From positions 3,713,398-3,777,397 of the forward strand of contig CP036272.1 of the NCBI GenBank assembly GCA_007745635.1: 64,000 nt of DNA, given 5' to 3'. Made by a program: the position numbers and the translations under genes. This document shows positions 1 through 64,000 of this stretch, in pieces. This DNA is from Stieleria bergensis (GTDB lineage: Bacteria > Planctomycetota > Planctomycetia > Pirellulales > Pirellulaceae). The notes under the pieces were generated by a model. That model had not been told where the DNA came from. It saw only the letters and a list, made by a program, of their open reading frames with translations, and made no database searches. Position 1 is the stretch's first letter. Each line of letters begins with the position of its first letter.

Positions 1-1373
1 TCAAGCCGAGGATCATTGGCTTGTGCGGGAAAGGTCGCCGGCCAAGGCGGTCCTTGAATCGAATCGCCTAACGTACTGTCAGCCGGAGGAAGCGGTGCCG
101 AGGTGAATCGACTATGCAAATACGCATGTGGCGGGCATAGTGCCAAAACGGGCATCGTCGAAGCCCCGGCAGCACCGTCGGTGATGAGCGAAGGAACACG
201 CACGTGAGCAAATCGGTTTTCCGGTCGCGTGAGCCCCCCCAAGTCATTGCAGGCCAGGTATTCCGTCGGCTGACCATAGTTGACTCCAGTGACTCCCGTC
301 GTGTCATCGACCGACCAATTGTCGGTAACACGATGCAGCGATAGATCCATGAACTGCTGAACGCGTGCCAATCCGACCAACCAGCTCGGCGCGTTGCTAG
401 TCGCCTCCGCTGCCGGTGACTGCCATGGTCCAGGCGCGTTCAATCGCGGCACGTTGTCAGCGGGAGCATTGACCGTCTGAGTCGGATTGAACTGATGATT
501 CCCTTGTCCGGTTACGAAACCTGAGAGAGGCACTAAAGTCAGATCACCACCAGAGTTTCGTGTCAAGAAGGGCAACATCTTCACGCGTGCCAAGTCGGGC
601 GTCGTGTTGGCAAAGCCAGCCAGTCCATAGTTTGTATTGACCAACGTCATCTCATCGACGGTCATGTTCAGGTCAGGTCGAATCAACAGAACCCGCCGAT
701 GCAGGTCAATGCGGTCCGGCAAATAATCTGCATTGCGATCGATCGGCAGTGGACGCGTCGTCGATGGAGTGGCACCGCCATACAGCAACGTTCCATCGCC
801 GGGGTCCCGTTGAAAGCGCGGCGAAGCCCAGTAAACGATCTCTGCTTCATTGGAGTAAAAGGGCACCAATCGAGTCGCATCGGCGTGCGTGTAGGCGGCG
901 CGTTCAGCAGCGGTCAACTGATTGTTCGCCAATCGCCTAGCGGCCAGAACCCCGTAGGGGATGAATCCAACAAAGGGACTGTCCTTGCTGCTGCGCGCTG
1001 TAAACGCTAGGTAATCGTCGATATCTCCAAACCGTGAATCACGAAAGAACGACTTATCAATCGGCGCGGGGTTCTCGTTGCTACCAAGCGTGGTCGTCGC
1101 GGAGGTAAACGCTCCTTCGTAATACGTCAGATAGCCTTCGGCTGCATTCGCATCAGCCGGCGGATTCATCGTGCTCGTTGCCTGTTGCAACTCATTGCGC
1201 AACCGTACCGCGATATCACGCAGTTCACTGCTGAGCTTCAGTTCACTCTGACGCTCTGAGATTCGCGCGTTGATCAGTTTGTAAGCCCTTGCTAAGCCGA
1301 GCATCAAGAATAATGCCACAGCCAGCGCCACAAGGACTTCTAAAATGGTGAATGCAGTTCGCTTTCCGATCAC
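1..1373 (-). CDS. Prepilin-type N-terminal domain protein, GspJ/PulJ-like (3' end outside window)
   Basis: The reading frame stays open from a GTG at 1373 to the left edge, so the C-terminus is missing; about 457 residues are visible. The N-terminus reads KRTAFTILEVLVALAVALFL, a class III prepilin signal: short basic leader, Phe at the processing site, Glu at +5, then a hydrophobic helix. The rest is Asn/Pro/Thr-rich and resembles planctomycete pseudopilin-like proteins of unknown structure. Its GTG overlaps the TGA of the giant upstream gene (GTGA, 1373-1370), so the two are probably translationally coupled. Its place after H-, I- and K-like pseudopilins suggests the minor pseudopilin J role, which is inference from order. 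Substrate unknown. Sure of the prepilin domain, unsure of the subclass. Confidence 0.8.
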   Translation of the reverse strand, partial: MIGKRTAFTILEVLVALAVALFLMLGLARAYKLINARISERQSELKLSSELRDIAVRLRNELQQATSTMNPPADANAAEGYLTYYEGAFTSATTTLGSNENPAPIDKSFFRDSRFGDIDDYLAFTARSSKDSPFVGFIPYGVLAARRLANNQLTAAERAAYTHADATRLVPFYSNEAEIVYWASPRFQRDPGDGTLLYGGATPSTTRPLPIDRNADYLPDRIDLHRRVLLIRPDLNMTVDEMTLVNTNYGLAGFANTTPDLARVKMLPFLTRNSGGDLTLVPLSGFVTGQGNHQFNPTQTVNAPADNVPRLNAPGPWQSPAAEATSNAPSWLVGLARVQQFMDLSLHRVTDNWSVDDTTGVTGVNYGQPTEYLACNDLGGLTRPENRFAHVRVPSLITDGAAGASTMPVLALCPPHAYLHSRFTSAPLPPADSTLGDSIQGPPWPATFPAQANDPRL

Positions 1374-4300
1374 TGGTCCACCTCCGAATAAATGACAGTG
1401 TTGAGAGAGTTAAGCGCCTTGCCGGGTGCGAATCCGACGGGGATTGATCGGTCAATCATAAAGGTCGACTTTGAGCGAATCGGTTTCCCGGTCGAATTGA
1501 CATACTCCGTGGTGATCGCATTTGAACGCGGATCAACCACAAAGAAACCAACCGTCATGCGAACCAAGTAAACGTTACTGTGGTGCGTGGTCAGGTTCGC
1601 CAATCGAGCCGTGTCTTTGTATTTGTAGTAAGGGTTGTGATCCAGGGATCGGAAGTTCGAATGAAGTTCCGCCTGAGGTCGCTCGAACAAGCGAGTTTTC
1701 AACATCGAAATCTCCAAGTCCTCCGCCAGTGGCCGTGGCTGTGCAAACGCCAAGTCCGGTTTGGTACCAGACGTATTGTTCAATGTCCCGTCGGCGGTTG
1801 GCAGCTTACCAACCCCAAGAGAGTACAGCGGCGGCGTGGTTGCTGAATCGCCATGTGCAGTTCTCACTGCATCAGTGATCAGGCGATTGCTAAAATCGGG
1901 GTGAGGACGCAACAAGCCCATTTCACTGACCCGTCGTACCACACCAGGATTCGGATTGCCGGGAACCGGATCGGGTGCGTTTGGTGTCCGCATGAAGCGC
2001 TGAACAGAACCCGACGAGCTAGCGCGACCAACAGAGAATAGTCCAGCGAACTGCGTGGGGTATCGCCAATCCAAGTACGGATTCCGTAAGCCAACCGCGC
2101 CTGCAGTCGCACCGGCAACACGCTGCGTCCCATCGTAACCTCGGCGACTTTCAATAAACGCTTTGAACGATCGCCCAAACTGAGTGTCAACGGCTTCTTC
2201 GTATCGGTTGTGGTCACCGATAATCGATGGAGATCCATAGATTGGTCGTTCAAAACCGTTGTCATCAATGAATGAGTCCAATTCGAAGGGCGTTGACCCG
2301 GCCCAGTTTAAGGCTCGGAAGATCGATCCGCTGCCAAACAACCGCGAGTTGCCCCGATACTCTGCTGAAAGCAAATTCGAATCAAGGTTGTTGTTGTAGG
2401 GACTGCTTGACAGATACAGAGGTTGCTGACCCGTAGGCGATAGCAGTTTGGGATTCTCAGCACTCTCGCCATAGTCTAAGAAATCGTTCACCAACGTGGG
2501 ATCGTTCAAGACTCCCGGCCCCTTGGTGACATAATCGGGCATCGTGTTCAGGTTGACTTTCCCTGGGGTCCGATGCTTGCTGATGTAGTTGTACGGTGGC
2601 TGTAAGGTTGCTACAGCACGGTTAAATAATGGCACCGCCAGTTGGTAGCGAGCCTGCACACCGGCGGGCTTTCCAGCCACAAAGCTCTGATCTCTGGCGG
2701 TCACCTTTGCAGTATCGAACCATCGCTGGCTATCAAACCAAACCGGACCGACATCGACGTAATCGAAGATCTGTTCAAACCCAGCCCGGCCACCGGTGAA
2801 GTATTGGTTGTCGCCATCGACATCAACGGTGCGAACGTCCTGAGGTGAATAGAATTGATAGCGGGTCGTGTTGGTAGAGCTATCGGTGTCGGTATCGTAG
2901 CCACGCTCGATGTTGAACTCAAATTCAAACCCAAGCAAGTGTCCGAAGCGTACCGGAAGCTCTCGCAGTTTCGTATTCACGTCGTCATAGCGGGTACCGG
3001 GACCGAAGCTATAACTCATGCCAATCCGTGAAACGGCTGGGACGTTAATCAGATCCAAGGGGCTCTCAAAATCACGATCCAACCAATGCGGCAGAGTCAG
3101 CATCACCCCTTGCGGCGATCCAACAAAGTGTCGCCCAAAGGCTGGATTGGACAGATCAATGATTTGCCCACTCACGCCCGAGAGACTGAGAGTCTGCTCG
3201 TCTAGTGCCGTTGGGATACCAAACTCGCGGTTTAGAAACCCAAGCGACTGAGTAAAGCCAGCGTTGCGAGCATCCATCGTTGCGGCAAGATCCACGGCAT
3301 GCCGTGTATCAAGCCCGCCTGCGGCAGGCGTTATCGCACCATTGTCCCACATGGAACCGACTTCACGGTCCCAGTAGGCACTTGTGCCTGCATCTGCAGT
3401 CCGACGCAACACGTTGTACCGCGTGGTCATCCACGATCGCTTGACCATTTCAACATGCTGATAGTTGTTGATGTCCGTTGGGTCCGAACTGCCCAAGCAT
3501 TGCATCTGAGTGGCAACGCGGTCCTTGTCCACGTTGGGAATCTTGCGACGTGAGTCAAACTTCACGTACGGGGCAAAGAAGTTGCCGTCGTACTTCGTTC
3601 CGCCGGTCGTGTCGAGTTCATTGCCCGCCCCGTTAATCCCACGTCCCGCATCAACAAAATGGTCTTCCGGATCATTGGTGTCGCCATCATTGTTGCGATC
3701 AACCAGTTGAGTCACGTCTTCCTCGCCATTCATCGTCGTCAAGTCGATTGGCGAAAAATCCATGGTGAGGTACGGATTGTCGATGTGGTGCCAAGGACGA
3801 GTGGGATCGGCGAGCCTCTGTAAGAAGACTGCCCGTGCATCCTGGTGAGTCCCCACAGAATTCCAAGAAACTGAAACTAGGTTCCCTGAATCGTCGGGAA
3901 CGTCGTAGGCATTGTCAGCAAGCGGGCGGCCGGTTTGGTGATCGAAGGGAATGTCAGGGTGACGATCTGCACCGGGCGCGTCATAGTCGTAGTAGCCATC
4001 GACCAACGGGTAGCCCGCATTAGGATTGCCATCGGGGTCCACTCCCGCCAAGTTAATGCGGTTGGTTGGAACGGGATAATAAGCTTCACCTGGAAGTGGA
4101 GCACTGATATTGAATCCCATGTCAACGCGTTCAGCGACGGGTGTCGGGCTCATTGCCCAACCTTCAACGATCGATCCCGCAGGAGCCGGCGCGCCCACTT
4201 CATGCGGATACAACGATTGAGCAATGATCGGAACGACATTCTGAACGCGGTGATTCGCCGTTAGATCCGATGGATCAACATAGGTTGGCGTCATCGGATT

Positions 4301-7300
4301 GTTCGTCCCGATGTTAAAGTAATCAAAGCCAAAGGCATTGGCCCCGTTGATCACGCCGCCCAGGTTGCGAAACTCAAATCGCTGTCGCACTGGATAGTAC
4401 TGATAATTATTGGCTTGGTTGGACTGATTGGTTTGCCCCATGATGGTACTGGCACGCGGGGCGACAACGGCGTAGGCACCCGGCTCCAGTAAGACACGTC
4501 CGGCGCCGTCGGTGGTGGAATCGCCACCAGGAGTTAATTCTCCCTGGTTTACATAGACGTTGTTCTGACGCATCGCACTTTGCGCCGCTGTCAGGATATT
4601 TAGATTTGCGTTTGCGGGCGAGAGCGTTGCTCGTGGCGTGAACCAGACAAACCTCTCCAATTGCAAACGATGCTCGCCATTGGTGTTGGAATTTTGAAAG
4701 TCGTCGGCGATGGTGACCGCTTCTGGAAACGGGTTTGCCGCGTCATAGGGGACATTGCGAACGTCCAAGCCGTGCAACGCACCTTCATCCAGTAAATCAC
4801 GTGCGTCCTGCAAATCTGAATCGTCATCCATTAACCAATCAATCGCACTCCCCGCCGAGCTGTCGATCCGCAAGTGATTCAATTCATCCTCGCGACCGTT
4901 CAGGAAGACTTCCAGGTCTCCACCCAATCGCCGAGCGTCATACAACCAACGAACGCTTTTGTTACCGTCGTTATCTATCGGTTCACTGACAGCTAACCGC
5001 CAGACCGGAGAGTTAAAGTCGGGGTTGGCAGGATCAACCGCGACCGCGGAGAGATCCAAGCGATCGTTCGCGTCATACAAATCACGCGGCAACAAGGTCT
5101 GATTAAGACCCCCCCGTGCTGTCGCGGTATCCAGCCTTCCGGCGCGCGGCGTCCGCAGATTCTTGATTTCAACAATCGCAGTTGCCTCTGGAGCACGGAA
5201 TTGATCCATATCCGAATCCGGTACCGTTCCGGTGCGTGGATCGCCATCGTTATCAGCGTCTTGATCAACGTTCTCTGGCGACTCAGGGACCGCACCGCCG
5301 GCGGTTAGTTCGGGAATGTTGCTTTTGACTCGTTTGTCATGCATCGCAAACGCTTCGGTAATCGCTAGCTCGGGATGCTCCATGCCCCACACCGTATTGC
5401 GTGCCGCAACTGCGGGGTCCCAACCATCAAACGGGTTCGGATCGAACCGCAATCGAGTGCAGGCAGCGTTGGTGTCACGAAAATCGACGGCGTTAACCGC
5501 CCACTGTGCCAGTCGGCGAGCGACGAACAGGTTCCTCGCATTCGCGTCGGAGAAATTCGCACTGGGATAAGGGAAGTTTCGAACCAGAACGCCATCGACT
5601 GAATCTCGGTCGACAATCAAAGTGAACATCAAGACATACAAATGTCGCGCCAAGAGTTCACCGCCGGTTGCCGCCTTGTATTGCGGTTGCGCCAAGGTCA
5701 AATCAGTCACATCATCTTGGAAATCCGGAGTTCCAAAGTTTGCTTGCGGCACGTAGTACGGCGTGTAGTTCGCGTTGACATTTGTAAAGTTGATCCCAAT
5801 CAACTGCTGAAATGCCAGCTCCTGTGCTTGCCTCATCCGGGGTGCACCATAAAACAGCGACGTCGGCAAGAGAGGGTCCGTTTCAAACGACTCATCAACG
5901 ATCGTGTTGGCCCCAGGGTTGTCATTGGCCCCATTGCCGATCGCGCGATTTAAGTTCAACTTGCTCCCCTTGCGAAGTTCAACCGCCAGCATGCGATCCA
6001 GGTGTGATTGTTGAACCGCAGGAGCCAGTGCGGGGCCTTCACCAGCAACTCGTCCGGTTTCTCCAAGCCGCGCGGCCAACAACTGCACGAAACTAGTGTG
6101 CCCGGGAATTTCCGGCACATCGAAACTACGACTGTCGATGCCCAACTGATTCTTCAGCGCTGGATTGCGTTCAGCGGCATCCCCTAGCAATTGACTTAAG
6201 CGACCACCCAACGGGCCACCTCGTAGGAAGTCGACATATTCCGCTGGAGTGAACGGCTTATCGTCGCCGTAAGCCTGCGTGGCACCAAACTCATAAGGCT
6301 GGTTAGCAACGTTGTTGATTCCAATGTTAGTGACACCGGTACCGGTGGGCCGATCCACCAAAACCGACGGCACCGTGATCTCTTCATCACCCAATACACT
6401 TGGTCGCGTTTTGACAACGCCGTGCATATCCATCGGACGTCCATAGGCCGTCCGGTTGGTGACGCCCACCAAGTTGCCCCGACGAGCGGGGAACATGATT
6501 CGCGAAAGCGTACTGGTCTGCACCAAAGGGTTCGCACCAGTGCCTGACGCTGGCAGGTAGATGCCATCTGGCCCGGGATATGAAGTATTACTCTTGCCCA
6601 GGTAGTCGTAAGGATTACCGCCGTAACGTGTATTCAGCAAGTTACCGTAACGCGTTCGCAGCAAACCAAAGTTGGAACTCGCCGGTACGTTCGGAAATGA
6701 ATTGTCGTTTAGAAACGCTGCTCTTGGCGACAGCTGATTAAGAGTCAAGGGACCGTTGTATGGATCCGCCGCAGCAATGCTAAGCCGCGGATCATGATCC
6801 TGAAACAGGTGGCTGAAGTTAATCTCAGCGGGCCCGAGACCGCCACCAAATCCGAATGAGTCCAACGAGCGAGCCACCAGCCCATAGTTAGTTTCATTGT
6901 AGCGACGCAATAGGCGATAATCGCTGAAATCAGAGGTGTCATAGGGGCCGTCTTGGTGCGCAGGTTCAACGGCGTGGGCATAGCTACCGGCATGATTCAG
7001 ATCAATTTTGCCATCGACGTCCTCGATCAAGAACGCATAGATCGGCCGGATCAATGTGCCATCCGGAGCGACGGTGTTGGCGACGTCCAGGTCGACCCAA
7101 ACACTGTCAGGCAAACCGTCCCCGTCATTATCAATGTCCCAAGGTCCATTGACCAACCAAGTCGCCAGGTTGTAAGTATCAGCAACCAACGTGCTAAACG
7201 CGTTTCCAAAGTCAGGATCCGTCGGGTCTGGTATCGCCAGATTGAGAGTCTTGGTCAAAAAGGGATGCTCGGAAGATCCAGTAAATCCAGGCGCTCCGTC

Positions 7301-8923
7301 GTAGGCTTCGCCATCACCGTCCAGGTCTGGGTCGTAGTCGTCGGCTTCGCCATCACCGTCCAGGTCGGGACCGTTGGGCAAATAACTTGCAAAGTGGGTC
7401 ACATTCAGCGGACGCATCGTCGCACGACGAATCCGCTGAATCAGAACTGCCAAACGCTCGTGGTCCAATGCCGGAGCAGAAGTATCCGGACTGGTTTCAA
7501 TCGACGCGAAATTGCGTCGCGGCGCGGTATTCGGGTTTTCACCACGCAGGTAGATTGGGGCATTCATCAAGTAATTGATGACCGACGGACGGTGGAACGA
7601 AGGAATGATCTTGGAACCAATGTTGCGGTTAAACTTCTCTGCGTCGAAGACGCGCAACGGGTCGTAAACCTGACTATTGAGTTCACGGCGATGATCACTG
7701 GGCTGAAAGGCCAAGAACAGGTTGTCGAAGTCCGCGGCATCATGTGACTCGTTGGGCTCGGCGCGTTCTAACAACCCATCCACGTCGGCATGCGAACCGG
7801 GACCGATCAAGCGGTCATTGAACTGCAGCTCAATCGCGGCGGCAGGGTCAATATTGTTACCGTCTTCTCGAACGAGACCATTATTTCCAGACGCATTGCG
7901 TCCACGTCCTCGGAACGGTGCGCCGTTTAGCGTGAAGCGATACCCATAATCATCGCTGCCGGGCCGTCCCAGTTCGCCCAAGTCATCAACCGTCCCATTT
8001 CCATTGTCATCGACACCCAACGCGCCTGGTGCGCCATCAGGTCCAGGATGGAACAGCAAGGCATTGGGAGTGTTGTTGGCAACTAAGTACAACTGCTGAA
8101 TGATGCCATCAATTTCGATCGTCTCTTCGGGTCGTTCCGAGAGGTCAATCACGAAGTTGCCAGCTAAGTCATACTCGGCTTGTGAGTAAAGGCTTGGATC
8201 CGCGTAGTCGGGATGAGTCGGCACACCAGCAGGGTTTGGCCAAAGGTCGTTCCTGTTTGGCTGGGTCTGCGGACCTGAGAAACCTTGTCGCGGAACCTGA
8301 GGCTCACCATTGCGATTGCCAAACGAACGAATCACGCGGAAGGTGCTCCCACGCAAAGGCCCTTCATCAAACGTGACCAGTCGCCCGGTAAAACTATCAT
8401 CAAGATCGGGACGCTGTTCCCACATAAAGAACAGACGATTGGTTGGGGTGATGGTGGATGCACCAGGGGCTGGCGCCGCACCGGGCTCATTCCAAGGCAC
8501 CAAGTTGGTGGGAACTTTGAACAAGGTGGTTTGAGGTTCGCCTGTGCCCTCATCGAGAGGAAGCAACAATAGACCTCCGGGCGTCCGAGCCGCCAGCGGA
8601 GCATTAGCCGGTCGAGAGGGATTCGGCCGAGAATGGCCCACGCGCATTTGATAGGAACCACCGTATACGTCCTCCAGCAAGCTGTTGCGATACAGCGCCG
8701 AACGATGGTTTGACGTCCCCGAAACTAACTGTTCTAGGGCGGTTTGAGTTGCCATCTTGATTGGGATCACGGTTTCGCTTTTCACACGATTTGATGCGGA
8801 CGTCGCAGCACTCTGCGAACTAAACACAACAAAGCTGATGATCAGTACCGTGAACAACGAAAGCATGCCCAGCACTAAAAGCAAGACAATGCCGCGACGA
8901 GGGTTGTTGGGTGATCTTTGCAT
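1370..8923 (-). CDS. Giant GspK/PilX-like pseudopilin-locus protein with DxDGDG calcium-type repeats
   Basis: About 2,517 residues from the ATG at 8923. The frame is open upstream to a TTG at 9040, but the extra 39 residues look unlike a leader, so 8923 is preferred; neither start has a good ribosome site. The N-terminus (NPRRGIVLLLVLGMLSLFTV) is a basic stretch followed by one hydrophobic helix, as in GspK/PilX proteins, which lack the usual Glu5. The exported part has many Asp/Asn/Gly-rich motifs, including two PDLDGDGEA units around residues 520-540, DNDGDG around 590 and RNNDGDTND around 1750; such motifs usually bind calcium. GspK is normally about 330 residues, so this is roughly seven times larger. 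Neighbours are I-like (upstream) and J-like (downstream) genes, matching the GspK slot. A tip or surface fibre component is possible; the function is not shown by sequence. Confidence 0.75.
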   Translation of the reverse strand: MQRSPNNPRRGIVLLLVLGMLSLFTVLIISFVVFSSQSAATSASNRVKSETVIPIKMATQTALEQLVSGTSNHRSALYRNSLLEDVYGGSYQMRVGHSRPNPSRPANAPLAARTPGGLLLLPLDEGTGEPQTTLFKVPTNLVPWNEPGAAPAPGASTITPTNRLFFMWEQRPDLDDSFTGRLVTFDEGPLRGSTFRVIRSFGNRNGEPQVPRQGFSGPQTQPNRNDLWPNPAGVPTHPDYADPSLYSQAEYDLAGNFVIDLSERPEETIEIDGIIQQLYLVANNTPNALLFHPGPDGAPGALGVDDNGNGTVDDLGELGRPGSDDYGYRFTLNGAPFRGRGRNASGNNGLVREDGNNIDPAAAIELQFNDRLIGPGSHADVDGLLERAEPNESHDAADFDNLFLAFQPSDHRRELNSQVYDPLRVFDAEKFNRNIGSKIIPSFHRPSVINYLMNAPIYLRGENPNTAPRRNFASIETSPDTSAPALDHERLAVLIQRIRRATMRPLNVTHFASYLPNGPDLDGDGEADDYDPDLDGDGEAYDGAPGFTGSSEHPFLTKTLNLAIPDPTDPDFGNAFSTLVADTYNLATWLVNGPWDIDNDGDGLPDSVWVDLDVANTVAPDGTLIRPIYAFLIEDVDGKIDLNHAGSYAHAVEPAHQDGPYDTSDFSDYRLLRRYNETNYGLVARSLDSFGFGGGLGPAEINFSHLFQDHDPRLSIAAADPYNGPLTLNQLSPRAAFLNDNSFPNVPASSNFGLLRTRYGNLLNTRYGGNPYDYLGKSNTSYPGPDGIYLPASGTGANPLVQTSTLSRIMFPARRGNLVGVTNRTAYGRPMDMHGVVKTRPSVLGDEEITVPSVLVDRPTGTGVTNIGINNVANQPYEFGATQAYGDDKPFTPAEYVDFLRGGPLGGRLSQLLGDAAERNPALKNQLGIDSRSFDVPEIPGHTSFVQLLAARLGETGRVAGEGPALAPAVQQSHLDRMLAVELRKGSKLNLNRAIGNGANDNPGANTIVDESFETDPLLPTSLFYGAPRMRQAQELAFQQLIGINFTNVNANYTPYYVPQANFGTPDFQDDVTDLTLAQPQYKAATGGELLARHLYVLMFTLIVDRDSVDGVLVRNFPYPSANFSDANARNLFVARRLAQWAVNAVDFRDTNAACTRLRFDPNPFDGWDPAVAARNTVWGMEHPELAITEAFAMHDKRVKSNIPELTAGGAVPESPENVDQDADNDGDPRTGTVPDSDMDQFRAPEATAIVEIKNLRTPRAGRLDTATARGGLNQTLLPRDLYDANDRLDLSAVAVDPANPDFNSPVWRLAVSEPIDNDGNKSVRWLYDARRLGGDLEVFLNGREDELNHLRIDSSAGSAIDWLMDDDSDLQDARDLLDEGALHGLDVRNVPYDAANPFPEAVTIADDFQNSNTNGEHRLQLERFVWFTPRATLSPANANLNILTAAQSAMRQNNVYVNQGELTPGGDSTTDGAGRVLLEPGAYAVVAPRASTIMGQTNQSNQANNYQYYPVRQRFEFRNLGGVINGANAFGFDYFNIGTNNPMTPTYVDPSDLTANHRVQNVVPIIAQSLYPHEVGAPAPAGSIVEGWAMSPTPVAERVDMGFNISAPLPGEAYYPVPTNRINLAGVDPDGNPNAGYPLVDGYYDYDAPGADRHPDIPFDHQTGRPLADNAYDVPDDSGNLVSVSWNSVGTHQDARAVFLQRLADPTRPWHHIDNPYLTMDFSPIDLTTMNGEEDVTQLVDRNNDGDTNDPEDHFVDAGRGINGAGNELDTTGGTKYDGNFFAPYVKFDSRRKIPNVDKDRVATQMQCLGSSDPTDINNYQHVEMVKRSWMTTRYNVLRRTADAGTSAYWDREVGSMWDNGAITPAAGGLDTRHAVDLAATMDARNAGFTQSLGFLNREFGIPTALDEQTLSLSGVSGQIIDLSNPAFGRHFVGSPQGVMLTLPHWLDRDFESPLDLINVPAVSRIGMSYSFGPGTRYDDVNTKLRELPVRFGHLLGFEFEFNIERGYDTDTDSSTNTTRYQFYSPQDVRTVDVDGDNQYFTGGRAGFEQIFDYVDVGPVWFDSQRWFDTAKVTARDQSFVAGKPAGVQARYQLAVPLFNRAVATLQPPYNYISKHRTPGKVNLNTMPDYVTKGPGVLNDPTLVNDFLDYGESAENPKLLSPTGQQPLYLSSSPYNNNLDSNLLSAEYRGNSRLFGSGSIFRALNWAGSTPFELDSFIDDNGFERPIYGSPSIIGDHNRYEEAVDTQFGRSFKAFIESRRGYDGTQRVAGATAGAVGLRNPYLDWRYPTQFAGLFSVGRASSSGSVQRFMRTPNAPDPVPGNPNPGVVRRVSEMGLLRPHPDFSNRLITDAVRTAHGDSATTPPLYSLGVGKLPTADGTLNNTSGTKPDLAFAQPRPLAEDLEISMLKTRLFERPQAELHSNFRSLDHNPYYKYKDTARLANLTTHHSNVYLVRMTVGFFVVDPRSNAITTEYVNSTGKPIRSKSTFMIDRSIPVGFAPGKALNSLNTVIYSEVDQ
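7304..7366 (-). repeat. Two exact 24-bp copies, 39 bp apart, encoding DLDGDGEA
   Basis: Positions 7304-7327 and 7343-7366 are identical on the plus strand (GGCTTCGCCATCACCGTCCA and the next four bases). They encode the repeated Asp/Gly loop of the giant protein. This looks like a recent in-frame duplication of a calcium-type loop. Confidence 0.85.
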
Positions 8924-9078
8924 AACAACTATTTCTGTTAGTCCCGCGGGCTGATCATCGTACTGAACAGACGCGGGAAAACCGTGTGTAACACCTGCAG
9001 GCTTCAATCTTCGAAGCATCGGGCGGGGATCAATAAGCAACGAATCATTGCGTCGCAGTGCGTGTTTTGTAGGTTCGA

Positions 9079-10545
9079 CTATTCGAATCGAAACGGAAAT
9101 TGGTAGACGCTGACAACATCAGGCATCGATACCAGGATGGTCCCAAAGTCCGGATGCCCAAACTCATCATCAAAGGTGTAAACAGGCGGTGCTCCAAAGC
9201 GCGACGCGTAGGGGCCTGAGCCCAAGGTGCGCGAGGCGTCTGTCACTTGCGCGGGATGGAACACCCAGTCCGGACCCCGTACTGCAATCCGAGTTTTGTA
9301 ATAGGGGACAGCATCAGGCACCAACAGCGGGTCTTCCGGCACGTCGGTGATCTGGAACCAGCCAAATTTCAACTGCCCAGCTGGATTCGGGTTGTACACG
9401 GGAACGGTACCGCCGGTAATCGAAGCCAACGGAGATGCGGCAAACGCCGCGGGTGGATTTTGTGGGTGGTCTTGTCGCATCAAGCAAACCCAGCCGCCCT
9501 CTTTCAAATTCGGTGGCGTTGCCGCAGACGTGCAAAAGACAAACTCCCCGCCGCCGCCACCGATAAAGGGCTTCGGGGCGTAAGTTACATAACCGACAAC
9601 TTCGCCAGCAAAGGTCGCTTCTTCATCTCGCGGCTGACGGACGTCACCATAGAAAGAGGCGTAAGGCTGCAACTGGTGTTTCAGACTGTCACCATTTCCA
9701 AGTGTCTCGCCGCCAGGCACGATCACCGTTTCACGATCTTGCATCGTGACAACAGCCGCATTGAATTGGTTTGAACCCGGCGCGATTCGACTCATCATGA
9801 CCATCGAAGAGAAACGGCCAACGGTGTTGCTGCGACTGAGCGAACGCATGGCGTTATCACTGCGAACCACAAACAAACCCGCACCAAAGGTTGAGTCTTC
9901 CGCCACCGAAACCGACATGTCATCCGTCGTCGATGCACTCAACCGCGACATTGCCAATCCGGGCACCAAGTTCTGGACCGAAGCGGGCAGCGCAACACGA
10001 GGCATTCGAGGCGTATTCCATACCAAGTTAGGACCGTTGGTGTCTGGAAATTGCCACGTCACGCCATGCGAAACCGTAATCGGCAAGGCAGGATCCACCA
10101 TGGGAACATGATTCCGGTCATAGCAGGGAAACAATGTCCGATCGTAACCGTTCGCGTTTCCAACGAGACGCAGATTGTTTGTTGCTGAAACGAACCAGGG
10201 ATCAATACAGAATGCATCCGGCAGCTGTGAAAAGTCAAGATTGCCGTAACGACGGTTGCCGTTGGCGACCGCCACTGCATTGGAAGAATACGGAATCACC
10301 AATTGATCAATGGAACGACTCAGTTTGGCAATATCCGATGCAATTCGGTTGCTCACTTCTTCAGCCGATCGGTCATCCCGCAGCGATGAGGATGCGTTGT
10401 TGGTTGCCACAGGCAAAATCGTTGCCACGCCAAGCAAACCAATGGTTAACACACCAACCGCAAAGAGCACTTCCATGATGGAGATGCCACGGCGCGATGC
10501 GTCACTTAAAACCCGAAACATGGGCATCGAATTTGAATCACTCAC
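9079..10545 (-). CDS. Pseudopilin, GspI/PilV-like
   Basis: 488 residues. The start is GTG at 10545, overlapping the TGA of the previous gene (GTGA), with GGAGGG about 9-10 nt upstream inside that gene. The N-terminus RRGISIMEVLFAVGVLTIGL is typical of PilV/GspI: short basic leader, Glu at +5, then a helix with the pattern LTIGLLGVATILPVA. The soluble part is large for a pseudopilin (family members are usually 120-200 residues) and has no domain I recognise. It is translated with the H-like gene before it and the giant K-like gene after it. Predicted to be cleaved by a prepilin peptidase, which is not in this window, and to join the tip of a pseudopilus. Confidence 0.8.
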   Translation of the reverse strand: MSDSNSMPMFRVLSDASRRGISIMEVLFAVGVLTIGLLGVATILPVATNNASSSLRDDRSAEEVSNRIASDIAKLSRSIDQLVIPYSSNAVAVANGNRRYGNLDFSQLPDAFCIDPWFVSATNNLRLVGNANGYDRTLFPCYDRNHVPMVDPALPITVSHGVTWQFPDTNGPNLVWNTPRMPRVALPASVQNLVPGLAMSRLSASTTDDMSVSVAEDSTFGAGLFVVRSDNAMRSLSRSNTVGRFSSMVMMSRIAPGSNQFNAAVVTMQDRETVIVPGGETLGNGDSLKHQLQPYASFYGDVRQPRDEEATFAGEVVGYVTYAPKPFIGGGGGEFVFCTSAATPPNLKEGGWVCLMRQDHPQNPPAAFAASPLASITGGTVPVYNPNPAGQLKFGWFQITDVPEDPLLVPDAVPYYKTRIAVRGPDWVFHPAQVTDASRTLGSGPYASRFGAPPVYTFDDEFGHPDFGTILVSMPDVVSVYQFPFRFE

Positions 10546-12038
10546 TGGACGGTCCCTCCACTTGCTAACTTACGGGCCTGCAGCAACCGATAGCGCATCA
10601 CGTTGCGAGCACTTTGGCCGGGGACGGGTCCCAAACCGTAATAATTCGAAAACACGCCTGGTGGTGGTTGACCAGCGACGCCCACCTGAGTCACCGCCCC
10701 ACTGCTGGGCTGAATATTGATCCAAACACAATCGGTGTTGGCAAAGTTGGGCGTCTGAGACACTTCCAAGGCCAACGGCGGTTGCGGATCATTCAGCGGG
10801 AAATCATTCCCAGTGACCTGATAGTCCGTTCCATCAATATGCTCGGGGAACCGGGCTCCGTCATCAATGTTATCTAAAACTCCGTCGACGAAACCCACGT
10901 TAAATGCCAAGGTGGTTCCGGTGACCAATCGCTGTGGCACAAAACCGGTCACCGTGTTTCCAGCGACAAGCCGTTGGTCATAGTAAACCGAGTCCACTTT
11001 CCCATCGGGGGAAAACATGACGGCGATATTATTGAACTGCACATTGGCGGCCATGGCGGGGGCATCCACGCCAGGAGTCGAATCAAAAATCGCCTGAGTG
11101 CCGAAGGCCAACGGATCTTCGGTGGGGCCGCTGATCGACAAGTCAATCACGGACTTACCAACCAAAGTCACCGGAGCCAATGCAGCCGGGATCGGATTGG
11201 TCAGGAATCGAAACGAGATACCCTGATATGGCTCAATACCACCGGGGAATCGAGCCTCATGGAACTGTGCCGGCTGCGGCGCGGCGGGAAAATCCGCCGT
11301 CAACAGTGGGTTGGTTGGTCGATAGACACCAGTTTGTGTGCGCGTCTCGGGCGTTGTTCCAACAAAGTTAAAGTCAACGAGCGTTCCGATCTCGTTGAAC
11401 TGAAACACCGACGCCCCTGTCAAACGGTCGACCATGTCCGTCGTGTAACCGGTTACTTTCTCTGCACGCTCGATCTCAAACACATAACCAGAATCGCCCA
11501 GAGAAAATCGAGTGCCCGCCGTCAGCAAATTCTGTGCGGCCAACGATGGCGAGGGGCCAGCGGCGGCATACAGCAATCCAGCCGAACGCTGCGGGAAAAA
11601 GATCCGTGGGGCAACCAAAAACTGCGGCGCCGCAATGCCTGGCAAAGGCGTACTCGCAGCGGTTTGAAAGACGGGATAGCAGACCGCATCTTCGGTATCA
11701 CCACGGTACTCGATTGGCGACTGAACGTAATACATTCGAGTCGCATAGTTTGCGGCAAAGAAGTCCAACTGATCCGCAGTTCCATCACCAATACTTCGGC
11801 GGATCCGTTCAATCACAACGCCGAACGGCCGGCCGGTACGAATCGCTTGAGCCCGGGCGTTGACGAACGCGCCCTGCACGATCCCAGCACTGCGAGACAA
11901 AGATGATGTACGCATCCCTTCTTTCAGTGAAGGCAACGCGATCGCGGTTAGCAATGTCGCGATCGCTAGCGCCACCAGCAGCTCAATAATCGTAAAGGCA
12001 ATGCGTCGAGGACCATCGCCCGTCCAGTTTTTGATCAT
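10542..12038 (-). CDS. Pseudopilin, GspH-like
   Basis: About 498 residues from the ATG at 12038; an in-frame TTG at 12041 directly before it is an alternative. The start lies 3 nt after the TGA of the preceding gene. The N-terminus RRIAFTIIELLVALAIATLL is a clear prepilin signal with Glu5. It is followed by SLKEGMRTSSLSRSAGIVQG and a run of Ala/Arg helix, as in GspH/FimT, where a basic amphipathic helix follows the membrane helix. The remaining 400 residues have no recognised fold and greatly exceed the usual 150-200 residue length. Part of the overlapping pseudopilin operon. Subclass H is inferred from the N-terminus and from gene order. Confidence 0.78.
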   Translation of the reverse strand: MIKNWTGDGPRRIAFTIIELLVALAIATLLTAIALPSLKEGMRTSSLSRSAGIVQGAFVNARAQAIRTGRPFGVVIERIRRSIGDGTADQLDFFAANYATRMYYVQSPIEYRGDTEDAVCYPVFQTAASTPLPGIAAPQFLVAPRIFFPQRSAGLLYAAAGPSPSLAAQNLLTAGTRFSLGDSGYVFEIERAEKVTGYTTDMVDRLTGASVFQFNEIGTLVDFNFVGTTPETRTQTGVYRPTNPLLTADFPAAPQPAQFHEARFPGGIEPYQGISFRFLTNPIPAALAPVTLVGKSVIDLSISGPTEDPLAFGTQAIFDSTPGVDAPAMAANVQFNNIAVMFSPDGKVDSVYYDQRLVAGNTVTGFVPQRLVTGTTLAFNVGFVDGVLDNIDDGARFPEHIDGTDYQVTGNDFPLNDPQPPLALEVSQTPNFANTDCVWINIQPSSGAVTQVGVAGQPPPGVFSNYYGLGPVPGQSARNVMRYRLLQARKLASGGTVQ

Positions 12039-12041
12039 CAA

Positions 12042-13457
12042 TCAGAATCCTGCGTCAAGCGATGTAATGTTGTCCGATGCTGTCTCGGGATCGAGAATGC
12101 CACCAAGTCCAGCACCTTGCTTGGACTGCGCAATCATGGCAGCACTGAAATTGAATGCACCGTTGTATGTGACGTCTGTCAGAGAAACGTTGTAGTACGG
12201 GTCCGGGTATCGCCAAAGCGACGTGCCACCACCGGTTTCCAAGGGATAGATTGGGCCGACCGATCCAGATTCGAAGTGAACCACCGAGCTGCTGTACTGC
12301 GCCGACACACCACTCTCCGGTACACCATCCTCATCGTCATCCAAAAAAGGTAAACGGATTCCAAAGGCCTTGTCACGACCGGAGCTAATCACAACTGGAG
12401 GCAAATAAATCGGCCATTCCGAAGAAACCACTGAAGCTTCGTAGCGCACGTCGCTGACCAGAAAATCCATCGGATCTGGATCCACCGGGAATTGCTCGGC
12501 GACATTCGCGCCGGAGGGGCGAAAGTTCTTGATCGCGGGTGAACGGAGTCCAATCGGTTCACGAATGAACGCATAAGGCTTCTCCCAGGGATCCAAGATC
12601 TCGGGAATGCCATCGCCGTCAGTGTCGCGGATTCGGTCGGAGGGAATGTTGTCGATCGCCTTGCCGTTGTGCAGATTGGTTGTGGCCAGGATGAGATACA
12701 GGCATTCAGCGGATTCGTGCTGCCGAGTCCAGGTCATCAACGTGCCATCAATGCGCGTGCGCACCAAGGTGTTGAACGTCGCGTCATTGGTGGCAATTGC
12801 GATTGCGTCATCTTCGGGACGCGTGGCGGGATTCGCAGCACCATACTGCGCGTCAAGCTCTTCGGCGGACAACAATCCGACCAAGCTACGCATTTGGTTC
12901 CACTGTGAAGGTGGCTTCACCTGAACAGCGTTCGTCACAAAACTCACTGGAGCATTGTTCCCATTGAGATCCCTTAACTTCTGGACCGAATTGTTCCACG
13001 ATCGGAACTGAATCGTGGCGGGCGGATAAAGCAAATCCGCCTGACACTCGGGCAACGCCATCCGCGCAACATCTCGTCGGGCTAACATGATTGCTCTGGC
13101 ACGCTCTTGAGCCGCAAACGCGTCCCAGCCAGCTAGGGCAGTGCTAGACAACGGAGGCACGCCACCACCAAATGGAACACCAATGCTACCGGCTGGGCCG
13201 TAAACGAAATTGATTGGTGCCAACGAGATTTCACTCATCCGCCCTTGGATCACCGTACCAACGGTCGCCAATTCAGTCTTGGCTCGGTTGGCCTTGGCGT
13301 CACTCATCGCCGAAGCCAGAGCCAGAGCAAGTACACCGGCCAGGATGCCCATGATGGTGATGACGACCAGCAACTCGACCAGCGTGAAACCGGTTGCCAA
13401 GCGCGAACGCACTGGGCGCGCTGGCGGTGTTGTCGTTAGGCGTCGATTAATTTCCAT
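12042..13457 (-). CDS. Prepilin-type N-terminal cleavage/methylation domain protein, GspG-like
   Basis: 471 residues from the ATG at 13457, preceded by AGAAGG seven nt upstream. The open frame runs further, to 13577, but that would overlap the previous gene by 83 nt and put about 55 residues before the prepilin motif, so 13457 is preferred. The leader ends at ATGFTLVELLVVITIMGILA, a perfect class III prepilin cleavage and methylation motif. The stem helix is followed by KANRAKTELATVGTVIQGRM, typical of the G family. The C-terminal part includes GDGIPEILDPWEKPYAF, close to the calcium/turn motif seen near the end of GspG proteins (D-P-W-x-x-P-Y). Likely a major or minor pseudopilin. Confidence 0.82.
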   Translation of the reverse strand: MEINRRLTTTPPARPVRSRLATGFTLVELLVVITIMGILAGVLALALASAMSDAKANRAKTELATVGTVIQGRMSEISLAPINFVYGPAGSIGVPFGGGVPPLSSTALAGWDAFAAQERARAIMLARRDVARMALPECQADLLYPPATIQFRSWNNSVQKLRDLNGNNAPVSFVTNAVQVKPPSQWNQMRSLVGLLSAEELDAQYGAANPATRPEDDAIAIATNDATFNTLVRTRIDGTLMTWTRQHESAECLYLILATTNLHNGKAIDNIPSDRIRDTDGDGIPEILDPWEKPYAFIREPIGLRSPAIKNFRPSGANVAEQFPVDPDPMDFLVSDVRYEASVVSSEWPIYLPPVVISSGRDKAFGIRLPFLDDDEDGVPESGVSAQYSSSVVHFESGSVGPIYPLETGGGTSLWRYPDPYYNVSLTDVTYNGAFNFSAAMIAQSKQGAGLGGILDPETASDNITSLDAGF

Positions 13458-13494
13458 GTTCAACCTTCTCTTGCGTGCTCCGAATGTCATCCGC

Positions 13495-14712
13495 TTACTC
13501 GATGCTGTCGATGAATGTGCCGGAGAGGAAGTTGCAAATGTTGTCTTGGAACGGATTGCCGGAGACTCCGAAACCACTCAGACCAGTGACGTCAAAACGC
13601 TGAATCAAGGCGCCGCCAGGTGTACGAGCCAACAGCTCCGCAGGCGTTGATGCGGAACCCGCCAAGCCCGTATCGACCAGCTGGCCAGATGACTGCCAAT
13701 AAACCGGTGGGGCATTCGATGCGTCGGCACCAAGATCAGAGTCCGAAACCCCGCCGTATAAACCATCCAGACCCGGTGCCAGCACTTGGAAGGTCCGTGG
13801 GTTCTCGAACAACCAGGCCGTCAAGGCATTGGCCGCGGTGCCATAGGATGCAGCCGTCGCATTCTTGCCAGGGTTAATGGAAACGACCGGACGAATGGCG
13901 TCGAAGCCAGACGGCGTGTCTGATGTTGTGCGAGCGTAAGCGTTAAACAGGTAGCTCCCGTTTGACTCATCGCCAGCGTTAAAGCGGTAGGTACGTGAGT
14001 CGAAGTAAACAATGGGACTTTGGCCTTCACGCAGAACATAGGTTGGGAAAACGTCGTTCCCAAGCAAGTCGTCGTCCAAGCTCAAGTACCGCGATCCAAC
14101 AACGCTGGGATCCTTGGCAACCAGCGATAAACGACTGGCTTCGAACTCAACGATGGGGGCAACCCGACTGGGGTTGTATTCCACGTTCAAAGGATTCTCG
14201 CGGCTTACCGCCGGATCGACGATCAACAGCGGGCCACCGCTGCCAGTGAATGGATACTGCGGGTCACTGCTGAAACCACCCAGGTTCCACACGACGGCTT
14301 CCGCTCGATCGAGCACGGCACCGTTCCAGGTCAACGCAGAAATCGCGCTCATCTGGTTGGCGTCGTTATCGGGCAAGGTATCACAGAGACGGAAGAGCAG
14401 ATTGAGTTCACTTTGGGCGATGTCGGGGAAGATTTTCAAGTAGTGACGACGCACGATCGGCCAGGACATCATGTCTGGCGGATAGTCTCCGTACTTGGTG
14501 TTGTACGAATTGATCCCGTTTTCGATGTTGGTCACTTCGGCCTTCATCGCAGATGCGATCGCCGTTCGGCGAGCACGGGCGATGGCGGGAATCGCCAATC
14601 CAACCAACACGCCGATCACGGCGATAACCACCAGTAATTCGACCAAGGTGAACGCGTGTCGATTCGGCTTGCCAGCCTGTCGCCGCGCTATCGTGCTTCG
14701 TAGAACGTTCAT
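13495..14712 (-). CDS. Prepilin-type N-terminal cleavage/methylation domain protein, GspG-like
   Basis: 405 residues from the ATG at 14712. A GTG at 14757 in the same frame would add 15 residues; neither has a strong ribosome site, and the shorter leader fits prepilins better. The motif HAFTLVELLVVIAVIGVLVG carries the Glu5 and hydrophobic helix. The following helix region KAEVTNIENGINSYNTKYGD and the adjacent YPPD resemble GspG proteins. It is the first pseudopilin after the GspF-like gene, separated by about 180 nt, and 37 nt before the next pseudopilin. It is probably the main pilus-type subunit, but at three times normal length; no other domain is recognised. Confidence 0.82.
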   Translation of the reverse strand: MNVLRSTIARRQAGKPNRHAFTLVELLVVIAVIGVLVGLAIPAIARARRTAIASAMKAEVTNIENGINSYNTKYGDYPPDMMSWPIVRRHYLKIFPDIAQSELNLLFRLCDTLPDNDANQMSAISALTWNGAVLDRAEAVVWNLGGFSSDPQYPFTGSGGPLLIVDPAVSRENPLNVEYNPSRVAPIVEFEASRLSLVAKDPSVVGSRYLSLDDDLLGNDVFPTYVLREGQSPIVYFDSRTYRFNAGDESNGSYLFNAYARTTSDTPSGFDAIRPVVSINPGKNATAASYGTAANALTAWLFENPRTFQVLAPGLDGLYGGVSDSDLGADASNAPPVYWQSSGQLVDTGLAGSASTPAELLARTPGGALIQRFDVTGLSGFGVSGNPFQDNICNFLSGTFIDSIE

Positions 14713-14893
14713 CGTTTTCTTGACCCCGGTTAAGGAAGCGTAGTTTGTCTCTGGCACCGTTTCCGGTGTGCAGCGGGCTGATCAAATCGACTCAATCGGA
14801 CCGCTAGGATTTGAATTCAGTTTGTCAGCATTGACTCTGCGGCCACCAGGCAAGGACGTTGTGCCTGGCAAGGCCGCCAATGGCTTGAATGGT

Positions 14894-16333
14894 TTAACTG
14901 AGGCTGGTGATCAGGGAGATCAACGGCAGGAACAAGCTGATCACGATAAAACCAACCGTCAGACCGAGGAACACGATCATCAATGGTTCAATCAGCGCGG
15001 TCAAACCATCGGTCATCGTGCGGACTTCTTCGTCGTAGGTGTCCGCCACTTTGTAAAGCATGGTGTCCAATTCGCCGGTCTCTTCACCGACGTCGACCAT
15101 GTTGACGACCAGATCGTTGACGATCCGAGACTTGATCTTCAGCATGTACCACAGGGATGCGGCCACGGCACCCAGAGCGGCCCCACCGGCAGCCATTTGG
15201 TTCAGCAGCTCCAACGTTCCCGGCGTCTCAGCCAGGGCACTTGAGCGACTGGTCAAGGCCACCGACAGCAAGACCAGCCCGGGAAAGCTGCCAAAGAGGG
15301 CAAAGAAGAACAGCGCCATTGGGTGAAAGCCCAATTCGCTTTTCTCCTTCATCGGCTTACTGATCACTTCACCTTCTTTCACCGCGTCGCTGACCCGCGT
15401 GAACAAACGTTCGAAGATCGCGTTGGACGAGGTTTCACGGGTAATGTTCAGCGCTTCCAAAATCGGCACACCACTACTGACCAAGGTGCCCAATGTTCGC
15501 GTGGTACGGGCAAGGATGTTCTTTTCGATCAGGCCACCAAAGATCGGCACTTTGATGATAAACATGTCAAAGCCCATCCGCCCGTGCCTGAATTTTCGTA
15601 GCAGTTTGACGAACAGCAAGAACATCACCGGGATCACGAACAGCAGCCAAAAGAACTTGGCCAGGTAATCGCTGATGGCGATCAACAGCAACGTTGGGGC
15701 GGGCAGTGTTAGATCGAACTCTTCAAACATCTCTTTGAAGGTTGGCACGATCAAAATCATGATCAAAGCCAGAATGCCGACCGCGACAATCGCCACCACG
15801 ATCGGGTAGATCAGGGCGCCTTTGACTTTACGCTTGAGCGATTCGGCTTGCTCAAGGAACTCTGCCAGCCGCTGCAGGATGGTTTCCAACGCACCACCGG
15901 CCTCGCCAGCCTTGATCATGTTGACATACAGTCGGCTGAAGACTTTGGGCGACTTGGCCATCGCTTCACTGAGCGTGGCCCCGCCTTCGATCTCTTCACA
16001 GACGTCCATCAAGGCGAACTTCAACTTGCCGGGCTTCTGGTTATTTTCCAGGATCTTCAGCGAGCGAAGAATTGGCAGGCCGGCATCCTGCAGAATGGAC
16101 AACTGGCGAGTGAAGGCACAGATGTGTTTTGTTTTGGCGCCACCGATGGCGAACCCGCGTTTTTTCTTCGGCCCAGAGGCAGCCGTCGCAGCCTCTTTCT
16201 TGACGGAGATCTTCGTGACGAAGTATCCCATCTGCCGAATAGTCGTTTGCGCCTCTTCTTCGGTTGCGGCATCGATCTCGTCCCGGATTTCCTGTCCGGC
16301 CGCATCCATCGCTTCGAATAAATAGGTAGGCAT
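14894..16333 (-). CDS. gspF: GspF/PilC-type inner-membrane platform protein
   Basis: 479 residues. Two T2SSF domains are visible: the first around residues 70-200 (FTRQLSILQDAGLPILRSLK, then GATLSEAMAKSPKVFSRLYV and IKAGEAGGALETIL), the second around residues 275-455 (RTLGTLVSSGVPILEALNIT, then VDVGEETGELDTML). Hydrophobic segments follow each domain. The role in this family is to anchor pseudopilus assembly and couple it to the cytoplasmic ATPase. The second domain is interrupted: between FHPM (about 340) and VVNMVDVGEETG (409) lie roughly 65 extra residues with two hydrophobic stretches, where related proteins have almost none. It lies between the ATPase genes and the pseudopilins. Confidence 0.92.
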   Translation of the reverse strand: MPTYLFEAMDAAGQEIRDEIDAATEEEAQTTIRQMGYFVTKISVKKEAATAASGPKKKRGFAIGGAKTKHICAFTRQLSILQDAGLPILRSLKILENNQKPGKLKFALMDVCEEIEGGATLSEAMAKSPKVFSRLYVNMIKAGEAGGALETILQRLAEFLEQAESLKRKVKGALIYPIVVAIVAVGILALIMILIVPTFKEMFEEFDLTLPAPTLLLIAISDYLAKFFWLLFVIPVMFLLFVKLLRKFRHGRMGFDMFIIKVPIFGGLIEKNILARTTRTLGTLVSSGVPILEALNITRETSSNAIFERLFTRVSDAVKEGEVISKPMKEKSELGFHPMALFFFALFGSFPGLVLLSVALTSRSSALAETPGTLELLNQMAAGGAALGAVAASLWYMLKIKSRIVNDLVVNMVDVGEETGELDTMLYKVADTYDEEVRTMTDGLTALIEPLMIVFLGLTVGFIVISLFLPLISLITSLS

Positions 16334-16461
16334 AGTGATTCGCCTTTGAACGGGAACGGATCAAACAACGCTGCCACAGGGCAGTCAGGCTACCCTCAGG
16401 CAGCCCCTTGCAAGGCGGCATTCGCAACACAGCGAATGCGGCTTGCTCAGCAGCGAGTGGA

Positions 16462-16521
16462 CTGGGCCAGTCGCTGGGCCAGTCGCTGGGCCAGTCGCTG
16501 CGTCATTCGCTGGGCCGGTTG
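16462..16521. repeat. 12-bp tandem repeat, five units
   Basis: CTGGGCCAGTCG occurs three times exactly (16462-16497), followed by a degenerate unit CTGCGTCATTCG and a partial match CTGGGCCGGTTG ending at 16521. It lies in a non-coding spacer, upstream of gspF on the minus strand. A microsatellite-like array that could vary in copy number. Confidence 0.85.
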
Positions 16522-16553
16522 GTTGATCAGTTCGTTATCGGGTTCAAGTTAAT

Positions 16554-16571
16554 AAAAGGTGTCAGGAACTT
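16554..16571. repeat. REP-like element remnant
   Basis: AAAAGGTGTCAGGAACTT. Sequences of this form are familiar as short intergenic repeats linked to REP-associated transposases in other bacteria. Only one copy was noticed here, and no transposase is nearby, so the call is weak. Confidence 0.3.
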
Positions 16572-16593
16572 AAATAGGTTGCAAACGCAAACC

Positions 16594-18306
16594 TTAATCG
16601 GAAACAGTCTCGCGAACGATTTCATCCAAGGTGGTGACGCCATCGTAGGCCATATTCAAACCGGCCTCACGCAGCGTGACCATTCCGTCGCGCTCGGCTT
16701 CGTCACGCAAATCATCCGTTGAGCAATTGGACATGATCATGTCACGGATTTTGTCGTTCATGATCATCAGTTCAAACAAAGCAATCCGTCCTTTGTAGCC
16801 GGTGTTATTGCATTGATCGCAACCGGAACCTCTAAAGAAGGATTTGCCAGCAATCTGGTCTTTGGTCATCCCCAGCTCCATCAACAGTTCAACGTTGGGG
16901 CTGGTTTCTTCACGGCACTTGGTGCAGATCCTCCGAACCAAGCGTTGTGCCAAAATGGCTTCGACGGTCGCACAGGTCATGAAGGTGGGAATGCCCATGT
17001 CTTTCAGACGGGTGACGGTTGCCGGTGCGCTGTTGGTGTGCAGGGTGCTGAACACCAAGTGACCGGTCAGCGCGGCTTGGATCGCGATCTCGGCGGTTTC
17101 CAAGTCACGAATCTCGCCGACCAGGATGATGTCTGGATCTTGCCGCAAGATGGCCCGCAGGCACGAAGCAAAGGTCACGCCCACATCATGATCAATCGGG
17201 ATCTGAATGATCCCATCGATGTCGTATTCGACGGGGTCTTCGGTGGTGATCAATTTGTCCTTGACGTCGTTCATTTCGGACAAGGACGAATACAAAGTGG
17301 TGGTTTTACCAGATCCCGTGGGCCCGGTAACCAAGATAATGCCGTTGGGGCGATCGATGACTTTGCGGAACGTGTTGATGGTGTCTTCATCCATCCCGAC
17401 GTTTTCGAGTGACAGGTTGACGACCGAGCGGTCAAGCACTCGCATGACGACGCTTTCGCCAAACATGGTTGGCAGCACGCTGACTCGCAAGTCAACCGGG
17501 TGGCCACCGACCATCAGTTCGATTCGTCCGTCTTGTGGCAGGCGGCGTTCGGCGATGTCCAGGTTCGCCATCACCTTGATCCGCGTGGTGATCGCGAACG
17601 CCAAGTGACGTGGCGGCGGAACCATTTCATAAAGCACGCCTTCCGCCTTGATGCGAATCCGGAACTCGTCTTCAAACGGCTCCATGTGAATGTCACTGGC
17701 GTGGTCTTTAATGGCCAACAGCAAGACCATGTTCAGCAGCCGCCGCACGGGGGCGGAATCCGCCAACTGTTCGGCGTCGGTGATGTTGAACTTTTCGCCA
17801 TCGAGTGCCGAAATCGCTGCTTTCAGCTCTTCGTCTTCGGCCAGTTGCTGAACCAGCTTCTCAACGCTTTCGGATTCACTGTCGTAGTAGCGTCCGATGG
17901 TTTGGTCGATGTCCCGCTCGGTGGCGACCAACATTTCGATGTCGTGACCGAGGAACGTTCGCAGCTCATCCTGGATGCTCAAGTTCTGGGGGTCGCAGGT
18001 GGCGACCGTCAGCAGATTGTCTTCAAATCGAATCGGCACGACTCGGTAGAGCTGTGCCATGGTTTCGGTAATTCGCCCCAACAGGTCGGCCGACAGCTCG
18101 ATCTCTTCGAGCGAGACGGTTTGCATCGACATCTGCTCTGCCAATGCCTGAACCAATTGATCTTCGGTGACCAATTGCATCTCTTCAGCAACTTTTCCAA
18201 ACAGCGCACCAGGCTGCTGTTCCTGTTCTTCCAGGACGATGTCACGTTGCTCGTCGGTTAAAAAACCAAGGTCAACCAGAATCTGTCCGATACGACGTTG
18301 GGCCAT
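16594..18306 (-). CDS. gspE: GspE/PilB-type assembly ATPase
   Basis: 570 residues. The N-terminal part (1-150) is an MshEN-type region (GQILVDLGFLTDEQRDIVLE and a second similar segment). The secretion ATPase core follows, with Walker A GPTGSGKTTT near residue 326, the Asp box, Walker B-like ILRQDPDIILVGEIRD near 390, and the His box TGHLVFSTLHTNSA. A zinc tetracysteine lies at about 460-497 (CTKC, then CDQC), typical of GspE/PilB and absent from PilT. It would power pseudopilus extension through the GspF platform. The next gene downstream is gspF-like; pilT-like lies upstream, 61 nt away. One of two such ATPases in the locus. Confidence 0.93.
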   Translation of the reverse strand: MAQRRIGQILVDLGFLTDEQRDIVLEEQEQQPGALFGKVAEEMQLVTEDQLVQALAEQMSMQTVSLEEIELSADLLGRITETMAQLYRVVPIRFEDNLLTVATCDPQNLSIQDELRTFLGHDIEMLVATERDIDQTIGRYYDSESESVEKLVQQLAEDEELKAAISALDGEKFNITDAEQLADSAPVRRLLNMVLLLAIKDHASDIHMEPFEDEFRIRIKAEGVLYEMVPPPRHLAFAITTRIKVMANLDIAERRLPQDGRIELMVGGHPVDLRVSVLPTMFGESVVMRVLDRSVVNLSLENVGMDEDTINTFRKVIDRPNGIILVTGPTGSGKTTTLYSSLSEMNDVKDKLITTEDPVEYDIDGIIQIPIDHDVGVTFASCLRAILRQDPDIILVGEIRDLETAEIAIQAALTGHLVFSTLHTNSAPATVTRLKDMGIPTFMTCATVEAILAQRLVRRICTKCREETSPNVELLMELGMTKDQIAGKSFFRGSGCDQCNNTGYKGRIALFELMIMNDKIRDMIMSNCSTDDLRDEAERDGMVTLREAGLNMAYDGVTTLDEIVRETVSD

Positions 18307-18367
18307 AATGCTGTCTTAGGGAGGAGAAGGTGTCTAAATGCGTCTTGCGTCAAAGTTGTTTGTTGAA

Positions 18368-19486
18368 TCAGCGAGCGTTATCGTCATCGCCGACCGGCGA
18401 CGATACATCGGCAAGGCCTTTGCGAGCCTGGACGATTCGCTTGGCCAAGTCATCCGGGCGATGAGCTTTTGCCAAGACATCTTCAATGGAAACGGTCTCT
18501 GCTTTCCAGTGGTTAAACAAAGCATCGTCCATCAGCTGCATGCCAAACTTTGCTCCAGTCTGCATGGCACTATTGATCCGAAAGGTCTTGTTTTCACGAA
18601 TCAAGTTGGAGACACCGGGGGTGACCACCAAGACTTCGTAAGCCGCACAACGACCGCCACCGACGCGAGGCAGCAGGGTCTGAGCGACCACACCGATCAA
18701 GGTACTGGCCAACTGAGTCCGAATTTGGTCCTGCAAGTTCCCGGGGAAAGCATCAATGATCCGGTTGACCGTCCCCTGAGCGCTGTTGGTGTGCAGCGTG
18801 CCAAAGACCACGTGTCCCGTTTCCGCAGCACTGATCGCCGCTTCGATGGTTTCCAAGTCACGCAACTCACCGACCAGAATCACGTCGGGGTCTTGTCGCA
18901 ATGCACGCCGAATGGCTTCGGAAAAACTGGGCACGTCCACACCAACTTCACGCTGGTTGATCGTGCTCATTTTATGGTCGTGGTAAAACTCGATCGGATC
19001 TTCGATCGTGATGATGTGGTGATCGATCGTTTCATTGAGCAAGTTGATCAGACTCGCCAGCGTGGTCGATTTCCCGGAACCGGTCGGACCGGTGACCAAG
19101 AACAAGCCGCGAGGCCGGTGCACCATCTTGACCACCGAATCGGGCAGGCCCAGTTGTTCCGGAGTCAGCTTGTCATTGGGAATCTGACGCAGCACCATGG
19201 AAATGAAACCGCGCTGCTTGAAAACCGAGACCCGAAAACGAGCCAGTTCGCCAAAGGCAAAACCAAAGTCAGCACTACCGGACTCTTGCAATTCACGCTG
19301 GCAACGTTCAGGCGTGATCGACTTCATCAACGCCACTGCGTCTTCGCCTTCAAGCGTTTTGGTTTCCAGTTTTCGCATGCGACCATGCAAGCGAAACACC
19401 GGTGGTTGCCCCACGACAATGTGAATGTCGCTGACACCCTGCTTCACAGCAGCTTGCAACAGTTTGTCAATTAGGATCCCAGCCAT
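18368..19486 (-). CDS. pilT: PilT-type twitching/retraction ATPase
   Basis: 372 residues, close to the usual 345-375. It begins MAGILIDKLLQAAVKQGVSD, then IHIVVGQPPVFRLHGRM, matching the PilT N-domain. Walker A VTGPTGSGKST is at residues 131-141, the Asp box IEDPIEF follows, Walker B-like RQDPDVILVGELRD comes next, and the His box GHVVFGTLHTNSA. It lacks the tetracysteine zinc site of GspE/PilB. In type IV pili PilT depolymerises the fibre, which argues that this locus makes a retractable pilus and not only a secretion pseudopilus. It sits between two GspE/PilB-type genes, so the three are probably expressed together, though a 600-nt spacer lies upstream. Confidence 0.92.
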   Translation of the reverse strand: MAGILIDKLLQAAVKQGVSDIHIVVGQPPVFRLHGRMRKLETKTLEGEDAVALMKSITPERCQRELQESGSADFGFAFGELARFRVSVFKQRGFISMVLRQIPNDKLTPEQLGLPDSVVKMVHRPRGLFLVTGPTGSGKSTTLASLINLLNETIDHHIITIEDPIEFYHDHKMSTINQREVGVDVPSFSEAIRRALRQDPDVILVGELRDLETIEAAISAAETGHVVFGTLHTNSAQGTVNRIIDAFPGNLQDQIRTQLASTLIGVVAQTLLPRVGGGRCAAYEVLVVTPGVSNLIRENKTFRINSAMQTGAKFGMQLMDDALFNHWKAETVSIEDVLAKAHRPDDLAKRIVQARKGLADVSSPVGDDDNAR

Positions 19487-20085
19487 TCCAAATTACCTCA
19501 GCGTCTTTCCAAAGGTTGTTTCGTGGGGAATGCTACCGAATCCCTTCTCGGTCGCAACCGTGTCCCCCCGGCCAATCAGCAAGCCGCGCCCAGAATCCTT
19601 CGGGGCTGGCCCGATCGCTGGATTCGGCCCCAGCGGAGCAGCCAAAAACCGAGCGCCGCTGCAAAACGGTAGCACCGCATTAACACTCCGCTGAAATACA
19701 GGCTGAGGTCGCCAGCGAGGTACACAGCGAGGTGGCTGAATCGGACCGCTTCGGGCTAGACCGATACCGGAGGATGTACAGTAGGCCATTGGTGATGAAA
19801 AGAAGAGGAAAAGGAGAGCCGATCTGGCTCCCGGTGCAGCCATTATCACACGGCTGCTGGAAAACTTCAAAAAACGGACCCAATCGATCCGCCACACAAT
19901 CACTTACCCCCCTCTGCCAGGCCTGCAAACGCTCGCTGGCTGGCCCGGTTTGAACTCGGTCCCTTCGGCCTTTGCCCCGCGGTGCAGGACAACAGCCAAT
20001 CCGACTCGCTCCGCCGGCAAGGCCAGCCTGTTTGCTGCCAGCGGCAGATCCCACACAAGCCGCGCAGCCAAGCGATGCGACGGGC
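19487..20085. other. Gene-free spacer between two ATPase genes
   Basis: About 600 nt. Small open frames exist on both strands but none has a family match, plausible start signal or domain. Probably holds a promoter for the pilT-gspE-gspF-pseudopilin run; no clear promoter could be read. Confidence 0.5.
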
Positions 20086-21843
20086 TTAGAGCGAGTCCAA
20101 ATCTTTGACCAAGTGATTCATCGCCAGCTCTTCTTGCTCGGTTCGCTTGGCCACCCGGTTCACCTCGTCAAAGGTTGTCACGCCACGGATCACCTTCAGC
20201 ATGCCATCGGCATAAAGCGTCGACATCCCGGATTTTATCGCCTCAACTCGCAGCGTGTTGGTATCGGCGCCGGCGAACATCAGTTCGCGAATCTTGCCAT
20301 TGATGATCATCAACTCGTAAATCCCGATCCGTCCGCGGTAGCCACTGCGAGCACAATACGGGCAGCCTTTGCCGCGCGAGAATTCTGCTTGCTCAACCAT
20401 CTCCGGCGGCATTTGCGAATCGGCAATCACCGCTTCGGAGGGCTGGTAGCGAACCTTGCAGCGAGGGCAAATCGTCCGCACCAAACGCTGAGCCAGGATC
20501 GCGATCACCGAGCTGGCGACCATGTAACCGGGCACTCCAATATCCACCATCCTGCTCACAGCACTGGGCGCATCGTTCGTGTGTAGTGTACTGAATACCA
20601 GGTGTCCTGTCAAAGACGCCTGGATTCCCATCGAAGCTGTCTCCTCATCTCGCATTTCGCCGACGAGGATGATATTTGGGGCTTGCCGCAACATACTTCG
20701 AATAATCAGCGCGAAGTCCAGTCCGATGCTGTGCCGAACTTCGACCTGGTTGATCCCCGGCAGGTAATATTCAACGGGGTCCTCGGCCGTAATGATCTTG
20801 CGGTCGGGCCGGTTCAGCGAGTTCATCGCCGCATACAGCGTGGTGGTCTTTCCAGACCCCGTGGGCCCGGTGACCAAAATGATCCCGTTGGGCCGACGAA
20901 TGAGCGAGTTGAAGGTTCGGTAATCGCGTTGACTCAAACCGAGCTGCCTCACCCCCACTTTGATGTTGTCTTTATCCAGGACCCGCATCACACAGGACTG
21001 GCCGTGGTTGGTGGGAATGATGCTGACGCGAAGGTCAAGCTGCTTGTCACCGACGGTGATTTTGATCCGCCCATCAGTGGGGCGTCGTTTTTCGGAGATG
21101 TCGATCTTGGACAGAATCTTGATGCGGGCGATCAATGCGGAGAGCATCCGCCGGGGGGCACTTTCCCGCTCCACACAGACGCCATCAATTCGATAGCGAA
21201 TTCGAATGCGATCTTCAAACGGCTCGACGTGAATGTCACTGGCCCGCAACTGAACGGCTTCTTGGATCATCAGGTTGACCAGCCGAATCACGGGCGCTGC
21301 CGAGTCGTCGTTATCGTCCGCTTCCTCGGTTTCCATCCCGGAGGTTTCGGTGAAGTCGATGGCGGTGTCGGTGAATTCTTGCAGGATCGAGTCAGCCGAT
21401 TCACCTTCAATCTGCCCGTAATAATGGTGAATCGCCCCCTGAATCGCCTCTTTGGGGGCCAGTGCGGTTTCGATTTTCCGGTTCAGGATGAATCGCAGCT
21501 TTTCGATGGTCTCCAGATCGAAGGGGTTGGAGATCAGAATCTGCAGTGCGCCGTCTTCGTTGCTAAAGGGCAGCACTAGGTTTTCGCGCGCGACCGCTTC
21601 GGGGACCAATTCGATGACTTCGTCGGGAATTCGGTGCTCGCGAAGGTCAACAAAGGGGATTTTGTGAAACTCGGCCATCGCCGAGGTCACCTGCTCGGGC
21701 GAGGCATATTCCATCTGCACCAAGATTTCACCGACGTCAAGGCCCTGCTCTCTGGCAACGCCTTCGGCTTCGGAGAGCTGATCCAGGCTGATGGTACCGC
21801 GTCGCAACAGTAGGTCTGGATAGTCTTGACTGACTTGGCTCAT
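20086..21843 (-). CDS. GspE/PilB-type assembly ATPase (second copy)
   Basis: 585 residues. N-terminal MshEN-type domain (PDLLLRRGTISLDQLSEAEG, residues 9-28), then a GspE core with Walker A GPTGSGKTTTLYAAMN near residue 325, AEDPVEY, LRQAPNIILVGEMRDEETAS near 390 and the His box LVFSTLHTNDAPSA. Zinc tetracysteine CPRC and CPYC at about 460-500. It is clearly a paralogue of the ATPase at 16594-18306, and the catalytic motifs look intact in both. It is the first gene of the minus-strand locus and diverges from the UvrA-family gene. Two extension-type ATPases may serve two alternative platforms or fibres; only one GspF is visible. Confidence 0.92.
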   Translation of the reverse strand: MSQVSQDYPDLLLRRGTISLDQLSEAEGVAREQGLDVGEILVQMEYASPEQVTSAMAEFHKIPFVDLREHRIPDEVIELVPEAVARENLVLPFSNEDGALQILISNPFDLETIEKLRFILNRKIETALAPKEAIQGAIHHYYGQIEGESADSILQEFTDTAIDFTETSGMETEEADDNDDSAAPVIRLVNLMIQEAVQLRASDIHVEPFEDRIRIRYRIDGVCVERESAPRRMLSALIARIKILSKIDISEKRRPTDGRIKITVGDKQLDLRVSIIPTNHGQSCVMRVLDKDNIKVGVRQLGLSQRDYRTFNSLIRRPNGIILVTGPTGSGKTTTLYAAMNSLNRPDRKIITAEDPVEYYLPGINQVEVRHSIGLDFALIIRSMLRQAPNIILVGEMRDEETASMGIQASLTGHLVFSTLHTNDAPSAVSRMVDIGVPGYMVASSVIAILAQRLVRTICPRCKVRYQPSEAVIADSQMPPEMVEQAEFSRGKGCPYCARSGYRGRIGIYELMIINGKIRELMFAGADTNTLRVEAIKSGMSTLYADGMLKVIRGVTTFDEVNRVAKRTEQEELAMNHLVKDLDSL

Positions 21844-22450
21844 ATGGAGGGCCTTTTTCGCTGGTTAGACAACTTTGATGAGACGAGATCGATCGCTTGG
21901 CAGCATCCATCTGCACACGCGAATTCGATTGATTGGAAGACACACTGGCAACCGCAAGCGGAACGATCTGCATTGGATCGACCTTTGGGGACGCCACGAC
22001 CCGCAGCCTGACCGCGACGATTCCGCCGTGTTTTGGCTTGAGCACTGAACCAGGATCGACATTTGCACCGGCTCACTGTGGTGATTCCCGGCCAACAAGT
22101 GTTTGCCGCGTGTGGACTCCGCGGTTCATTTTAGCTCGACTTTCGGGTTCCTGCGACAGGCAGAGAAACAACTCGACCGTAACTCTAGGCGTTTTTTGTC
22201 GGTTCGGGGGATTAACAGACAGCCAGCAGCGATGGTGCCCAGGCATTTGCCGCTTGACCACGAGCGGAGACCAGCGGCCCAATCGCCAACGGCGAATTCG
22301 ACAGAGAGCGACCCAAAGGGCCATGACGGACTGATGAAACCACGCCTGGATCAAAAAACAGCGTCTAGCCCCCCAAGGGTTCATGGTGCCAGCCACCACG
22401 TCGCCTTACACTGACGCGACCATCCATTTCCTGAAGACGGACACCCGGCA
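21844..22450. other. Divergent intergenic region (gspE-like / uvrA-like)
   Basis: About 600 nt with no credible gene. Promoters for both divergent units should lie here. No convincing -35/-10 pair, operator or RNA structure was recognised. Confidence 0.5.
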
Positions 22451-25384
22451 GTGGCACGCAAGAGATCTGCAACCAAGAGCACCGCACTGACTGCGCAAGA
22501 CACGATTTCGGTCCGCGGGTGCAGAGTGCACAATTTAAAGTCGATCGACCTGGACTTACCGCGCGGCAAGATGATCGCCCTGTGTGGTCTGTCCGGCAGC
22601 GGCAAGACTTCGCTGGCTCTGGACACGCTGTACGCTGAAGGCCAGCGCGCGTACATCGAAAGCTTCACGGCATACACACGGCAATTCCTGGCGCGGCTGG
22701 ATAAACCTGACTGCGATTCCATCACGGGCATCCCACCGGCGATCGCTGTCACGCGACAAGGCGGCTCGAAAACCAATCGCAGCACAGTTGGCACAGCGAC
22801 CGAGATCGCAGACCACCTGCGTTTGCTATACGCCAAAGCGGCGACCCTGTCCTGTTACCGTTGCGGGCGACTGGTCCGGGCAGACGATCCCTCCGAAGTC
22901 GCCGCGCAGCTACAAGGGCGTGGCTCGCGGCACATGATTGGATTTCCGATTTGGTTGCCCGACCGAACCGCTGGCGGCGAGATCCTGTTGGGCTTGCAGC
23001 AAGACGGCTATCAGCGACTCATTCTCGGCCAGCGAACGTATCACCTGACTGACTCGGATCGAAAGACGCTCGCTGGAGCAATCAAGCGCGAGGGCGTCGA
23101 AGCAACCGTGATTGTCGATCGCGTTTCCGCCAGCACGGACTTGGCGCGATTGACGGAATCCCTGGAGACCGCGATGGGCGAAGGGCACGGACGCGCCACG
23201 ATCCTTTCACTGTCACCGAGCGGCCTGACTGAAGACCATCGAATTGGCGGCAATCGAACTGAACTCGATGAGAACGATAGCAAGGACGCCGAAGTCAATC
23301 AGGGCGATCGCTTGGTCTCGATCGATGATCAAACCTGGCAACAGCAAATCATCAGCGAACAACGGCGCTGTGACGCTTGCGATTTGGATTACCCGGATGC
23401 CGTGCCGCGCTTGTTTAACTTCAATCATCCACTCGGTGCCTGCTTTCAGTGCGAAGGCTTTGGTGAATTGATTGACTTTGACATGGATTTGATCGTCCCG
23501 AACAAGGACAAAACGCTTGCAGAAGGCGCCATCGAACCATGGAACACGCCGTCCTATTCCCATGAACGCGAAGAACTGCTGGAACTGGCCGATGATTACG
23601 ACATCCCCGTTGACATCCCGTATCGCAAGCTCAAAAAGAAACACCTTCAACTCATCCACGAGGGTGTACCCGCACGTCAGTTCGGCGGGCTAAGCGGTTT
23701 CTTCAAGTGGCTTGATCGCAAAAAATACAAGATGCACGTGCGTGTCTTTGCGTCTCGCTATCGCAGCTACCGAACCTGTGACGTCTGTGATGGCAAACGC
23801 TACAAGCCAAGTGTGTTGGCGTATCGCTTGCAAGGCAAAACCATTGCCGACCTGTTTGCGATGACAGCGGACCAAGCGGCCAGCTTTCTGGATCGCACGG
23901 AGATCGAATCGCGCGAGCAACAAATCGCAGCTGAACCATTGCGGCAGATCCGCGATCGACTGGGCTACCTGCAGTCGGTTGGCCTGGGGTACCTGCAACT
24001 TGAACGACCGTTGCGAACGCTCTCTGGCGGTGAGACTCAGCGGGTGGCGTTAACGGCCGCGCTCGGCGGCAGCCTGGTCAATATGTTGTACGTTCTTGAC
24101 GAGCCCACCGCTGGACTCCACCCCAGTGATGTGACTCCGCTGATCGACTGCGTTCATGGTTTGCGTGATCGTGGCAATACCGTGATCGTTGTCGAACACA
24201 ACGAGCAGATGCTTCGCGCGGCCGATCAGGTGGTAGAAATTGGGCCAGGTGCGGGAGTCGGTGGCGGTGAGGTCGTCTTTCAAGGCACTCCCAAGCAGAT
24301 CGCCAAGAGCAAGACTAGCCTGACCGGCATGTACTTGCGACGCGATCGCGGACAAACGCTGCGGTCACACTCGCCGCGTGAATCCACTGCCGAATTGGTA
24401 CTCAAAGGCGCCAGCGGCCACAACCTTCAGTCGGTCGATGTGGCATTCCCACTGGGCGTGCTCTGTGTGGTCTCTGGTGTTTCGGGAAGCGGCAAGAGCT
24501 CACTGGTCGTGGACACCCTGCTGCCCGCGATTCAGACTCGCAAGAAACAAACCACCCTGCCCTGCCTGCCCTACCAATCGCTCACCGGAGTCGGGCAGAT
24601 TCAACAATGCATCGCCGTTGATCAATCGCCCATCAGCCGCTCACCGCGCAGCTGCCCGGCAACGTTCCTGAAGGTCTTTGATCCGATTCGCAAGGTCTTT
24701 GCCGCAACCGGTGAAGCCCAACGACGCGGGCTGACCGCCAGCCACTTTACCTTTAACAATGCCAAGGGCCAGTGCCCCGAATGCGAAGGTGCCGGTGTGC
24801 TGCAAGTCGACATGCACTTCCTGGCCGACGTGCAAATGCGCTGCCCTGAATGCCGCGGCACTCGGTATCGAGGCGACATCCTGAAAGCCACTTATCGTGA
24901 CCGATCGATTGCCGACGCGCTGAACATGAGTGCCGCCGAAGCGTTCGAATTTTTTCGCGGCGCGGAAAAAGTGCAAACAAAACTGCAGCGCATGCTGGAC
25001 GTCGGGCTGGGCTACCTTAGCCTCGGCCAGTCCGCTTCCACATTATCCAGTGGCGAGGGACAACGATTGAAGCTGGCGGAGTTCTTGGCATCCAGCTCAC
25101 GCAAGCGAACGCTGTTTGTGATGGATGAACCAACGACCGGACTGCATGACGATGACTTGGTGCGACTGGTCGACTGCATGGACGCGCTGATTCACGACGG
25201 CCATTCACTGATCGTGATCGAACACAATCCCTTACTAATGCTCTCTGCAGATCACATCATCGACCTTGGCCCCGGCGGCGGCGACAAGGGAGGATCAATT
25301 GTTGCCTCCGGAACGCCGCAACAGTTGATCAGCCATTCGCAAGACGTCAGCCTGACAGCAAAGGCTCTGGCAGAGCACTGCTAA
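22451..25384 (+). CDS. uvrA: UvrA-family excinuclease ATPase (possibly a paralogue)
   Basis: 977 residues from GTG at 22451. It has the double ABC layout of UvrA: Walker A LCGLSGSGKTSLALDTLY near residue 45, zinc module CYRCG near 135, signature LSGGETQRVAL and Walker B VLDEPTAGLHPSD near 522-555. The second half has Walker A VSGSGKSSLVVDTLLP near 677, CPECEGAGV and CPECRGTRY near 775-800, signature LSSGEGQRLKL and MDEPTTGLHDDD near 865-895. UvrA recognises helix-distorting DNA damage with UvrB. The signal region RQGGSKTNRSTVGTATEI and a variant second signature (SSGEG in place of SGGEA) differ from standard UvrA, so this may be a second UvrA used for another purpose. Monocistronic by spacing. 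Confidence 0.85.
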   Translation: MARKRSATKSTALTAQDTISVRGCRVHNLKSIDLDLPRGKMIALCGLSGSGKTSLALDTLYAEGQRAYIESFTAYTRQFLARLDKPDCDSITGIPPAIAVTRQGGSKTNRSTVGTATEIADHLRLLYAKAATLSCYRCGRLVRADDPSEVAAQLQGRGSRHMIGFPIWLPDRTAGGEILLGLQQDGYQRLILGQRTYHLTDSDRKTLAGAIKREGVEATVIVDRVSASTDLARLTESLETAMGEGHGRATILSLSPSGLTEDHRIGGNRTELDENDSKDAEVNQGDRLVSIDDQTWQQQIISEQRRCDACDLDYPDAVPRLFNFNHPLGACFQCEGFGELIDFDMDLIVPNKDKTLAEGAIEPWNTPSYSHEREELLELADDYDIPVDIPYRKLKKKHLQLIHEGVPARQFGGLSGFFKWLDRKKYKMHVRVFASRYRSYRTCDVCDGKRYKPSVLAYRLQGKTIADLFAMTADQAASFLDRTEIESREQQIAAEPLRQIRDRLGYLQSVGLGYLQLERPLRTLSGGETQRVALTAALGGSLVNMLYVLDEPTAGLHPSDVTPLIDCVHGLRDRGNTVIVVEHNEQMLRAADQVVEIGPGAGVGGGEVVFQGTPKQIAKSKTSLTGMYLRRDRGQTLRSHSPRESTAELVLKGASGHNLQSVDVAFPLGVLCVVSGVSGSGKSSLVVDTLLPAIQTRKKQTTLPCLPYQSLTGVGQIQQCIAVDQSPISRSPRSCPATFLKVFDPIRKVFAATGEAQRRGLTASHFTFNNAKGQCPECEGAGVLQVDMHFLADVQMRCPECRGTRYRGDILKATYRDRSIADALNMSAAEAFEFFRGAEKVQTKLQRMLDVGLGYLSLGQSASTLSSGEGQRLKLAEFLASSSRKRTLFVMDEPTTGLHDDDLVRLVDCMDALIHDGHSLIVIEHNPLLMLSADHIIDLGPGGGDKGGSIVASGTPQQLISHSQDVSLTAKALAEHC

Positions 25385-25411
25385 TCATCCCGCAGGCTGA
25401 GTTGCCAGTTC

Positions 25412-25436
25412 GCAGGGTGCCGTGATTGCACGCACC
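25412..25436. repeat. Dispersed GTGCCGTG..GCACGCACC element, copy A
   Basis: GCAGGGTGCCGTGATTGCAC followed by GCACC lies in the convergent spacer after the uvrA-like gene. Related copies are at 28031-28093 and 49082-49101. The self-complementary GTGC/GCAC arms suggest a small hairpin repeat. Confidence 0.55.
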
Positions 25437-25483
25437 GATGAAGTTGACACGCACACCGAGGACGCTCAATCAACAAGCCTAAA

Positions 25484-26314
25484 CTAGCGACGGACTCTCA
25501 AACGCAAGCGATCTATAAATCGCAGCCGAGACCCCGGACTTGCTGGCTTTGCGACCGGCTTGACACTGGGGTCTTGCACGACCGATCGATTGTCCCGTTT
25601 AATCAACAAGCTTGAGTAGCTCGGACGAAACGGAATTCGCGAATTGCTGATGGCCACGACGCCCACTAAGGCCTCTTCGTTTCGCCATGCCTCGGCGATT
25701 AGCTTCTTGGGCTCTCCTGCATGCCAGGTCTCTAAGTCATGGCTCATCGATCCGAGCATCACATCGCCCTTTCGTTCAAGCCTCAGCCAAGTGGGCTTGC
25801 TGCCATCGGTTGGGAAATCTTTTGGCAAACCATAACGCTGCAGTTTTCCATCAACGTGCATTTCAAAATTGATGAAGTCAGCCTCGCTGCCATTGGGGCG
25901 ATGTAAACCGGCACGCTCAATTCGCACAAAATTGCGTTCATCTGCCATCACCAATAGCCCCGCACCGTTGTATCCGATCCGCGCACGCTGTGTCGATTCC
26001 TTCGTCGGTTCGAACGTGCCGTCAACGCGTACCGTCACGGTAAAGTCACCCCGAACGCTCTGCAAAACACGCGGTGCCTTATCGCTGCCTAAACTGGGAC
26101 TCAGCCCATGTGGCTTCGCAGAGCCAGGCACAACGATGGATAACTTGCCGCTTTCCGCAATGAACTCACAGTCGCCAGCCAAATCAAAGGCCATTCCCCA
26201 GTGAGGAATCGAGCGCATGCCGGGACCCTGTTGCTGAGCAGAGCACCATGAATTCATCAGCAGAAGCAACCCCGTAGCGATGCAGGAGAATAGCTTTGTC
26301 ATTGGATCAACCAT
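25484..26314 (-). CDS. Secreted DUF1349-like (concanavalin-like) protein
   Basis: About 276 residues from the ATG at 26314; a second ATG at 26302 would start directly with the signal peptide MTKLFSCIATGLLLLMNSWC and is equally possible. The frame is open to 26521 but that part overlaps the sulfatase gene and is not protein-like. A Sec signal peptide ending at CSAQQQ is followed by a beta-rich domain with GDFTVTVRVDG, GLLVMADERNFVRIERAG and WLRLERKGDVMLGSMSHDLE, the pattern of DUF1349 proteins, which adopt a lectin-like sandwich fold. The C-terminus is Arg-rich. It lies 70 nt downstream of a sulfatase on the same strand, so a shared role on sulfated polysaccharide is possible but unproven. Confidence 0.75.
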   Translation of the reverse strand: MVDPMTKLFSCIATGLLLLMNSWCSAQQQGPGMRSIPHWGMAFDLAGDCEFIAESGKLSIVVPGSAKPHGLSPSLGSDKAPRVLQSVRGDFTVTVRVDGTFEPTKESTQRARIGYNGAGLLVMADERNFVRIERAGLHRPNGSEADFINFEMHVDGKLQRYGLPKDFPTDGSKPTWLRLERKGDVMLGSMSHDLETWHAGEPKKLIAEAWRNEEALVGVVAISNSRIPFRPSYSSLLIKRDNRSVVQDPSVKPVAKPASPGSRLRFIDRLRLRVRR

Positions 26315-26384
26315 GGCGAAATTCGATGAGAAACAGGATAGGGGTGTACGACTCGGAGTCGTGTTTTGCGAGCTTGGGAAACGG

Positions 26385-27923
26385 TTACGGCTGAACCGAC
26401 TGCGTTTGATTGCGCCGCGCGGCAGCTTCCCTTTGCCGCTGTGCCAGGACTTCACGCATCTCCAACAGACGCTCGCTGACATGCTCTTTGCCGGCCAGAT
26501 TGTGCTTTTCCATTGGATCACGCGTCAGATGATACAACTCCTCGCCATCGGGCCACTTGGCATACCGCCAACGCTGATTGCGGATCGCGTAACCGAGCTT
26601 TGGACCGCGACTGACAACACTGTAGGCGAACTTCGTTTGCCCCGTCCGCACTGGATCGGCAAGCAGGGGACGCAGCGAACGGCCTTGCAAATGCGCTGGC
26701 AATGGCAACCCGGCCAAATCACTGAGCGTCGGATAAACATCGATCAACTCTACCATCGCTTGACTCTTGGTCCCGCCCTGAGTGGACCCGGGCACTCGAA
26801 TGATAAACGGCACCTTGGCACCAATGTCAAACAAGGTCACCTTGCCCCACAAAAAGTGATCGCCCAAGTGATAACCATGATCACTGGTAAACACAATGAT
26901 CGTATCCTCCCAGTGACCACTGTCTTTTAAAGCGTTGACGACGATGCTCAACTGTGCATCAATGAAAGAGATGCACGCGTGATAGGCCTGCATGTACTCG
27001 CGTCGCAGCGCATCGTTTTCGACGCCCAGCTCAAACCCGAACGCTTCATAGCGTTTGCTGATCGCCGACTTGGGAAGACTGTCCCACAAATTTCTACGAT
27101 CCGCTGTGTATTCAATCTTTTCCGGTGGGTACATGTCGAAGTATTTCTGGGGCGCCAGAAACGGCACGTGCGGCTTTTGAATCCCGCAGGCAATGAAGAA
27201 TGGCTTGTCACCAAAGGCATCGTCGGTCAACCATTTGGCAACCTGCCGCGCATTCTTGCCGTCCTTGTGCTGATCGTCCTGCAACCCGCTGGGCCCGTAA
27301 CCTGGCGGTGTTTGAGCGTCTAGCTTGGCCGCCACCTGTTTCTGGATCTCGCGCCATCGGCGGCGGTTCTTGGGGTCTTCGACCGAACCATTGTCTGCTT
27401 CAAAGGCTAGCCGCGCTTGCGTCACCACGGGCAATTCATCATTGCTAAAACGATGAAACTCGTTCCAAGCCACATTGCCATGTTCATGCCTGGGGCTGTG
27501 AAAGACCTTGCCAACACAGCCGGTCCAGTAACCGTGCTCTTTAAAGTGCTGTGGCAGAGTGACCGTCCCGGGACGCTGACGACGAATATCGTCCGTATTA
27601 TTCAGTACACCGGAAGACTGCGGGTACAGCCCGGATAGCATTGACGCTCGGGAGGGGCCGCAAACGGGATACTGGCAAAACGCATGCGTAAACGTCAGCG
27701 ATTGGGCAGCCAGCCCCGACAAGGTTGGCGTGGTGATCGGAGAATAGCCAGCCGGCTGCACATGCGTGTTCAAGTCGTCACAGACAATGAACAAGACATT
27801 CTTCGCTTTGGCGGATTGAGTCGCTGCACCGCTTTGAACCTCAGCAGCCTGCGCAGAAACAACGTTGATCAACGTCACCTGAAGCAGGAACCCGAAACAA
27901 ACAATAAACAAACTTCGAAGCAT
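26385..27923 (-). CDS. Secreted sulfatase, iduronate-2-sulfatase-like
   Basis: About 512 residues from the ATG at 27923, where a signal peptide begins (MLRSLFIVCFGFLLQVTLIN, cleavage near SAQA). The frame extends to 28013 but that adds an unlikely leader. The alkaline-phosphatase-like core starts with NVLFIVCDDLN. Cys88 in VCGPSRASMLSGLYP is the CxPSR site converted to formylglycine. Other metal-site motifs follow: GKVFHSPRH, CGIQKPHVPF and VFTSDHGYHLGDHFLWGKVT. The combination resembles IDS-type sulfatases that remove 2-O-sulfate from uronic acids in glycosaminoglycans or algal polysaccharides; the exact substrate cannot be read from sequence. The activating enzyme is not in the window. Confidence 0.9.
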   Translation of the reverse strand: MLRSLFIVCFGFLLQVTLINVVSAQAAEVQSGAATQSAKAKNVLFIVCDDLNTHVQPAGYSPITTPTLSGLAAQSLTFTHAFCQYPVCGPSRASMLSGLYPQSSGVLNNTDDIRRQRPGTVTLPQHFKEHGYWTGCVGKVFHSPRHEHGNVAWNEFHRFSNDELPVVTQARLAFEADNGSVEDPKNRRRWREIQKQVAAKLDAQTPPGYGPSGLQDDQHKDGKNARQVAKWLTDDAFGDKPFFIACGIQKPHVPFLAPQKYFDMYPPEKIEYTADRRNLWDSLPKSAISKRYEAFGFELGVENDALRREYMQAYHACISFIDAQLSIVVNALKDSGHWEDTIIVFTSDHGYHLGDHFLWGKVTLFDIGAKVPFIIRVPGSTQGGTKSQAMVELIDVYPTLSDLAGLPLPAHLQGRSLRPLLADPVRTGQTKFAYSVVSRGPKLGYAIRNQRWRYAKWPDGEELYHLTRDPMEKHNLAGKEHVSERLLEMREVLAQRQREAAARRNQTQSVQP

Positions 27924-28030
27924 CAAAAGGCTTGGGGTAGAAAGGTAGAGACCGCATAGCAGACAGTGGCGACACAGTTCCAGTAAAAGAAGCGTGATGG
28001 GGAGGAAACACATTGTATTCCATCACCGCC

Positions 28031-28093
28031 CTGCGGGGTGCCCGCACGCACCAAGTTAAACGCAGCCTGTAGGTTGCCGTGCTTGCACGCACC
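28031..28093. repeat. Dispersed GTGCCGTG..GCACGCACC element, copies B and B'
   Basis: CTGCGGGGTGCCCGCACGCA with CC (28031-28052) and GTAGGTTGCCGTGCTTGCAC with GCACC (28069-28093) lie head to tail in the spacer between the sulfatase and the GntR gene. Similar to 25412-25436 and, inverted, 49082-49101. Confidence 0.55.
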
Positions 28094-28179
28094 CGACGTT
28101 GAAAGGTGCGGGATTCCATTGGGGACTAGCGCGGCAATGCAACGGCTTTGGGGAGGCGACCAATTTTTTGAAAAAAAGC

Positions 28180-28222
28180 TTGACCTGACTCACCTGGCTG
28201 GTGTACTACGCACCTAGCACAC
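28180..28222 (+). promoter_or_regulatory. Promoter with overlapping GntR/YtrA-type operator
   Basis: TTGACC at 28180-28185 is a good -35 box. Seventeen nt later lies a weak -10 (GTACTA, 28203-28208) inside an inverted repeat GTGTACTA-N6-TAGCACAC (28201-28222; 7 of 8 positions complementary). The start codon of the GntR-like gene follows at 28253. GntR regulators of this subfamily bind palindromes of this general shape in their own promoters, so autorepression of the exporter operon is the natural reading. Confidence 0.6.
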
Positions 28223-28252
28223 TGGTACTCCAGAACACCGACAGGCAATGCC

Positions 28253-28690
28253 ATGTACTTTTCGATCGATGTCCACAGCGATACGGCGATTTATTTGCAA
28301 CTCGTCAGACAAATCAAGTTCGCGATTGCGTCTGGAACGTTAAGGCCCGGACAACTCTTGCCCAGCGTTCGAATGCTTAGCCAGCAGGTGGCTTTGAATC
28401 CAAACACGGTTTCCCGTGCTTTCAATCAATTGCAAACCGACGGAGTGATCGAAGCGTTGCGAGGACGCGGCATGGTGGTCTGCGAGCAAGCGCCCAAGCA
28501 TTGCCGCAAGGATCGCGAAATGGTGGTCAACGAACGGATCGGTGCGATCATGACCGAAGCCTGGAACGCTGGCCTCAGCCGCACTCAGATCGAAAGCTAC
28601 GTGCAATCGCATCTCGATGATCTGGCGCAGCGCACACCGACTGCGTTGCAATCATCCGCGGACTCAACGAACGGTCAGTCCGCTGACTAA
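28253..28690 (+). CDS. GntR-family transcriptional regulator, YtrA subfamily
   Basis: 145 residues. The winged helix-turn-helix covers residues 1-80: IYLQLVRQIKFAIASGTLRP, then LPSVRMLSQQVALNPNTVSRAFNQLQTDG and GRGMVV. The C-terminal region is a short helical tail (about 50 residues) without a ligand-binding domain, which is the YtrA arrangement. Such regulators usually repress the ABC exporter encoded next to them. The ATPase gene follows after 74 nt, and a palindrome overlaps the promoter upstream. The inducer is unknown; relatives respond to cell-envelope-active compounds. Confident of the family, less so of the regulon. Confidence 0.9.
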   Translation: MYFSIDVHSDTAIYLQLVRQIKFAIASGTLRPGQLLPSVRMLSQQVALNPNTVSRAFNQLQTDGVIEALRGRGMVVCEQAPKHCRKDREMVVNERIGAIMTEAWNAGLSRTQIESYVQSHLDDLAQRTPTALQSSADSTNGQSAD

Positions 28691-28764
28691 CTCCGCAAGC
28701 CGTCCCTTTTTTGCCTTTTTCCACCAAGCCCAGTCTTTTCTATTCATAACCGGGAGACAAGCTC

Positions 28765-29745
28765 ATGGATCCGATCATCGACATCAGCCAACTGACCATG
28801 CGATTTCGGCGCTGCCATGCGTTGCGAGGCGTTGACTTGACCATCCCCGCTGGGACCGTGTTTGCCTTGTTGGGTGAAAACGGTGCAGGCAAAACGACCA
28901 TGATTCGGATTCTGACGGGGTTTCAAAAACCGACGTCGGGAACGTGCCGAGCCTGTGGACTGGATCCAACACGGGACGCCCAGCAGATCCGTCGCCGCAT
29001 CGGTTATGTCAGCGACTCCCCACCGCTGTATGACTGGATGACGGTTTCTCAGATCGGTGGCTTTGCGGGATCATTCTATGAAAACTCATTCTGGCCCACT
29101 TACGAAGACCTGTGCAAGCGATACCAGATTCAGATGGACCAAAAGGTCAAGCACTTATCAAAGGGACAGCGTGCGAAGGTTGCTTTGTCGCTGGCGTTGG
29201 CTCATGACCCGGAACTGTTGATCATGGACGAACCAACGTCTGGCCTGGACCCCAAGGTGCGTCGAAATTTTCTAGAGTCCATGATTGACCGGGCCGCCAC
29301 CGGACGAACGGTTCTCCTTTCGAGCCACCAGATCAATGAAGTCGAACGGGTCGCCGATCACATCGCAATCTTGCACCAAGGAAAGATTCGCCTCGTGGGT
29401 GCACTGGATACGATTCGCGCGAGCATCCAGCAGGTGACGATCAATCTGGACGACCCGTTGCGAACGATTCCAACGTTTTCCAGCGGCGCCGAGGTACTCT
29501 CTGAAGAACGCTCTGGCCGGTCGGTGCAAATGTATCTCCAGGACTCTCAGCCCAACGACATGGCCCAACTGCGCGACCTCTCGGGCGTCGTCTCGGTCAA
29601 TCATCGGCAAGCGACGCTGGAAGAGATCTTTGTTGCCTGCACCACGGACGATGGCCCATCGTTCGGCCAACACACCAAGCCTTACGATGAGCAGGAATTA
29701 GGGGACACAGAAACACACGACGCACTGTGGGCGAGCAGTCGCTAG
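28765..29745 (+). CDS. ABC transporter ATP-binding protein (ABC-2 exporter type)
   Basis: 326 residues. Walker A GENGAGKTT at residues 37-45, Q-loop region TGFQKPTSG, signature LSKGQRAKVALSLALAHDPE near 131, Walker B LLIMDEPTSGLDP near 152-165, and the H-loop SSHQINEVE near 188. The degenerate LSKGQ signature is common in the YtrB/GntR-linked subfamily. The C-terminal 90 residues form the usual extra domain of drug- and lipid-type ABC-2 ATPases. Followed after 66 nt by the large permease; together with the GntR-like gene they form one operon. Probably exports an amphipathic or antimicrobial compound, which is inference from context. Confidence 0.92.
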   Translation: MDPIIDISQLTMRFRRCHALRGVDLTIPAGTVFALLGENGAGKTTMIRILTGFQKPTSGTCRACGLDPTRDAQQIRRRIGYVSDSPPLYDWMTVSQIGGFAGSFYENSFWPTYEDLCKRYQIQMDQKVKHLSKGQRAKVALSLALAHDPELLIMDEPTSGLDPKVRRNFLESMIDRAATGRTVLLSSHQINEVERVADHIAILHQGKIRLVGALDTIRASIQQVTINLDDPLRTIPTFSSGAEVLSEERSGRSVQMYLQDSQPNDMAQLRDLSGVVSVNHRQATLEEIFVACTTDDGPSFGQHTKPYDEQELGDTETHDALWASSR

Positions 29746-29811
29746 TGCCTCGTATCCCCGTCCCGTTTGCGTTTCTTGCACTGCCGTCATCACTCACACA
29801 CAGGTCACACC

Positions 29812-32214
29812 ATGGCCACCGACGTGCCACTCACGCCCAAAGTTTCCACGCCCCGTGCAGCGGTTTCCCCAGCGGGTCACTCAGCGAATCACTGGTTGAT
29901 TTGGAAGGAGATTCGCCAACTGAAACCGCTGCTCGTTTTACTGGTCTCGCTGACGCTAGCGATGATTGTGTTTCAGCAAGTGGTCGAGTTGCTGGCGACA
30001 TCCCAACCGCCGAACTTTTCGGGACACTTGATCCTACTGATGCCCATGTTGTTTGCCATCGGCGCGGGGCCCATGCTGGTCAGCCAGGAATGGTCCACCA
30101 AGAGCATGTATTGGCTGCGAACCTTGCCAATCAGTGCGAACCGCATCATTACCACGAAATGGCTGGTGGGTTTGATCTCTCTGGTCGCGATCTGGATCAT
30201 CAGCCTGACGATGGCGGCCTTGACTGGTGTAACGTTTACGGAACGGGTTCAGCAAAGCGCGATGCAGACCACCGAGTCATTCGTCGCGGATCTGTATCGA
30301 TCCAACGTTGTTCAACTTCTGCTAGTCGGTTCGCTGTATCTGTTGACGTCGGGATACTTTGTGGGCTGGTGGATCCGCGATCAAGTGCTGACGTTGGTGG
30401 CACTGATTGCCGCGATCTTCTTTCCGATTGTTGTCTGGGCGATCACTCAGGCGATCTTTGATCCGAACGAAGGACAGGAGCCTTCAGCGACTTCATTGCT
30501 AGCGATGCTGATTGGGGCGACCGTCATCGCGACGGGACTGATGTACGGACTGGGCGTCCGCGCTCTGAATCCCTTGGGTGCGCCCCGATTCGGGTTGGCC
30601 AGCGAGAACGCTGCGGCGGTTCCACACGCGACCACCGTTGCCGCCACCCCTCGTTTCGGCTCAAGCTTTGTCGCCATGGTCTGGCAGATCATTTGGGGCG
30701 CCCGCTTGAAATATGCGATCGTGGTCGGCGCGTTAGGACTGGCCATCCTGCTTCAGTATTCGTCAGCGCAAGGGGCACGCGCTTTCGCCGTCATGATCGC
30801 GGGACTCTCATTCTTTGGCCTCGCTTCGCTCTCGTTCCAAGGCACGAGCGGACGGCAAAGCATCCGCTTCCTTTCCCAGCGTGGTGTGTCGCCCCTGCAA
30901 GCCTATGCAGCGATTCACGCGGTGCCGATGGCGATCATCTGCACGTTATTTTTAGGCTACAGTCTTTGGTACGCCTCGTCCCCAGCGCAGTGGGGTGCCT
31001 CGGCATCGCCGATTGCAATGCTTGGGCTAGTGTTGACGGCCTATGGCATGTGCCAATGGTTCAGCCAGTTTAGCAGCAACCTGTTCATCAGTTCGATTGG
31101 CGGACCGATCATCGCATTCCTGTTGACCATTAGCCTGATCTTCATGCCTCAAGTCGGCACGCCGTTTGTGGTGGTTGGACTGCTCGCTGTCCTCCCGTAC
31201 CTGGCAACGGCCATGATGATGCGGCGATTCATGGACGGTGGTGATCGCCAACTTAGCACGGTTCTGCTCTGCAGCTTTGCCGTCCTGATCTTCCTTGTTC
31301 CGACGGGTTTTGCGATCAACGCTGTAAGGTCTGCTCCCAGGATGACAGACGCCGAACGGTTAAGCTTCATTGAAAACGGCCAGCGTGAATTCAGGCGCCG
31401 TCGATCGCACAAACAGCTGGTGCCGATGAGCGTGATGGAGCCACGTGATTCCGACCAAGATTCACTCAACGGCGCTCCCAGAGGCGATAGAGTTTCGGCC
31501 TACGCCCTGCGCGCGGACTTGCAGATTCCCAACGACCACGCGCTGCTGAGTGATTCAGGCCTGTACCGCAGTTCAACCTTCTCCTACGCACAGCCCAATA
31601 CTTCCCGGACAAGCCTGGTGCAGTCGTGGCTGGACATTTGCGGACACAAGATCACCGCATACTTGTCAGCACCCGCTGATCAAAACTGGGACGAACTGAA
31701 GCCTTGGGTCGTTGGCTCGGGCCGCATGATCGGCGGCTTGCGTCGGTCGGACATGTTGCAATCGCAGGCAGACGCCGATGCCTTATCTGCGCTCTGGGTG
31801 TTGGCGTTACAGGAGCCTGAATTTGATTCGCGCCGCCAAACCCAAGAGATCGCGGAACTCGTTGAAGCGATCGGCACTCGCCGCAGTCGTGCTCAGGCCA
31901 GGAAGCACGCGCTGTATTGCCAGTTCCACAGATCACTGGGGGGACAGGACCAGTTCCTGGGTGGACGAGACCGATTGTTTCCGACGCCTTCGCTAGAAAA
32001 TTACCCCGCTGAACTGATCCACTGGGTCCAGCCCCGTTTACAGCAATTCATGTACAAGGAGCTGCTGCAGAAAATCACCGCCGCGGAGAACAACCAACCG
32101 TTCCAGCCCAACCCTGAACGAACGACTTCCCAAGACACCGACTTCTTGAGACTGTCATCGCTATGGGGCGGCCAATGGGAATCGCTTAGCCCGGCAACAC
32201 GTGTCGCTCCCTAG
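29812..32214 (+). CDS. ABC-2 type permease with large soluble C-terminal region
   Basis: 800 residues from the ATG at 29812 (a TTG at 29767 in frame is less likely). The N-terminus reads NHWLIWKEIRQLKPLLVLLV, the typical start of an ABC-2 permease. Around twelve hydrophobic segments lie between residues 40 and 510, in two groups separated by a hydrophilic loop near 250-290, as if two six-helix halves were joined. The last 280 residues after SAPRMTDAER are soluble, have no recognised domain, and would be exported or cytoplasmic depending on topology. Partner of the ATPase upstream; its stop is 86 nt before the next gene. The length is about twice that of a simple permease. Confidence 0.85.
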   Translation: MATDVPLTPKVSTPRAAVSPAGHSANHWLIWKEIRQLKPLLVLLVSLTLAMIVFQQVVELLATSQPPNFSGHLILLMPMLFAIGAGPMLVSQEWSTKSMYWLRTLPISANRIITTKWLVGLISLVAIWIISLTMAALTGVTFTERVQQSAMQTTESFVADLYRSNVVQLLLVGSLYLLTSGYFVGWWIRDQVLTLVALIAAIFFPIVVWAITQAIFDPNEGQEPSATSLLAMLIGATVIATGLMYGLGVRALNPLGAPRFGLASENAAAVPHATTVAATPRFGSSFVAMVWQIIWGARLKYAIVVGALGLAILLQYSSAQGARAFAVMIAGLSFFGLASLSFQGTSGRQSIRFLSQRGVSPLQAYAAIHAVPMAIICTLFLGYSLWYASSPAQWGASASPIAMLGLVLTAYGMCQWFSQFSSNLFISSIGGPIIAFLLTISLIFMPQVGTPFVVVGLLAVLPYLATAMMMRRFMDGGDRQLSTVLLCSFAVLIFLVPTGFAINAVRSAPRMTDAERLSFIENGQREFRRRRSHKQLVPMSVMEPRDSDQDSLNGAPRGDRVSAYALRADLQIPNDHALLSDSGLYRSSTFSYAQPNTSRTSLVQSWLDICGHKITAYLSAPADQNWDELKPWVVGSGRMIGGLRRSDMLQSQADADALSALWVLALQEPEFDSRRQTQEIAELVEAIGTRRSRAQARKHALYCQFHRSLGGQDQFLGGRDRLFPTPSLENYPAELIHWVQPRLQQFMYKELLQKITAAENNQPFQPNPERTTSQDTDFLRLSSLWGGQWESLSPATRVAP

Positions 32215-32299
32215 ATCATTCGTCCCCTTCATTCGCAATCACATCCTCTGCGATCACGGCACTCCTGCCGACCGTTCGCATCCTTGCGAGGCAATCACG

Positions 32300-33526
32300 A
32301 TGCTCAATCGATGGACAAAACCTGACTGGACCGTCCTTGCCGTAATCATAGCGCCTGCGATTGGCTGCCTGGCGTTGCTGGCGATCGCTGCGATTCAGTG
32401 GCAGATCCGGGCCGCGCAAGTCGCCCGCGCTGCCAATGACATCTACCATCATCCGGATGTTGAACGTGTCCGCGCAAAGCAAATCAAACAAGTGCGCCAA
32501 CGCCAACTGACACCAGCAAGTCATCCCGGCAACGTCCCTTTCAAGATACGCTGGAAACGGGACACGACAAACACCGCAGTCATCACGACAGCGCCAGAGT
32601 TACACCTTCAGTATCGACACGCAATGGAGCAGTTCTCTAGCGAGTACCATCCCAAGGATCGCTGGTTTGGCTACATCTATGGCAATTCCCAGGTAAAACA
32701 GGAACTGAAAGATTACATTGCCAAGCTCGGTGCACTGCCGTCTGACCAATCGACCGGCAGGCCAGATTCGATTCTGCAGCACCCGCTGGCCCGTCTCGAT
32801 CCAGAGTTGCTGTGCATCGAATGCATGGACCGTGGCAACGTGAAGCAAGCCATCGAATTGGCCACTTCAGATCACTTGGTGATCAACGGTACGATACAGG
32901 TTCCGTTAAATCTGATTCGGAAGATGTTGACGATCAACCAATGGACGCCCGATGACCTGGATGTTCTAGAAAGCAAACTGCTGGACACGAACTTCCTCAA
33001 AACGGCAGTCGTGAGCGCAATGGCTTTAGATCGGGCGGATCACAGGACTTTGGAGCACTACGGAAAATCGCTATCATACGGTGACTCCAATCAATTGATC
33101 GAACGCTTACCAACCGCTCCCTCCATTCGACTGACCGCGCTTGAGGCTCTTAAAGCTGAGCTCGACAAGCCTGAAAGTGATTCAGCGAGAACACACGCAC
33201 TCGCCGCACTACAACGCCTGGATGTCACTCTAGGCCTCAATCTTGCTCGCATCGGTGGAGCGAAACCAAGCTATCGCGACCACTTCCGCGGGCTCCGGGG
33301 CGGCCTGTTGCGGATGATCGCGATCAGACGCGGCCAATTGAGATCTGGCAAGTCTGGCACCAGGGAGCCACAGCTAGGCTCCGCCCGCCGAGCTGAATTT
33401 CGACTGGTCATGAGTCGCGATCGTCTTGGCAATTCTCAAGACCAAGCGGTGATCTTGCGCGGAGTGGACTATTCACCGCTGCTCCTGGTTGATGAAGTCA
33501 TCGAGTCAACGGAACGAAAACCTTAG
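32300..33526 (+). CDS. Membrane-anchored protein of unknown function in the ABC operon
   Basis: 408 residues from the ATG at 32300. One transmembrane helix near the N-terminus (VLAVIIAPAIGCLALLAIAA), then a soluble region without recognised motifs. It contains KDRWFGYIYGNSQVKQELKD and a helical, Leu-rich middle part. It follows the permease on the same strand and probably belongs to the same operon. Its soluble part may work with the unusual C-terminal domain of the permease; nothing in the sequence shows an activity. I do not recognise the family. Confidence 0.7.
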   Translation: MLNRWTKPDWTVLAVIIAPAIGCLALLAIAAIQWQIRAAQVARAANDIYHHPDVERVRAKQIKQVRQRQLTPASHPGNVPFKIRWKRDTTNTAVITTAPELHLQYRHAMEQFSSEYHPKDRWFGYIYGNSQVKQELKDYIAKLGALPSDQSTGRPDSILQHPLARLDPELLCIECMDRGNVKQAIELATSDHLVINGTIQVPLNLIRKMLTINQWTPDDLDVLESKLLDTNFLKTAVVSAMALDRADHRTLEHYGKSLSYGDSNQLIERLPTAPSIRLTALEALKAELDKPESDSARTHALAALQRLDVTLGLNLARIGGAKPSYRDHFRGLRGGLLRMIAIRRGQLRSGKSGTREPQLGSARRAEFRLVMSRDRLGNSQDQAVILRGVDYSPLLLVDEVIESTERKP

Positions 33527-33767
33527 GCGTCGCTGCCAGATCAAGCAGCATGACGTTCACGCTGTGAAGCCCCAACGTGCGCCCAACCGATGAGACGGGG
33601 CCTTGGCAAGTGAGGGCTGGCTGAATGAGCCAGCGCCACTGACAACGTTTGGTAGAGCAACCTGTGGCGAACGCCTGTGCAGAGGATGGCGTCTGCTCTC
33701 TGAGCGGTTTGCCTGAATCCGAATGGAGAACACCGAGGCCGCTGGGAGGTTGATTCGGCCCACTGCT

Positions 33768-33791
33768 CCAAGGTGCGCTTCGCGACCTTGG
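33768..33791. terminator. Hairpin between convergent units
   Basis: CCAAGGT and ACCTTGG are perfect arms around GCGCTTCGCG. It lies between the ABC operon (plus) and the apbE-nqrM gene (minus). There is no T-tract, so a factor-independent terminator is not certain. The rest of 33527-33812 has no credible gene. Confidence 0.35.
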
Positions 33792-33812
33792 CTGTGAAAT
33801 CAGTTGCCCTGT

Positions 33813-35162
33813 TTAAGAGGCGTTCTGCTTTTCGGCCATTTTGTCACGCAGTTCTTTGCAGGCGTCCGAAGGACTGCTGCACAGGGAACAGCTGCTGCTG
33901 CCGTCGGGGTTCGTCTTGCTGGCCAAACCTCCACAGGAACCGCTGATCGCTCGACGCCCAAACAACACGCCAACCGACATTCCCAACAGCAAAATCGCGA
34001 CGACGCAAACCGTTAGAATGGCGACGGGGATCATCTGGGACAAGAACGATTGCCCCTCATCGGCGTTCGCAACACCGGCAGCACTGGGCTCGACTTCCTT
34101 GGCATACTGGGCCAGTGTCCCGGTTCCGGCCGACAGGTAATCATCGCCCTCACGCCACACCGTCAGGACACCCAGTTCGTTCGTTTGAGCCAGTTGAATT
34201 GCCTGATCGGGGCCGACGACGTTAATCGCCGTCGCCCACGCGTCGGCCGCCATACAGTTTTCGGCAACCACGGTGACCGAAGCCATGCTGTGTTCAACCG
34301 GTCGTCCAGTCCTGGGGTCAATGGTGTGCGAATATCGCTTGCCATCCACGACGTAGAAAATCCGATAATCACCGGAAGTCGCCATCGAGGTTTGCGAACT
34401 CTCTGGCTTCATCGCATGCGCGATCAGCACCGTGTTGGACGCAGCGTCGGGCATTTGAATCCCAACAGCCCAAGGCTTGTCCGGTTTCGATCCAGACGTT
34501 CGGACTTCGCCGCCAATTTCGACAAAGACGTTTTCGAGGCCCAGTCCCGCCAACCGATCCACGACACGATCCACTCCATGGCCTTTGGCAATCGAAGAGA
34601 GGTCGACTTGCAATTCAGCCACCGACTTTTTCAATGCCGGCGGATCCTCGCGATAGGAAAGCTTTTCATAGCCCACTTGTTGCAGCAGTGTGGCGATGGC
34701 TTCATCGCTGGGAATCTGATTTGTCTTTTCGTCTGGACCAAAATGCCAGGCGTTGACCAACGGACCAACGGTCACATCAAACGCTCCATCGGTTGCCTTG
34801 GACACCTGCTGAGCATAGCGCACCACGTCGACCACGTTGGCGTTGACATCAATCCAATCGGTGGACTTTGATTGATTGAATTTGGACAACAAAGAAGACG
34901 GCAGGTACGTCGACATCTCGTCATTGACGGCACGCAGTTCCGCGTCGACCGAAAGCCGAATGGTTTCATCGTCAACGGATTCGCCGCCAACGACTTTGAC
35001 CATATATGTCGTGCCCATTGTCTGGCCGTCGAATTGGCGAATCGACTGACTGTCCGTACCGAGGGCGGGCTGCGGCTGTGCGTCAGCTGGCGGACGGAAA
35101 ACGAGCAGTGCTAAAACAGCAACGGTCGACCCGAAAGTCGACCGCATGAGTGAGCTGTGCAT
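33813..35162 (-). CDS. apbE: FAD:protein FMN transferase ApbE fused to an NqrM-like maturation domain
   Basis: 449 residues. A signal peptide (residues 1-28, ending ADAQ) is followed by an ApbE domain at about 45-330. It starts with QTMGTTYMVKV and includes TDGAFDVTVGPLVNAW, DLSSIAKGHGVDRV, VEIGGEVRTSG and YSHTIDPRTGRPV, which bind FAD and magnesium. This enzyme attaches FMN to the Thr of NqrB and NqrC. After a linker, a transmembrane helix (about 376-400) leads into FGRRAISGSCGGLASK and four cysteines (410, 425, 428, 435). That tail matches the NqrM family (GSCGGL, then a Cys cluster), which matures the iron centre of NqrD/NqrE. Normally apbE and nqrM are separate genes after nqrF. Here one protein carries both, 21 nt after nqrF. 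The fusion is read directly; the joint function is inference. Confidence 0.88.
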   Translation of the reverse strand: MHSSLMRSTFGSTVAVLALLVFRPPADAQPQPALGTDSQSIRQFDGQTMGTTYMVKVVGGESVDDETIRLSVDAELRAVNDEMSTYLPSSLLSKFNQSKSTDWIDVNANVVDVVRYAQQVSKATDGAFDVTVGPLVNAWHFGPDEKTNQIPSDEAIATLLQQVGYEKLSYREDPPALKKSVAELQVDLSSIAKGHGVDRVVDRLAGLGLENVFVEIGGEVRTSGSKPDKPWAVGIQMPDAASNTVLIAHAMKPESSQTSMATSGDYRIFYVVDGKRYSHTIDPRTGRPVEHSMASVTVVAENCMAADAWATAINVVGPDQAIQLAQTNELGVLTVWREGDDYLSAGTGTLAQYAKEVEPSAAGVANADEGQSFLSQMIPVAILTVCVVAILLLGMSVGVLFGRRAISGSCGGLASKTNPDGSSSCSLCSSPSDACKELRDKMAEKQNAS

Positions 35163-35183
35163 GATTAAAACCTAAAGGCCGGA

Positions 35184-36404
35184 TCAGCCACCAAAGTCAT
35201 CGTATGCGATATTCTCAGGTTCAACACCCAGGTCATCGAGCATTTTGAACACGGCTTGGTTCATCATCGGTGGACCACAGATGTAGTATTCGATGTCCTC
35301 GGGTGCGGGGTGCTTGCTCAAGTAATTGTCCAGCAAGACTTGGTGAATGAAGCCGACGTAACCTTCCCAGTTGTCTTCCGGCATGGGATCAGACAACGCG
35401 ATGTTGAACTTGAAGTTCGGGAACTCTTCTTCGATGCCACGGAAGTGATCAACGTAGAACAATTCTCGCATGCTCCGTCCACCGTACCAGTAACTGACCT
35501 TACGATCGGTCTTCTGGCGTTTGAACAGTTCAAAGATATGGCTGCGTAGCGGAGCCATCCCGGCACCACCACCGATGTAAACCATTTCGGCGTCCGTTTC
35601 CTTGATGAAGAACTCACCGTACGGGCCGCTAATGGTTGCATGATCGCCAGGCTTTAAGCTGAAGATAAAGCTACTCATCTTGCCGGGTGGAAACTCTGGA
35701 TTCCGCGGCGGTGGCGTGGCAACACGCACGTTCAGCATGATGATGCCTTTTTCGCCGGGGTAGTTTGCCATGGAGTAAGCACGCACGACGGGTTCGTCGA
35801 CCTTGGAGACAAATCGCCAGATGTCGAACCGATCCCAATCTTCGTGATACTCTTCCTGGATCTCAAAGTCTTTGTAGTTGACGGTGTGCGGTGGGCATTC
35901 GATTTGAATGTAACCACCGGCTTTGAAGTCAACCTCTTCGCCTTCGGGGAGTTCGAGCACGAACTCTTTAATGAAGGTCGCGACGTTTTCGTTACTTCGG
36001 ACGGTGCATTCCCATTTCTTGGTGTCAAATGCTTCCGCCGGAACCTCAACTTCCATGTCTTGCTTGACCGCCACCTGACAGGAAAGTCGCTCGCCTTCGG
36101 CGGCTTCCTTCTTGTTGATGTGACCGGTTTCGGTTGCCAGAATCTCGCCGCCACCGTCAAGGACTTTGACTTTGCACTGGGCACAGGTACCGCCGCCGCC
36201 GCAAGCACTGGAGACGAACACACCGGCATCTGCCAGGGCTCCCAACAGCTTGCCACCGGCAGGCACTTCAACTTCTTTTTGGTTGTTGATCGTGATCTTG
36301 ACTGGCCCTGAGGCGACCAGCAACTTTTTGGCCCACAAAATCACTGCCACCAATGCCAGAATGACAAGGGTGAACATGACAATGCCAAGAATGATCGTTT
36401 GCAT
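35184..36404 (-). CDS. nqrF: Na+-translocating NADH:quinone reductase subunit F
   Basis: 406 residues, normal for NqrF. An N-terminal transmembrane helix ([20 protein letters not shown]) is followed by a 2Fe-2S ferredoxin domain with the cysteine pattern [11 protein letters not shown] and a later LSC. The ferredoxin-reductase part follows: [13 protein letters not shown] binds FAD, and [17 protein letters not shown] and YICGPPMM bind NADH. NqrF is the electron entry subunit, passing electrons from NADH through FAD and the Fe-S cluster. Last canonical gene of nqrABCDEF; the ApbE-NqrM fusion follows. 127 nt separate it from nqrE. Confidence 0.97.
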
Positions 36405-36531
36405 GTTAAATCGCTAGGTTAGCTGTCGCATTTTAGGTGACTGAACAGGCTTTAACAGCGACGCCAAGTTCAGTGCTCTGAGAAACAAAAGCCGGGTAAC
36501 ATCAAAAGCCAGACGAATCCAACCGCCGGGC

Positions 36532-37185
36532 TTAAAGCTGAATGCCGCTGAAGGACATGAACGCCAAAGCCATCAAGCCGACAGTGATGAAGGTAATGCC
36601 TAAACCGCGAAGTCCCGGTGGTACATCACTGTATTTCATCTTCTCGCGGATACCGGCCAAGGCCACGATCGCCAGTGCCCAGCCAACACCGCATCCCAAT
36701 CCGTAGGTGCAGGACTGTGGAAAGGTCATCGTTCGTTCCTGCATGAACAGCGAAGCACCCAAAATGGCACAGTTCACCGTGATCAGAGGCAAGAAGATCC
36801 CCAGCGTGTTGTACAGCGTGGGAACGAACTTATCCAAAAACATTTCCAAGATCTGAACCATCGCCGCAATCACACCAATGAAGCTGATGAACGCGAGGAA
36901 GCTGAGATCAACTTCGGCGAAATTAACCATGTCAGTGGGAACTTTGAGCAAGTCATTGACCCACGTCATGGCTCCTTTCTTCAGGAACAGACTGCTGATC
37001 AGCTGGTTCGCTGGTACCGTGATGGCTTCGATCGCGATGACCGCGACGCCCAGACCGAGGGCTGTCTTGACGTCCTTACTAATGGCCAGGAATGTACACA
37101 TTCCCAAGAAGAACGCCAGCGCGAGGTTCTCTACGAAGACAGCCTTCATAAAGATGCTTAAGTGATCTTGAATGATCAATTCCAT
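36532..37185 (-). CDS. nqrE: Na+-translocating NADH:quinone reductase subunit E
   Basis: 217 residues with six hydrophobic segments. Conserved Cys residues of the NqrD/NqrE iron site are present in [12 protein letters not shown] and [19 protein letters not shown] lies near the start, as AAGGAAG five nt before the ATG at 37185. It is longer than the usual 198-202 residues because of about 15 extra residues in a loop ([20 protein letters not shown]). Inner-membrane subunit of the sodium pump; forms a pair with NqrD. Located 10 nt after nqrD. Confidence 0.96.
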
Positions 37186-37195
37186 GACTTCTTCC

Positions 37196-37822
37196 TTAGG
37201 CTTCTTCGTTCTGTTCGGGTTTGAAACTGCGAATCAACCAGATCAGAATTCCGATCAAGAAGAACGCACTGGGGGGCAATAGCATCAAGTTATTTGGCTC
37301 ATACCAGCCACCATCTTTGGTTAACTTGAACACGGTTGCACCGAAGATCGATCCATTGCCGAGCAGTTCGCGGAAGAACGCGACGAACAGCAGAACGAAG
37401 CCGTAGCCCATCCCGTTGCCAACACCGTCCCAGAAACTGATTCCGGGTTTGTTCTTCATCGCAAAACCTTCCGCTCGCCCCATCACGATACAGTTTGTGA
37501 TGATCAAACCGACGAAGACCGACAGTTGTTTCGAGATGTCGTACAGGAACGCTTTCAAAAACTGGTCGACCACGATCACCAGCGATGCGATCACGGTCAT
37601 CTGAACGATGATCCGAATGCTGCTGGGGATATAGGTCCGAATGGCACTGACCGCCAAGTTACTGAAGGCGGTGACCGCGATCACAGCGATCGACATCACG
37701 ACCGACGTTTCCATCTTGGTCGTGACCGCTAACGCACTACAAATCCCAAGGATCTGCAACGCGATGGGGTTGTTGTCGACCAGCGGTTCGACCAGGACTT
37801 TCTTTGTTGTTTGTTCAGCCAT
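37196..37822 (-). CDS. nqrD: Na+-translocating NADH:quinone reductase subunit D
   Basis: 208 residues, six hydrophobic segments. The N-terminal part [20 protein letters not shown] and the later [20 protein letters not shown] carry the two conserved cysteines that, with NqrE, hold the intramembrane iron. Start ATG at 37822, three nt after the nqrC stop, so translation is probably coupled. Membrane subunit of Na+-NQR. Confidence 0.96.
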
Positions 37823-37825
37823 GAC

Positions 37826-38656
37826 TTAAGACCCCGCTTTTGGCGTGTCGATTCCATGTTCTTTAATGTGGGTCAGGAACAGCTTGTAAGCGTCATCGCT
37901 GGCCCAGTAGCGGATCAAATTGGTGACACCGCGGCTTGTGATCGTGGCCCCAGTCAGGCCATCGACCTCATACTTATTGCCCAGGGGGGCAGTTCCCTTG
38001 GCGAGACCAGCAGCTGGCACGCCTTCGGGGTTGTACAGTGTTTTGCCTTCCCACTGCAGTTTCCAGCTTGGGTTGTCCACTTCGCCGCCCAAGCCTGGAG
38101 TCTCACCATGCTTGTAGAAGGTCAAACCCTGGATCGTGTTGAGATCCTTCTTCAGAGCCAAGTAGCCGTACAGGGTCGACCACAGGCCTTTCCCGTAGAC
38201 AGGCAACACGATCTGCTGAAACTCTTTCGTCTTCGCATCGCTGACGACGTACACCTTGGCGTACTTTTCGCGAAACTTTTCACCCGGATTGAACTCGGGG
38301 TTCACGATGTCTTCGCGTAAGTCAGGCGAATTGACTGCTTCACGGGGATCGTAGTTGTCGACATCCAGTCCGTTGACATCCGTCACGAACTCGCCTGTGT
38401 CTAAATCGACGATGTACGGTGTGACTTGCTTAAACAAGTCTTTGATCTGATCAGTGGTCAAACCACTGGCAGTGACACCGTACTGGCCTTTTGCCAGACC
38501 GGCGGCATCAAGGATATTCTTTTGCTGGTCGAGCAGCGCGTTGGCCGCTTGACGTTCTTTCAGTGCCACCGCAGCGCCGCTGACGAACAGCGAGCAAACC
38601 ACGCATAGCACGGTCGCAACAACAAAAGTCTGTGCATTAGATTCACGTTGTGACAT
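37826..38656 (-). CDS. nqrC: Na+-translocating NADH:quinone reductase subunit C
   Basis: 276 residues from the ATG at 38656, with AGGAGG about 10 nt upstream. The frame extends to 38689, but this start, which overlaps the end of nqrB by 14 nt, has the better ribosome site. One N-terminal transmembrane helix (TFVVATVLCVVCSLFVSGAA) anchors a periplasmic FMN-binding domain. The motif DGLTGATITSRGV near residue 235 contains the Thr that receives covalent FMN from ApbE. Part of the electron path to the quinone. Confidence 0.96.
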   Translation of the reverse strand: MSQRESNAQTFVVATVLCVVCSLFVSGAAVALKERQAANALLDQQKNILDAAGLAKGQYGVTASGLTTDQIKDLFKQVTPYIVDLDTGEFVTDVNGLDVDNYDPREAVNSPDLREDIVNPEFNPGEKFREKYAKVYVVSDAKTKEFQQIVLPVYGKGLWSTLYGYLALKKDLNTIQGLTFYKHGETPGLGGEVDNPSWKLQWEGKTLYNPEGVPAAGLAKGTAPLGNKYEVDGLTGATITSRGVTNLIRYWASDDAYKLFLTHIKEHGIDTPKAGS

Positions 38657-39941
38657 AACGTGCTTTCCTCCTGCGAACGTTGACGGCAACGACGAAATAG
38701 TCGATCAATGGAGCGAAGACGTTGCCAAACAAAATGGCCAACATGATGCCCTCTGGATACGCCGGGTTGATACAACGAATCAGTACGGTCATGAAACCGA
38801 TCAGCCCGCCATAGATCCATTTTCCTTTGTCAGTCATCGAGGCACTGACCGGATCAGTCGCCATGAAGACCAGTCCGAACGCCAATCCACCCGTCACATA
38901 GTGCCAGTAGAACGGAATGTGCGTCATTGGGTTACTGACACCGGTGGTGACACCGTTTAACAGCAGTGCGGTCCCGGTCACACCAAGCAACACGCCCAGC
39001 ATGACTCGCCAGGATCCGATTCCGGCGGCGATCAAGATGCCAGCACCGACCAGGCACATCAACGCGCTGGTCTCGCCGATACAGCCCTGAATATTGCCGA
39101 CAAAGGCATCCATCCAGGAGATTGAACTGGTCCAAGTGATCGGATCAGCGGTTCCAAAAGCATGGCTGATGTTGGTAAGCGATTTGACTGCAAATCCGCC
39201 ACCCTCGCCGACCGCCTGCGCGTTTGCCATCTGCCCCAGGGCGGTGGCGCCGCTGAATCCATCGACAGCCGTCCAGACTTGGTTTCCGCTGATTTCGCTG
39301 GAGTAACCAAAGTACAGGAAGGCCCGCGCGGATAAGGCCACATTGAGGAAGTTCCTGCCGGTTCCACCGAAGACCTCCTTGGCAATGATGACGCCAAAGG
39401 CGATCCCCAAGGCGACTTGCCAAAGCGGGATCGTGGGCGGCAATGTCAGCGGAAACAGCAAGCCGGTGACCAAGAAGCCTTCATTGATCTCGTGGCCACG
39501 CAGCATACTGAAGACTAATTCAATGTGACCGCCGACAAACATCGTCACGATGTAGATCGGCAGGAAGTAAATCAATCCCAATGCCATGCAGTCGCCAATG
39601 CTGGCCGCATCGTTGGTGAAGCCCACCCAGTTGTGAATGGCGTTGTGCCAATCACCCTGGTAGACCTCGTTGGCCGCCTTGACTTTTTCAATCGTCAAGT
39701 TGGCTTGGTGCCCAACATTCCACATGCCGAATAAAGTGGCTGGCACGAGCGCCATCACCACGGTGATCATCATCCGCTTCAAATCGATGTTGTCTCGCAC
39801 ATGGGTGTTCCCATGTGCGACCTCTCCCGGCGTGTACAAAAACGTATCTAACGCCTCGTACATCGGGTACGCGATCTGCAGCGGTCCGCCTTTGGCGAAC
39901 AGCGGATGGACTTTGTCCAGAGCAGCGCGAAGTGCTTTCAT
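38643..39941 (-). CDS. nqrB: Na+-translocating NADH:quinone reductase subunit B
   Basis: 432 residues with about ten hydrophobic segments. The motif VDGFSGATALGQ near residue 230 holds the Thr flavinylated by ApbE. FNDEGF-like features of the family are visible as GHEINEGFLVTGLLFPLTLP, and the C-terminal part reads DPVSASMTDKGKWIYGG. NqrB carries covalent FMN, riboflavin and the main sodium path. It lies 130 nt after nqrA and overlaps nqrC by 14 nt. Confidence 0.96.
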   Translation of the reverse strand: MKALRAALDKVHPLFAKGGPLQIAYPMYEALDTFLYTPGEVAHGNTHVRDNIDLKRMMITVVMALVPATLFGMWNVGHQANLTIEKVKAANEVYQGDWHNAIHNWVGFTNDAASIGDCMALGLIYFLPIYIVTMFVGGHIELVFSMLRGHEINEGFLVTGLLFPLTLPPTIPLWQVALGIAFGVIIAKEVFGGTGRNFLNVALSARAFLYFGYSSEISGNQVWTAVDGFSGATALGQMANAQAVGEGGGFAVKSLTNISHAFGTADPITWTSSISWMDAFVGNIQGCIGETSALMCLVGAGILIAAGIGSWRVMLGVLLGVTGTALLLNGVTTGVSNPMTHIPFYWHYVTGGLAFGLVFMATDPVSASMTDKGKWIYGGLIGFMTVLIRCINPAYPEGIMLAILFGNVFAPLIDYFVVAVNVRRRKARYVTT

Positions 39942-40071
39942 TGGTCAGATTGCCGGTTAAACGGTTCCTGTCAGTGATTTTGCTGCCACCCATCGGCGGC
40001 AAACATTTGAATGGTCGGTTTGCGATCAAGACGCCACGTGCAGGCGACCAACGCAAAATGCAAGGCGACGA

Positions 40072-41421
40072 TCAACCGTCGCGTTCAATGGTGGTCAAGT
40101 TTTCGCGAAGCAATGATCCGTACTCGTACTTGCCAGGGCAAACAAACGTGCACAGTGCCAAATCTTCTTCTTCTAACTCCAAAGCGCCCAAGTCTTGAGC
40201 TTGATCGGTATCGCGAACAATCAATGCACGCAACAGCTGCGTTGGCATGATGTCCAACGGCATGACTTTTTCGTAAGTCCCCAAGGGCACCATCGCTCGC
40301 TTGCTGCCAGCGGTCGTGCTGCTGAAAGCAAACTTCTGTCCGGGGAACATCGCCGAGGCAAACACGCGGGTGACGCTAAACTTGTCAAATCCGGGCTTCT
40401 GCCAGCCCAGGAATTCACGCTCGTCCCCTTCTTCGATGATTGAAATCTGGCTGTGATAACGACCCAAGAAATTGTGGGGTTCCGTCGCAATGCGGCCGTG
40501 AAAAACCGATCCGCTGATGGACCGAATCTTGACCGATTCGTCGTATTCGCCCGCAATCAATTCATCAACGCTGGCACCGACGCGTGTCTCCAGCAAACGA
40601 GGCTTGCCAACCAATGGACCGGCCAGCGAAATCACTCGGCGAACGTCCAAACGTCCCGTGTTAAACAACGCGCCAATCGCGATCACATCTTGGTAGCCCA
40701 AGTACCAAACCGTCTTGTGCGGTCCGACGGGATCCAACTGGTGAATGTGAGTGCCGACCAAACCGGCTGGGTGAGGACCGCCGAACTCAGTGACTTTCAC
40801 CCCATCAACGGCGTCACCAGGAATCTCTGCTCCACTCTGCTTACAAACGTGAACCAGCCCATCGGTCAACTTCGTCAAAACCGACAAACCAATGCGGAAC
40901 TCTTCGCGGCGATCAGCCATCGCAACCACCGGGCAAGCTGCCAAAGGGTTGGTGTCGATCGCTTGCACGAAGATCGAACTGGGCACCGAACCAACGGCAG
41001 GTACCTTGCCGTAAGGACGTGTGCGAAGCGAGGTCCATAGACCGCTCTCGGAAAGCAACTCCGCCGTCCTTTCGCGGTCGAATGAAGCCAGGTCGCCCAC
41101 GTTAAAAGTCACCTGGTCGGATTCACCCGCATCAGGATTCACTTCAATGACGATCGCTTCAAACTTCCGTTTGGCTCCGCGAATGACGTCGACCACTTTG
41201 CCGGCAGCCGGCGAAGTGAACGTCACACCAGCGGTTTTCTTGTCAGTAAACAGTGGCTGACCAAGCTTGACCGTGTCGCCCTCGGCGACCAGCATCGTCG
41301 GTTTCATCCCGACGTAATCATCACCCAGTAACGCGACTTTGGTTACCGGTCGGGCGACTTCGATATGCTGAGCGGGGGTGCCCAGAATCGGCAGATCCAG
41401 CCCTTTTTTAATCGTGATCAT
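40072..41421 (-). CDS. nqrA: Na+-translocating NADH:quinone reductase subunit A
   Basis: 449 residues, family-normal. It begins [20 protein letters not shown], the standard NqrA start. Later parts include [20 protein letters not shown] (biotinyl-like fold), [12 protein letters not shown] and the C-terminal [20 protein letters not shown]. NqrA is a cytoplasmic, quinone-associated subunit. First gene of the operon; an 18-bp palindrome lies 320 nt upstream, and a hairpin lies 40 nt upstream in the presumed leader. Confidence 0.96.
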
Positions 41422-41460
41422 AGAACGGACAAGAATTGATTGTGTATGAAAGGTGGGACA

Positions 41461-41477
41461 GAACGAACACTTCGTTC
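41461..41477 (-). promoter_or_regulatory. Perfect hairpin in the nqrA leader
   Basis: GAACGAA-CAC-TTCGTTC, a 7-bp stem with a 3-nt loop, 40-56 nt before the nqrA start. It could be an operator or a 5'-UTR stability element; no family was recognised. Confidence 0.4.
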
Positions 41478-41496
41478 ACCCCATTTCTTTATTGCA

Positions 41497-41528
41497 GCCT
41501 GGCTTTGCAAGTGCCTGGCTTTGCAAGC
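41497..41528. repeat. 16-bp tandem repeat, two units
   Basis: GCCTGGCTTTGCAAGT and GCCTGGCTTTGCAAGC are adjacent, then ACCTGGCACGG continues as a partial third unit. Non-coding, upstream of nqrA. Confidence 0.7.
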
Positions 41529-41739
41529 ACCTGGCACGGCCCAGCGAGCAGGCGGCCACGGCGGCTTTCGCTGTCGCGTCGTGAACATCAAATCATTGGC
41601 CATGCTGGTCGCAGCGGACGGGATCGACGGCGAAATTTTCGACCGATCCCCCGACACCAAGCCACAACAATACAACTGTAAACCAGCCCATTGGGCAACA
41701 CCCAACAACCACACGACGCCACAACAAACCGGCTCTACT

Positions 41740-41757
41740 TTGTGAATTTTTTCACAA
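41740..41757. promoter_or_regulatory. CRP/FNR-family-like operator upstream of nqrA
   Basis: TTGTGAATTTTTTCACAA is a perfect inverted repeat. It contains TGTGA-N6-TCACA, which is exactly the half-site and spacing bound by CRP-type regulators. It lies 320 nt before nqrA and about 810 nt before typA. Control of the nqr operon by a CRP/FNR relative is plausible; the regulator is not in the window. Confidence 0.5.
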
Positions 41758-42568
41758 GGCAAGGCGGACAACAAGCCCGCGGTCGGGTTTGGTGCTCCAT
41801 CAGCCGAAAACTTTCCGCGGGCATCGCGAACTGCTCACAACGTTTCGCAGGGAAATATTACATAGCAGACCCAAACTGGCAACGGCAGGCGGCAGACTAC
41901 GGCAAATCCTATCCAATCATTCTCGACTAGGGAAAACGGAGCCCCTGTAAACCACCGTTAGTGGCTCGCCATGTTCCAGGCCAGTCATCGTCCGAATGCG
42001 GACTTTCCATTCAAACCTCGCGTTACGACGAAAGGGTCAATGGGAACCTACCAGATGCTGCGCCCGACGATGCAAGATCTAGGAATCGTAACGCCGTGAA
42101 AAGTGCCGCCGTCATCGAGCGACTGAGGCCAGCTTTCGGTGACTCGCCTGAACGACAGATCGAGATGGTTACCTGACTGCGATCGGTCACCAACGAGCGA
42201 GCGTCGGCACAACCCGGACGACAGTCTTGCTGGACCTGCTAGGTCTTTCACGGTGACAATCGACGCCTGCAAGCCTTCGTTAAGTCAGTCATCGGTCCGG
42301 TCACTGAAACCCGATTCAGTCAACAGCGAATCGGACTCTGGTCCAGGCGGAGGTAAGCGGGGAATGATGCTCAACTCGCGTGGCGGTCCAGGCGGCGACC
42401 GAAAGGCCTAACACACAGGTTCCACAGCGAAACGAGTCCATTTCTTAATCGTTCCTAACCCGCCAGTCGCACTGCACAAAAACGTGCGAGTTCGCTAGGC
42501 TTTGACGCATCTCAACGTCCGAGTTTTTCTTGGTCACCACCGTAACACGCTATGAAGAATCAAGTCCC
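41758..42568. other. Long spacer between nqrA and typA
   Basis: About 800 nt. Small frames such as 42139-42411 (plus; Gly/Pro/Arg-rich end) lack a domain, a start signal and any relation I recognise, so none is called. A structured RNA was looked for (RNase P, tmRNA and SRP RNA hallmarks) and not found. Confidence 0.5.
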
Positions 42569-44398
42569 GTGAGCATCACTACTGAAACTGAACGTCGCAA
42601 CGACATCCGCAACGTTGTCATCATTGCTCACGTCGACCATGGCAAAACCACAATGGTTGATTGCCTGCTGCGTCAAAGCGGTCAATTCCGCGACACCGAA
42701 TTGCAGGGCGACTGCATTCTGGATTCGAATGACTTGGAGCGAGAGCGTGGGATCACGATTCTGGCCAAGAACATTGCGATCCCTTATCGCGACACCAAGA
42801 TCAACTTGATTGACACCCCGGGTCACGCGGACTTTGGCGGTGAAGTTGAGCGTGTGTTGACCATGGCTGACGGTTGTTTGGTGTTGGTCGATGCGGCTGA
42901 AGGTCCGATGCCACAAACGCGTTACGTGTTGGAAAAAGCGCTTGCTGCGGGCGTCAAACCCATCATCGTGGTCAACAAAATTGATCGCCCCGACGCTCGC
43001 TCCCATGAAGCCTTGGACGAGGCGTTGGAGCTGCTGGCGGAACTTGGTGGTGAAGATCAACTGGACGAAGTGGCGTATGTGTTCACCAGTGGCAAATCTG
43101 GGTACGCGACCACTGACCCCGATTCGCCTGGCGAAGACATGCGTCCACTGATGGACCTCTTGGTCGACCATCTGCCCGGACCGGTCGTGGACACCGACGC
43201 GCCCTTGCGTATGCTGGTCACGACATTGGACTGGAGCGAGTACGTTGGCCGAATCGCTGTGGGACGGATTCAATCCGGCGACATCAGTGCCGGTCAAACG
43301 ATTGAGTTGCATCAGAAAGATGGCCCTGTCAAACAGAAGATCTCGGGCCTGTACATGTTTGACAAACTGGGACGCGCCCCGGCAGAACATGCCAAGGCCG
43401 GAGACATCATTGCCCTGGAAGGCTTAGAGAACGTCGAAATCGGGGACACTGTCTCCTTGGTCGCGGCGAACAACGCCTTTGAACGGCCCTCGGTTGACGA
43501 GCCAACGCTGGAAATGGTGTTTGCCGTCAACTCGTCTCCGTTTGCTGGCCGCGAAGGCAAGTATGTCACGACGCGACAAATCAAAGGCCGCCTGGAAAAA
43601 GAACTGGAACGCAATGTTGCGTTGCGTGTTGAAACCATTCCTGGCACCGAATCGTATGCCGTCAAGGGCCGTGGGATCCTGCACTTGGCAGTTCTGATTG
43701 AAACCATGCGTCGCGAAGGCTATGAGCTTAGCATCGGCAAGCCGCGCGTGATCAATCGTGACATCGACGGCAAACCCCACGAGCCTTTTGAAGGCTTGCG
43801 AGTTGAAGTGCCCACCGAATCGATGGGCCCTGTCATGGAGCTCGTTGGACTGCGTCGCGGCAGCTTGCTAGAAATGACACAGCGGGGCGAGTACAGCTTG
43901 CTGCAGTTCATCATTCCCTCACGTGGCTTGATCGGATTGCGAACCCGACTGCTGAATGCGACACGAGGCACGGCAGTCATTCACCATCGCTTTGCCGAAT
44001 ACCGCCCGGTCGAGCCGGATGTCCCCGGCCGTGGCAATGGTGTGCTGATTTCAATGGTTGCCGGCAAGGTTATGCCCTTTGCCTTGTTTGGCTTACAAGA
44101 TCGCAGCGATCTGTTTGTCGCTCCGGGCACCGACGTTTACGAAGGCATGCTGGTCGGCGAGAACGCGCGCGACAACGACATGAACGTGAACCCCTGTCGA
44201 GAAAAGAAGCTGACCAACATGCGTGCTTCGGGCAGCGATGAAAACGTGATCCTCAAACCGCCACGCCAAATGTCACTCGAAGCGGCCCTGGAATACATCG
44301 AGGACGATGAATTGGTCGAAGTCACCCCCGAGAGCATTCGGCTAAGAAAAATCCTGCTCAAGGAATCCGATCGACGCCGCAACAATCGCAATCGATAG
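42569..44398 (+). CDS. typA: Ribosome-associated GTPase TypA/BipA
   Basis: 609 residues from GTG at 42569; a TTG at 42530 would add 13 residues (MVTTVTRYEESSP) and cannot be excluded. The G domain has HVDHGKTT (G1), RGITI (G2), [15 protein letters not shown] (G3), NKIDRPDA (G4) and SGKSGYA (G5 region). The EF-Tu-like domain 2, the EF-G-like domains III and V, and the C-terminal BipA domain follow ([20 protein letters not shown], then [20 protein letters not shown]). TypA acts on 50S ribosomal subunit assembly and stress or cold adaptation. Single gene by spacing. Confidence 0.96.
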
Positions 44399-44415
44399 CC
44401 TGCATGACGGCAGGC
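44398..44415. terminator. Hairpin directly after typA
   Basis: GCCTGC-ATGACG-GCAGGC, a perfect 6-bp stem starting at the last base of the stop codon. A T-rich stretch (TTGTTTTTG) comes about 20 nt later, so termination is possible but not canonical. Confidence 0.35.
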
Positions 44416-44657
44416 GATTGACGGTCTGCCCTTGTTTTTGCCGAACTTCACGCGATGCACGTGCATGGCGCCGAACCATTGCGTTTGCCCGACGTACACA
44501 TTGACGTCAGCCGAATGCCCGCCGGACGGAACGGCCCAGCGTCAGGGCGTTCAGGTGATCAATGGCACGGACGTTCATTGCCACCGACGGCCAATACCGC
44601 CGCCCCACCGAACCCACTCACTCCGGACACCAGCGTCCTTCCACGGAGACCCAACCC

Positions 44658-45182
44658 ATGACTCGACGTTTCCTTACCGCTGTCTGCACGCTCGCTGTGG
44701 CAGTTTGCTTGACAGGCATGCCCGGTTGCAAGAATGGCGGCCCAACGGACGCTGACAAATCAGGCTCCACCGAGCAAGAAGGCCACCAAGAGGAAGGGCA
44801 CGCAGAACATACGCACGAGTATGCAACGCTGGCCGAAGCACTCCCAGAACTGGAGTCCATGAAAACCCAACTCGGCGACGCCATCGCTGCCAAAGATGGC
44901 AAGCTGGCCGACGACGTGATTCACCACATGGCAGCGGTCATTCATGGTGGATACGAGATGAGCGACAAACTGGCCGAAGCTGAAGGCGAAGCCACCAAGG
45001 ATGCCTTGGACAAATTCCGCGAAGCCTTCGACGAACTCCACTCCCTGGCTCATGACGGCAAACCCATGGAAGACATCCAAGCGGCCTGGGACAAAGCCAA
45101 GCAGCCCGCCGAGGAAGCCTTCGCCGAACTGAAGAAACTGGCAGAAAGCTCCGATAAGAAGGATGGCCCAGCCGCTGAATAA
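44658..45182 (+). CDS. Small predicted lipoprotein, His-rich N-terminus, helical
   Basis: 174 residues from the ATG at 44658, with GGAG nine nt upstream; the frame is open from 44562 but without protein-like character. The signal sequence MTRRFLTAVCTLAVAVCLTG ends at MPGC, a plausible lipobox. After it, HQEEGHAEHTHEYATLAEAL holds five His in 15 residues. Four amphipathic helices then follow (TLAEALPELESMKTQLGDAI and others), a pattern resembling small periplasmic four-helix proteins. The His cluster suggests metal binding, which is inference. A second lipoprotein follows after 111 nt. Confidence 0.75.
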   Translation: MTRRFLTAVCTLAVAVCLTGMPGCKNGGPTDADKSGSTEQEGHQEEGHAEHTHEYATLAEALPELESMKTQLGDAIAAKDGKLADDVIHHMAAVIHGGYEMSDKLAEAEGEATKDALDKFREAFDELHSLAHDGKPMEDIQAAWDKAKQPAEEAFAELKKLAESSDKKDGPAAE

Positions 45183-45293
45183 AGCCGCGCCATCGAGTGA
45201 ACCTGCAATCGGTCGGTCCTCGTTTGATGGCCGACCGTTTTCACATTCATGATGAATCGTTTCTTGATCGACAGTCATAACACAGGTGATGTG

Positions 45294-45809
45294 ATGAAAA
45301 CTTCTGGTCTTTCACTCGCGACGCTCGCATTGGCGCTGTTTCTGACCGGCTGCCAAGGCGAAACGAAATCAGCCGTTCCTGCCAGCACCGTCTCCTTGCC
45401 CGCCGCGCCCGAATCAGACCTGTCGGTCTTGAATGCGACCGAAGTCAAGGATTCGGAGTCGCTTCCTGAGGTCGTGCTGGTCTCTGGACGCATCGACAGC
45501 GGTGCGGATGCAGAGGTCTTCCAACCGGGGCAGATGACGTTCATGATGAGTCAGATGCCGGACGCTTCACACGCTGACGGTGACCCCGACCACGCGGACA
45601 ACTGCCCCTTTTGCGCGATGTCTGTGGCTCGAGCCCCAAAAGTGATCGTCAACTTCACCGACTCCTCAGGCACCGTCCGCAGTGGCGACCCCAGAACGGC
45701 CCTGGGCGTCAAGAAAGGTGACGCTGTTCTGGTTGAAGGCAAAGCGACGTTCAACCCCGACTTAAAGGTGGTCGAGGTTCAGGCGACGGCGGTCTATCAG
45801 CACCCCTAG
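45294..45809 (+). CDS. Small predicted lipoprotein with a His/Cys motif and OB-like domain
   Basis: 171 residues from the ATG at 45294. The signal peptide MKTSGLSLATLALALFLTGC ends in a perfect LTGC lipobox. The mature part has a beta-rich domain (EVVLVSGRIDSG, KVIVNFTDSSGTV, GDAVLVEGKATFNPDLKVVE) like an OB fold. Between the strands lies HADGDPDHADNCPFCAM, with three His and a CxxC. Likely envelope-anchored and possibly metal- or redox-active. Probably co-transcribed with the His-rich lipoprotein before it. Family not known to me by name. Confidence 0.75.
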   Translation: MKTSGLSLATLALALFLTGCQGETKSAVPASTVSLPAAPESDLSVLNATEVKDSESLPEVVLVSGRIDSGADAEVFQPGQMTFMMSQMPDASHADGDPDHADNCPFCAMSVARAPKVIVNFTDSSGTVRSGDPRTALGVKKGDAVLVEGKATFNPDLKVVEVQATAVYQHP

Positions 45810-46196
45810 GGCTAGCATTGCCAGGGCGGATTCGCCAGCATGTGGCGCAGCGCGGACCAGCCCGCATGTGCCGAAGGGTTTTCATTTCGATGCCACCCGG
45901 ATGTGGTCAGCCCCGCCAACACGGGCCTTTCTAAACCGTAAGGCCGCGCCATTTTTTCTAGCCGGCTCAATCCAGCGTTTTTGACACAAATCCTGCCGAC
46001 AAGTCGCGTCAAGCGTCAACATGGCCACGCAAAACTTGCTAAAATTATGGCAACGAACCCACCAGCGATTCACCGTCTGGTGAATCCAAATTCTGGCGGT
46101 GAGAGTCCCTTTGCCTGTTCAAGGGGACTGTCCTTGCGAGCTTGCAGCAACACCATCGTTTCCCCATCTCTCTATTCCTAAATCTACTGAGCGTTC
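45810..46196. other. Spacer upstream of the STAS gene
   Basis: 387 nt with no credible gene. A hairpin AGTCCCTTT...AAGGGGACT (46104-46129, one bulge) lies about 70 nt before the STAS start. Its position fits a leader structure or a terminator read-through site, with no T-tract. Confidence 0.4.
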
Positions 46197-46562
46197 ATGT
46201 CGGCGATCACTGCGGAAAAAATCGGCGAAATTTTGGTGGTTGGATTTACCGACACCAAAATCCTAGACAGTCAACGAATCGAGCAGATCGGAGACGAGCT
46301 TCAGAAGGTCATCGCGCAGGCAACCGACAAAAAGTTGCTCTGCTCCTTTCGCGGTGTCTCCTTCATGTCCTCACCCATGGTGACGAAGCTCCTGCAACTT
46401 CACAAAGCTTGCAAGGGTGCCGGCGTGACGCTGAAGTTCTCGGACATCTCGCCAAACATGATGGAAGTGTTTCGGATCACCAATCTGAACAAGATGTTTG
46501 ACATCCAGACCGACGAAGCAGCAGCCGTGAAGAGCTTCAACAAGAAAGGCTGGTTCGGTTGA
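46197..46562 (+). CDS. STAS-domain protein (anti-sigma factor antagonist type)
   Basis: 121 residues, a complete stand-alone STAS domain: GEILVVGFTDTKILDSQRIE, then CSFRGVSFMSSPMVTKLLQL and GVTLKFSDISPNMMEVFRIT. The Ser pair in FMSSPM is at the position phosphorylated in SpoIIAA-like antagonists. The next gene, starting 1 nt after its stop, has a histidine-kinase-like ATPase fold. The pair may form a partner-switching or kinase-antagonist module. Partner sigma factor or anti-sigma kinase not in the window. Confidence 0.88.
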   Translation: MSAITAEKIGEILVVGFTDTKILDSQRIEQIGDELQKVIAQATDKKLLCSFRGVSFMSSPMVTKLLQLHKACKGAGVTLKFSDISPNMMEVFRITNLNKMFDIQTDEAAAVKSFNKKGWFG

Positions 46563-46563
46563 G

Positions 46564-47322
46564 ATGAACGGCGCTGGAATGGACGGCGACGCTCTGCCCG
46601 AGGAAAGCTCCCCGAGAGCGAATCAGGCAGACCCCGAGCGGAGCTCCTACAAAGCAGGCCCCGAGCGGAGCTCCTACCAGCCCTGTGAGCCTGAAGCGTC
46701 AGGCCTAGATGTCAACCGCATGATTGATCTGGAACGCAGTCAGATCGGCCATGAAATTCATGACGCTCTCCTGCCGCTGATCTTTGCGGCTTCGGCAAAT
46801 CTCTCGTCTCTGAATGTTGACGCCATCGCTCAGGCGGACGCGAAAGCAGCGACCCAGATCCGGCACGCTCAAGACTTCTTGCGCGACGCGTTGCAGTACG
46901 GTCGCCAGATGTTGACGCAAATCTATCCGCCCGAGTTAGAGCGTTGGCCCTTTGTCGCGGCGATCAAAGACGCAGCCGAACGCATTTGCGAATCACAGTG
47001 CGAATTGATTTGGCACTTTGCCGAGGACAGCCCGGTCTGCGACTCCTCGTGGGATCGCGATCAAGCCGCGGCCACGTACCGGATCATCATCGAAGCGATA
47101 CGCAACGCTCTTCGGCATGGCAACGCAAGCTGCATTGCGGTGCGCTGTCATCACGATCATTTAGTGATCGTTGACGACGGTGACGGCTTTGATCCTGCGA
47201 GTGTTCCCAGCGGACACTTCGGCATCCGCTCGATGAAGGGTCGCGCCGCACTGGTGGGCTACCGATTGACCGTCGAATCAGCATCCGGCGGCCCAACCAC
47301 GGTGCGGGTCAGCTTCTCATAG
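46564..47322 (+). CDS. Soluble histidine-kinase-like ATPase (HisKA_3/HATPase)
   Basis: 252 residues. After a 50-residue variable N-terminus comes ERSQIGHEIHDALLPLIFAA, a HisKA_3-type dimerisation and phosphoacceptor box with His in HEIHD. The ATPase part has IIIEAIRNALRHGNA (N box), VDDGDGFDPASV (G1-like) and GHFGIRSMKGRAALVGYRLT (G2). No transmembrane or sensor domain is visible. It starts at 46564, one nt after the STAS gene stop, so the two are probably coupled. The N-terminus is built from DNA repeats (next entry). It may phosphorylate a response regulator elsewhere or act with the STAS protein. Confidence 0.85.
   Translation: MNGAGMDGDALPEESSPRANQADPERSSYKAGPERSSYQPCEPEASGLDVNRMIDLERSQIGHEIHDALLPLIFAASANLSSLNVDAIAQADAKAATQIRHAQDFLRDALQYGRQMLTQIYPPELERWPFVAAIKDAAERICESQCELIWHFAEDSPVCDSSWDRDQAAATYRIIIEAIRNALRHGNASCIAVRCHHDHLVIVDDGDGFDPASVPSGHFGIRSMKGRAALVGYRLTVESASGGPTTVRVSFS
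46627..46704 (+). repeat. Repeats inside the kinase N-terminus
   Basis: Two copies of a 24-bp unit (GCAGRCCCCGAGCGGAGCTC plus CTAC) start at 46627 and 46654, 27 bp apart, encoding PERSSY twice. A palindrome GCCTGA-AGCG-TCAGGC follows at 46689-46704. The composition differs from the conserved domain that follows, so repeat DNA seems to have been incorporated in frame. Confidence 0.8.
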
Positions 47323-47328
47323 CCAGCC

Positions 47329-48891
47329 TTATTCAGGCAACACAGGTGGCAGTTCCTTGCCGGCGGCGTCTACTGGGTAGACCGCCTGGTGAGCCTTCAA
47401 CTGCTCGGCCATCTCGCCAATCATCCGCTTGAGCACTTCAGGCTGCTTCTTGGCCAAGTCATTGGATTCGAACGGGTCGTCTTTCAAGTGAAACAGCTGA
47501 TAGTGGCTGGTCGATTGAATGCTGCCCCCGGTGGACTTTTCACTCGGCAGGGCGTGATAAATCGCTTTCCAATCCCCGTTTCGCCAAACCGTGTAATAGT
47601 TGCTGCGATGGACGCCGTGAGGATAGTGCATCAAGAATTGCTCATCACGACTGCTATCGGCTTGACCGGTTAACAAAGTCTGGAGAGGCTTGCCATCGAT
47701 GACGTGACCGGCTGGCATCTTGGTGCCGGTAACCTGCGCGATGGTGGGAAACAAATCGCAAACCGACGCGACCTGGTCTTGAATGACATTCGCAGGAATC
47801 TGCAACTGCTTTTGCAACGGGTTGTCATCATTGCGTTTGGCCCAAGCGGCGATGAAGGGAACGCGCATTCCGCCTTCGTAATGAGCTCCCTTTTTGCCAC
47901 GCAAGGGCGCTGCACAAGCAACGGTGTGCTGATTTCCCAGCGGGGCATCGCTGCCGTTGTCACCAAGAAACAGGACCAGTGTGTTTTCAGCTTCGCCAAT
48001 CTTGTCCAAATGATCCAGCATGTCATTGAGGCTCTTGTCCATCCCCTCAATCAGAGTCGCAAACGCCTGAGCGTTGGCAGGCTTACCGGAATCCTTGTAA
48101 CGATCGGCAAAGCGCGGATCGGAATCAAACGGAGCATGCACGGCGTAATGAGCGAAGTACAAGTAAAACGGCTTGCCAGTTTCCACGGTTTCGCTCACGA
48201 CCTTCTTGGCCTCCAACGTCAACGCTTCGGTTAGAAAAGTCGGTGTGTCGTGATAGGCTTCCAGTCCGGGAACGGCATGATGTTTTCGCCGCGAAGCTCC
48301 GCCGTAGTGCTTCTCGCCGAAGTAACTGCCAGGTGCACCGAAGGCTGCGCCGGCCACATTGACATCGAAGCCCAAGTTCGCTGGATCAGCGCCTTCGCTT
48401 TTGGTGGGACCGAAATGCCCCTTACCAACATGAATGGTCTGGTAACCCTGTTCGCGTAGGACTCCGGGCAAGGTCACATCGCCTTTCTTAAGGCCCATCC
48501 AATTCCACTCACTGGCTCCGTACTTGCCACGGTTATCGTTGGCAGGATTGATCCAGTTCGTCGCGCGGTGACGAGCAGCATTCTGCCCCGTCATGATGCT
48601 AATCCGAGTCGGCGAGCAAACGCTCATCGCATAAAACTGGTTAAACCGAATCCCCTGCTGTGCCAGTCGCTCCATCCCCGGAGTGTGATAGTAATCGTTC
48701 AACGGATAACGCTTGGGCTGGCCATCAGCGTCAGTCAAGAACGGCAACGATGTATCCATCACGCCCATATCATCAATCAAAAACACCATGATGTTGGGCT
48801 GTTTGGCTAACTCGGTAGCGTTCGCTGCCTTGGGGATGCAAAGCGTCACGGCAACCAAAACCGCTAGGAGAACAAAAGAGAGTCTTTTCAT
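47329..48891 (-). CDS. Secreted arylsulfatase-type sulfatase
   Basis: 520 residues from the ATG at 48891; a further ATG at 48900 adds three residues. A signal peptide (MKRLSFVLLAVLVAVTLCIP, cleavage near ANA) precedes the sulfatase core NIMVFLIDDMGVMD. Cys92 in VCSPTRISIMTGQNAARH is the CxPxR site for formylglycine. Other conserved parts are GYQTIHVGKGHFGP, the FYLYFAHYAVHAPF region, and LFLGDNGSDAPLGN. The C-terminal part holds DPFESNDLAKKQ, as in arylsulfatase A/choline-type families. Substrate unknown. It converges on the kinase gene, with a gap of only 6 nt. Confidence 0.9.
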   Translation of the reverse strand: MKRLSFVLLAVLVAVTLCIPKAANATELAKQPNIMVFLIDDMGVMDTSLPFLTDADGQPKRYPLNDYYHTPGMERLAQQGIRFNQFYAMSVCSPTRISIMTGQNAARHRATNWINPANDNRGKYGASEWNWMGLKKGDVTLPGVLREQGYQTIHVGKGHFGPTKSEGADPANLGFDVNVAGAAFGAPGSYFGEKHYGGASRRKHHAVPGLEAYHDTPTFLTEALTLEAKKVVSETVETGKPFYLYFAHYAVHAPFDSDPRFADRYKDSGKPANAQAFATLIEGMDKSLNDMLDHLDKIGEAENTLVLFLGDNGSDAPLGNQHTVACAAPLRGKKGAHYEGGMRVPFIAAWAKRNDDNPLQKQLQIPANVIQDQVASVCDLFPTIAQVTGTKMPAGHVIDGKPLQTLLTGQADSSRDEQFLMHYPHGVHRSNYYTVWRNGDWKAIYHALPSEKSTGGSIQSTSHYQLFHLKDDPFESNDLAKKQPEVLKRMIGEMAEQLKAHQAVYPVDAAGKELPPVLPE

Positions 48892-49081
48892 TTCAAGCAT
48901 TTGGGGAAAGCAAGGGAGAGGCGGGGCATGTGCGCACCAATTCTAACCCAATCGAATTCCCGCTGCCGACACCGGGCACAGATGAGACGGAGTTTCCACG
49001 AACCAATGGCGGAGCACCCGCAGAGGGCACCGTTGGAGGCGGTGAATTGCACGGGCTTCGTCGGGTGATTTCCGGGGCGTT

Positions 49082-49101
49082 GGAGCGTGCAAGCACGCAC
49101 C
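49082..49101. repeat. Dispersed GTGC/GCAC element, inverted copy C
   Basis: GGAGCGTGCAAGCACGCACC holds the perfect palindrome GCGTGC-AA-GCACGC. It lies in the gap between the sulfatase and the small gene downstream of valS; compare 25412 and 28031. Confidence 0.55.
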
Positions 49102-49109
49102 ACACGGCA

Positions 49110-49460
49110 CTACCACTTCAACTGCCACTGAGCCGGATCGACTGCGAGGTCGTACCAACCCTGAAAATCGCTTTGCTGATCCGAATCAGATGCCACCAAG
49201 GAGCCCTCTTCGACCAGCTCATAAATCAACTGTCCCAGATCCTCGCTGGTCCCCATCTTCCAGTCAATCAACTCATCTTTACCGGCTTCAGCAAAGTGGT
49301 CGACCGCCAGTTCCAGCAAGACGCGGCAGATAGCTTCCGCACAAACGTGTCCCCGTTTCCGAAGTTTGCGATCCTTGAGCGCAACCTGAATGGTATGCCG
49401 AACGAACTGATGCCGCTCGGATTGCCCTTTTTCGAATTTGGGATCGTGGTCTAGTTTAAT
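49110..49460 (-). CDS. Small Minf_1886-like protein, probable ATT start overlapping valS
   Basis: 116 residues if started at ATT 49460-49458. Upstream in this frame there is a TGA inside valS and no ATG, GTG or TTG before 49319. AAGGAG lies 8 nt before the ATT. A shorter version from TTG 49319 would lose the first half of a clearly protein-like frame (SERHQFVRHTIQVALKD, then LRKRGHVCAEAICRVLLELA). The second half reads DWKMGTSEDLGQLIYELVEE and SDFQGWYDL, close to what I know of the Minf_1886 family (small bacterial proteins of unknown function). It overlaps the end of valS by 10 nt, so it is the third gene of cimA-valS. The start codon is unusual and needs testing. Confidence 0.7.
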   Translation of the reverse strand: MKLDHDPKFEKGQSERHQFVRHTIQVALKDRKLRKRGHVCAEAICRVLLELAVDHFAEAGKDELIDWKMGTSEDLGQLIYELVEEGSLVASDSDQQSDFQGWYDLAVDPAQWQLKW

Positions 49461-52400
49461 GACGCCTTCTCCTTCAAACGCTTGATATCGATTTCAATGG
49501 TAGAGCGTCGTTTGACTAAGTCCTCAAGCGCCGCGCGCTCACCTTGCACCACGTCAGCGGGTGCACGGGAAACAAAGTTCTCATTGGCAAGTTTGTTTTC
49601 CTTGCCAGTGATTTGACGGCTGATCGTTGTCTGTAACTTCTCAAGGCGTTTGAGTTCGGCTTCGACATCAATGAACTTTTCCAGATCAACGTGCACTTCG
49701 ATATCGATGGCCGGGATCGTCAACGGCGCATCGGTTTCAAAGGCGGCCGCCTGTTCTCCGATCTCCTGTACATCAGCGCCCGCCAGGGCTTTGAAGTAAG
49801 CCAGCATGGGCTGCAACAGCGCTTGACTGCTCTGAGTACATCGGATCGTCGCGGGAACAATTTCCTTGGGCGGGATATTCTGGCTGGCGCGGATACTGCG
49901 AAACGCACCGACGACTTGCTGGAATTCGGCAAACTGTCGCTCAATCGTGGGATCGTAGTGCTCGGCATGATAACTGGGCCAGTCAGCCAGCATCAAAAAC
50001 TCACTCGCGGCCTGTGGCTGTAAGCCACGCTGATCAGCAAGCTCACCGAGATAGCTCCACACGGACTCGGTCACGAAGGGCATGATGGGATGCAACAATC
50101 GCAAGAGCGTATCGAGACCGTACGCGATGACGTTCTGGGTTTGCTGTCGTTGTTCAGGGTCCGACAAACGCGGCTTGGCGATTTCCACATAGAAACTGCA
50201 GAACTCATTCCACGCAAAGTCGTACAGCATCCGCCCAACTTCAGCGAACTTAAACTGCTCGATGCCCTCGGTGACTTCTTTGGTCACCGTTGCCAACCGA
50301 CTGAGCAACCAGCGATCCTCGACGGGCAATGAGGGCACGTCGATCGGCTGTGCTTGATAGCCTTCCAAGTTCATCAAGACGAACCGGGACGCGTTCCAAA
50401 GCTTGTTGACAAAGTTGCGGCTGTCTTCAAATTTTTCACTGACGACAGCGGATTTCGGGAAGGCTTTTTCGGCTTCGGATTCGGCCCACTGCGTGCTAAA
50501 GGTTTCTCCGCACGCAGGACAGGGCACGGTTGCGACGGTCCGGTTTTTCTTGGTCTGCTCGATCAGCTTTTCGCAGTGTGGACATTCGTACTGCACCGGC
50601 AGACGAACGTCTTGCGTGTCGGTAGCGATTCTTGCCAAACCAAAACGCAAGGCATCTGGACCAAATTTGTCGATCACGTCGATCGGATCCACGCCATTGC
50701 CCTTGCTCTTGCTCATCCGTTCCCCGTTGCCATCCAAGATCGTGGGGTGAATGTAGACATGACTAAAGGGAACTTGGCCCAGGTTGTTCAACCCCATCAG
50801 CACCATGCGAGCGACCCACAAGGTGATGATGTCACGTGAGGTGCAAAGCGTCGACGTCGGATAGAAGTACTCCAAGTCCTCGGTCTGTTGAGGCCAGCCG
50901 AGTGTGCTGGACGGCCATAGCGCGGAGGAGAACCATGTATCTAATACATCGTCATCACGCACCAAGCCCAGTGCTTCCACCTTGGGCTCCAAGGGAGAAT
51001 CTTCGTCGCGCAGACACACAAACACGCTATAGGAAGACGGTCCGCCTTGAATCTCCGCTGGCTCTTCCTGAAGCGTCACCGCAAGTTGGCTTTCGGTGCC
51101 CAGTTGCCGAGACGCGTCGGCCACCGATTGGGCTTCGGTTTGGCTGTCAAAACGTGCCGACCAAATCGGAATTCGGTGGCCCCACCACAGTTGACGACTG
51201 ACGGGCCAATCGCGTTTCTCACCAAGCCAATCAAGGTAGCCTTTCCGATAGCGTGGCGGAAAGATCTGGACTTCGTCACTGGACACTGCATCCATCGCGG
51301 ACTGCGACAAGTCGGCCATTTTGACGAACCACTGATCGGCCAGATAGGGCTCGATGGCGGTCTTACTGCGATCAGACAGCGGCATTTCGATGTCGCGATC
51401 TTCAATCTCGCCTAGCAGACCGGCTTCGTCCAAGTCATTTACGACCTGCTTGCGAGCCTTTGGAATCGTTAGTCCCTCGTACGCGGGCACGACGCTGTTC
51501 AGCGTGCCGTCGGCATTCAGGATATTGATCATGGGCAACGATTGCCGAATGCCAACTTCATAGTCATTCGGATCGTGAGCTGGCGTGAGCTTCACACAAC
51601 CGCTGCCAAGTTCTGGCTTGGCCCATTCGTCGGTCACCAACGGAATCGGCCGCTCCGCGAGCGGCAACATCAATTGCCGCCCGTCCAACGCCATATTGCG
51701 CAGCACCTTCAGATTGCCAAGCATTTCACGCTGACGACTGTTGATCGCATCCAATTGGTCTCGCAAGTCGTCGGCTTCCTTACCGGTCACCGATTCAAGC
51801 TTTTCCAGCAGTTCGGTTTCGATCTTGCGCAGCGCGGCTTCCGGGTCCGGATGAACAGCAACCGCCGTATCGCCCAGCATGGTTTCTGGACGCGTGGTGG
51901 CGATTTCGACGAACTCGGGTTCACCCGGCTGTGGCTCGATCACTGGATAGCGAAAGTGATAGAAGTGTCCCTTCTTGGTCACGTTCTCCACTTCGTCATT
52001 GCTGACTGCGGTCTGCAAGAAGGTGTCCCAATTGACCAGCCGTTTGCCGCGATAAATCAGATGCTTTTGGAACAGATCAAAGAACGTCGCCCGAACAGCT
52101 GCGGCACATTGAGGATCCAACGTAAACCGAGTGCGTCGCCAATCGCAGCTGCAGCCCATTCGTTTGAGCTGGCCAAGAATACGGGCTTCGTACTGATCCT
52201 TCCACGACCAGATGCGTTCGACAAGTGCCTCGCGCCCGATATCGTGACGGGACAGGTTTTCCTGCTCCTTGAGGCGCCGTTCAACCACAGCCTGAGTCGC
52301 AATGCCAGCATGGTCCGTCCCGGGCATCCACAGGGCCGAATACCCTTGCATGCGTTTGGTGCGGATCATGATATCTTGCAGCGTGTTGTTCAAACCGTGC

Positions 52401-52555
52401 CCCAAGTGCAACGCACCGGTCACGTTGGGCGGCGGAATCACAATCGTATAGGGCTGCTTGCTTTTGTCGATTTCAGCGTGACTGCAGCCTGCTTCGTCCC
52501 AGCGTTGATTGATTTCGCTGGCGGCTTGGGCGTGTTCAAATCGATTTGGAATCAT
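49451..52555 (-). CDS. valS: Valyl-tRNA synthetase
   Basis: 1,034 residues from the ATG at 52555 (an in-frame TTG at 52561 overlaps the cimA stop). The class I signatures are HLGH at 50-53 in PPPNVTGALHLGHG and ERMSKSKG near 611. The editing domain (TTRPETMLGDTAVAVHPDP), the Val-type catalytic region, the anticodon-binding helices (DRWLLSRLATVTKEV) and the C-terminal coiled coil (LKRLEKLQTTISRQITGKEN) are all present. A feature not usual in ValRS is a zinc-ribbon-like insert of about 50 residues around 653-705, with CPHC and CPAC, right after the KMSKS domain. It charges tRNA-Val. It follows cimA by 2 nt and is probably cotranscribed and subject to the same attenuator. Confidence 0.96.
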   Translation of the reverse strand: MIPNRFEHAQAASEINQRWDEAGCSHAEIDKSKQPYTIVIPPPNVTGALHLGHGLNNTLQDIMIRTKRMQGYSALWMPGTDHAGIATQAVVERRLKEQENLSRHDIGREALVERIWSWKDQYEARILGQLKRMGCSCDWRRTRFTLDPQCAAAVRATFFDLFQKHLIYRGKRLVNWDTFLQTAVSNDEVENVTKKGHFYHFRYPVIEPQPGEPEFVEIATTRPETMLGDTAVAVHPDPEAALRKIETELLEKLESVTGKEADDLRDQLDAINSRQREMLGNLKVLRNMALDGRQLMLPLAERPIPLVTDEWAKPELGSGCVKLTPAHDPNDYEVGIRQSLPMINILNADGTLNSVVPAYEGLTIPKARKQVVNDLDEAGLLGEIEDRDIEMPLSDRSKTAIEPYLADQWFVKMADLSQSAMDAVSSDEVQIFPPRYRKGYLDWLGEKRDWPVSRQLWWGHRIPIWSARFDSQTEAQSVADASRQLGTESQLAVTLQEEPAEIQGGPSSYSVFVCLRDEDSPLEPKVEALGLVRDDDVLDTWFSSALWPSSTLGWPQQTEDLEYFYPTSTLCTSRDIITLWVARMVLMGLNNLGQVPFSHVYIHPTILDGNGERMSKSKGNGVDPIDVIDKFGPDALRFGLARIATDTQDVRLPVQYECPHCEKLIEQTKKNRTVATVPCPACGETFSTQWAESEAEKAFPKSAVVSEKFEDSRNFVNKLWNASRFVLMNLEGYQAQPIDVPSLPVEDRWLLSRLATVTKEVTEGIEQFKFAEVGRMLYDFAWNEFCSFYVEIAKPRLSDPEQRQQTQNVIAYGLDTLLRLLHPIMPFVTESVWSYLGELADQRGLQPQAASEFLMLADWPSYHAEHYDPTIERQFAEFQQVVGAFRSIRASQNIPPKEIVPATIRCTQSSQALLQPMLAYFKALAGADVQEIGEQAAAFETDAPLTIPAIDIEVHVDLEKFIDVEAELKRLEKLQTTISRQITGKENKLANENFVSRAPADVVQGERAALEDLVKRRSTIEIDIKRLKEKASLN

Positions 52556-52557
52556 GA

Positions 52558-54153
52558 TCAAGTCGCAGGTGTAACGTTGTCTTTATGCAATTTGTATTCA
52601 ACGGAATCCAGCAGTGCTTGAAAGCTGGCTTCAATAATGTTGTCACTGACACCGATGGTGCCCCAGGTCTCTTCTTTGTCGCCCGACTCAATGTTGACGC
52701 GTGTCCCGGCCGCTGTTCCGGCCCCGTTATCAACCACGCGGACTTTGTAATCCACCAAGTGCATGTCACGCAGCTGTGGATAAAACGGCAACAAGACTTC
52801 TCGCAAGGCCGTGTCCAGAGCGTTCACCGGACCGTGCCCTTCGGCTGCATTGAAGACATCTTGGTCGCCGATGCGAATCTTGAGAATCGCCTCAGAGTAC
52901 ACATCACGTTCATCCGCACTGGTTTCACCAGCAACCACTCGGTATTTCAGCGGGCTGAAGTGTGGCGTGAAAGAACCAACGACGCGTTTGATCAACAGAT
53001 CAAACGAGCCGCCGGCATTCTCAAATTGGAACCCTTGGTTTTCCAGTCGCACCACTTCGGCCAAAATTTTGGACTGCACCTCTTTGTCATCTTGGATACT
53101 GTGCTTATCAGCGACCGCGATGATGTTGCTGCGACCGGAGAGTTCACTGACCAAGATTCTTCGCTCGTTGCCCACCAGCGAAGGATCGATGTGCTCGTAG
53201 GTTTTACTGGCCTTGTTGATCGCATGAACGTGCATGCCGCCTTTGTGTGCAAACGCGCTTTGCCCGACGAAGGCTTGACCGTTGCGCCATTGCAGGTTGG
53301 CGGTTTCATAAACGAACCGGCTCAGCTCTGTTAAATGGGACAGCCCCTCGCCACCCAGGACACTGTAACCTTCCTTCTTGAGCCCCAGGTTGCCGATCAC
53401 ACTGATCAGATCTGCGTTGCCACAGCGTTCACCGATGCCATTGATGGTGCCCTGGACCTGAGTGACCCCCACGTCGACTGCGGCCAAAGAGTTTGCGACC
53501 GCCAGCTCACCATCATTGTGACAGTGAATGCCGAACGAGACACCAGGATAGTCTTGCAACCCTTCCATCGCCTTGGTGGTGATAGCAGCGATCTGCTCGG
53601 GCAGCGACCCACCATTGGTGTCGCAAAGCGCCATCACTTTGGCGCCACCGGCGGCCGCCGCACGCAGTGTCTTGATGGCGTACTCGGGGTTGGCGCGAAA
53701 GCCATCAAAGAAGTGTTCGGCGTCGTAGATGACGTGTGCGTTTTCGGCCAGAAACTCAACGCTCTCGCCGATCATTGCCAGGTTCTCTTCCAACGAGACT
53801 CCCAGCACTTCGGTGGCGTGAAAATCCCAAGTCTTCCCGACGACCGTGATGCCTGGGGATTTCGCCGCGACCAGTGCTTTCATGCCCGGATCGTCCTGGG
53901 CTTTCATGCTGCGTCGACGGGTCATGCCGAAAGCGCAAATCTGGCTGCCGCCCAAATCGTGCTCGCGAATCTGTTTGAAGAACGCTTCGTCCTTTTCGTT
54001 GCTTAACGGGTACCCGCCTTCAATGAAGTCGATGCCTGTCTCTGCCAAACGCAGTGCGATTTGCAGCTTGTCGTTCAGCGAAAAACTAACCCCTTCGCCT
54101 TGCGAACCGTCTCGCAAAGTCGTGTCGTAAATAAAGATTGGTTTCTTAGACAT
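52558..54153 (-). CDS. cimA: (R)-citramalate synthase CimA
   Basis: 531 residues from the ATG at 54153. It is a DRE-TIM metallolyase: IYDTTLRDGSQGEGVSFSLN, then IDFIEGGYP, ALCDTNGG and GIHCHNDGELAVANSLAAVD with the metal-binding HxH. NGIGERCGN and HKGGMHVHAI follow. The C-terminal LeuA-type allosteric domain (about 380-531) usually binds the pathway product. It condenses pyruvate and acetyl-CoA to citramalate, the first step of threonine-independent isoleucine synthesis. An upstream open frame to 54285 is not part of the gene: it spans the attenuator. Head of the cimA-valS unit. Confidence 0.93.
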   Translation of the reverse strand: MSKKPIFIYDTTLRDGSQGEGVSFSLNDKLQIALRLAETGIDFIEGGYPLSNEKDEAFFKQIREHDLGGSQICAFGMTRRRSMKAQDDPGMKALVAAKSPGITVVGKTWDFHATEVLGVSLEENLAMIGESVEFLAENAHVIYDAEHFFDGFRANPEYAIKTLRAAAAGGAKVMALCDTNGGSLPEQIAAITTKAMEGLQDYPGVSFGIHCHNDGELAVANSLAAVDVGVTQVQGTINGIGERCGNADLISVIGNLGLKKEGYSVLGGEGLSHLTELSRFVYETANLQWRNGQAFVGQSAFAHKGGMHVHAINKASKTYEHIDPSLVGNERRILVSELSGRSNIIAVADKHSIQDDKEVQSKILAEVVRLENQGFQFENAGGSFDLLIKRVVGSFTPHFSPLKYRVVAGETSADERDVYSEAILKIRIGDQDVFNAAEGHGPVNALDTALREVLLPFYPQLRDMHLVDYKVRVVDNGAGTAAGTRVNIESGDKEETWGTIGVSDNIIEASFQALLDSVEYKLHKDNVTPAT

Positions 54154-54171
54154 TGGTATCAGTGTTAAACG

Positions 54172-54203
54172 AAAAAACCCCCGCAGGCAAATTGCCACGG
54201 GGG
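54172..54203 (-). terminator. Intrinsic terminator before cimA (attenuator)
   Basis: On the minus strand, CCCCCGTGGCA-ATT-TGCCTGCGGGGG (54203-54178; an 11-bp stem with one bulge) is followed by TTTTTT (54177-54172). The cimA start is only 18 nt further on, so it cannot serve an upstream gene alone; it fits transcription attenuation. Confidence 0.85.
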
Positions 54204-54286
54204 TGAAGCATTGTGTATTCGAATACTGCCGTGCTAAAACCCGCACGCTGGATTCGACGCCTTGCCGAACACGGTGCTGGTTCATT

Positions 54287-54380
54287 CCCCCGCGTCATTT
54301 CTGGCAAACTTGGCCAGCGACGCGGCAAATAATTACGCTTGGGTAGTACACGGTTTTGTATGAAAAATTAGCTGTGGGGG
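54287..54380 (-). promoter_or_regulatory. Attenuator leader: competing GC segments
   Basis: CCCCC at 54380-54376 (segment 1) can pair with GCGGGGG at 54293-54287 (segment 2). Segment 2, as CGCGGGGG, can instead pair with CCCCCGTG at the 5' arm of the terminator (segment 3, 8 bp with one G-U), forming an antiterminator. Segment 3 otherwise pairs with segment 4 in the terminator. A leader ORF ends directly before segment 2. The four-segment logic is that of amino acid biosynthesis attenuators; pairing was checked by eye. Confidence 0.6.
54295..54351 (-). CDS. Candidate leader peptide for cimA attenuation
   Basis: 18 residues from GTG at 54351: MYYPSVIICRVAGQVCQK, then TGA at 54297-54295. It has Val-Ile-Ile in a row plus two more Val, fitting control by branched-chain amino acids (cimA feeds isoleucine synthesis). 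Its stop lies two nt before segment 2 of the predicted structures, so a ribosome finishing the leader would cover segment 2 and allow the terminator, while one stalled at Val-Ile-Ile would leave it free. No strong ribosome site is visible before the GTG. Confidence 0.5.
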   Translation of the reverse strand: MYYPSVIICRVAGQVCQK

Positions 54381-54535
54381 TGTTTTGATGGAAACCAGTC
54401 ACTATGCCGTTCCCGGTTAGCCATCCAGATGGCAGAAGAATACGACGCAAAAGACAAACCGTCAATCCGCCAGGTTCACATGCGGTCCCGGATGCGGCTT
54501 TGTTTATTGACTGATTCTGCGCGGGCTTTGGCCAA

Positions 54536-54934
54536 TCAGTTGGGACTTTGCCCTCGCATCCGACCGAAGCGACGCAAGAGGCCCCGGTACTGGTAGGCGA
54601 CCGAGACCACCATGCAGATCAACACCATCAGGCCGACGATACGGGCGTTGTGCAGGTTGAAAGCCCCTGAGGACCGCCAATCCATGAAGACTGCGGCCAA
54701 ATCAACTGCCCCCAGGACGCAGCCCAGGACTCCTACGCACGCCATTGCAGTCAGCGCCACGCGGCGGCGGTGGGGATTCAAACCGACGACACCCAAAAAC
54801 ATGATCGGAATGCCGATCATCATGGGCAAAAACAACCAAACTGCTTTCTCGTACGATCCCATCAGAGCCATCGCTGTGTCAACACACAGCAAAACGCCCG
54901 CCAAGATACCTAATCGCGCCATTCTCTCTGACAT
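54536..54934 (-). CDS. Small four-helix membrane protein of unknown function
   Basis: 132 residues with four hydrophobic segments (about 8-26, 32-50, 60-80, 98-115), a basic loop PHRRRVAL between the second and third, and a basic C-terminal end YRGLLRRFGRMRG. No family recognised. It lies alone on the minus strand, 185 nt upstream of the attenuator leader and 385 nt after the phosphatase gene. Confidence 0.65.
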   Translation of the reverse strand: MSERMARLGILAGVLLCVDTAMALMGSYEKAVWLFLPMMIGIPIMFLGVVGLNPHRRRVALTAMACVGVLGCVLGAVDLAAVFMDWRSSGAFNLHNARIVGLMVLICMVVSVAYQYRGLLRRFGRMRGQSPN

Positions 54935-55319
54935 GGTGTCCGCTATTCCATGAAATGGGTCGGCCCGAATCTGGGCAGTTCTCTTCCATACCCTCCTTGT
55001 CGGTCAACTCGCTCCTGGGAAGCTCCCAAAACCCCGTGGCTTCCTGATTTGTAAATCCTATCGGTCAGAGGGCAAACCCACCAGCGGTAGAATTCGAATT
55101 GAACGTCTTTCCGACTGCCGAGTCGGCAGGTCTCTAGAGACCGCAAACCATCAGGAATCTCGCAGAAACGGCAGCATTTCAGCGAGATGAACGCAAACGA
55201 TTCGCCAACGCATCGGGTTTTTCCTCGGCCGCGCCGCCGCCAACACGCCCCAGCGTCTGCCTGAGAGACACAGAATGGAGAAAAATTCAACGAAAGCTTC
55301 ACGAGAAACGCCGAGCGTT
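54935..55319. other. Gene-free spacer
   Basis: 385 nt between the phosphatase stop and the small membrane protein. No credible gene. A small hairpin AAACGC-CGA-GCGTTT (55306-55320) touches the phosphatase stop, without a T-tract. Confidence 0.5.
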
Positions 55320-56801
55320 TTAAGGCGTCAGCGTTTCCAGAGGCAGTTCGATCTCTTCTAAAACCTGAGCATGCTGTGAAATCAAGCGAAAGGTGACCTG
55401 CGGTTGCTTGCCCATTTGAAATGTGAATTCGCCAAAGGCAACGAAGGGCTGGCCATCGCTGCCCTTGCCGCTGTATCCAAAGAGCTGCTGATCACAGTTT
55501 TTGACGATGCCACCGGGACCGGAAACCCCGCCCAGCGTCGCCGGCTCGAATTCGTAGAACTCGAACCCAGACGGCCTGGGAAGACAAAACCCTCTGGCTC
55601 CATGGCGATCGCCACTGACCAACAGGACGCCACCGATCTTTTCATCTTCGATCCAATCAAAGACCTCATCGCGTGATTCTTGATCCCAGGTGCCCCAGGA
55701 ATCCTTGCCGTTGCTGACATAGTCGCTCCACATGGTTCCACTGCTGATCACTTTGAAAGGTGCCGTCGAACGCTGCAGCGTCTCCTTCAACCACTTCATC
55801 TGATCGTCGCCGAGGTAAGAACCGGCTTGCTTGCGACGTCCACCGTCCCGACAGGATCGGGTGTCCAGCATGATGATTTCAACGGGCCCAACACGGGAAC
55901 TGAAATAGATGCCTTCCTGTCCGGGTTGACCACCGGGGTTGTTCCAGTTCTCTAGCCAGACCTGACGAACGCGTTGGCGATCTTGATGATTGTATCGCCG
56001 AGGAATCCCACTAAGATCATTGTCGAAGTAATCATGATCATCCCAGGAGGCATAAAGTGGGACATTAGCTGCCAAATGAGAGAACGCCTTGGACACGTCA
56101 CGCAACTGATAGTCACAGCGATGCATGTTGACTTCGTTGTTGCGATCATCGACGGCGATGTCACCCAGCAACATCATCGCGTGTGGCCGTCTTGAAACGA
56201 TCGTTTGATACAAATTGGGATTATGAACACCGATCTTGTGGCAACAGGAACCAAACGTGATGCGAAAGGTCTCATCACTCGATGGCTTCGGCGCGGTCAC
56301 AAACTCGCCCTCGGCAACCGTTTGCTCTGCAACCCGAACGGCATACTGATACGTCGTGTTGGCGGACAAGCCCTCAAGTTCAAGACGCAAGACCTGGCCA
56401 GCCCGCACCTCGCTAGCGGTCACCTGCTGGTCACCGCAGATCACGGAGATCGCCTGTTCACTGGCAGGTCGCATCCACAGCACGACACTTTGCTCGGTGA
56501 CTTGTCCCAGTAAAGGCCCGCCCATCAAGGCAATGCCGTGCCGTTTGGCCGCAGCGATGATCTCTGGATCAGTAAACGTTTTGTCAATCCCCGATTCAAA
56601 GACTTTGCGTGCATCGAAGTAGAACTGCCGAACGTTCTCGGGCAGTTTTTGGTAACTGTCCAGGAGCAGTGTGTCGATTTCCAATGTGCCTCGGTGTGCC
56701 TGGGGCAAGGTCACCTGGTGAGTCGGCGAGATCGCCTTGGCCATACCCGCCGAACCACACAGCAGAGCACCAGAACCGGCAAGAAAGGGGCGACGTTTCA
56801 T
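55320..56801 (-). CDS. phoD: Tat-exported PhoD-like metallophosphatase
   Basis: 493 residues from the ATG at 56801. The start is a twin-arginine signal, MKRRPFLAGSGALLCGSAGM, with cleavage near AKA. An N-terminal fibronectin-like PhoD domain (EQSVVLWMRPASEQAISVIC) precedes the catalytic part: TFGSCCHKIGVHNPN, then LLGDIAVDDRNN, YASWDDHDYFDND and LVSGDRHGARGF, which line the iron/calcium site of PhoD alkaline phosphatases. It releases phosphate from phosphodiesters and monoesters in the periplasm. No pho-box-like repeat was recognised upstream. Monocistronic by spacing. Confidence 0.88.
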   Translation of the reverse strand: MKRRPFLAGSGALLCGSAGMAKAISPTHQVTLPQAHRGTLEIDTLLLDSYQKLPENVRQFYFDARKVFESGIDKTFTDPEIIAAAKRHGIALMGGPLLGQVTEQSVVLWMRPASEQAISVICGDQQVTASEVRAGQVLRLELEGLSANTTYQYAVRVAEQTVAEGEFVTAPKPSSDETFRITFGSCCHKIGVHNPNLYQTIVSRRPHAMMLLGDIAVDDRNNEVNMHRCDYQLRDVSKAFSHLAANVPLYASWDDHDYFDNDLSGIPRRYNHQDRQRVRQVWLENWNNPGGQPGQEGIYFSSRVGPVEIIMLDTRSCRDGGRRKQAGSYLGDDQMKWLKETLQRSTAPFKVISSGTMWSDYVSNGKDSWGTWDQESRDEVFDWIEDEKIGGVLLVSGDRHGARGFCLPRPSGFEFYEFEPATLGGVSGPGGIVKNCDQQLFGYSGKGSDGQPFVAFGEFTFQMGKQPQVTFRLISQHAQVLEEIELPLETLTP

Positions 56802-57056
56802 GGTCAGAGCAAATCCGTGAAAGTGAGGCAGGAACAAAACCGCAGAGCACTATTGTATCCCCAATGGAATGCCGCATGGCAAGTCAAAGGTCGGCGAACA
56901 AGATGATTTGCGCCCGTCAGCGACTCGAATGCCCAAGGGACTAAGAAGACGCTCCAACGACTGGCTCAGTTGTCTGGGTTGGGGCGTCAGGGTTGCAGTG
57001 GTTGGCCGGGAGTTGCCAGTCATAGCGGCTCACAACGAGCGTACCAGCGGCGCATC

Positions 57057-57085
57057 AAAAAAGGTGCCAGACTGCTCCAGCACCT
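57057..57085 (-). terminator. Intrinsic terminator after the ExbB/ExbD operon
   Basis: Minus strand: AGGTGC-N12-GCACCT followed by TTTTTT (57062-57057), 27 nt after the stop of the last exbD. A second short hairpin, GCCTAG-ACG-CTAGGC (57124-57110), spans the stop codon. Confidence 0.7.
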
Positions 57086-57111
57086 CATTTTGTCTGATCA
57101 ACTCGGCAGGC

Positions 57112-57588
57112 CTAGCGTCTAGGCTTGGCGAAGGTGATGTTTGAAATCAGCGGAACGACCTGATCGTTTTCATCACGGTAACCATTGACGGCGGTGATTG
57201 CTCGAATCACGTACTCGTATCGCAGGTTGTAATCAGTATCGACTTCAATCTTACGTTCACTGACGTCGCTATCCGGTCCGTCATTGCGAATCACCTCAAT
57301 GATCTGTCCACGGAGTTTGTCGTAATCTGTTCCCAAGTTGATGGAATCCAGACTGATCGACGTCAGCTTGCCTTCTCCGTCGGCTCGCAGTCGCAACTTG
57401 AGCGGCAACTCCAGGTCATCGCTTGAGCTACCTGAACCGGCCAGCGGCATGTTGATGCTGAAATCGCCTTCCATTTCGACGATTTTGAACGTCATGACAA
57501 AGAACACCAGCAGCAGAAAGACAATGTCAATCATGCTGGTCATGTTCAGTTCATTCTTTTCCTGTTCTACGTCACGTCGGATTTTCAT
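57112..57588 (-). CDS. ExbD/TolR-family biopolymer transport protein
   Basis: 158 residues. Short cytoplasmic start MKIRRDVEQEKNELNMTSMI, then one transmembrane helix with the functional Asp (MIDIVFLLLVFFVMTFKIVE) and a periplasmic domain ending in GNISNITFAKPRR-like residues. The ATG at 57588 overlaps the TGA of the previous exbD (ATGA). ExbD-type proteins work with ExbB to use the proton gradient, driving TonB- or Tol-type processes. Second of two ExbD proteins in the operon; it is 13 residues longer than the first. Confidence 0.92.
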   Translation of the reverse strand: MKIRRDVEQEKNELNMTSMIDIVFLLLVFFVMTFKIVEMEGDFSINMPLAGSGSSSDDLELPLKLRLRADGEGKLTSISLDSINLGTDYDKLRGQIIEVIRNDGPDSDVSERKIEVDTDYNLRYEYVIRAITAVNGYRDENDQVVPLISNITFAKPRR

Positions 57589-58022
57589 GAACGATCCTCC
57601 TTGGCTCGCAGGGCGAACTTTTCGAACTTCTCATCCTGGCAGGCTTTGATGATGTCCTGCACCTGTCCGGCGGCGACATTTTTATGACCTCGGATGATGA
57701 CTTTGACGTCGGGCAGTTCGACGTCTCGAGTGACCATCACGGACTTTTCACCACGCAGCCCCGTGCTCAGTGTTTCCACGGTGTAGGTGTCGCCAGAGAG
57801 AATGATTTCCCCATCGGCGGCAACATGCAACACGATCGGAAACTCTTCCGGCTCGCTGGGTGGCTTGACCAACTGGCTATTGGGCAGCTTCACGCGATCG
57901 TTTGATTCGGTCTGCGTGAAATTGATCAACACCATAAAAAAGGCGATCAACTGAAACGTCATGTCGATCATGGGAGTCAAATCGCCTTCAGCTAGGTCGG
58001 GCTTTTTTGATTTGACTTTCAC
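57585..58022 (-). CDS. ExbD/TolR-family biopolymer transport protein
   Basis: 145 residues from GTG at 58022, overlapping the exbB stop by one nt. The motif EGDLTPMIDMTFQLIAFFMV holds the transmembrane Asp. The periplasmic part (VKVIIRGHKNVAAGQVQDII) is the usual ExbD fold. It is different enough from the following exbD that the pair may form a hetero-oligomer in the motor. Confidence 0.92.
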   Translation of the reverse strand: MKVKSKKPDLAEGDLTPMIDMTFQLIAFFMVLINFTQTESNDRVKLPNSQLVKPPSEPEEFPIVLHVAADGEIILSGDTYTVETLSTGLRGEKSVMVTRDVELPDVKVIIRGHKNVAAGQVQDIIKACQDEKFEKFALRAKEDRS

Positions 58023-58924
58023 TACGCGGCGCCTCCGCCTTCGACGTCCTCAAACCGACTCATCAAGTTTTCGCTCTGCACGCCGACTTCAAGCAGCAGG
58101 CGAGAAACGCGGTTGCGCAGAATGTTGTAGGCTGCAATCGCGGGAATCGCGATGGCCAGACCAACCAACGTTGTGAACAACGCAGTCGAAATCCCTTTCG
58201 CCAGTTCAGCGGGGCTAGGTGTGTTGGTACTACGAGCGATCACCTGGAACGACGCGATCATCCCCTGAACAGTCCCGAACAGACCGATCATGGGGCTCAA
58301 GTTACCGATCAACGCCATGTAGCTCAGTCGGTGCTCAAGCTTCATGCTCTCCTCTTCACCGATCTCTTGCATCGCTTCGAGAGCCTTGGAGTAGCTTTGG
58401 GAGACCTTTGGCAAGCCAGCCGAGAGAACCTGACCGAGCACGGATTCGTCGGTACGAGCCATGTCATAGGCTTCTTGGAACTCTTTGTTGTTTAGTTTTT
58501 CTTCGAAGGCTTCGATCAGTTCCGGAGGACACAGGGTGTCACGTCGGGCCGCCAGCAGGTTCATCACCAACAAGCTCACCAAAGTGACCGAGATCAACAG
58601 GAACACCAGCGAATAGGAGATTCCCAACGCGGCGATCATGTCTGTCAACAAGTTGCCATCGCTCTTGGGAGCCTCTGCTTCGCCATCGCCCGCATCGCCG
58701 CCGCCATCGCCGGCTGCTTCACCGCCGCCGCCAGCATCTGCAGGGACGTCATCGGCAGGGTCTTCACCGCCAAACTCGCCGGCCGCGTCATCTTGCGCCG
58801 AAACGTGATGGATGGGACCGCTAGCGCAGAAGGCAAAGGTAAGTGCCACCAAGAGGGCTTGAAACACAAAGCGGGCTGGACGCTGTCGTCCGAACAATGG
58901 CAATGGACCTGTCAGGGTGGTCAT
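58022..58924 (-). CDS. ExbB/MotA/TolQ-family proton channel protein
   Basis: 300 residues. The N-terminus carries a signal-like segment (FVFQALLVALTFAFCASGPI), then an acidic Gly/Asp/Glu-rich periplasmic stretch of about 45 residues (residues 45-90) that ordinary ExbB lacks. Three transmembrane helices follow. Between the second and third is the conserved cytoplasmic and helix region LSPMIGLFGTVQGMI, then FTTLVGLAIAIPAIAAYNIL. Forms the pentameric ion channel with the two ExbD proteins downstream. Confidence 0.92.
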   Translation of the reverse strand: MTTLTGPLPLFGRQRPARFVFQALLVALTFAFCASGPIHHVSAQDDAAGEFGGEDPADDVPADAGGGGEAAGDGGGDAGDGEAEAPKSDGNLLTDMIAALGISYSLVFLLISVTLVSLLVMNLLAARRDTLCPPELIEAFEEKLNNKEFQEAYDMARTDESVLGQVLSAGLPKVSQSYSKALEAMQEIGEEESMKLEHRLSYMALIGNLSPMIGLFGTVQGMIASFQVIARSTNTPSPAELAKGISTALFTTLVGLAIAIPAIAAYNILRNRVSRLLLEVGVQSENLMSRFEDVEGGGAA

Positions 58925-59385
58925 CTACGACGATCTCCGAGTGAAGAACGGGGGCAAGGTGGTGCAAATACAGTGGGCAAGATGTGTCCCGAATTTCGAT
59001 TAGTTTGCCGGCCAGAAGCAGTGGCAAATGAAATTCTGAGAAGAGACTCTCTGTCCGTTTGAACGGCATATTCTAACAGACGTTCCCAAATACCAGTGAC
59101 TGAACCGTGCTTTCCTGGCAGTTTCTGGAGCATTTTGCGCCCTCAGCACGAATTCCAGGCATATCCGGAGCAACCCTGGGGGAACGGCCGGCGAAAACCA
59201 GGGGGATATTGGGCGGTTGCTCGCCCCAGCTGACACGATGCTGCCGAACAAGCCCAGGCAAGCGGCCCGCGATGCCCCCGAAAAGTTCACCTAGAAGGCG
59301 GTGCCAAGGGCTGTTGTTCCAGCACCGACGGCCGGACTCTGAGAATCCGGCTTAGAAACGCCAGCGAATCGCTGGAATCAGCGTT
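58925..59385. other. Gene-free spacer upstream of exbB
   Basis: 460 nt between exbB and aceF. Short open frames on both strands, none convincing. The promoter of the exbB operon should lie here; no clear hexamers were identified. Confidence 0.5.
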
Positions 59386-60843
59386 TTAGAATGCCAGCAG
59401 CAGACGGCTGGGTGCTTCCAGATAACCGATCACGTCATTCAGGAAACGCGCCGCAGTGGCTCCGTCAACCAAACGGTGATCGTAGGAAAGCGACAGCGGC
59501 ATCATCAACCGAGGCTGAATGGTGTCATCGGGCATCACGACGGGCAGTTTCCGGCTGCGTCCGACTAACAAGATCGCCACTTCAGGCACGTTGACGATCG
59601 GGGTCGAGTACTGGCCACCGATGGCGCCCAAGTTGCTGATTGTAAAGCTGCCACCACGCAGATCACTGACAGCGAACTGACCGCTGCGAACTTTGCCAGC
59701 CATGTCGGCCAGGTTCCGCGTGGTCTCTGGAACACTCATGCGATCGGCGTCCTTCAACACAGGCACGACCAAACCACGTTCGGTGTCGACGGCGATACCA
59801 ACGTTGACATAATCTTTGTAGATCAGTTGCTCGTTGGCTTCGTCGATCGTTGCATTGATTGCCGGGTGATGCTTTAACGCCGTGGCGACCGCTTTAATTA
59901 AGAACGGCATCGACGTCAGCTTCAAGCCTTGTGCGGCGTAGTCTTCTTTGCTGCTCTGACGAAGCTTCTCAAGTTCCGTGATGTCGGCATCATCGAAGTT
60001 TGTCACACGGGGAACGGTCGACCAACTCGCATGCATTTGCTTGCTGATCGTTTTACGAATTTTACTCATTCGTTCAACGTGTACCGCACCCACATCATCG
60101 ACAGCCGGTGTCCCGGGCCGCTCAACTCCATCGCTGGGTGCGCTGGCCGCAGAAGTGGTTGGCGTGATCGTGGGTGATGCAGTCGGTGCCGGACTGGCTG
60201 GCGCCTGACTGGCCGAACGAACGGCACTCAAAATGTCTTCACGAGTGATTCGTCCACCTTCGCCAGTCCCTTGCACACGACCGAGATCGACGCCGACTTC
60301 ACGAGCAAACCGGCGAACGGCTGGACCGGCCGGAATCACTCCGCCCGCAGCGGGTGCAGGTGCGGCGGGAGCTGGTGCGGCTGGAGCCGGAGCAACTGGA
60401 GCCGGAGCTGGAGCAACTGGAGCTGGAGTCGGAGCAATTGGAGCTGGAGCCGGAGCCACCGCAGCAGGCTCGGGTGCGGGAGTCGGTGCCGGTGTGGGAG
60501 TGGGATCCGGTGCTGACTGAGCAACCGGTACGGGTGCTGGCTCGGCCGGTACGGGTGCTGGCTCGGCCGGTGCCGGTGCTGGCTCGGCCGGTGCCGGTGC
60601 TCCGGCAGCAGCTTCCACTTCAATCAGAGCGCCACCGATTGGCACGGTATCGCCTTCGGCAACAACGATCTTGGCGACCTTTCCCGCCACTTCGCTGGGA
60701 ACGGGGACAGTCGCCTTATCGGTTTCCATTTCGACAATGTCTTGGCCGGCGGCGATCACATCGCCAACCGAGACAAAGATTTCAAGCACATCGCCAGACT
60801 CAATTCCATCGCCCAGGTCGGGAAGGTTAATTGCGGTCGCCAT
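59386..60843 (-). CDS. aceF: Dihydrolipoamide acetyltransferase (E2) of pyruvate dehydrogenase
   Basis: 485 residues. One lipoyl domain at 1-75 with Lys43 in VEMETDKATVPVPSEVAGKV. A Pro/Ala-rich hinge from about 80 to 165, then a peripheral subunit-binding domain (AGPAVRRFAREVGVDLGRVQ) at about 168-205. The catalytic domain starts with VHVERMSKIRKTISKQMHAS and ends with SLSYDHRLVDGATAARFLND, carrying the HxxxDG active site. E. coli E2 has three lipoyl domains; this one has one. It moves acetyl groups to CoA. Downstream of aceE by 167 nt on the same strand; the E3 subunit is not in the window. Confidence 0.95.
   Translation of the reverse strand: MATAINLPDLGDGIESGDVLEIFVSVGDVIAAGQDIVEMETDKATVPVPSEVAGKVAKIVVAEGDTVPIGGALIEVEAAAGAPAPAEPAPAPAEPAPVPAEPAPVPVAQSAPDPTPTPAPTPAPEPAAVAPAPAPIAPTPAPVAPAPAPVAPAPAAPAPAAPAPAAGGVIPAGPAVRRFAREVGVDLGRVQGTGEGGRITREDILSAVRSASQAPASPAPTASPTITPTTSAASAPSDGVERPGTPAVDDVGAVHVERMSKIRKTISKQMHASWSTVPRVTNFDDADITELEKLRQSSKEDYAAQGLKLTSMPFLIKAVATALKHHPAINATIDEANEQLIYKDYVNVGIAVDTERGLVVPVLKDADRMSVPETTRNLADMAGKVRSGQFAVSDLRGGSFTISNLGAIGGQYSTPIVNVPEVAILLVGRSRKLPVVMPDDTIQPRLMMPLSLSYDHRLVDGATAARFLNDVIGYLEAPSRLLLAF
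60524..60601 (-). repeat. 21-bp tandem repeat in the E2 hinge
   Basis: Three full units GGCTCGGCCGGTRCSGGTGC plus T (60539-60601) with a partial unit before them, encoding repeats of APAPAEP. The repetition explains the variable Pro/Ala hinge and could change length by slippage. Confidence 0.8.
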
Positions 60844-61010
60844 ATCGATTCTTCGGTGTCAAGTAATTGGGTGGATTCGGCTGATCGCACCCGCTCCGCA
60901 GGTGCCGTTGTTGGTTAGGAAATCATTGCCCTAGCCAACGCCGTTTGTTCAAGTTTGGTTTCCAACGACGGGGTTCTATCTGCCATCGGACAGAGATCGC
61001 CATGGCCGCG

Positions 61011-63740
61011 TTACGCGTAGTAGGGGTCAACCTTCTCGGCGTCGTAGTCCAGGTCTTTGATCGCCTGAGCAACCTCCTTCGCGTCCACGACACCGGCTTT
61101 GCAAAGTCGGCTCAGGGTGGCGATGGTGACCGATTCGGCATCGACTTCGAAGTGGCGACGGAGGTTTTCACGGGTTTCGCTGCGTCCCATGCCATCGGTT
61201 CCCAGGACGAAGTAATCGCCAGGAATCCACGGTGTCAATTGTTCACCCAAGGCACAGATGTAATCACTGGCTGAAATGAAGGGTCCTTCGACGCCGCTGA
61301 GCGTTTCTTCCAAGTAACTCACACGTGGAGTTTCCGTTGGATGCAACATGTTCCAGCGGGCACAGCTTTGCGCTTCACGACGCAATTGCGTGTAACTGGT
61401 CACACTCCAAACATCACTGGCGATGTTGTATTTTTCGGCCAGCAGGGTTTGAGCGGCAACGACGGAGTTGAGGATCGCACCACTGCCGAACAGTTGGACA
61501 CGTGCCTTGGCGCCATCGACTTCGCGGCTGCTGAATTTGTACATCCCTTTGACGATGCCTTCTTCACAGCCTTCGGGCATTGCGGGGTGAGTGTATTCTT
61601 CGTTTTCACTCATCAGGTAATAAATGCAGGTCTCACCATCGGTGTACATGCGTTTCAGCCCTTCCTGAATGATCACGACAGCTTCGTAGGCAAACGCTGG
61701 GTCATAAGCACGCACGGTGGGGAATGCGATTGCATTGACCAAGCTATGGCCGTCTTGGTGCTGCAGCCCTTCACCGTTCAGCGTGGTGCGTCCAGCGGTG
61801 CCACCGATCAGGAACCCTTTGGCACGCATGTCGGCAGCGGCCCAAATCAAGTCACCGATCCGTTGGAAGCCGAACATGCTGTAGTAAATGAAGAACGGAA
61901 TCATGTTGATCCCGTGGCAACTGTACGCTGTGCCTGCGGCATTGAAGCTAGCCATCGACCCCGCTTCGGTGATGCCTTCTTCAAGGATCTGACCGTCCTG
62001 GGCTTCTTTGTACTTCTGAATGATCGCTGAATCGACGGGCTCGTACAGTTGTCCTGCGTGGGCATAGATGCCGAACTGAGTGAACATGCCCTCCATCCCG
62101 AAGGTCCGTGATTCGTCAGGAACGATTGGCACCACGTACTTGCCGATTTTCTTGTCACGGCACATTGCGATCAACGTTTGAACAACAGCAAATGTGGTGC
62201 TGATGCTCTTGTTTTCCATCCGTTTGATCAACTTGCCAAAGTCAGCCAAGGAAGGCACTTCCATGGTCGGAGCTTCGGTGGGACGCGAGGGCATGTAACC
62301 GCCCAACGCCTCACGACGTTCCTTCAAGTACTTGATCTCGTTGCTGTTCTCTGGCGGACGATAGAACGGCGTGTTGCCGACTTCTTCGTCACTGATTGGG
62401 ATACCAAACCGAGAGCGGAACTCCAACAACTCTGCTTCGTTCAACTTCTTTTGGTTGTGAGCAACGTTGCGGCCTTCACCGGCCTCGCCCAGTCCATAAC
62501 CCTTGATGGTCTTGGCTAGAACAACGGTTGGTTTGCCGTTTTGGAAGTCGTAGGCCTTCTTGTAAGCCGCGTAAACCTTTTCGGGGTCATGACCACCTCG
62601 GTTCATTCGCACCAGCTTTTCATCACTGTAGTTTTCAACCAGCTTCAGCAGTTCGGGGTATTTCCCAAAGAAGTGCTCGCGAATGTAGCTCCCTGGCATC
62701 CCGGTGTATTTCTGATACTGTCCATCGACCACTTCGCCCATTCGCTTGGCCAACAAGCCGGTGGTGTCGCGTTGCAGCAGTTCATCCCAGTCGCTGCCCC
62801 AGATGACTTTGACGACATTCCAGCCAGCACCACGGAAAATGGATTCCAACTCCTGAATGATTTTGCCGTTGCCGCGAACAGGCCCGTCCAGACGCTGCAG
62901 GTTGCAGTTAATGACGAAGACCAAGTTGTCTAGTTTTTCACGCGATGCCAATCCGATCGCGCCCAGTGTCTCTGGTTCGTCGCATTCACCATCACCCAGG
63001 AATGCCCACACCTTTTGGCCCTTGGTATCTTTGATCCCACGGTCACGAAGGTATTCGTTAAAGCGAGCTTGGTAGATCGCCATGATCGGTCCCAGGCCCA
63101 TCGAAACCGTTGGGTATTCCCAGAAGTCAGGCATCAGCCACGGGTGGGGGTAGCTGCTCAGTCCGCCACCGCTAGCGAGTTCACGGCGAAAGTTCGTGAG
63201 TTTCTCGTCACTTAAACGGCCTTCCACGTAAGCCCGGCTGTACATCCCCGGCGACGCATGACCTTGGAAGTAAACCGAGTCACCGCTGTAACCGTCTTCA
63301 CCACGGCCTTGCAGAAAGTGATTGAAGGCGACTTCGTAAAGTGTTGCACTACTGGCAAACGTACTGATGTGACCGCCAACACCACCGCCACGAGCGTTCC
63401 CACCGACGACCATCGCCATCGCGTTCCAACGAATGATGGATTTGATGCGGCGTTCGAGGTCGCGGTTACCGGGATAAGCGGGTTGGTCGTTGACGGGAAT
63501 CGTGTTCAGATACGGAGTCGCTGTGTCGGCTGCCGATTCGACGCCCTGCTCTGCTGCGCGATCACGCAACTTGTCTAGCAAAAAACTGACTCGCTCAGCA
63601 CCTTTGCTTTTCAGCACATATTCCAATGACGACAACCACTCATTGGTTTCCGATGAGTCGATGTCAACTTCGTTCCGCTGCACGACCTCGCCGAGGCTCT
63701 TACTGACTTCTTCTTGGGCTATCGTTTTCGAATCCGACAT
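61011..63740 (-). CDS. aceE: Pyruvate dehydrogenase E1, homodimeric AceE type
   Basis: 909 residues from the ATG at 63740 (an in-frame TTG at 63746 adds two). The thiamine diphosphate site GDGECDEPETLGAIGLASRE near 248 ends with VFVINCNLQ. Earlier parts GNRDLERRIKSIIRWNAMAM and HISTFASSATLYEVAFNHFL, and the late DGMGRSETRENLRRHFEVDA, are AceE hallmarks. It decarboxylates pyruvate and acetylates the E2 lipoyl group. First gene of aceE-aceF. AGGA lies about 13 nt before the ATG. Confidence 0.96.
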   Translation of the reverse strand: MSDSKTIAQEEVSKSLGEVVQRNEVDIDSSETNEWLSSLEYVLKSKGAERVSFLLDKLRDRAAEQGVESAADTATPYLNTIPVNDQPAYPGNRDLERRIKSIIRWNAMAMVVGGNARGGGVGGHISTFASSATLYEVAFNHFLQGRGEDGYSGDSVYFQGHASPGMYSRAYVEGRLSDEKLTNFRRELASGGGLSSYPHPWLMPDFWEYPTVSMGLGPIMAIYQARFNEYLRDRGIKDTKGQKVWAFLGDGECDEPETLGAIGLASREKLDNLVFVINCNLQRLDGPVRGNGKIIQELESIFRGAGWNVVKVIWGSDWDELLQRDTTGLLAKRMGEVVDGQYQKYTGMPGSYIREHFFGKYPELLKLVENYSDEKLVRMNRGGHDPEKVYAAYKKAYDFQNGKPTVVLAKTIKGYGLGEAGEGRNVAHNQKKLNEAELLEFRSRFGIPISDEEVGNTPFYRPPENSNEIKYLKERREALGGYMPSRPTEAPTMEVPSLADFGKLIKRMENKSISTTFAVVQTLIAMCRDKKIGKYVVPIVPDESRTFGMEGMFTQFGIYAHAGQLYEPVDSAIIQKYKEAQDGQILEEGITEAGSMASFNAAGTAYSCHGINMIPFFIYYSMFGFQRIGDLIWAAADMRAKGFLIGGTAGRTTLNGEGLQHQDGHSLVNAIAFPTVRAYDPAFAYEAVVIIQEGLKRMYTDGETCIYYLMSENEEYTHPAMPEGCEEGIVKGMYKFSSREVDGAKARVQLFGSGAILNSVVAAQTLLAEKYNIASDVWSVTSYTQLRREAQSCARWNMLHPTETPRVSYLEETLSGVEGPFISASDYICALGEQLTPWIPGDYFVLGTDGMGRSETRENLRRHFEVDAESVTIATLSRLCKAGVVDAKEVAQAIKDLDYDAEKVDPYYA

Positions 63741-64000
63741 AAACAATCAATTCCTAAAAGAATTTTGGTTCGGTGAGGCGACGGGGCATCGCGTTGCGAA
63801 CACGTTCAGGGTGTCGCCAAAATCAGTTACCCCAAGGGTTTCGTTACAACGAGTTCCTGGCGGTTGTTTGCCGCGTGATCAAAGTTGTTAAATGATCGTC
63901 GTGAAACCAGTGGCCTGCCGTGTGGGGGGAGTCACTCCACAGCGGTTTTGCTGCCTTGCAAATCGGCAAAGCCGCCTAAAAGATTAACTCCCCAACATAG
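63741..64000. other. Upstream region of aceE
   Basis: 260 nt to the window edge. No gene; probably the aceE promoter region, with no clear hexamers or regulator site recognised. Confidence 0.45.

Follow-up and report, generated by a model that had tools for sequence, protein, structure and literature searches.

The window, i.e., the whole 64,000-nt stretch of Stieleria bergensis DNA analysed here, carries nqrA to nqrF, each matched by its NCBIfam model, and, downstream of them on the same strand, a gene in which an ApbE flavin transferase domain and an NqrM-like tail share one open reading frame. The features of the locus are as follows:

33813..35162, minus strand: apbE-nqrM fusion gene, 449 aa (one ATG-to-stop open frame with Pfam ApbE and NqrM matches)
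35076..35162, minus strand: putative N-terminal export signal, residues 1-29, AxA-type, without a lipobox (read by eye)
34125..35033, minus strand: ApbE flavin transferase domain, residues 44-346 (Pfam, sequence match to 6nxi, structure model)
34038..34118, minus strand: variable linker, residues 349-375 (identity to fused homologues, model pLDDT)
33957..34037, minus strand: predicted transmembrane helix, residues 376-402 (hydrophobicity and model)
33843..33956, minus strand: NqrM four-cysteine tail, residues 403-440, with Cys410, 425, 428 and 435 (Pfam NqrM, alignment)
35184..36404, minus strand: nqrF (TIGR01941, 679 bits)
36532..37185, minus strand: nqrE (TIGR01940, 316 bits); candidate cluster ligands Cys30 and Cys139
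37196..37822, minus strand: nqrD (TIGR01939, 323 bits); candidate cluster ligands Cys28 and Cys111
37826..38689, minus strand: nqrC (TIGR01938, 226 bits); TGAT flavinylation-type motif at residue 246 of the frame
38643..39941, minus strand: nqrB (TIGR01937, 537 bits); SGAT flavinylation-type motif at residue 230
40072..41421, minus strand: nqrA (TIGR01936, 552 bits)

The start codon of the fusion gene lies 21 nt past the nqrF stop codon. The nqrC frame overlaps nqrB; its residue numbers follow the frame, and its start codon is provisional. The nqrD product has only two cysteines, and the nqrE product has four. A search of the window against Rfam at the gathering threshold gave no matches, and a scan of it for promoters and terminators gave nothing useful. 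Further away in the window, open reading frames judged by eye appear to encode an excinuclease-like ABC protein (22451-25384), a sulfatase-like protein (26385-28013), a GntR-like regulator and, after it, the ATPase and permease of an ABC transporter (28253-32214), and a TypA/BipA-like GTPase (42530-44398).

Both domains of the 449-aa protein are recognised by curated profiles. Pfam ApbE (PF02424) matches residues 49-328 with an E value of 4.6e-87 (292 bits; cut-off 25.6), and the domain matches the sequence of Vibrio cholerae ApbE (6nxi) at 1.2e-68. Pfam NqrM (PF04400) matches residues 399-447 with an E value of 4.5e-5. In the whole protein, this match scores 23.6 bits, barely above the cut-off of 22; the tail submitted alone scores 26.7 bits. 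Of five further fused proteins, two fall under the cut-off (19.9 and 19.8 bits), although both are strongly matched by a profile made from planctomycete tails that include the window's own. The strongest hydrophobicity of the protein is at about residues 377-401, and the last four of its cysteines (303, 386, 410, 425, 428, and 435) are those of the tail. The N-terminus, read by eye and with a regular expression, looks like a cleavable AxA-type signal and has no lipobox. The original prediction had described a signal peptide, a full ApbE domain, a transmembrane helix, and an NqrM-like four-cysteine tail, in a gene directly after nqrF. Each of these is borne out, the signal peptide as a putative one read by eye and regular expression, and the tail with an NqrM profile match above the curated cut-off.

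The window protein can be compared with each of the two families that it combines. With ApbE/Ftp proteins of known structure (V. cholerae 6nxi, E. coli 4xgv), it has in common the whole domain, the fold, and the motifs; it differs from them in having no lipobox and in carrying a C-terminal helix and NqrM tail. A lipid anchor is usual but not defining for ApbE, and cytosolic ApbE proteins exist. With NqrM (DUF539, PF04400), the tail shares a single helix (seen here by hydrophobicity and in the structure model) ahead of a GSCGG motif, three further cysteines, the profile, and co-occurrence with nqr genes, but it forms the C-terminus of an ApbE protein rather than a separate small protein. Kostyrko et al. 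(2016) reportedly described four conserved cysteines in NqrM and are said to have found that NqrM occurs with NQR.

An AlphaFold model of the fusion protein, built from 29 sequences, shows an ApbE domain with the expected fold and pLDDT mostly >90, followed by a helix at residues 373-402. Residues 360-371 of the linker have pLDDT <50. The tail is less certain, with a helix at residues 431-448 and pLDDT <50 for residues 405-413, which include the first tail cysteine; the model cannot speak to the topology of the tail. Foldseek returned 41 matches for the model at E ≤0.001, the best being V. cholerae 6nxi (E 2e-31); the first 39 are ApbE, Ftp, or FmnB structures, and the other two are DVU1097.

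Conservation is distributed unevenly along the protein. Mean identity of the window protein to 28 fused homologues is 72% for the tail (residues 403-440), 57% for the ApbE domain, 43% for the helix, and 23% for the linker. All 29 aligned fused proteins, among them that of the window, have the four tail cysteines. In a sample of 397 genomes from the same class (the class sample; see below), the four-cysteine pattern is kept in 51/53 fused proteins and in 65/69 other NqrM proteins, a count that leaves out one further unfused NqrM without the GSCGG motif. That the tail is the best conserved part, with invariant cysteines, is evidence against its being a mere anchor. This bears on the possibility that the tail is a relic, kept only to hold ApbE at the membrane, in an NQR that no longer needs NqrM. 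Such a reading would fit the absence of a lipid-anchor signal from most fused proteins, as well as the occurrence of two genomes with nqrF and no NqrM match (both described below). Given a tail that is far better conserved than the helix that would do the anchoring, and cysteines that have been kept almost throughout, we give it little credence.

The class sample allowed us to ask how common the fused arrangement is. Using TIGR01941 at E ≤1e-50, nqrF was found in 127 of the 397 genomes. A profile for NqrM, made from 18 planctomycete tails that included the window's own, also matched 127 of the 397 at E ≤0.01. Four weak-match genomes (G631, G087, G642, and G318; E 0.004-0.01) and second pieces in two others (G578 and G506) were dropped, leaving 123 NqrM places in 123 genomes. 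At 53 of these places, ApbE and NqrM are in one frame; at 63, a separate apbE lies upstream of an adjoining nqrM; and at seven, there is no ApbE within 3.6 kb of NqrM. The survey of planctomycete nqr loci that the original prediction had proposed thus reveals a common fusion, and the idea that it is unique to the window genome can be rejected, as 31 of the best 80 named loci (see below) are also fused. In each of the 53 fused genomes, the fusion is the sole NqrM match reported. The seven genomes with a separate nqrM and no ApbE within 3.6 kb upstream are G512, G580, G385, G365, G666, G300, and G296; G512 has its nqrF, its nqrM, and its best ApbE at places distant from one another.

As expected of the family, NqrM occurs with NQR in the class sample: nqrF and NqrM are found together in 122/397 genomes, nqrF only in five (G524, G560, G641, G024, and G322), and NqrM only in one (G654). 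For G524 and G641, the nqrF match begins only at about position 130 and is just above the cut-off, and in G560 the nearest ApbE is cut by the contig end. G024 and G322 have a strong nqrF match and no NqrM match, with apbE beside nqrF in G322; in these two genomes, either NqrM was missed, or it is absent from the assembly, or NQR is present without NqrM.

Fused and separate states are both present within the same families. With the seven places that have no nearby ApbE counted as not fused, fused genes occur in 25 genera, genes that are not fused in 30, and both in one (g373, through G652). By family, fused genes make up 33/61 places in f3, 17/39 in f1, and 3/17 in f95, with 0/6 in five further families. 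In G652, the ApbE and NqrM frames are shifted relative to one another at the linker, and two genomes with the same genus code have an intact fusion. Judging from its sequence, G652 probably carries a fusion whose frame has been broken; we kept it among the 63 separate loci. A long frame in G025 was rejected as a fusion since ApbE there is in another frame.

These last two cases are what might be expected if fused frames were artefacts of sequencing, assembly, or frame reading: the G025 frame is not ApbE, and G652 resembles the opposite error. Against this, both domain profiles are found in one frame in 53 genomes, with a conserved tail and a variable linker, and nine of these genomes are assembled in a single contig (G000, the window genome, and G291, G340, G346, G504, G565, G592, and G619) or, for G628, in six contigs. 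The recurrence of the fusion across the class sample and among the best 80 of 140 named loci leads us to reject an assembly error, and we put the chance of any artefact close to nil. A chance fusion is likewise excluded by the number of fused places, together with the contrast in identity between tail, ApbE domain, and linker.

According to the original prediction, separate apbE and nqrM genes normally lie after nqrF. This holds as the usual arrangement but is not universal: an nqrF lies no more than 3.6 kb upstream at 59/63 separate loci and at 34/53 fused loci. For the remaining 19/53 fused genes, where no upstream nqrF is that close, one could suppose that the ApbE half serves a target other than NQR and is paired with NqrM for membrane placement only. 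In the window, the fusion gene directly follows nqrF, the nqrB and nqrC products bear flavinylation-type motifs, and a second ApbE in the genome could serve other targets; we therefore regard a non-NQR target as highly improbable.

The window genome (G000) is a single contig of 7,107,266 bases, rated 96.47% complete. The fusion is its sole PF04400 match above the cut-off, the next match covering 13 profile positions with an E value of 1.94. A separate intact nqrM elsewhere in the genome would have spoken against the original prediction; at this level of completeness, none was detected above the cut-off. The genome has two ApbE matches, one being the fusion and the other a stand-alone gene (G000:C1:3674810-3675622; frame of 343 aa, 225 bits) about 38 kb before the first base of the window.

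An N-terminal lipid anchor is usual in characterised ApbE proteins, according to a portion of PMC12052999. In the class sample, a lipobox-like [AGS]C was found by regular expression in the signals of 54/62 separate ApbE proteins vs 7/52 fused proteins (Fisher p 4e-16, kinship ignored), and a stricter lipobox pattern, again a regular expression with kinship ignored, in 44/62 vs 6/52 (p 1e-10); one cut-off protein was omitted from each group. When relatedness was allowed for using treekit, there were three supported independent pairs, with a median p of 0.5, and the swap of signals was not significant. Because fused proteins mostly have no lipobox of the kind found in separate ApbE, the NqrM helix probably stands in for the lipid anchor, as far as signal types can indicate. 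In genus g341 (L063, L123, and L125), the fused proteins retain a lipobox-like cysteine, and these proteins are possibly anchored at both ends.

Loss of the lipobox also bears on whether the protein stays in one piece. The fusion might be cut in the linker, leaving ordinary separate ApbE and NqrM to do the work. The linker is variable and modelled with low confidence, and both factors function as separate proteins elsewhere, as this reading would have it. However, in most fused proteins an ApbE released without a lipobox would lose its membrane anchor, and none of the 27 linker columns is invariant among the 28 fused homologues. Cleavage thus seems to us unlikely.

How the fused gene arose can be approached from the separate loci and from the tree of ApbE domains. 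At 26/63 separate class loci, the nqrM start codon overlaps the apbE stop codon (ATGA or GTGA), so that a minor shift of frame is enough to merge the two genes. In a quick tree built from 115 ApbE domains, nine changes between fused and separate states are required, of which at least three are forced by supported branches; for example, the fused genus g236 is nested in a clade of family f95 whose other members are separate (supports 97 and 99). An AU test against a single split, with all fused ApbE domains on one side of a branch, was borderline (p 0.0447). With at least three forced changes, and nine in the best quick tree as a whole, fusion or splitting probably happened more than once in the history of these sequences.

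To place these events, we considered genomes beyond the class, the sampled phyla being Planctomycetota and Pseudomonadota. In a phylum sample, Pfam NqrM at E ≤0.01 was found in 25/294 genomes and in 0/14 control genomes. Excluding the window's own, 20/24 of the phylum-sample matches were confirmed by the tail profile, and of these confirmed loci, 5/11 in the class and 0/9 outside it are fused. In Pseudomonadota, there are 51 NqrM places in 49 of 299 genomes, and no fusion was found among them: all 51 NqrM frames are ≤172 aa, and therefore none can hold an ApbE domain. Since no fusion occurs in these outgroups (0/9 outside the class; 0/51 in Pseudomonadota, by frame length), repeated fusion appears likelier than splitting on the sequences sampled. 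A further set comprised the best 80 of 140 named loci, a biased sample found with patterns from fused proteins, of which 31 are fused, 48 have nqrM separate beside apbE, and one is without ApbE in the stretch. Fused loci among these best 80 include Stieleria, Rhodopirellula (R. baltica and R. europaea among them), Rubripirellula, Neorhodopirellula, and Roseiconus. All 39 loci in the same best 80 that are gammaproteobacterial by name are separate.

What the fused protein may do can be considered in light of the NQR complex. According to passages of PMC12174285, the FMN of NqrC and NqrB lies towards the periplasm, NqrD and NqrE hold the [2Fe-2S] centre between them, and insertion of this iron-sulfur centre seems to need NqrM. 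We propose that the fusion protein would be exported, with its ApbE domain folding outside the membrane and attaching FMN to NqrB and NqrC. The NqrM helix would cross the membrane once, so that the four-cysteine tail would lie on the cytoplasmic side and there help to form the intramembrane iron-sulfur centre of NqrD/NqrE. To judge from signal types, the same helix would provide the anchoring done by lipid in most separate ApbE proteins. We estimate the probability of this reading, which is built on sequence features, at roughly 80%. Its topology follows from export: an exported ApbE with a single membrane crossing behind it requires a cytoplasmic tail. The charge pattern is as expected for such a tail in 50/53 fused proteins, where the segment after the helix has a higher net charge than the one before it, but in only 47/69 unfused NqrM proteins.

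If ApbE is outside, the single helix puts the NqrM cysteines inside, and its action on the iron centre would then come from the cytoplasmic side; the fusion thus offers a clue to topology. The fusion also implies that the two factors share one complex as their target and can be physically linked. More speculatively, the fusion may couple FMN attachment outside to iron-sulfur formation inside, in a 1:1 ratio at the NqrB-E core, and may have evolved repeatedly, usually with loss of the lipid anchor; we advance this extended reading with considerable doubt.

The closest known arrangement is the separate apbE/nqrM pair, with the same two domains in the same order as the fusion. The pair differs in being two polypeptides, with an ApbE that mostly has a lipobox-like signal. 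Separate apbE and nqrM genes follow nqrF in Vibrio, as described in sections of PMC6209661 and PMC12174285. In our locus surveys, the same is true of Aeromonas and many planctomycetes. Fusions of ApbE to other proteins have been described. In Trypanosoma brucei and L. pyrrhocoris, according to a portion of PMC12052999, ApbE is fused to fumarate reductase, a natural ApbE fusion like the window protein. The kinetoplastid fusion is to an ApbE substrate and is intracellular, whereas the window fusion is to a second maturation factor and would lie across the membrane. A second potential parallel is RnfF of Rhodobacter capsulatus, in which a section of PMC11729352 places an RseC match at the N-terminus and ApbE at the C-terminus. 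If so, RnfF would link ApbE to a membrane protein with a cysteine motif in RNF, the sister complex of NQR, with another partner and the other domain order. However, a passage in PMC9124969 describes rseC as a gene of its own upstream of rnfF, and no frame among the RseC matches listed for our Pseudomonadota sample exceeds 295 aa, i.e., none appears to be an RseC-ApbE fusion. As the two sources disagree, we rejected RnfF as a firm precedent and are unsure whether it is one at all.

We found no report of an ApbE-NqrM fusion in the literature searched, most subscription papers being outside the search; domain databases may well list the architecture. There is also a lesson for annotation. Rhodopirellula baltica BR-MGV has a single NqrM match, in a 466-residue frame, and would seem to have no nqrM if only small separate genes were sought.

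A locus on a plasmid of Leisingera aquaemixtae (L180 1-8245) has two separate genes in the same frame. One tblastn piece of the window protein (92% covered, 39.8% identity) spans a gene annotated as FAD:protein FMN transferase and the next gene, annotated as nqrM, which is 33 nt away. The Leisingera NqrM is 38% identical to the window tail over 65 residues. The plasmid also carries nqrD, nqrE, and nqrF, with seven annotated genes between nqrF and the apbE-nqrM pair.
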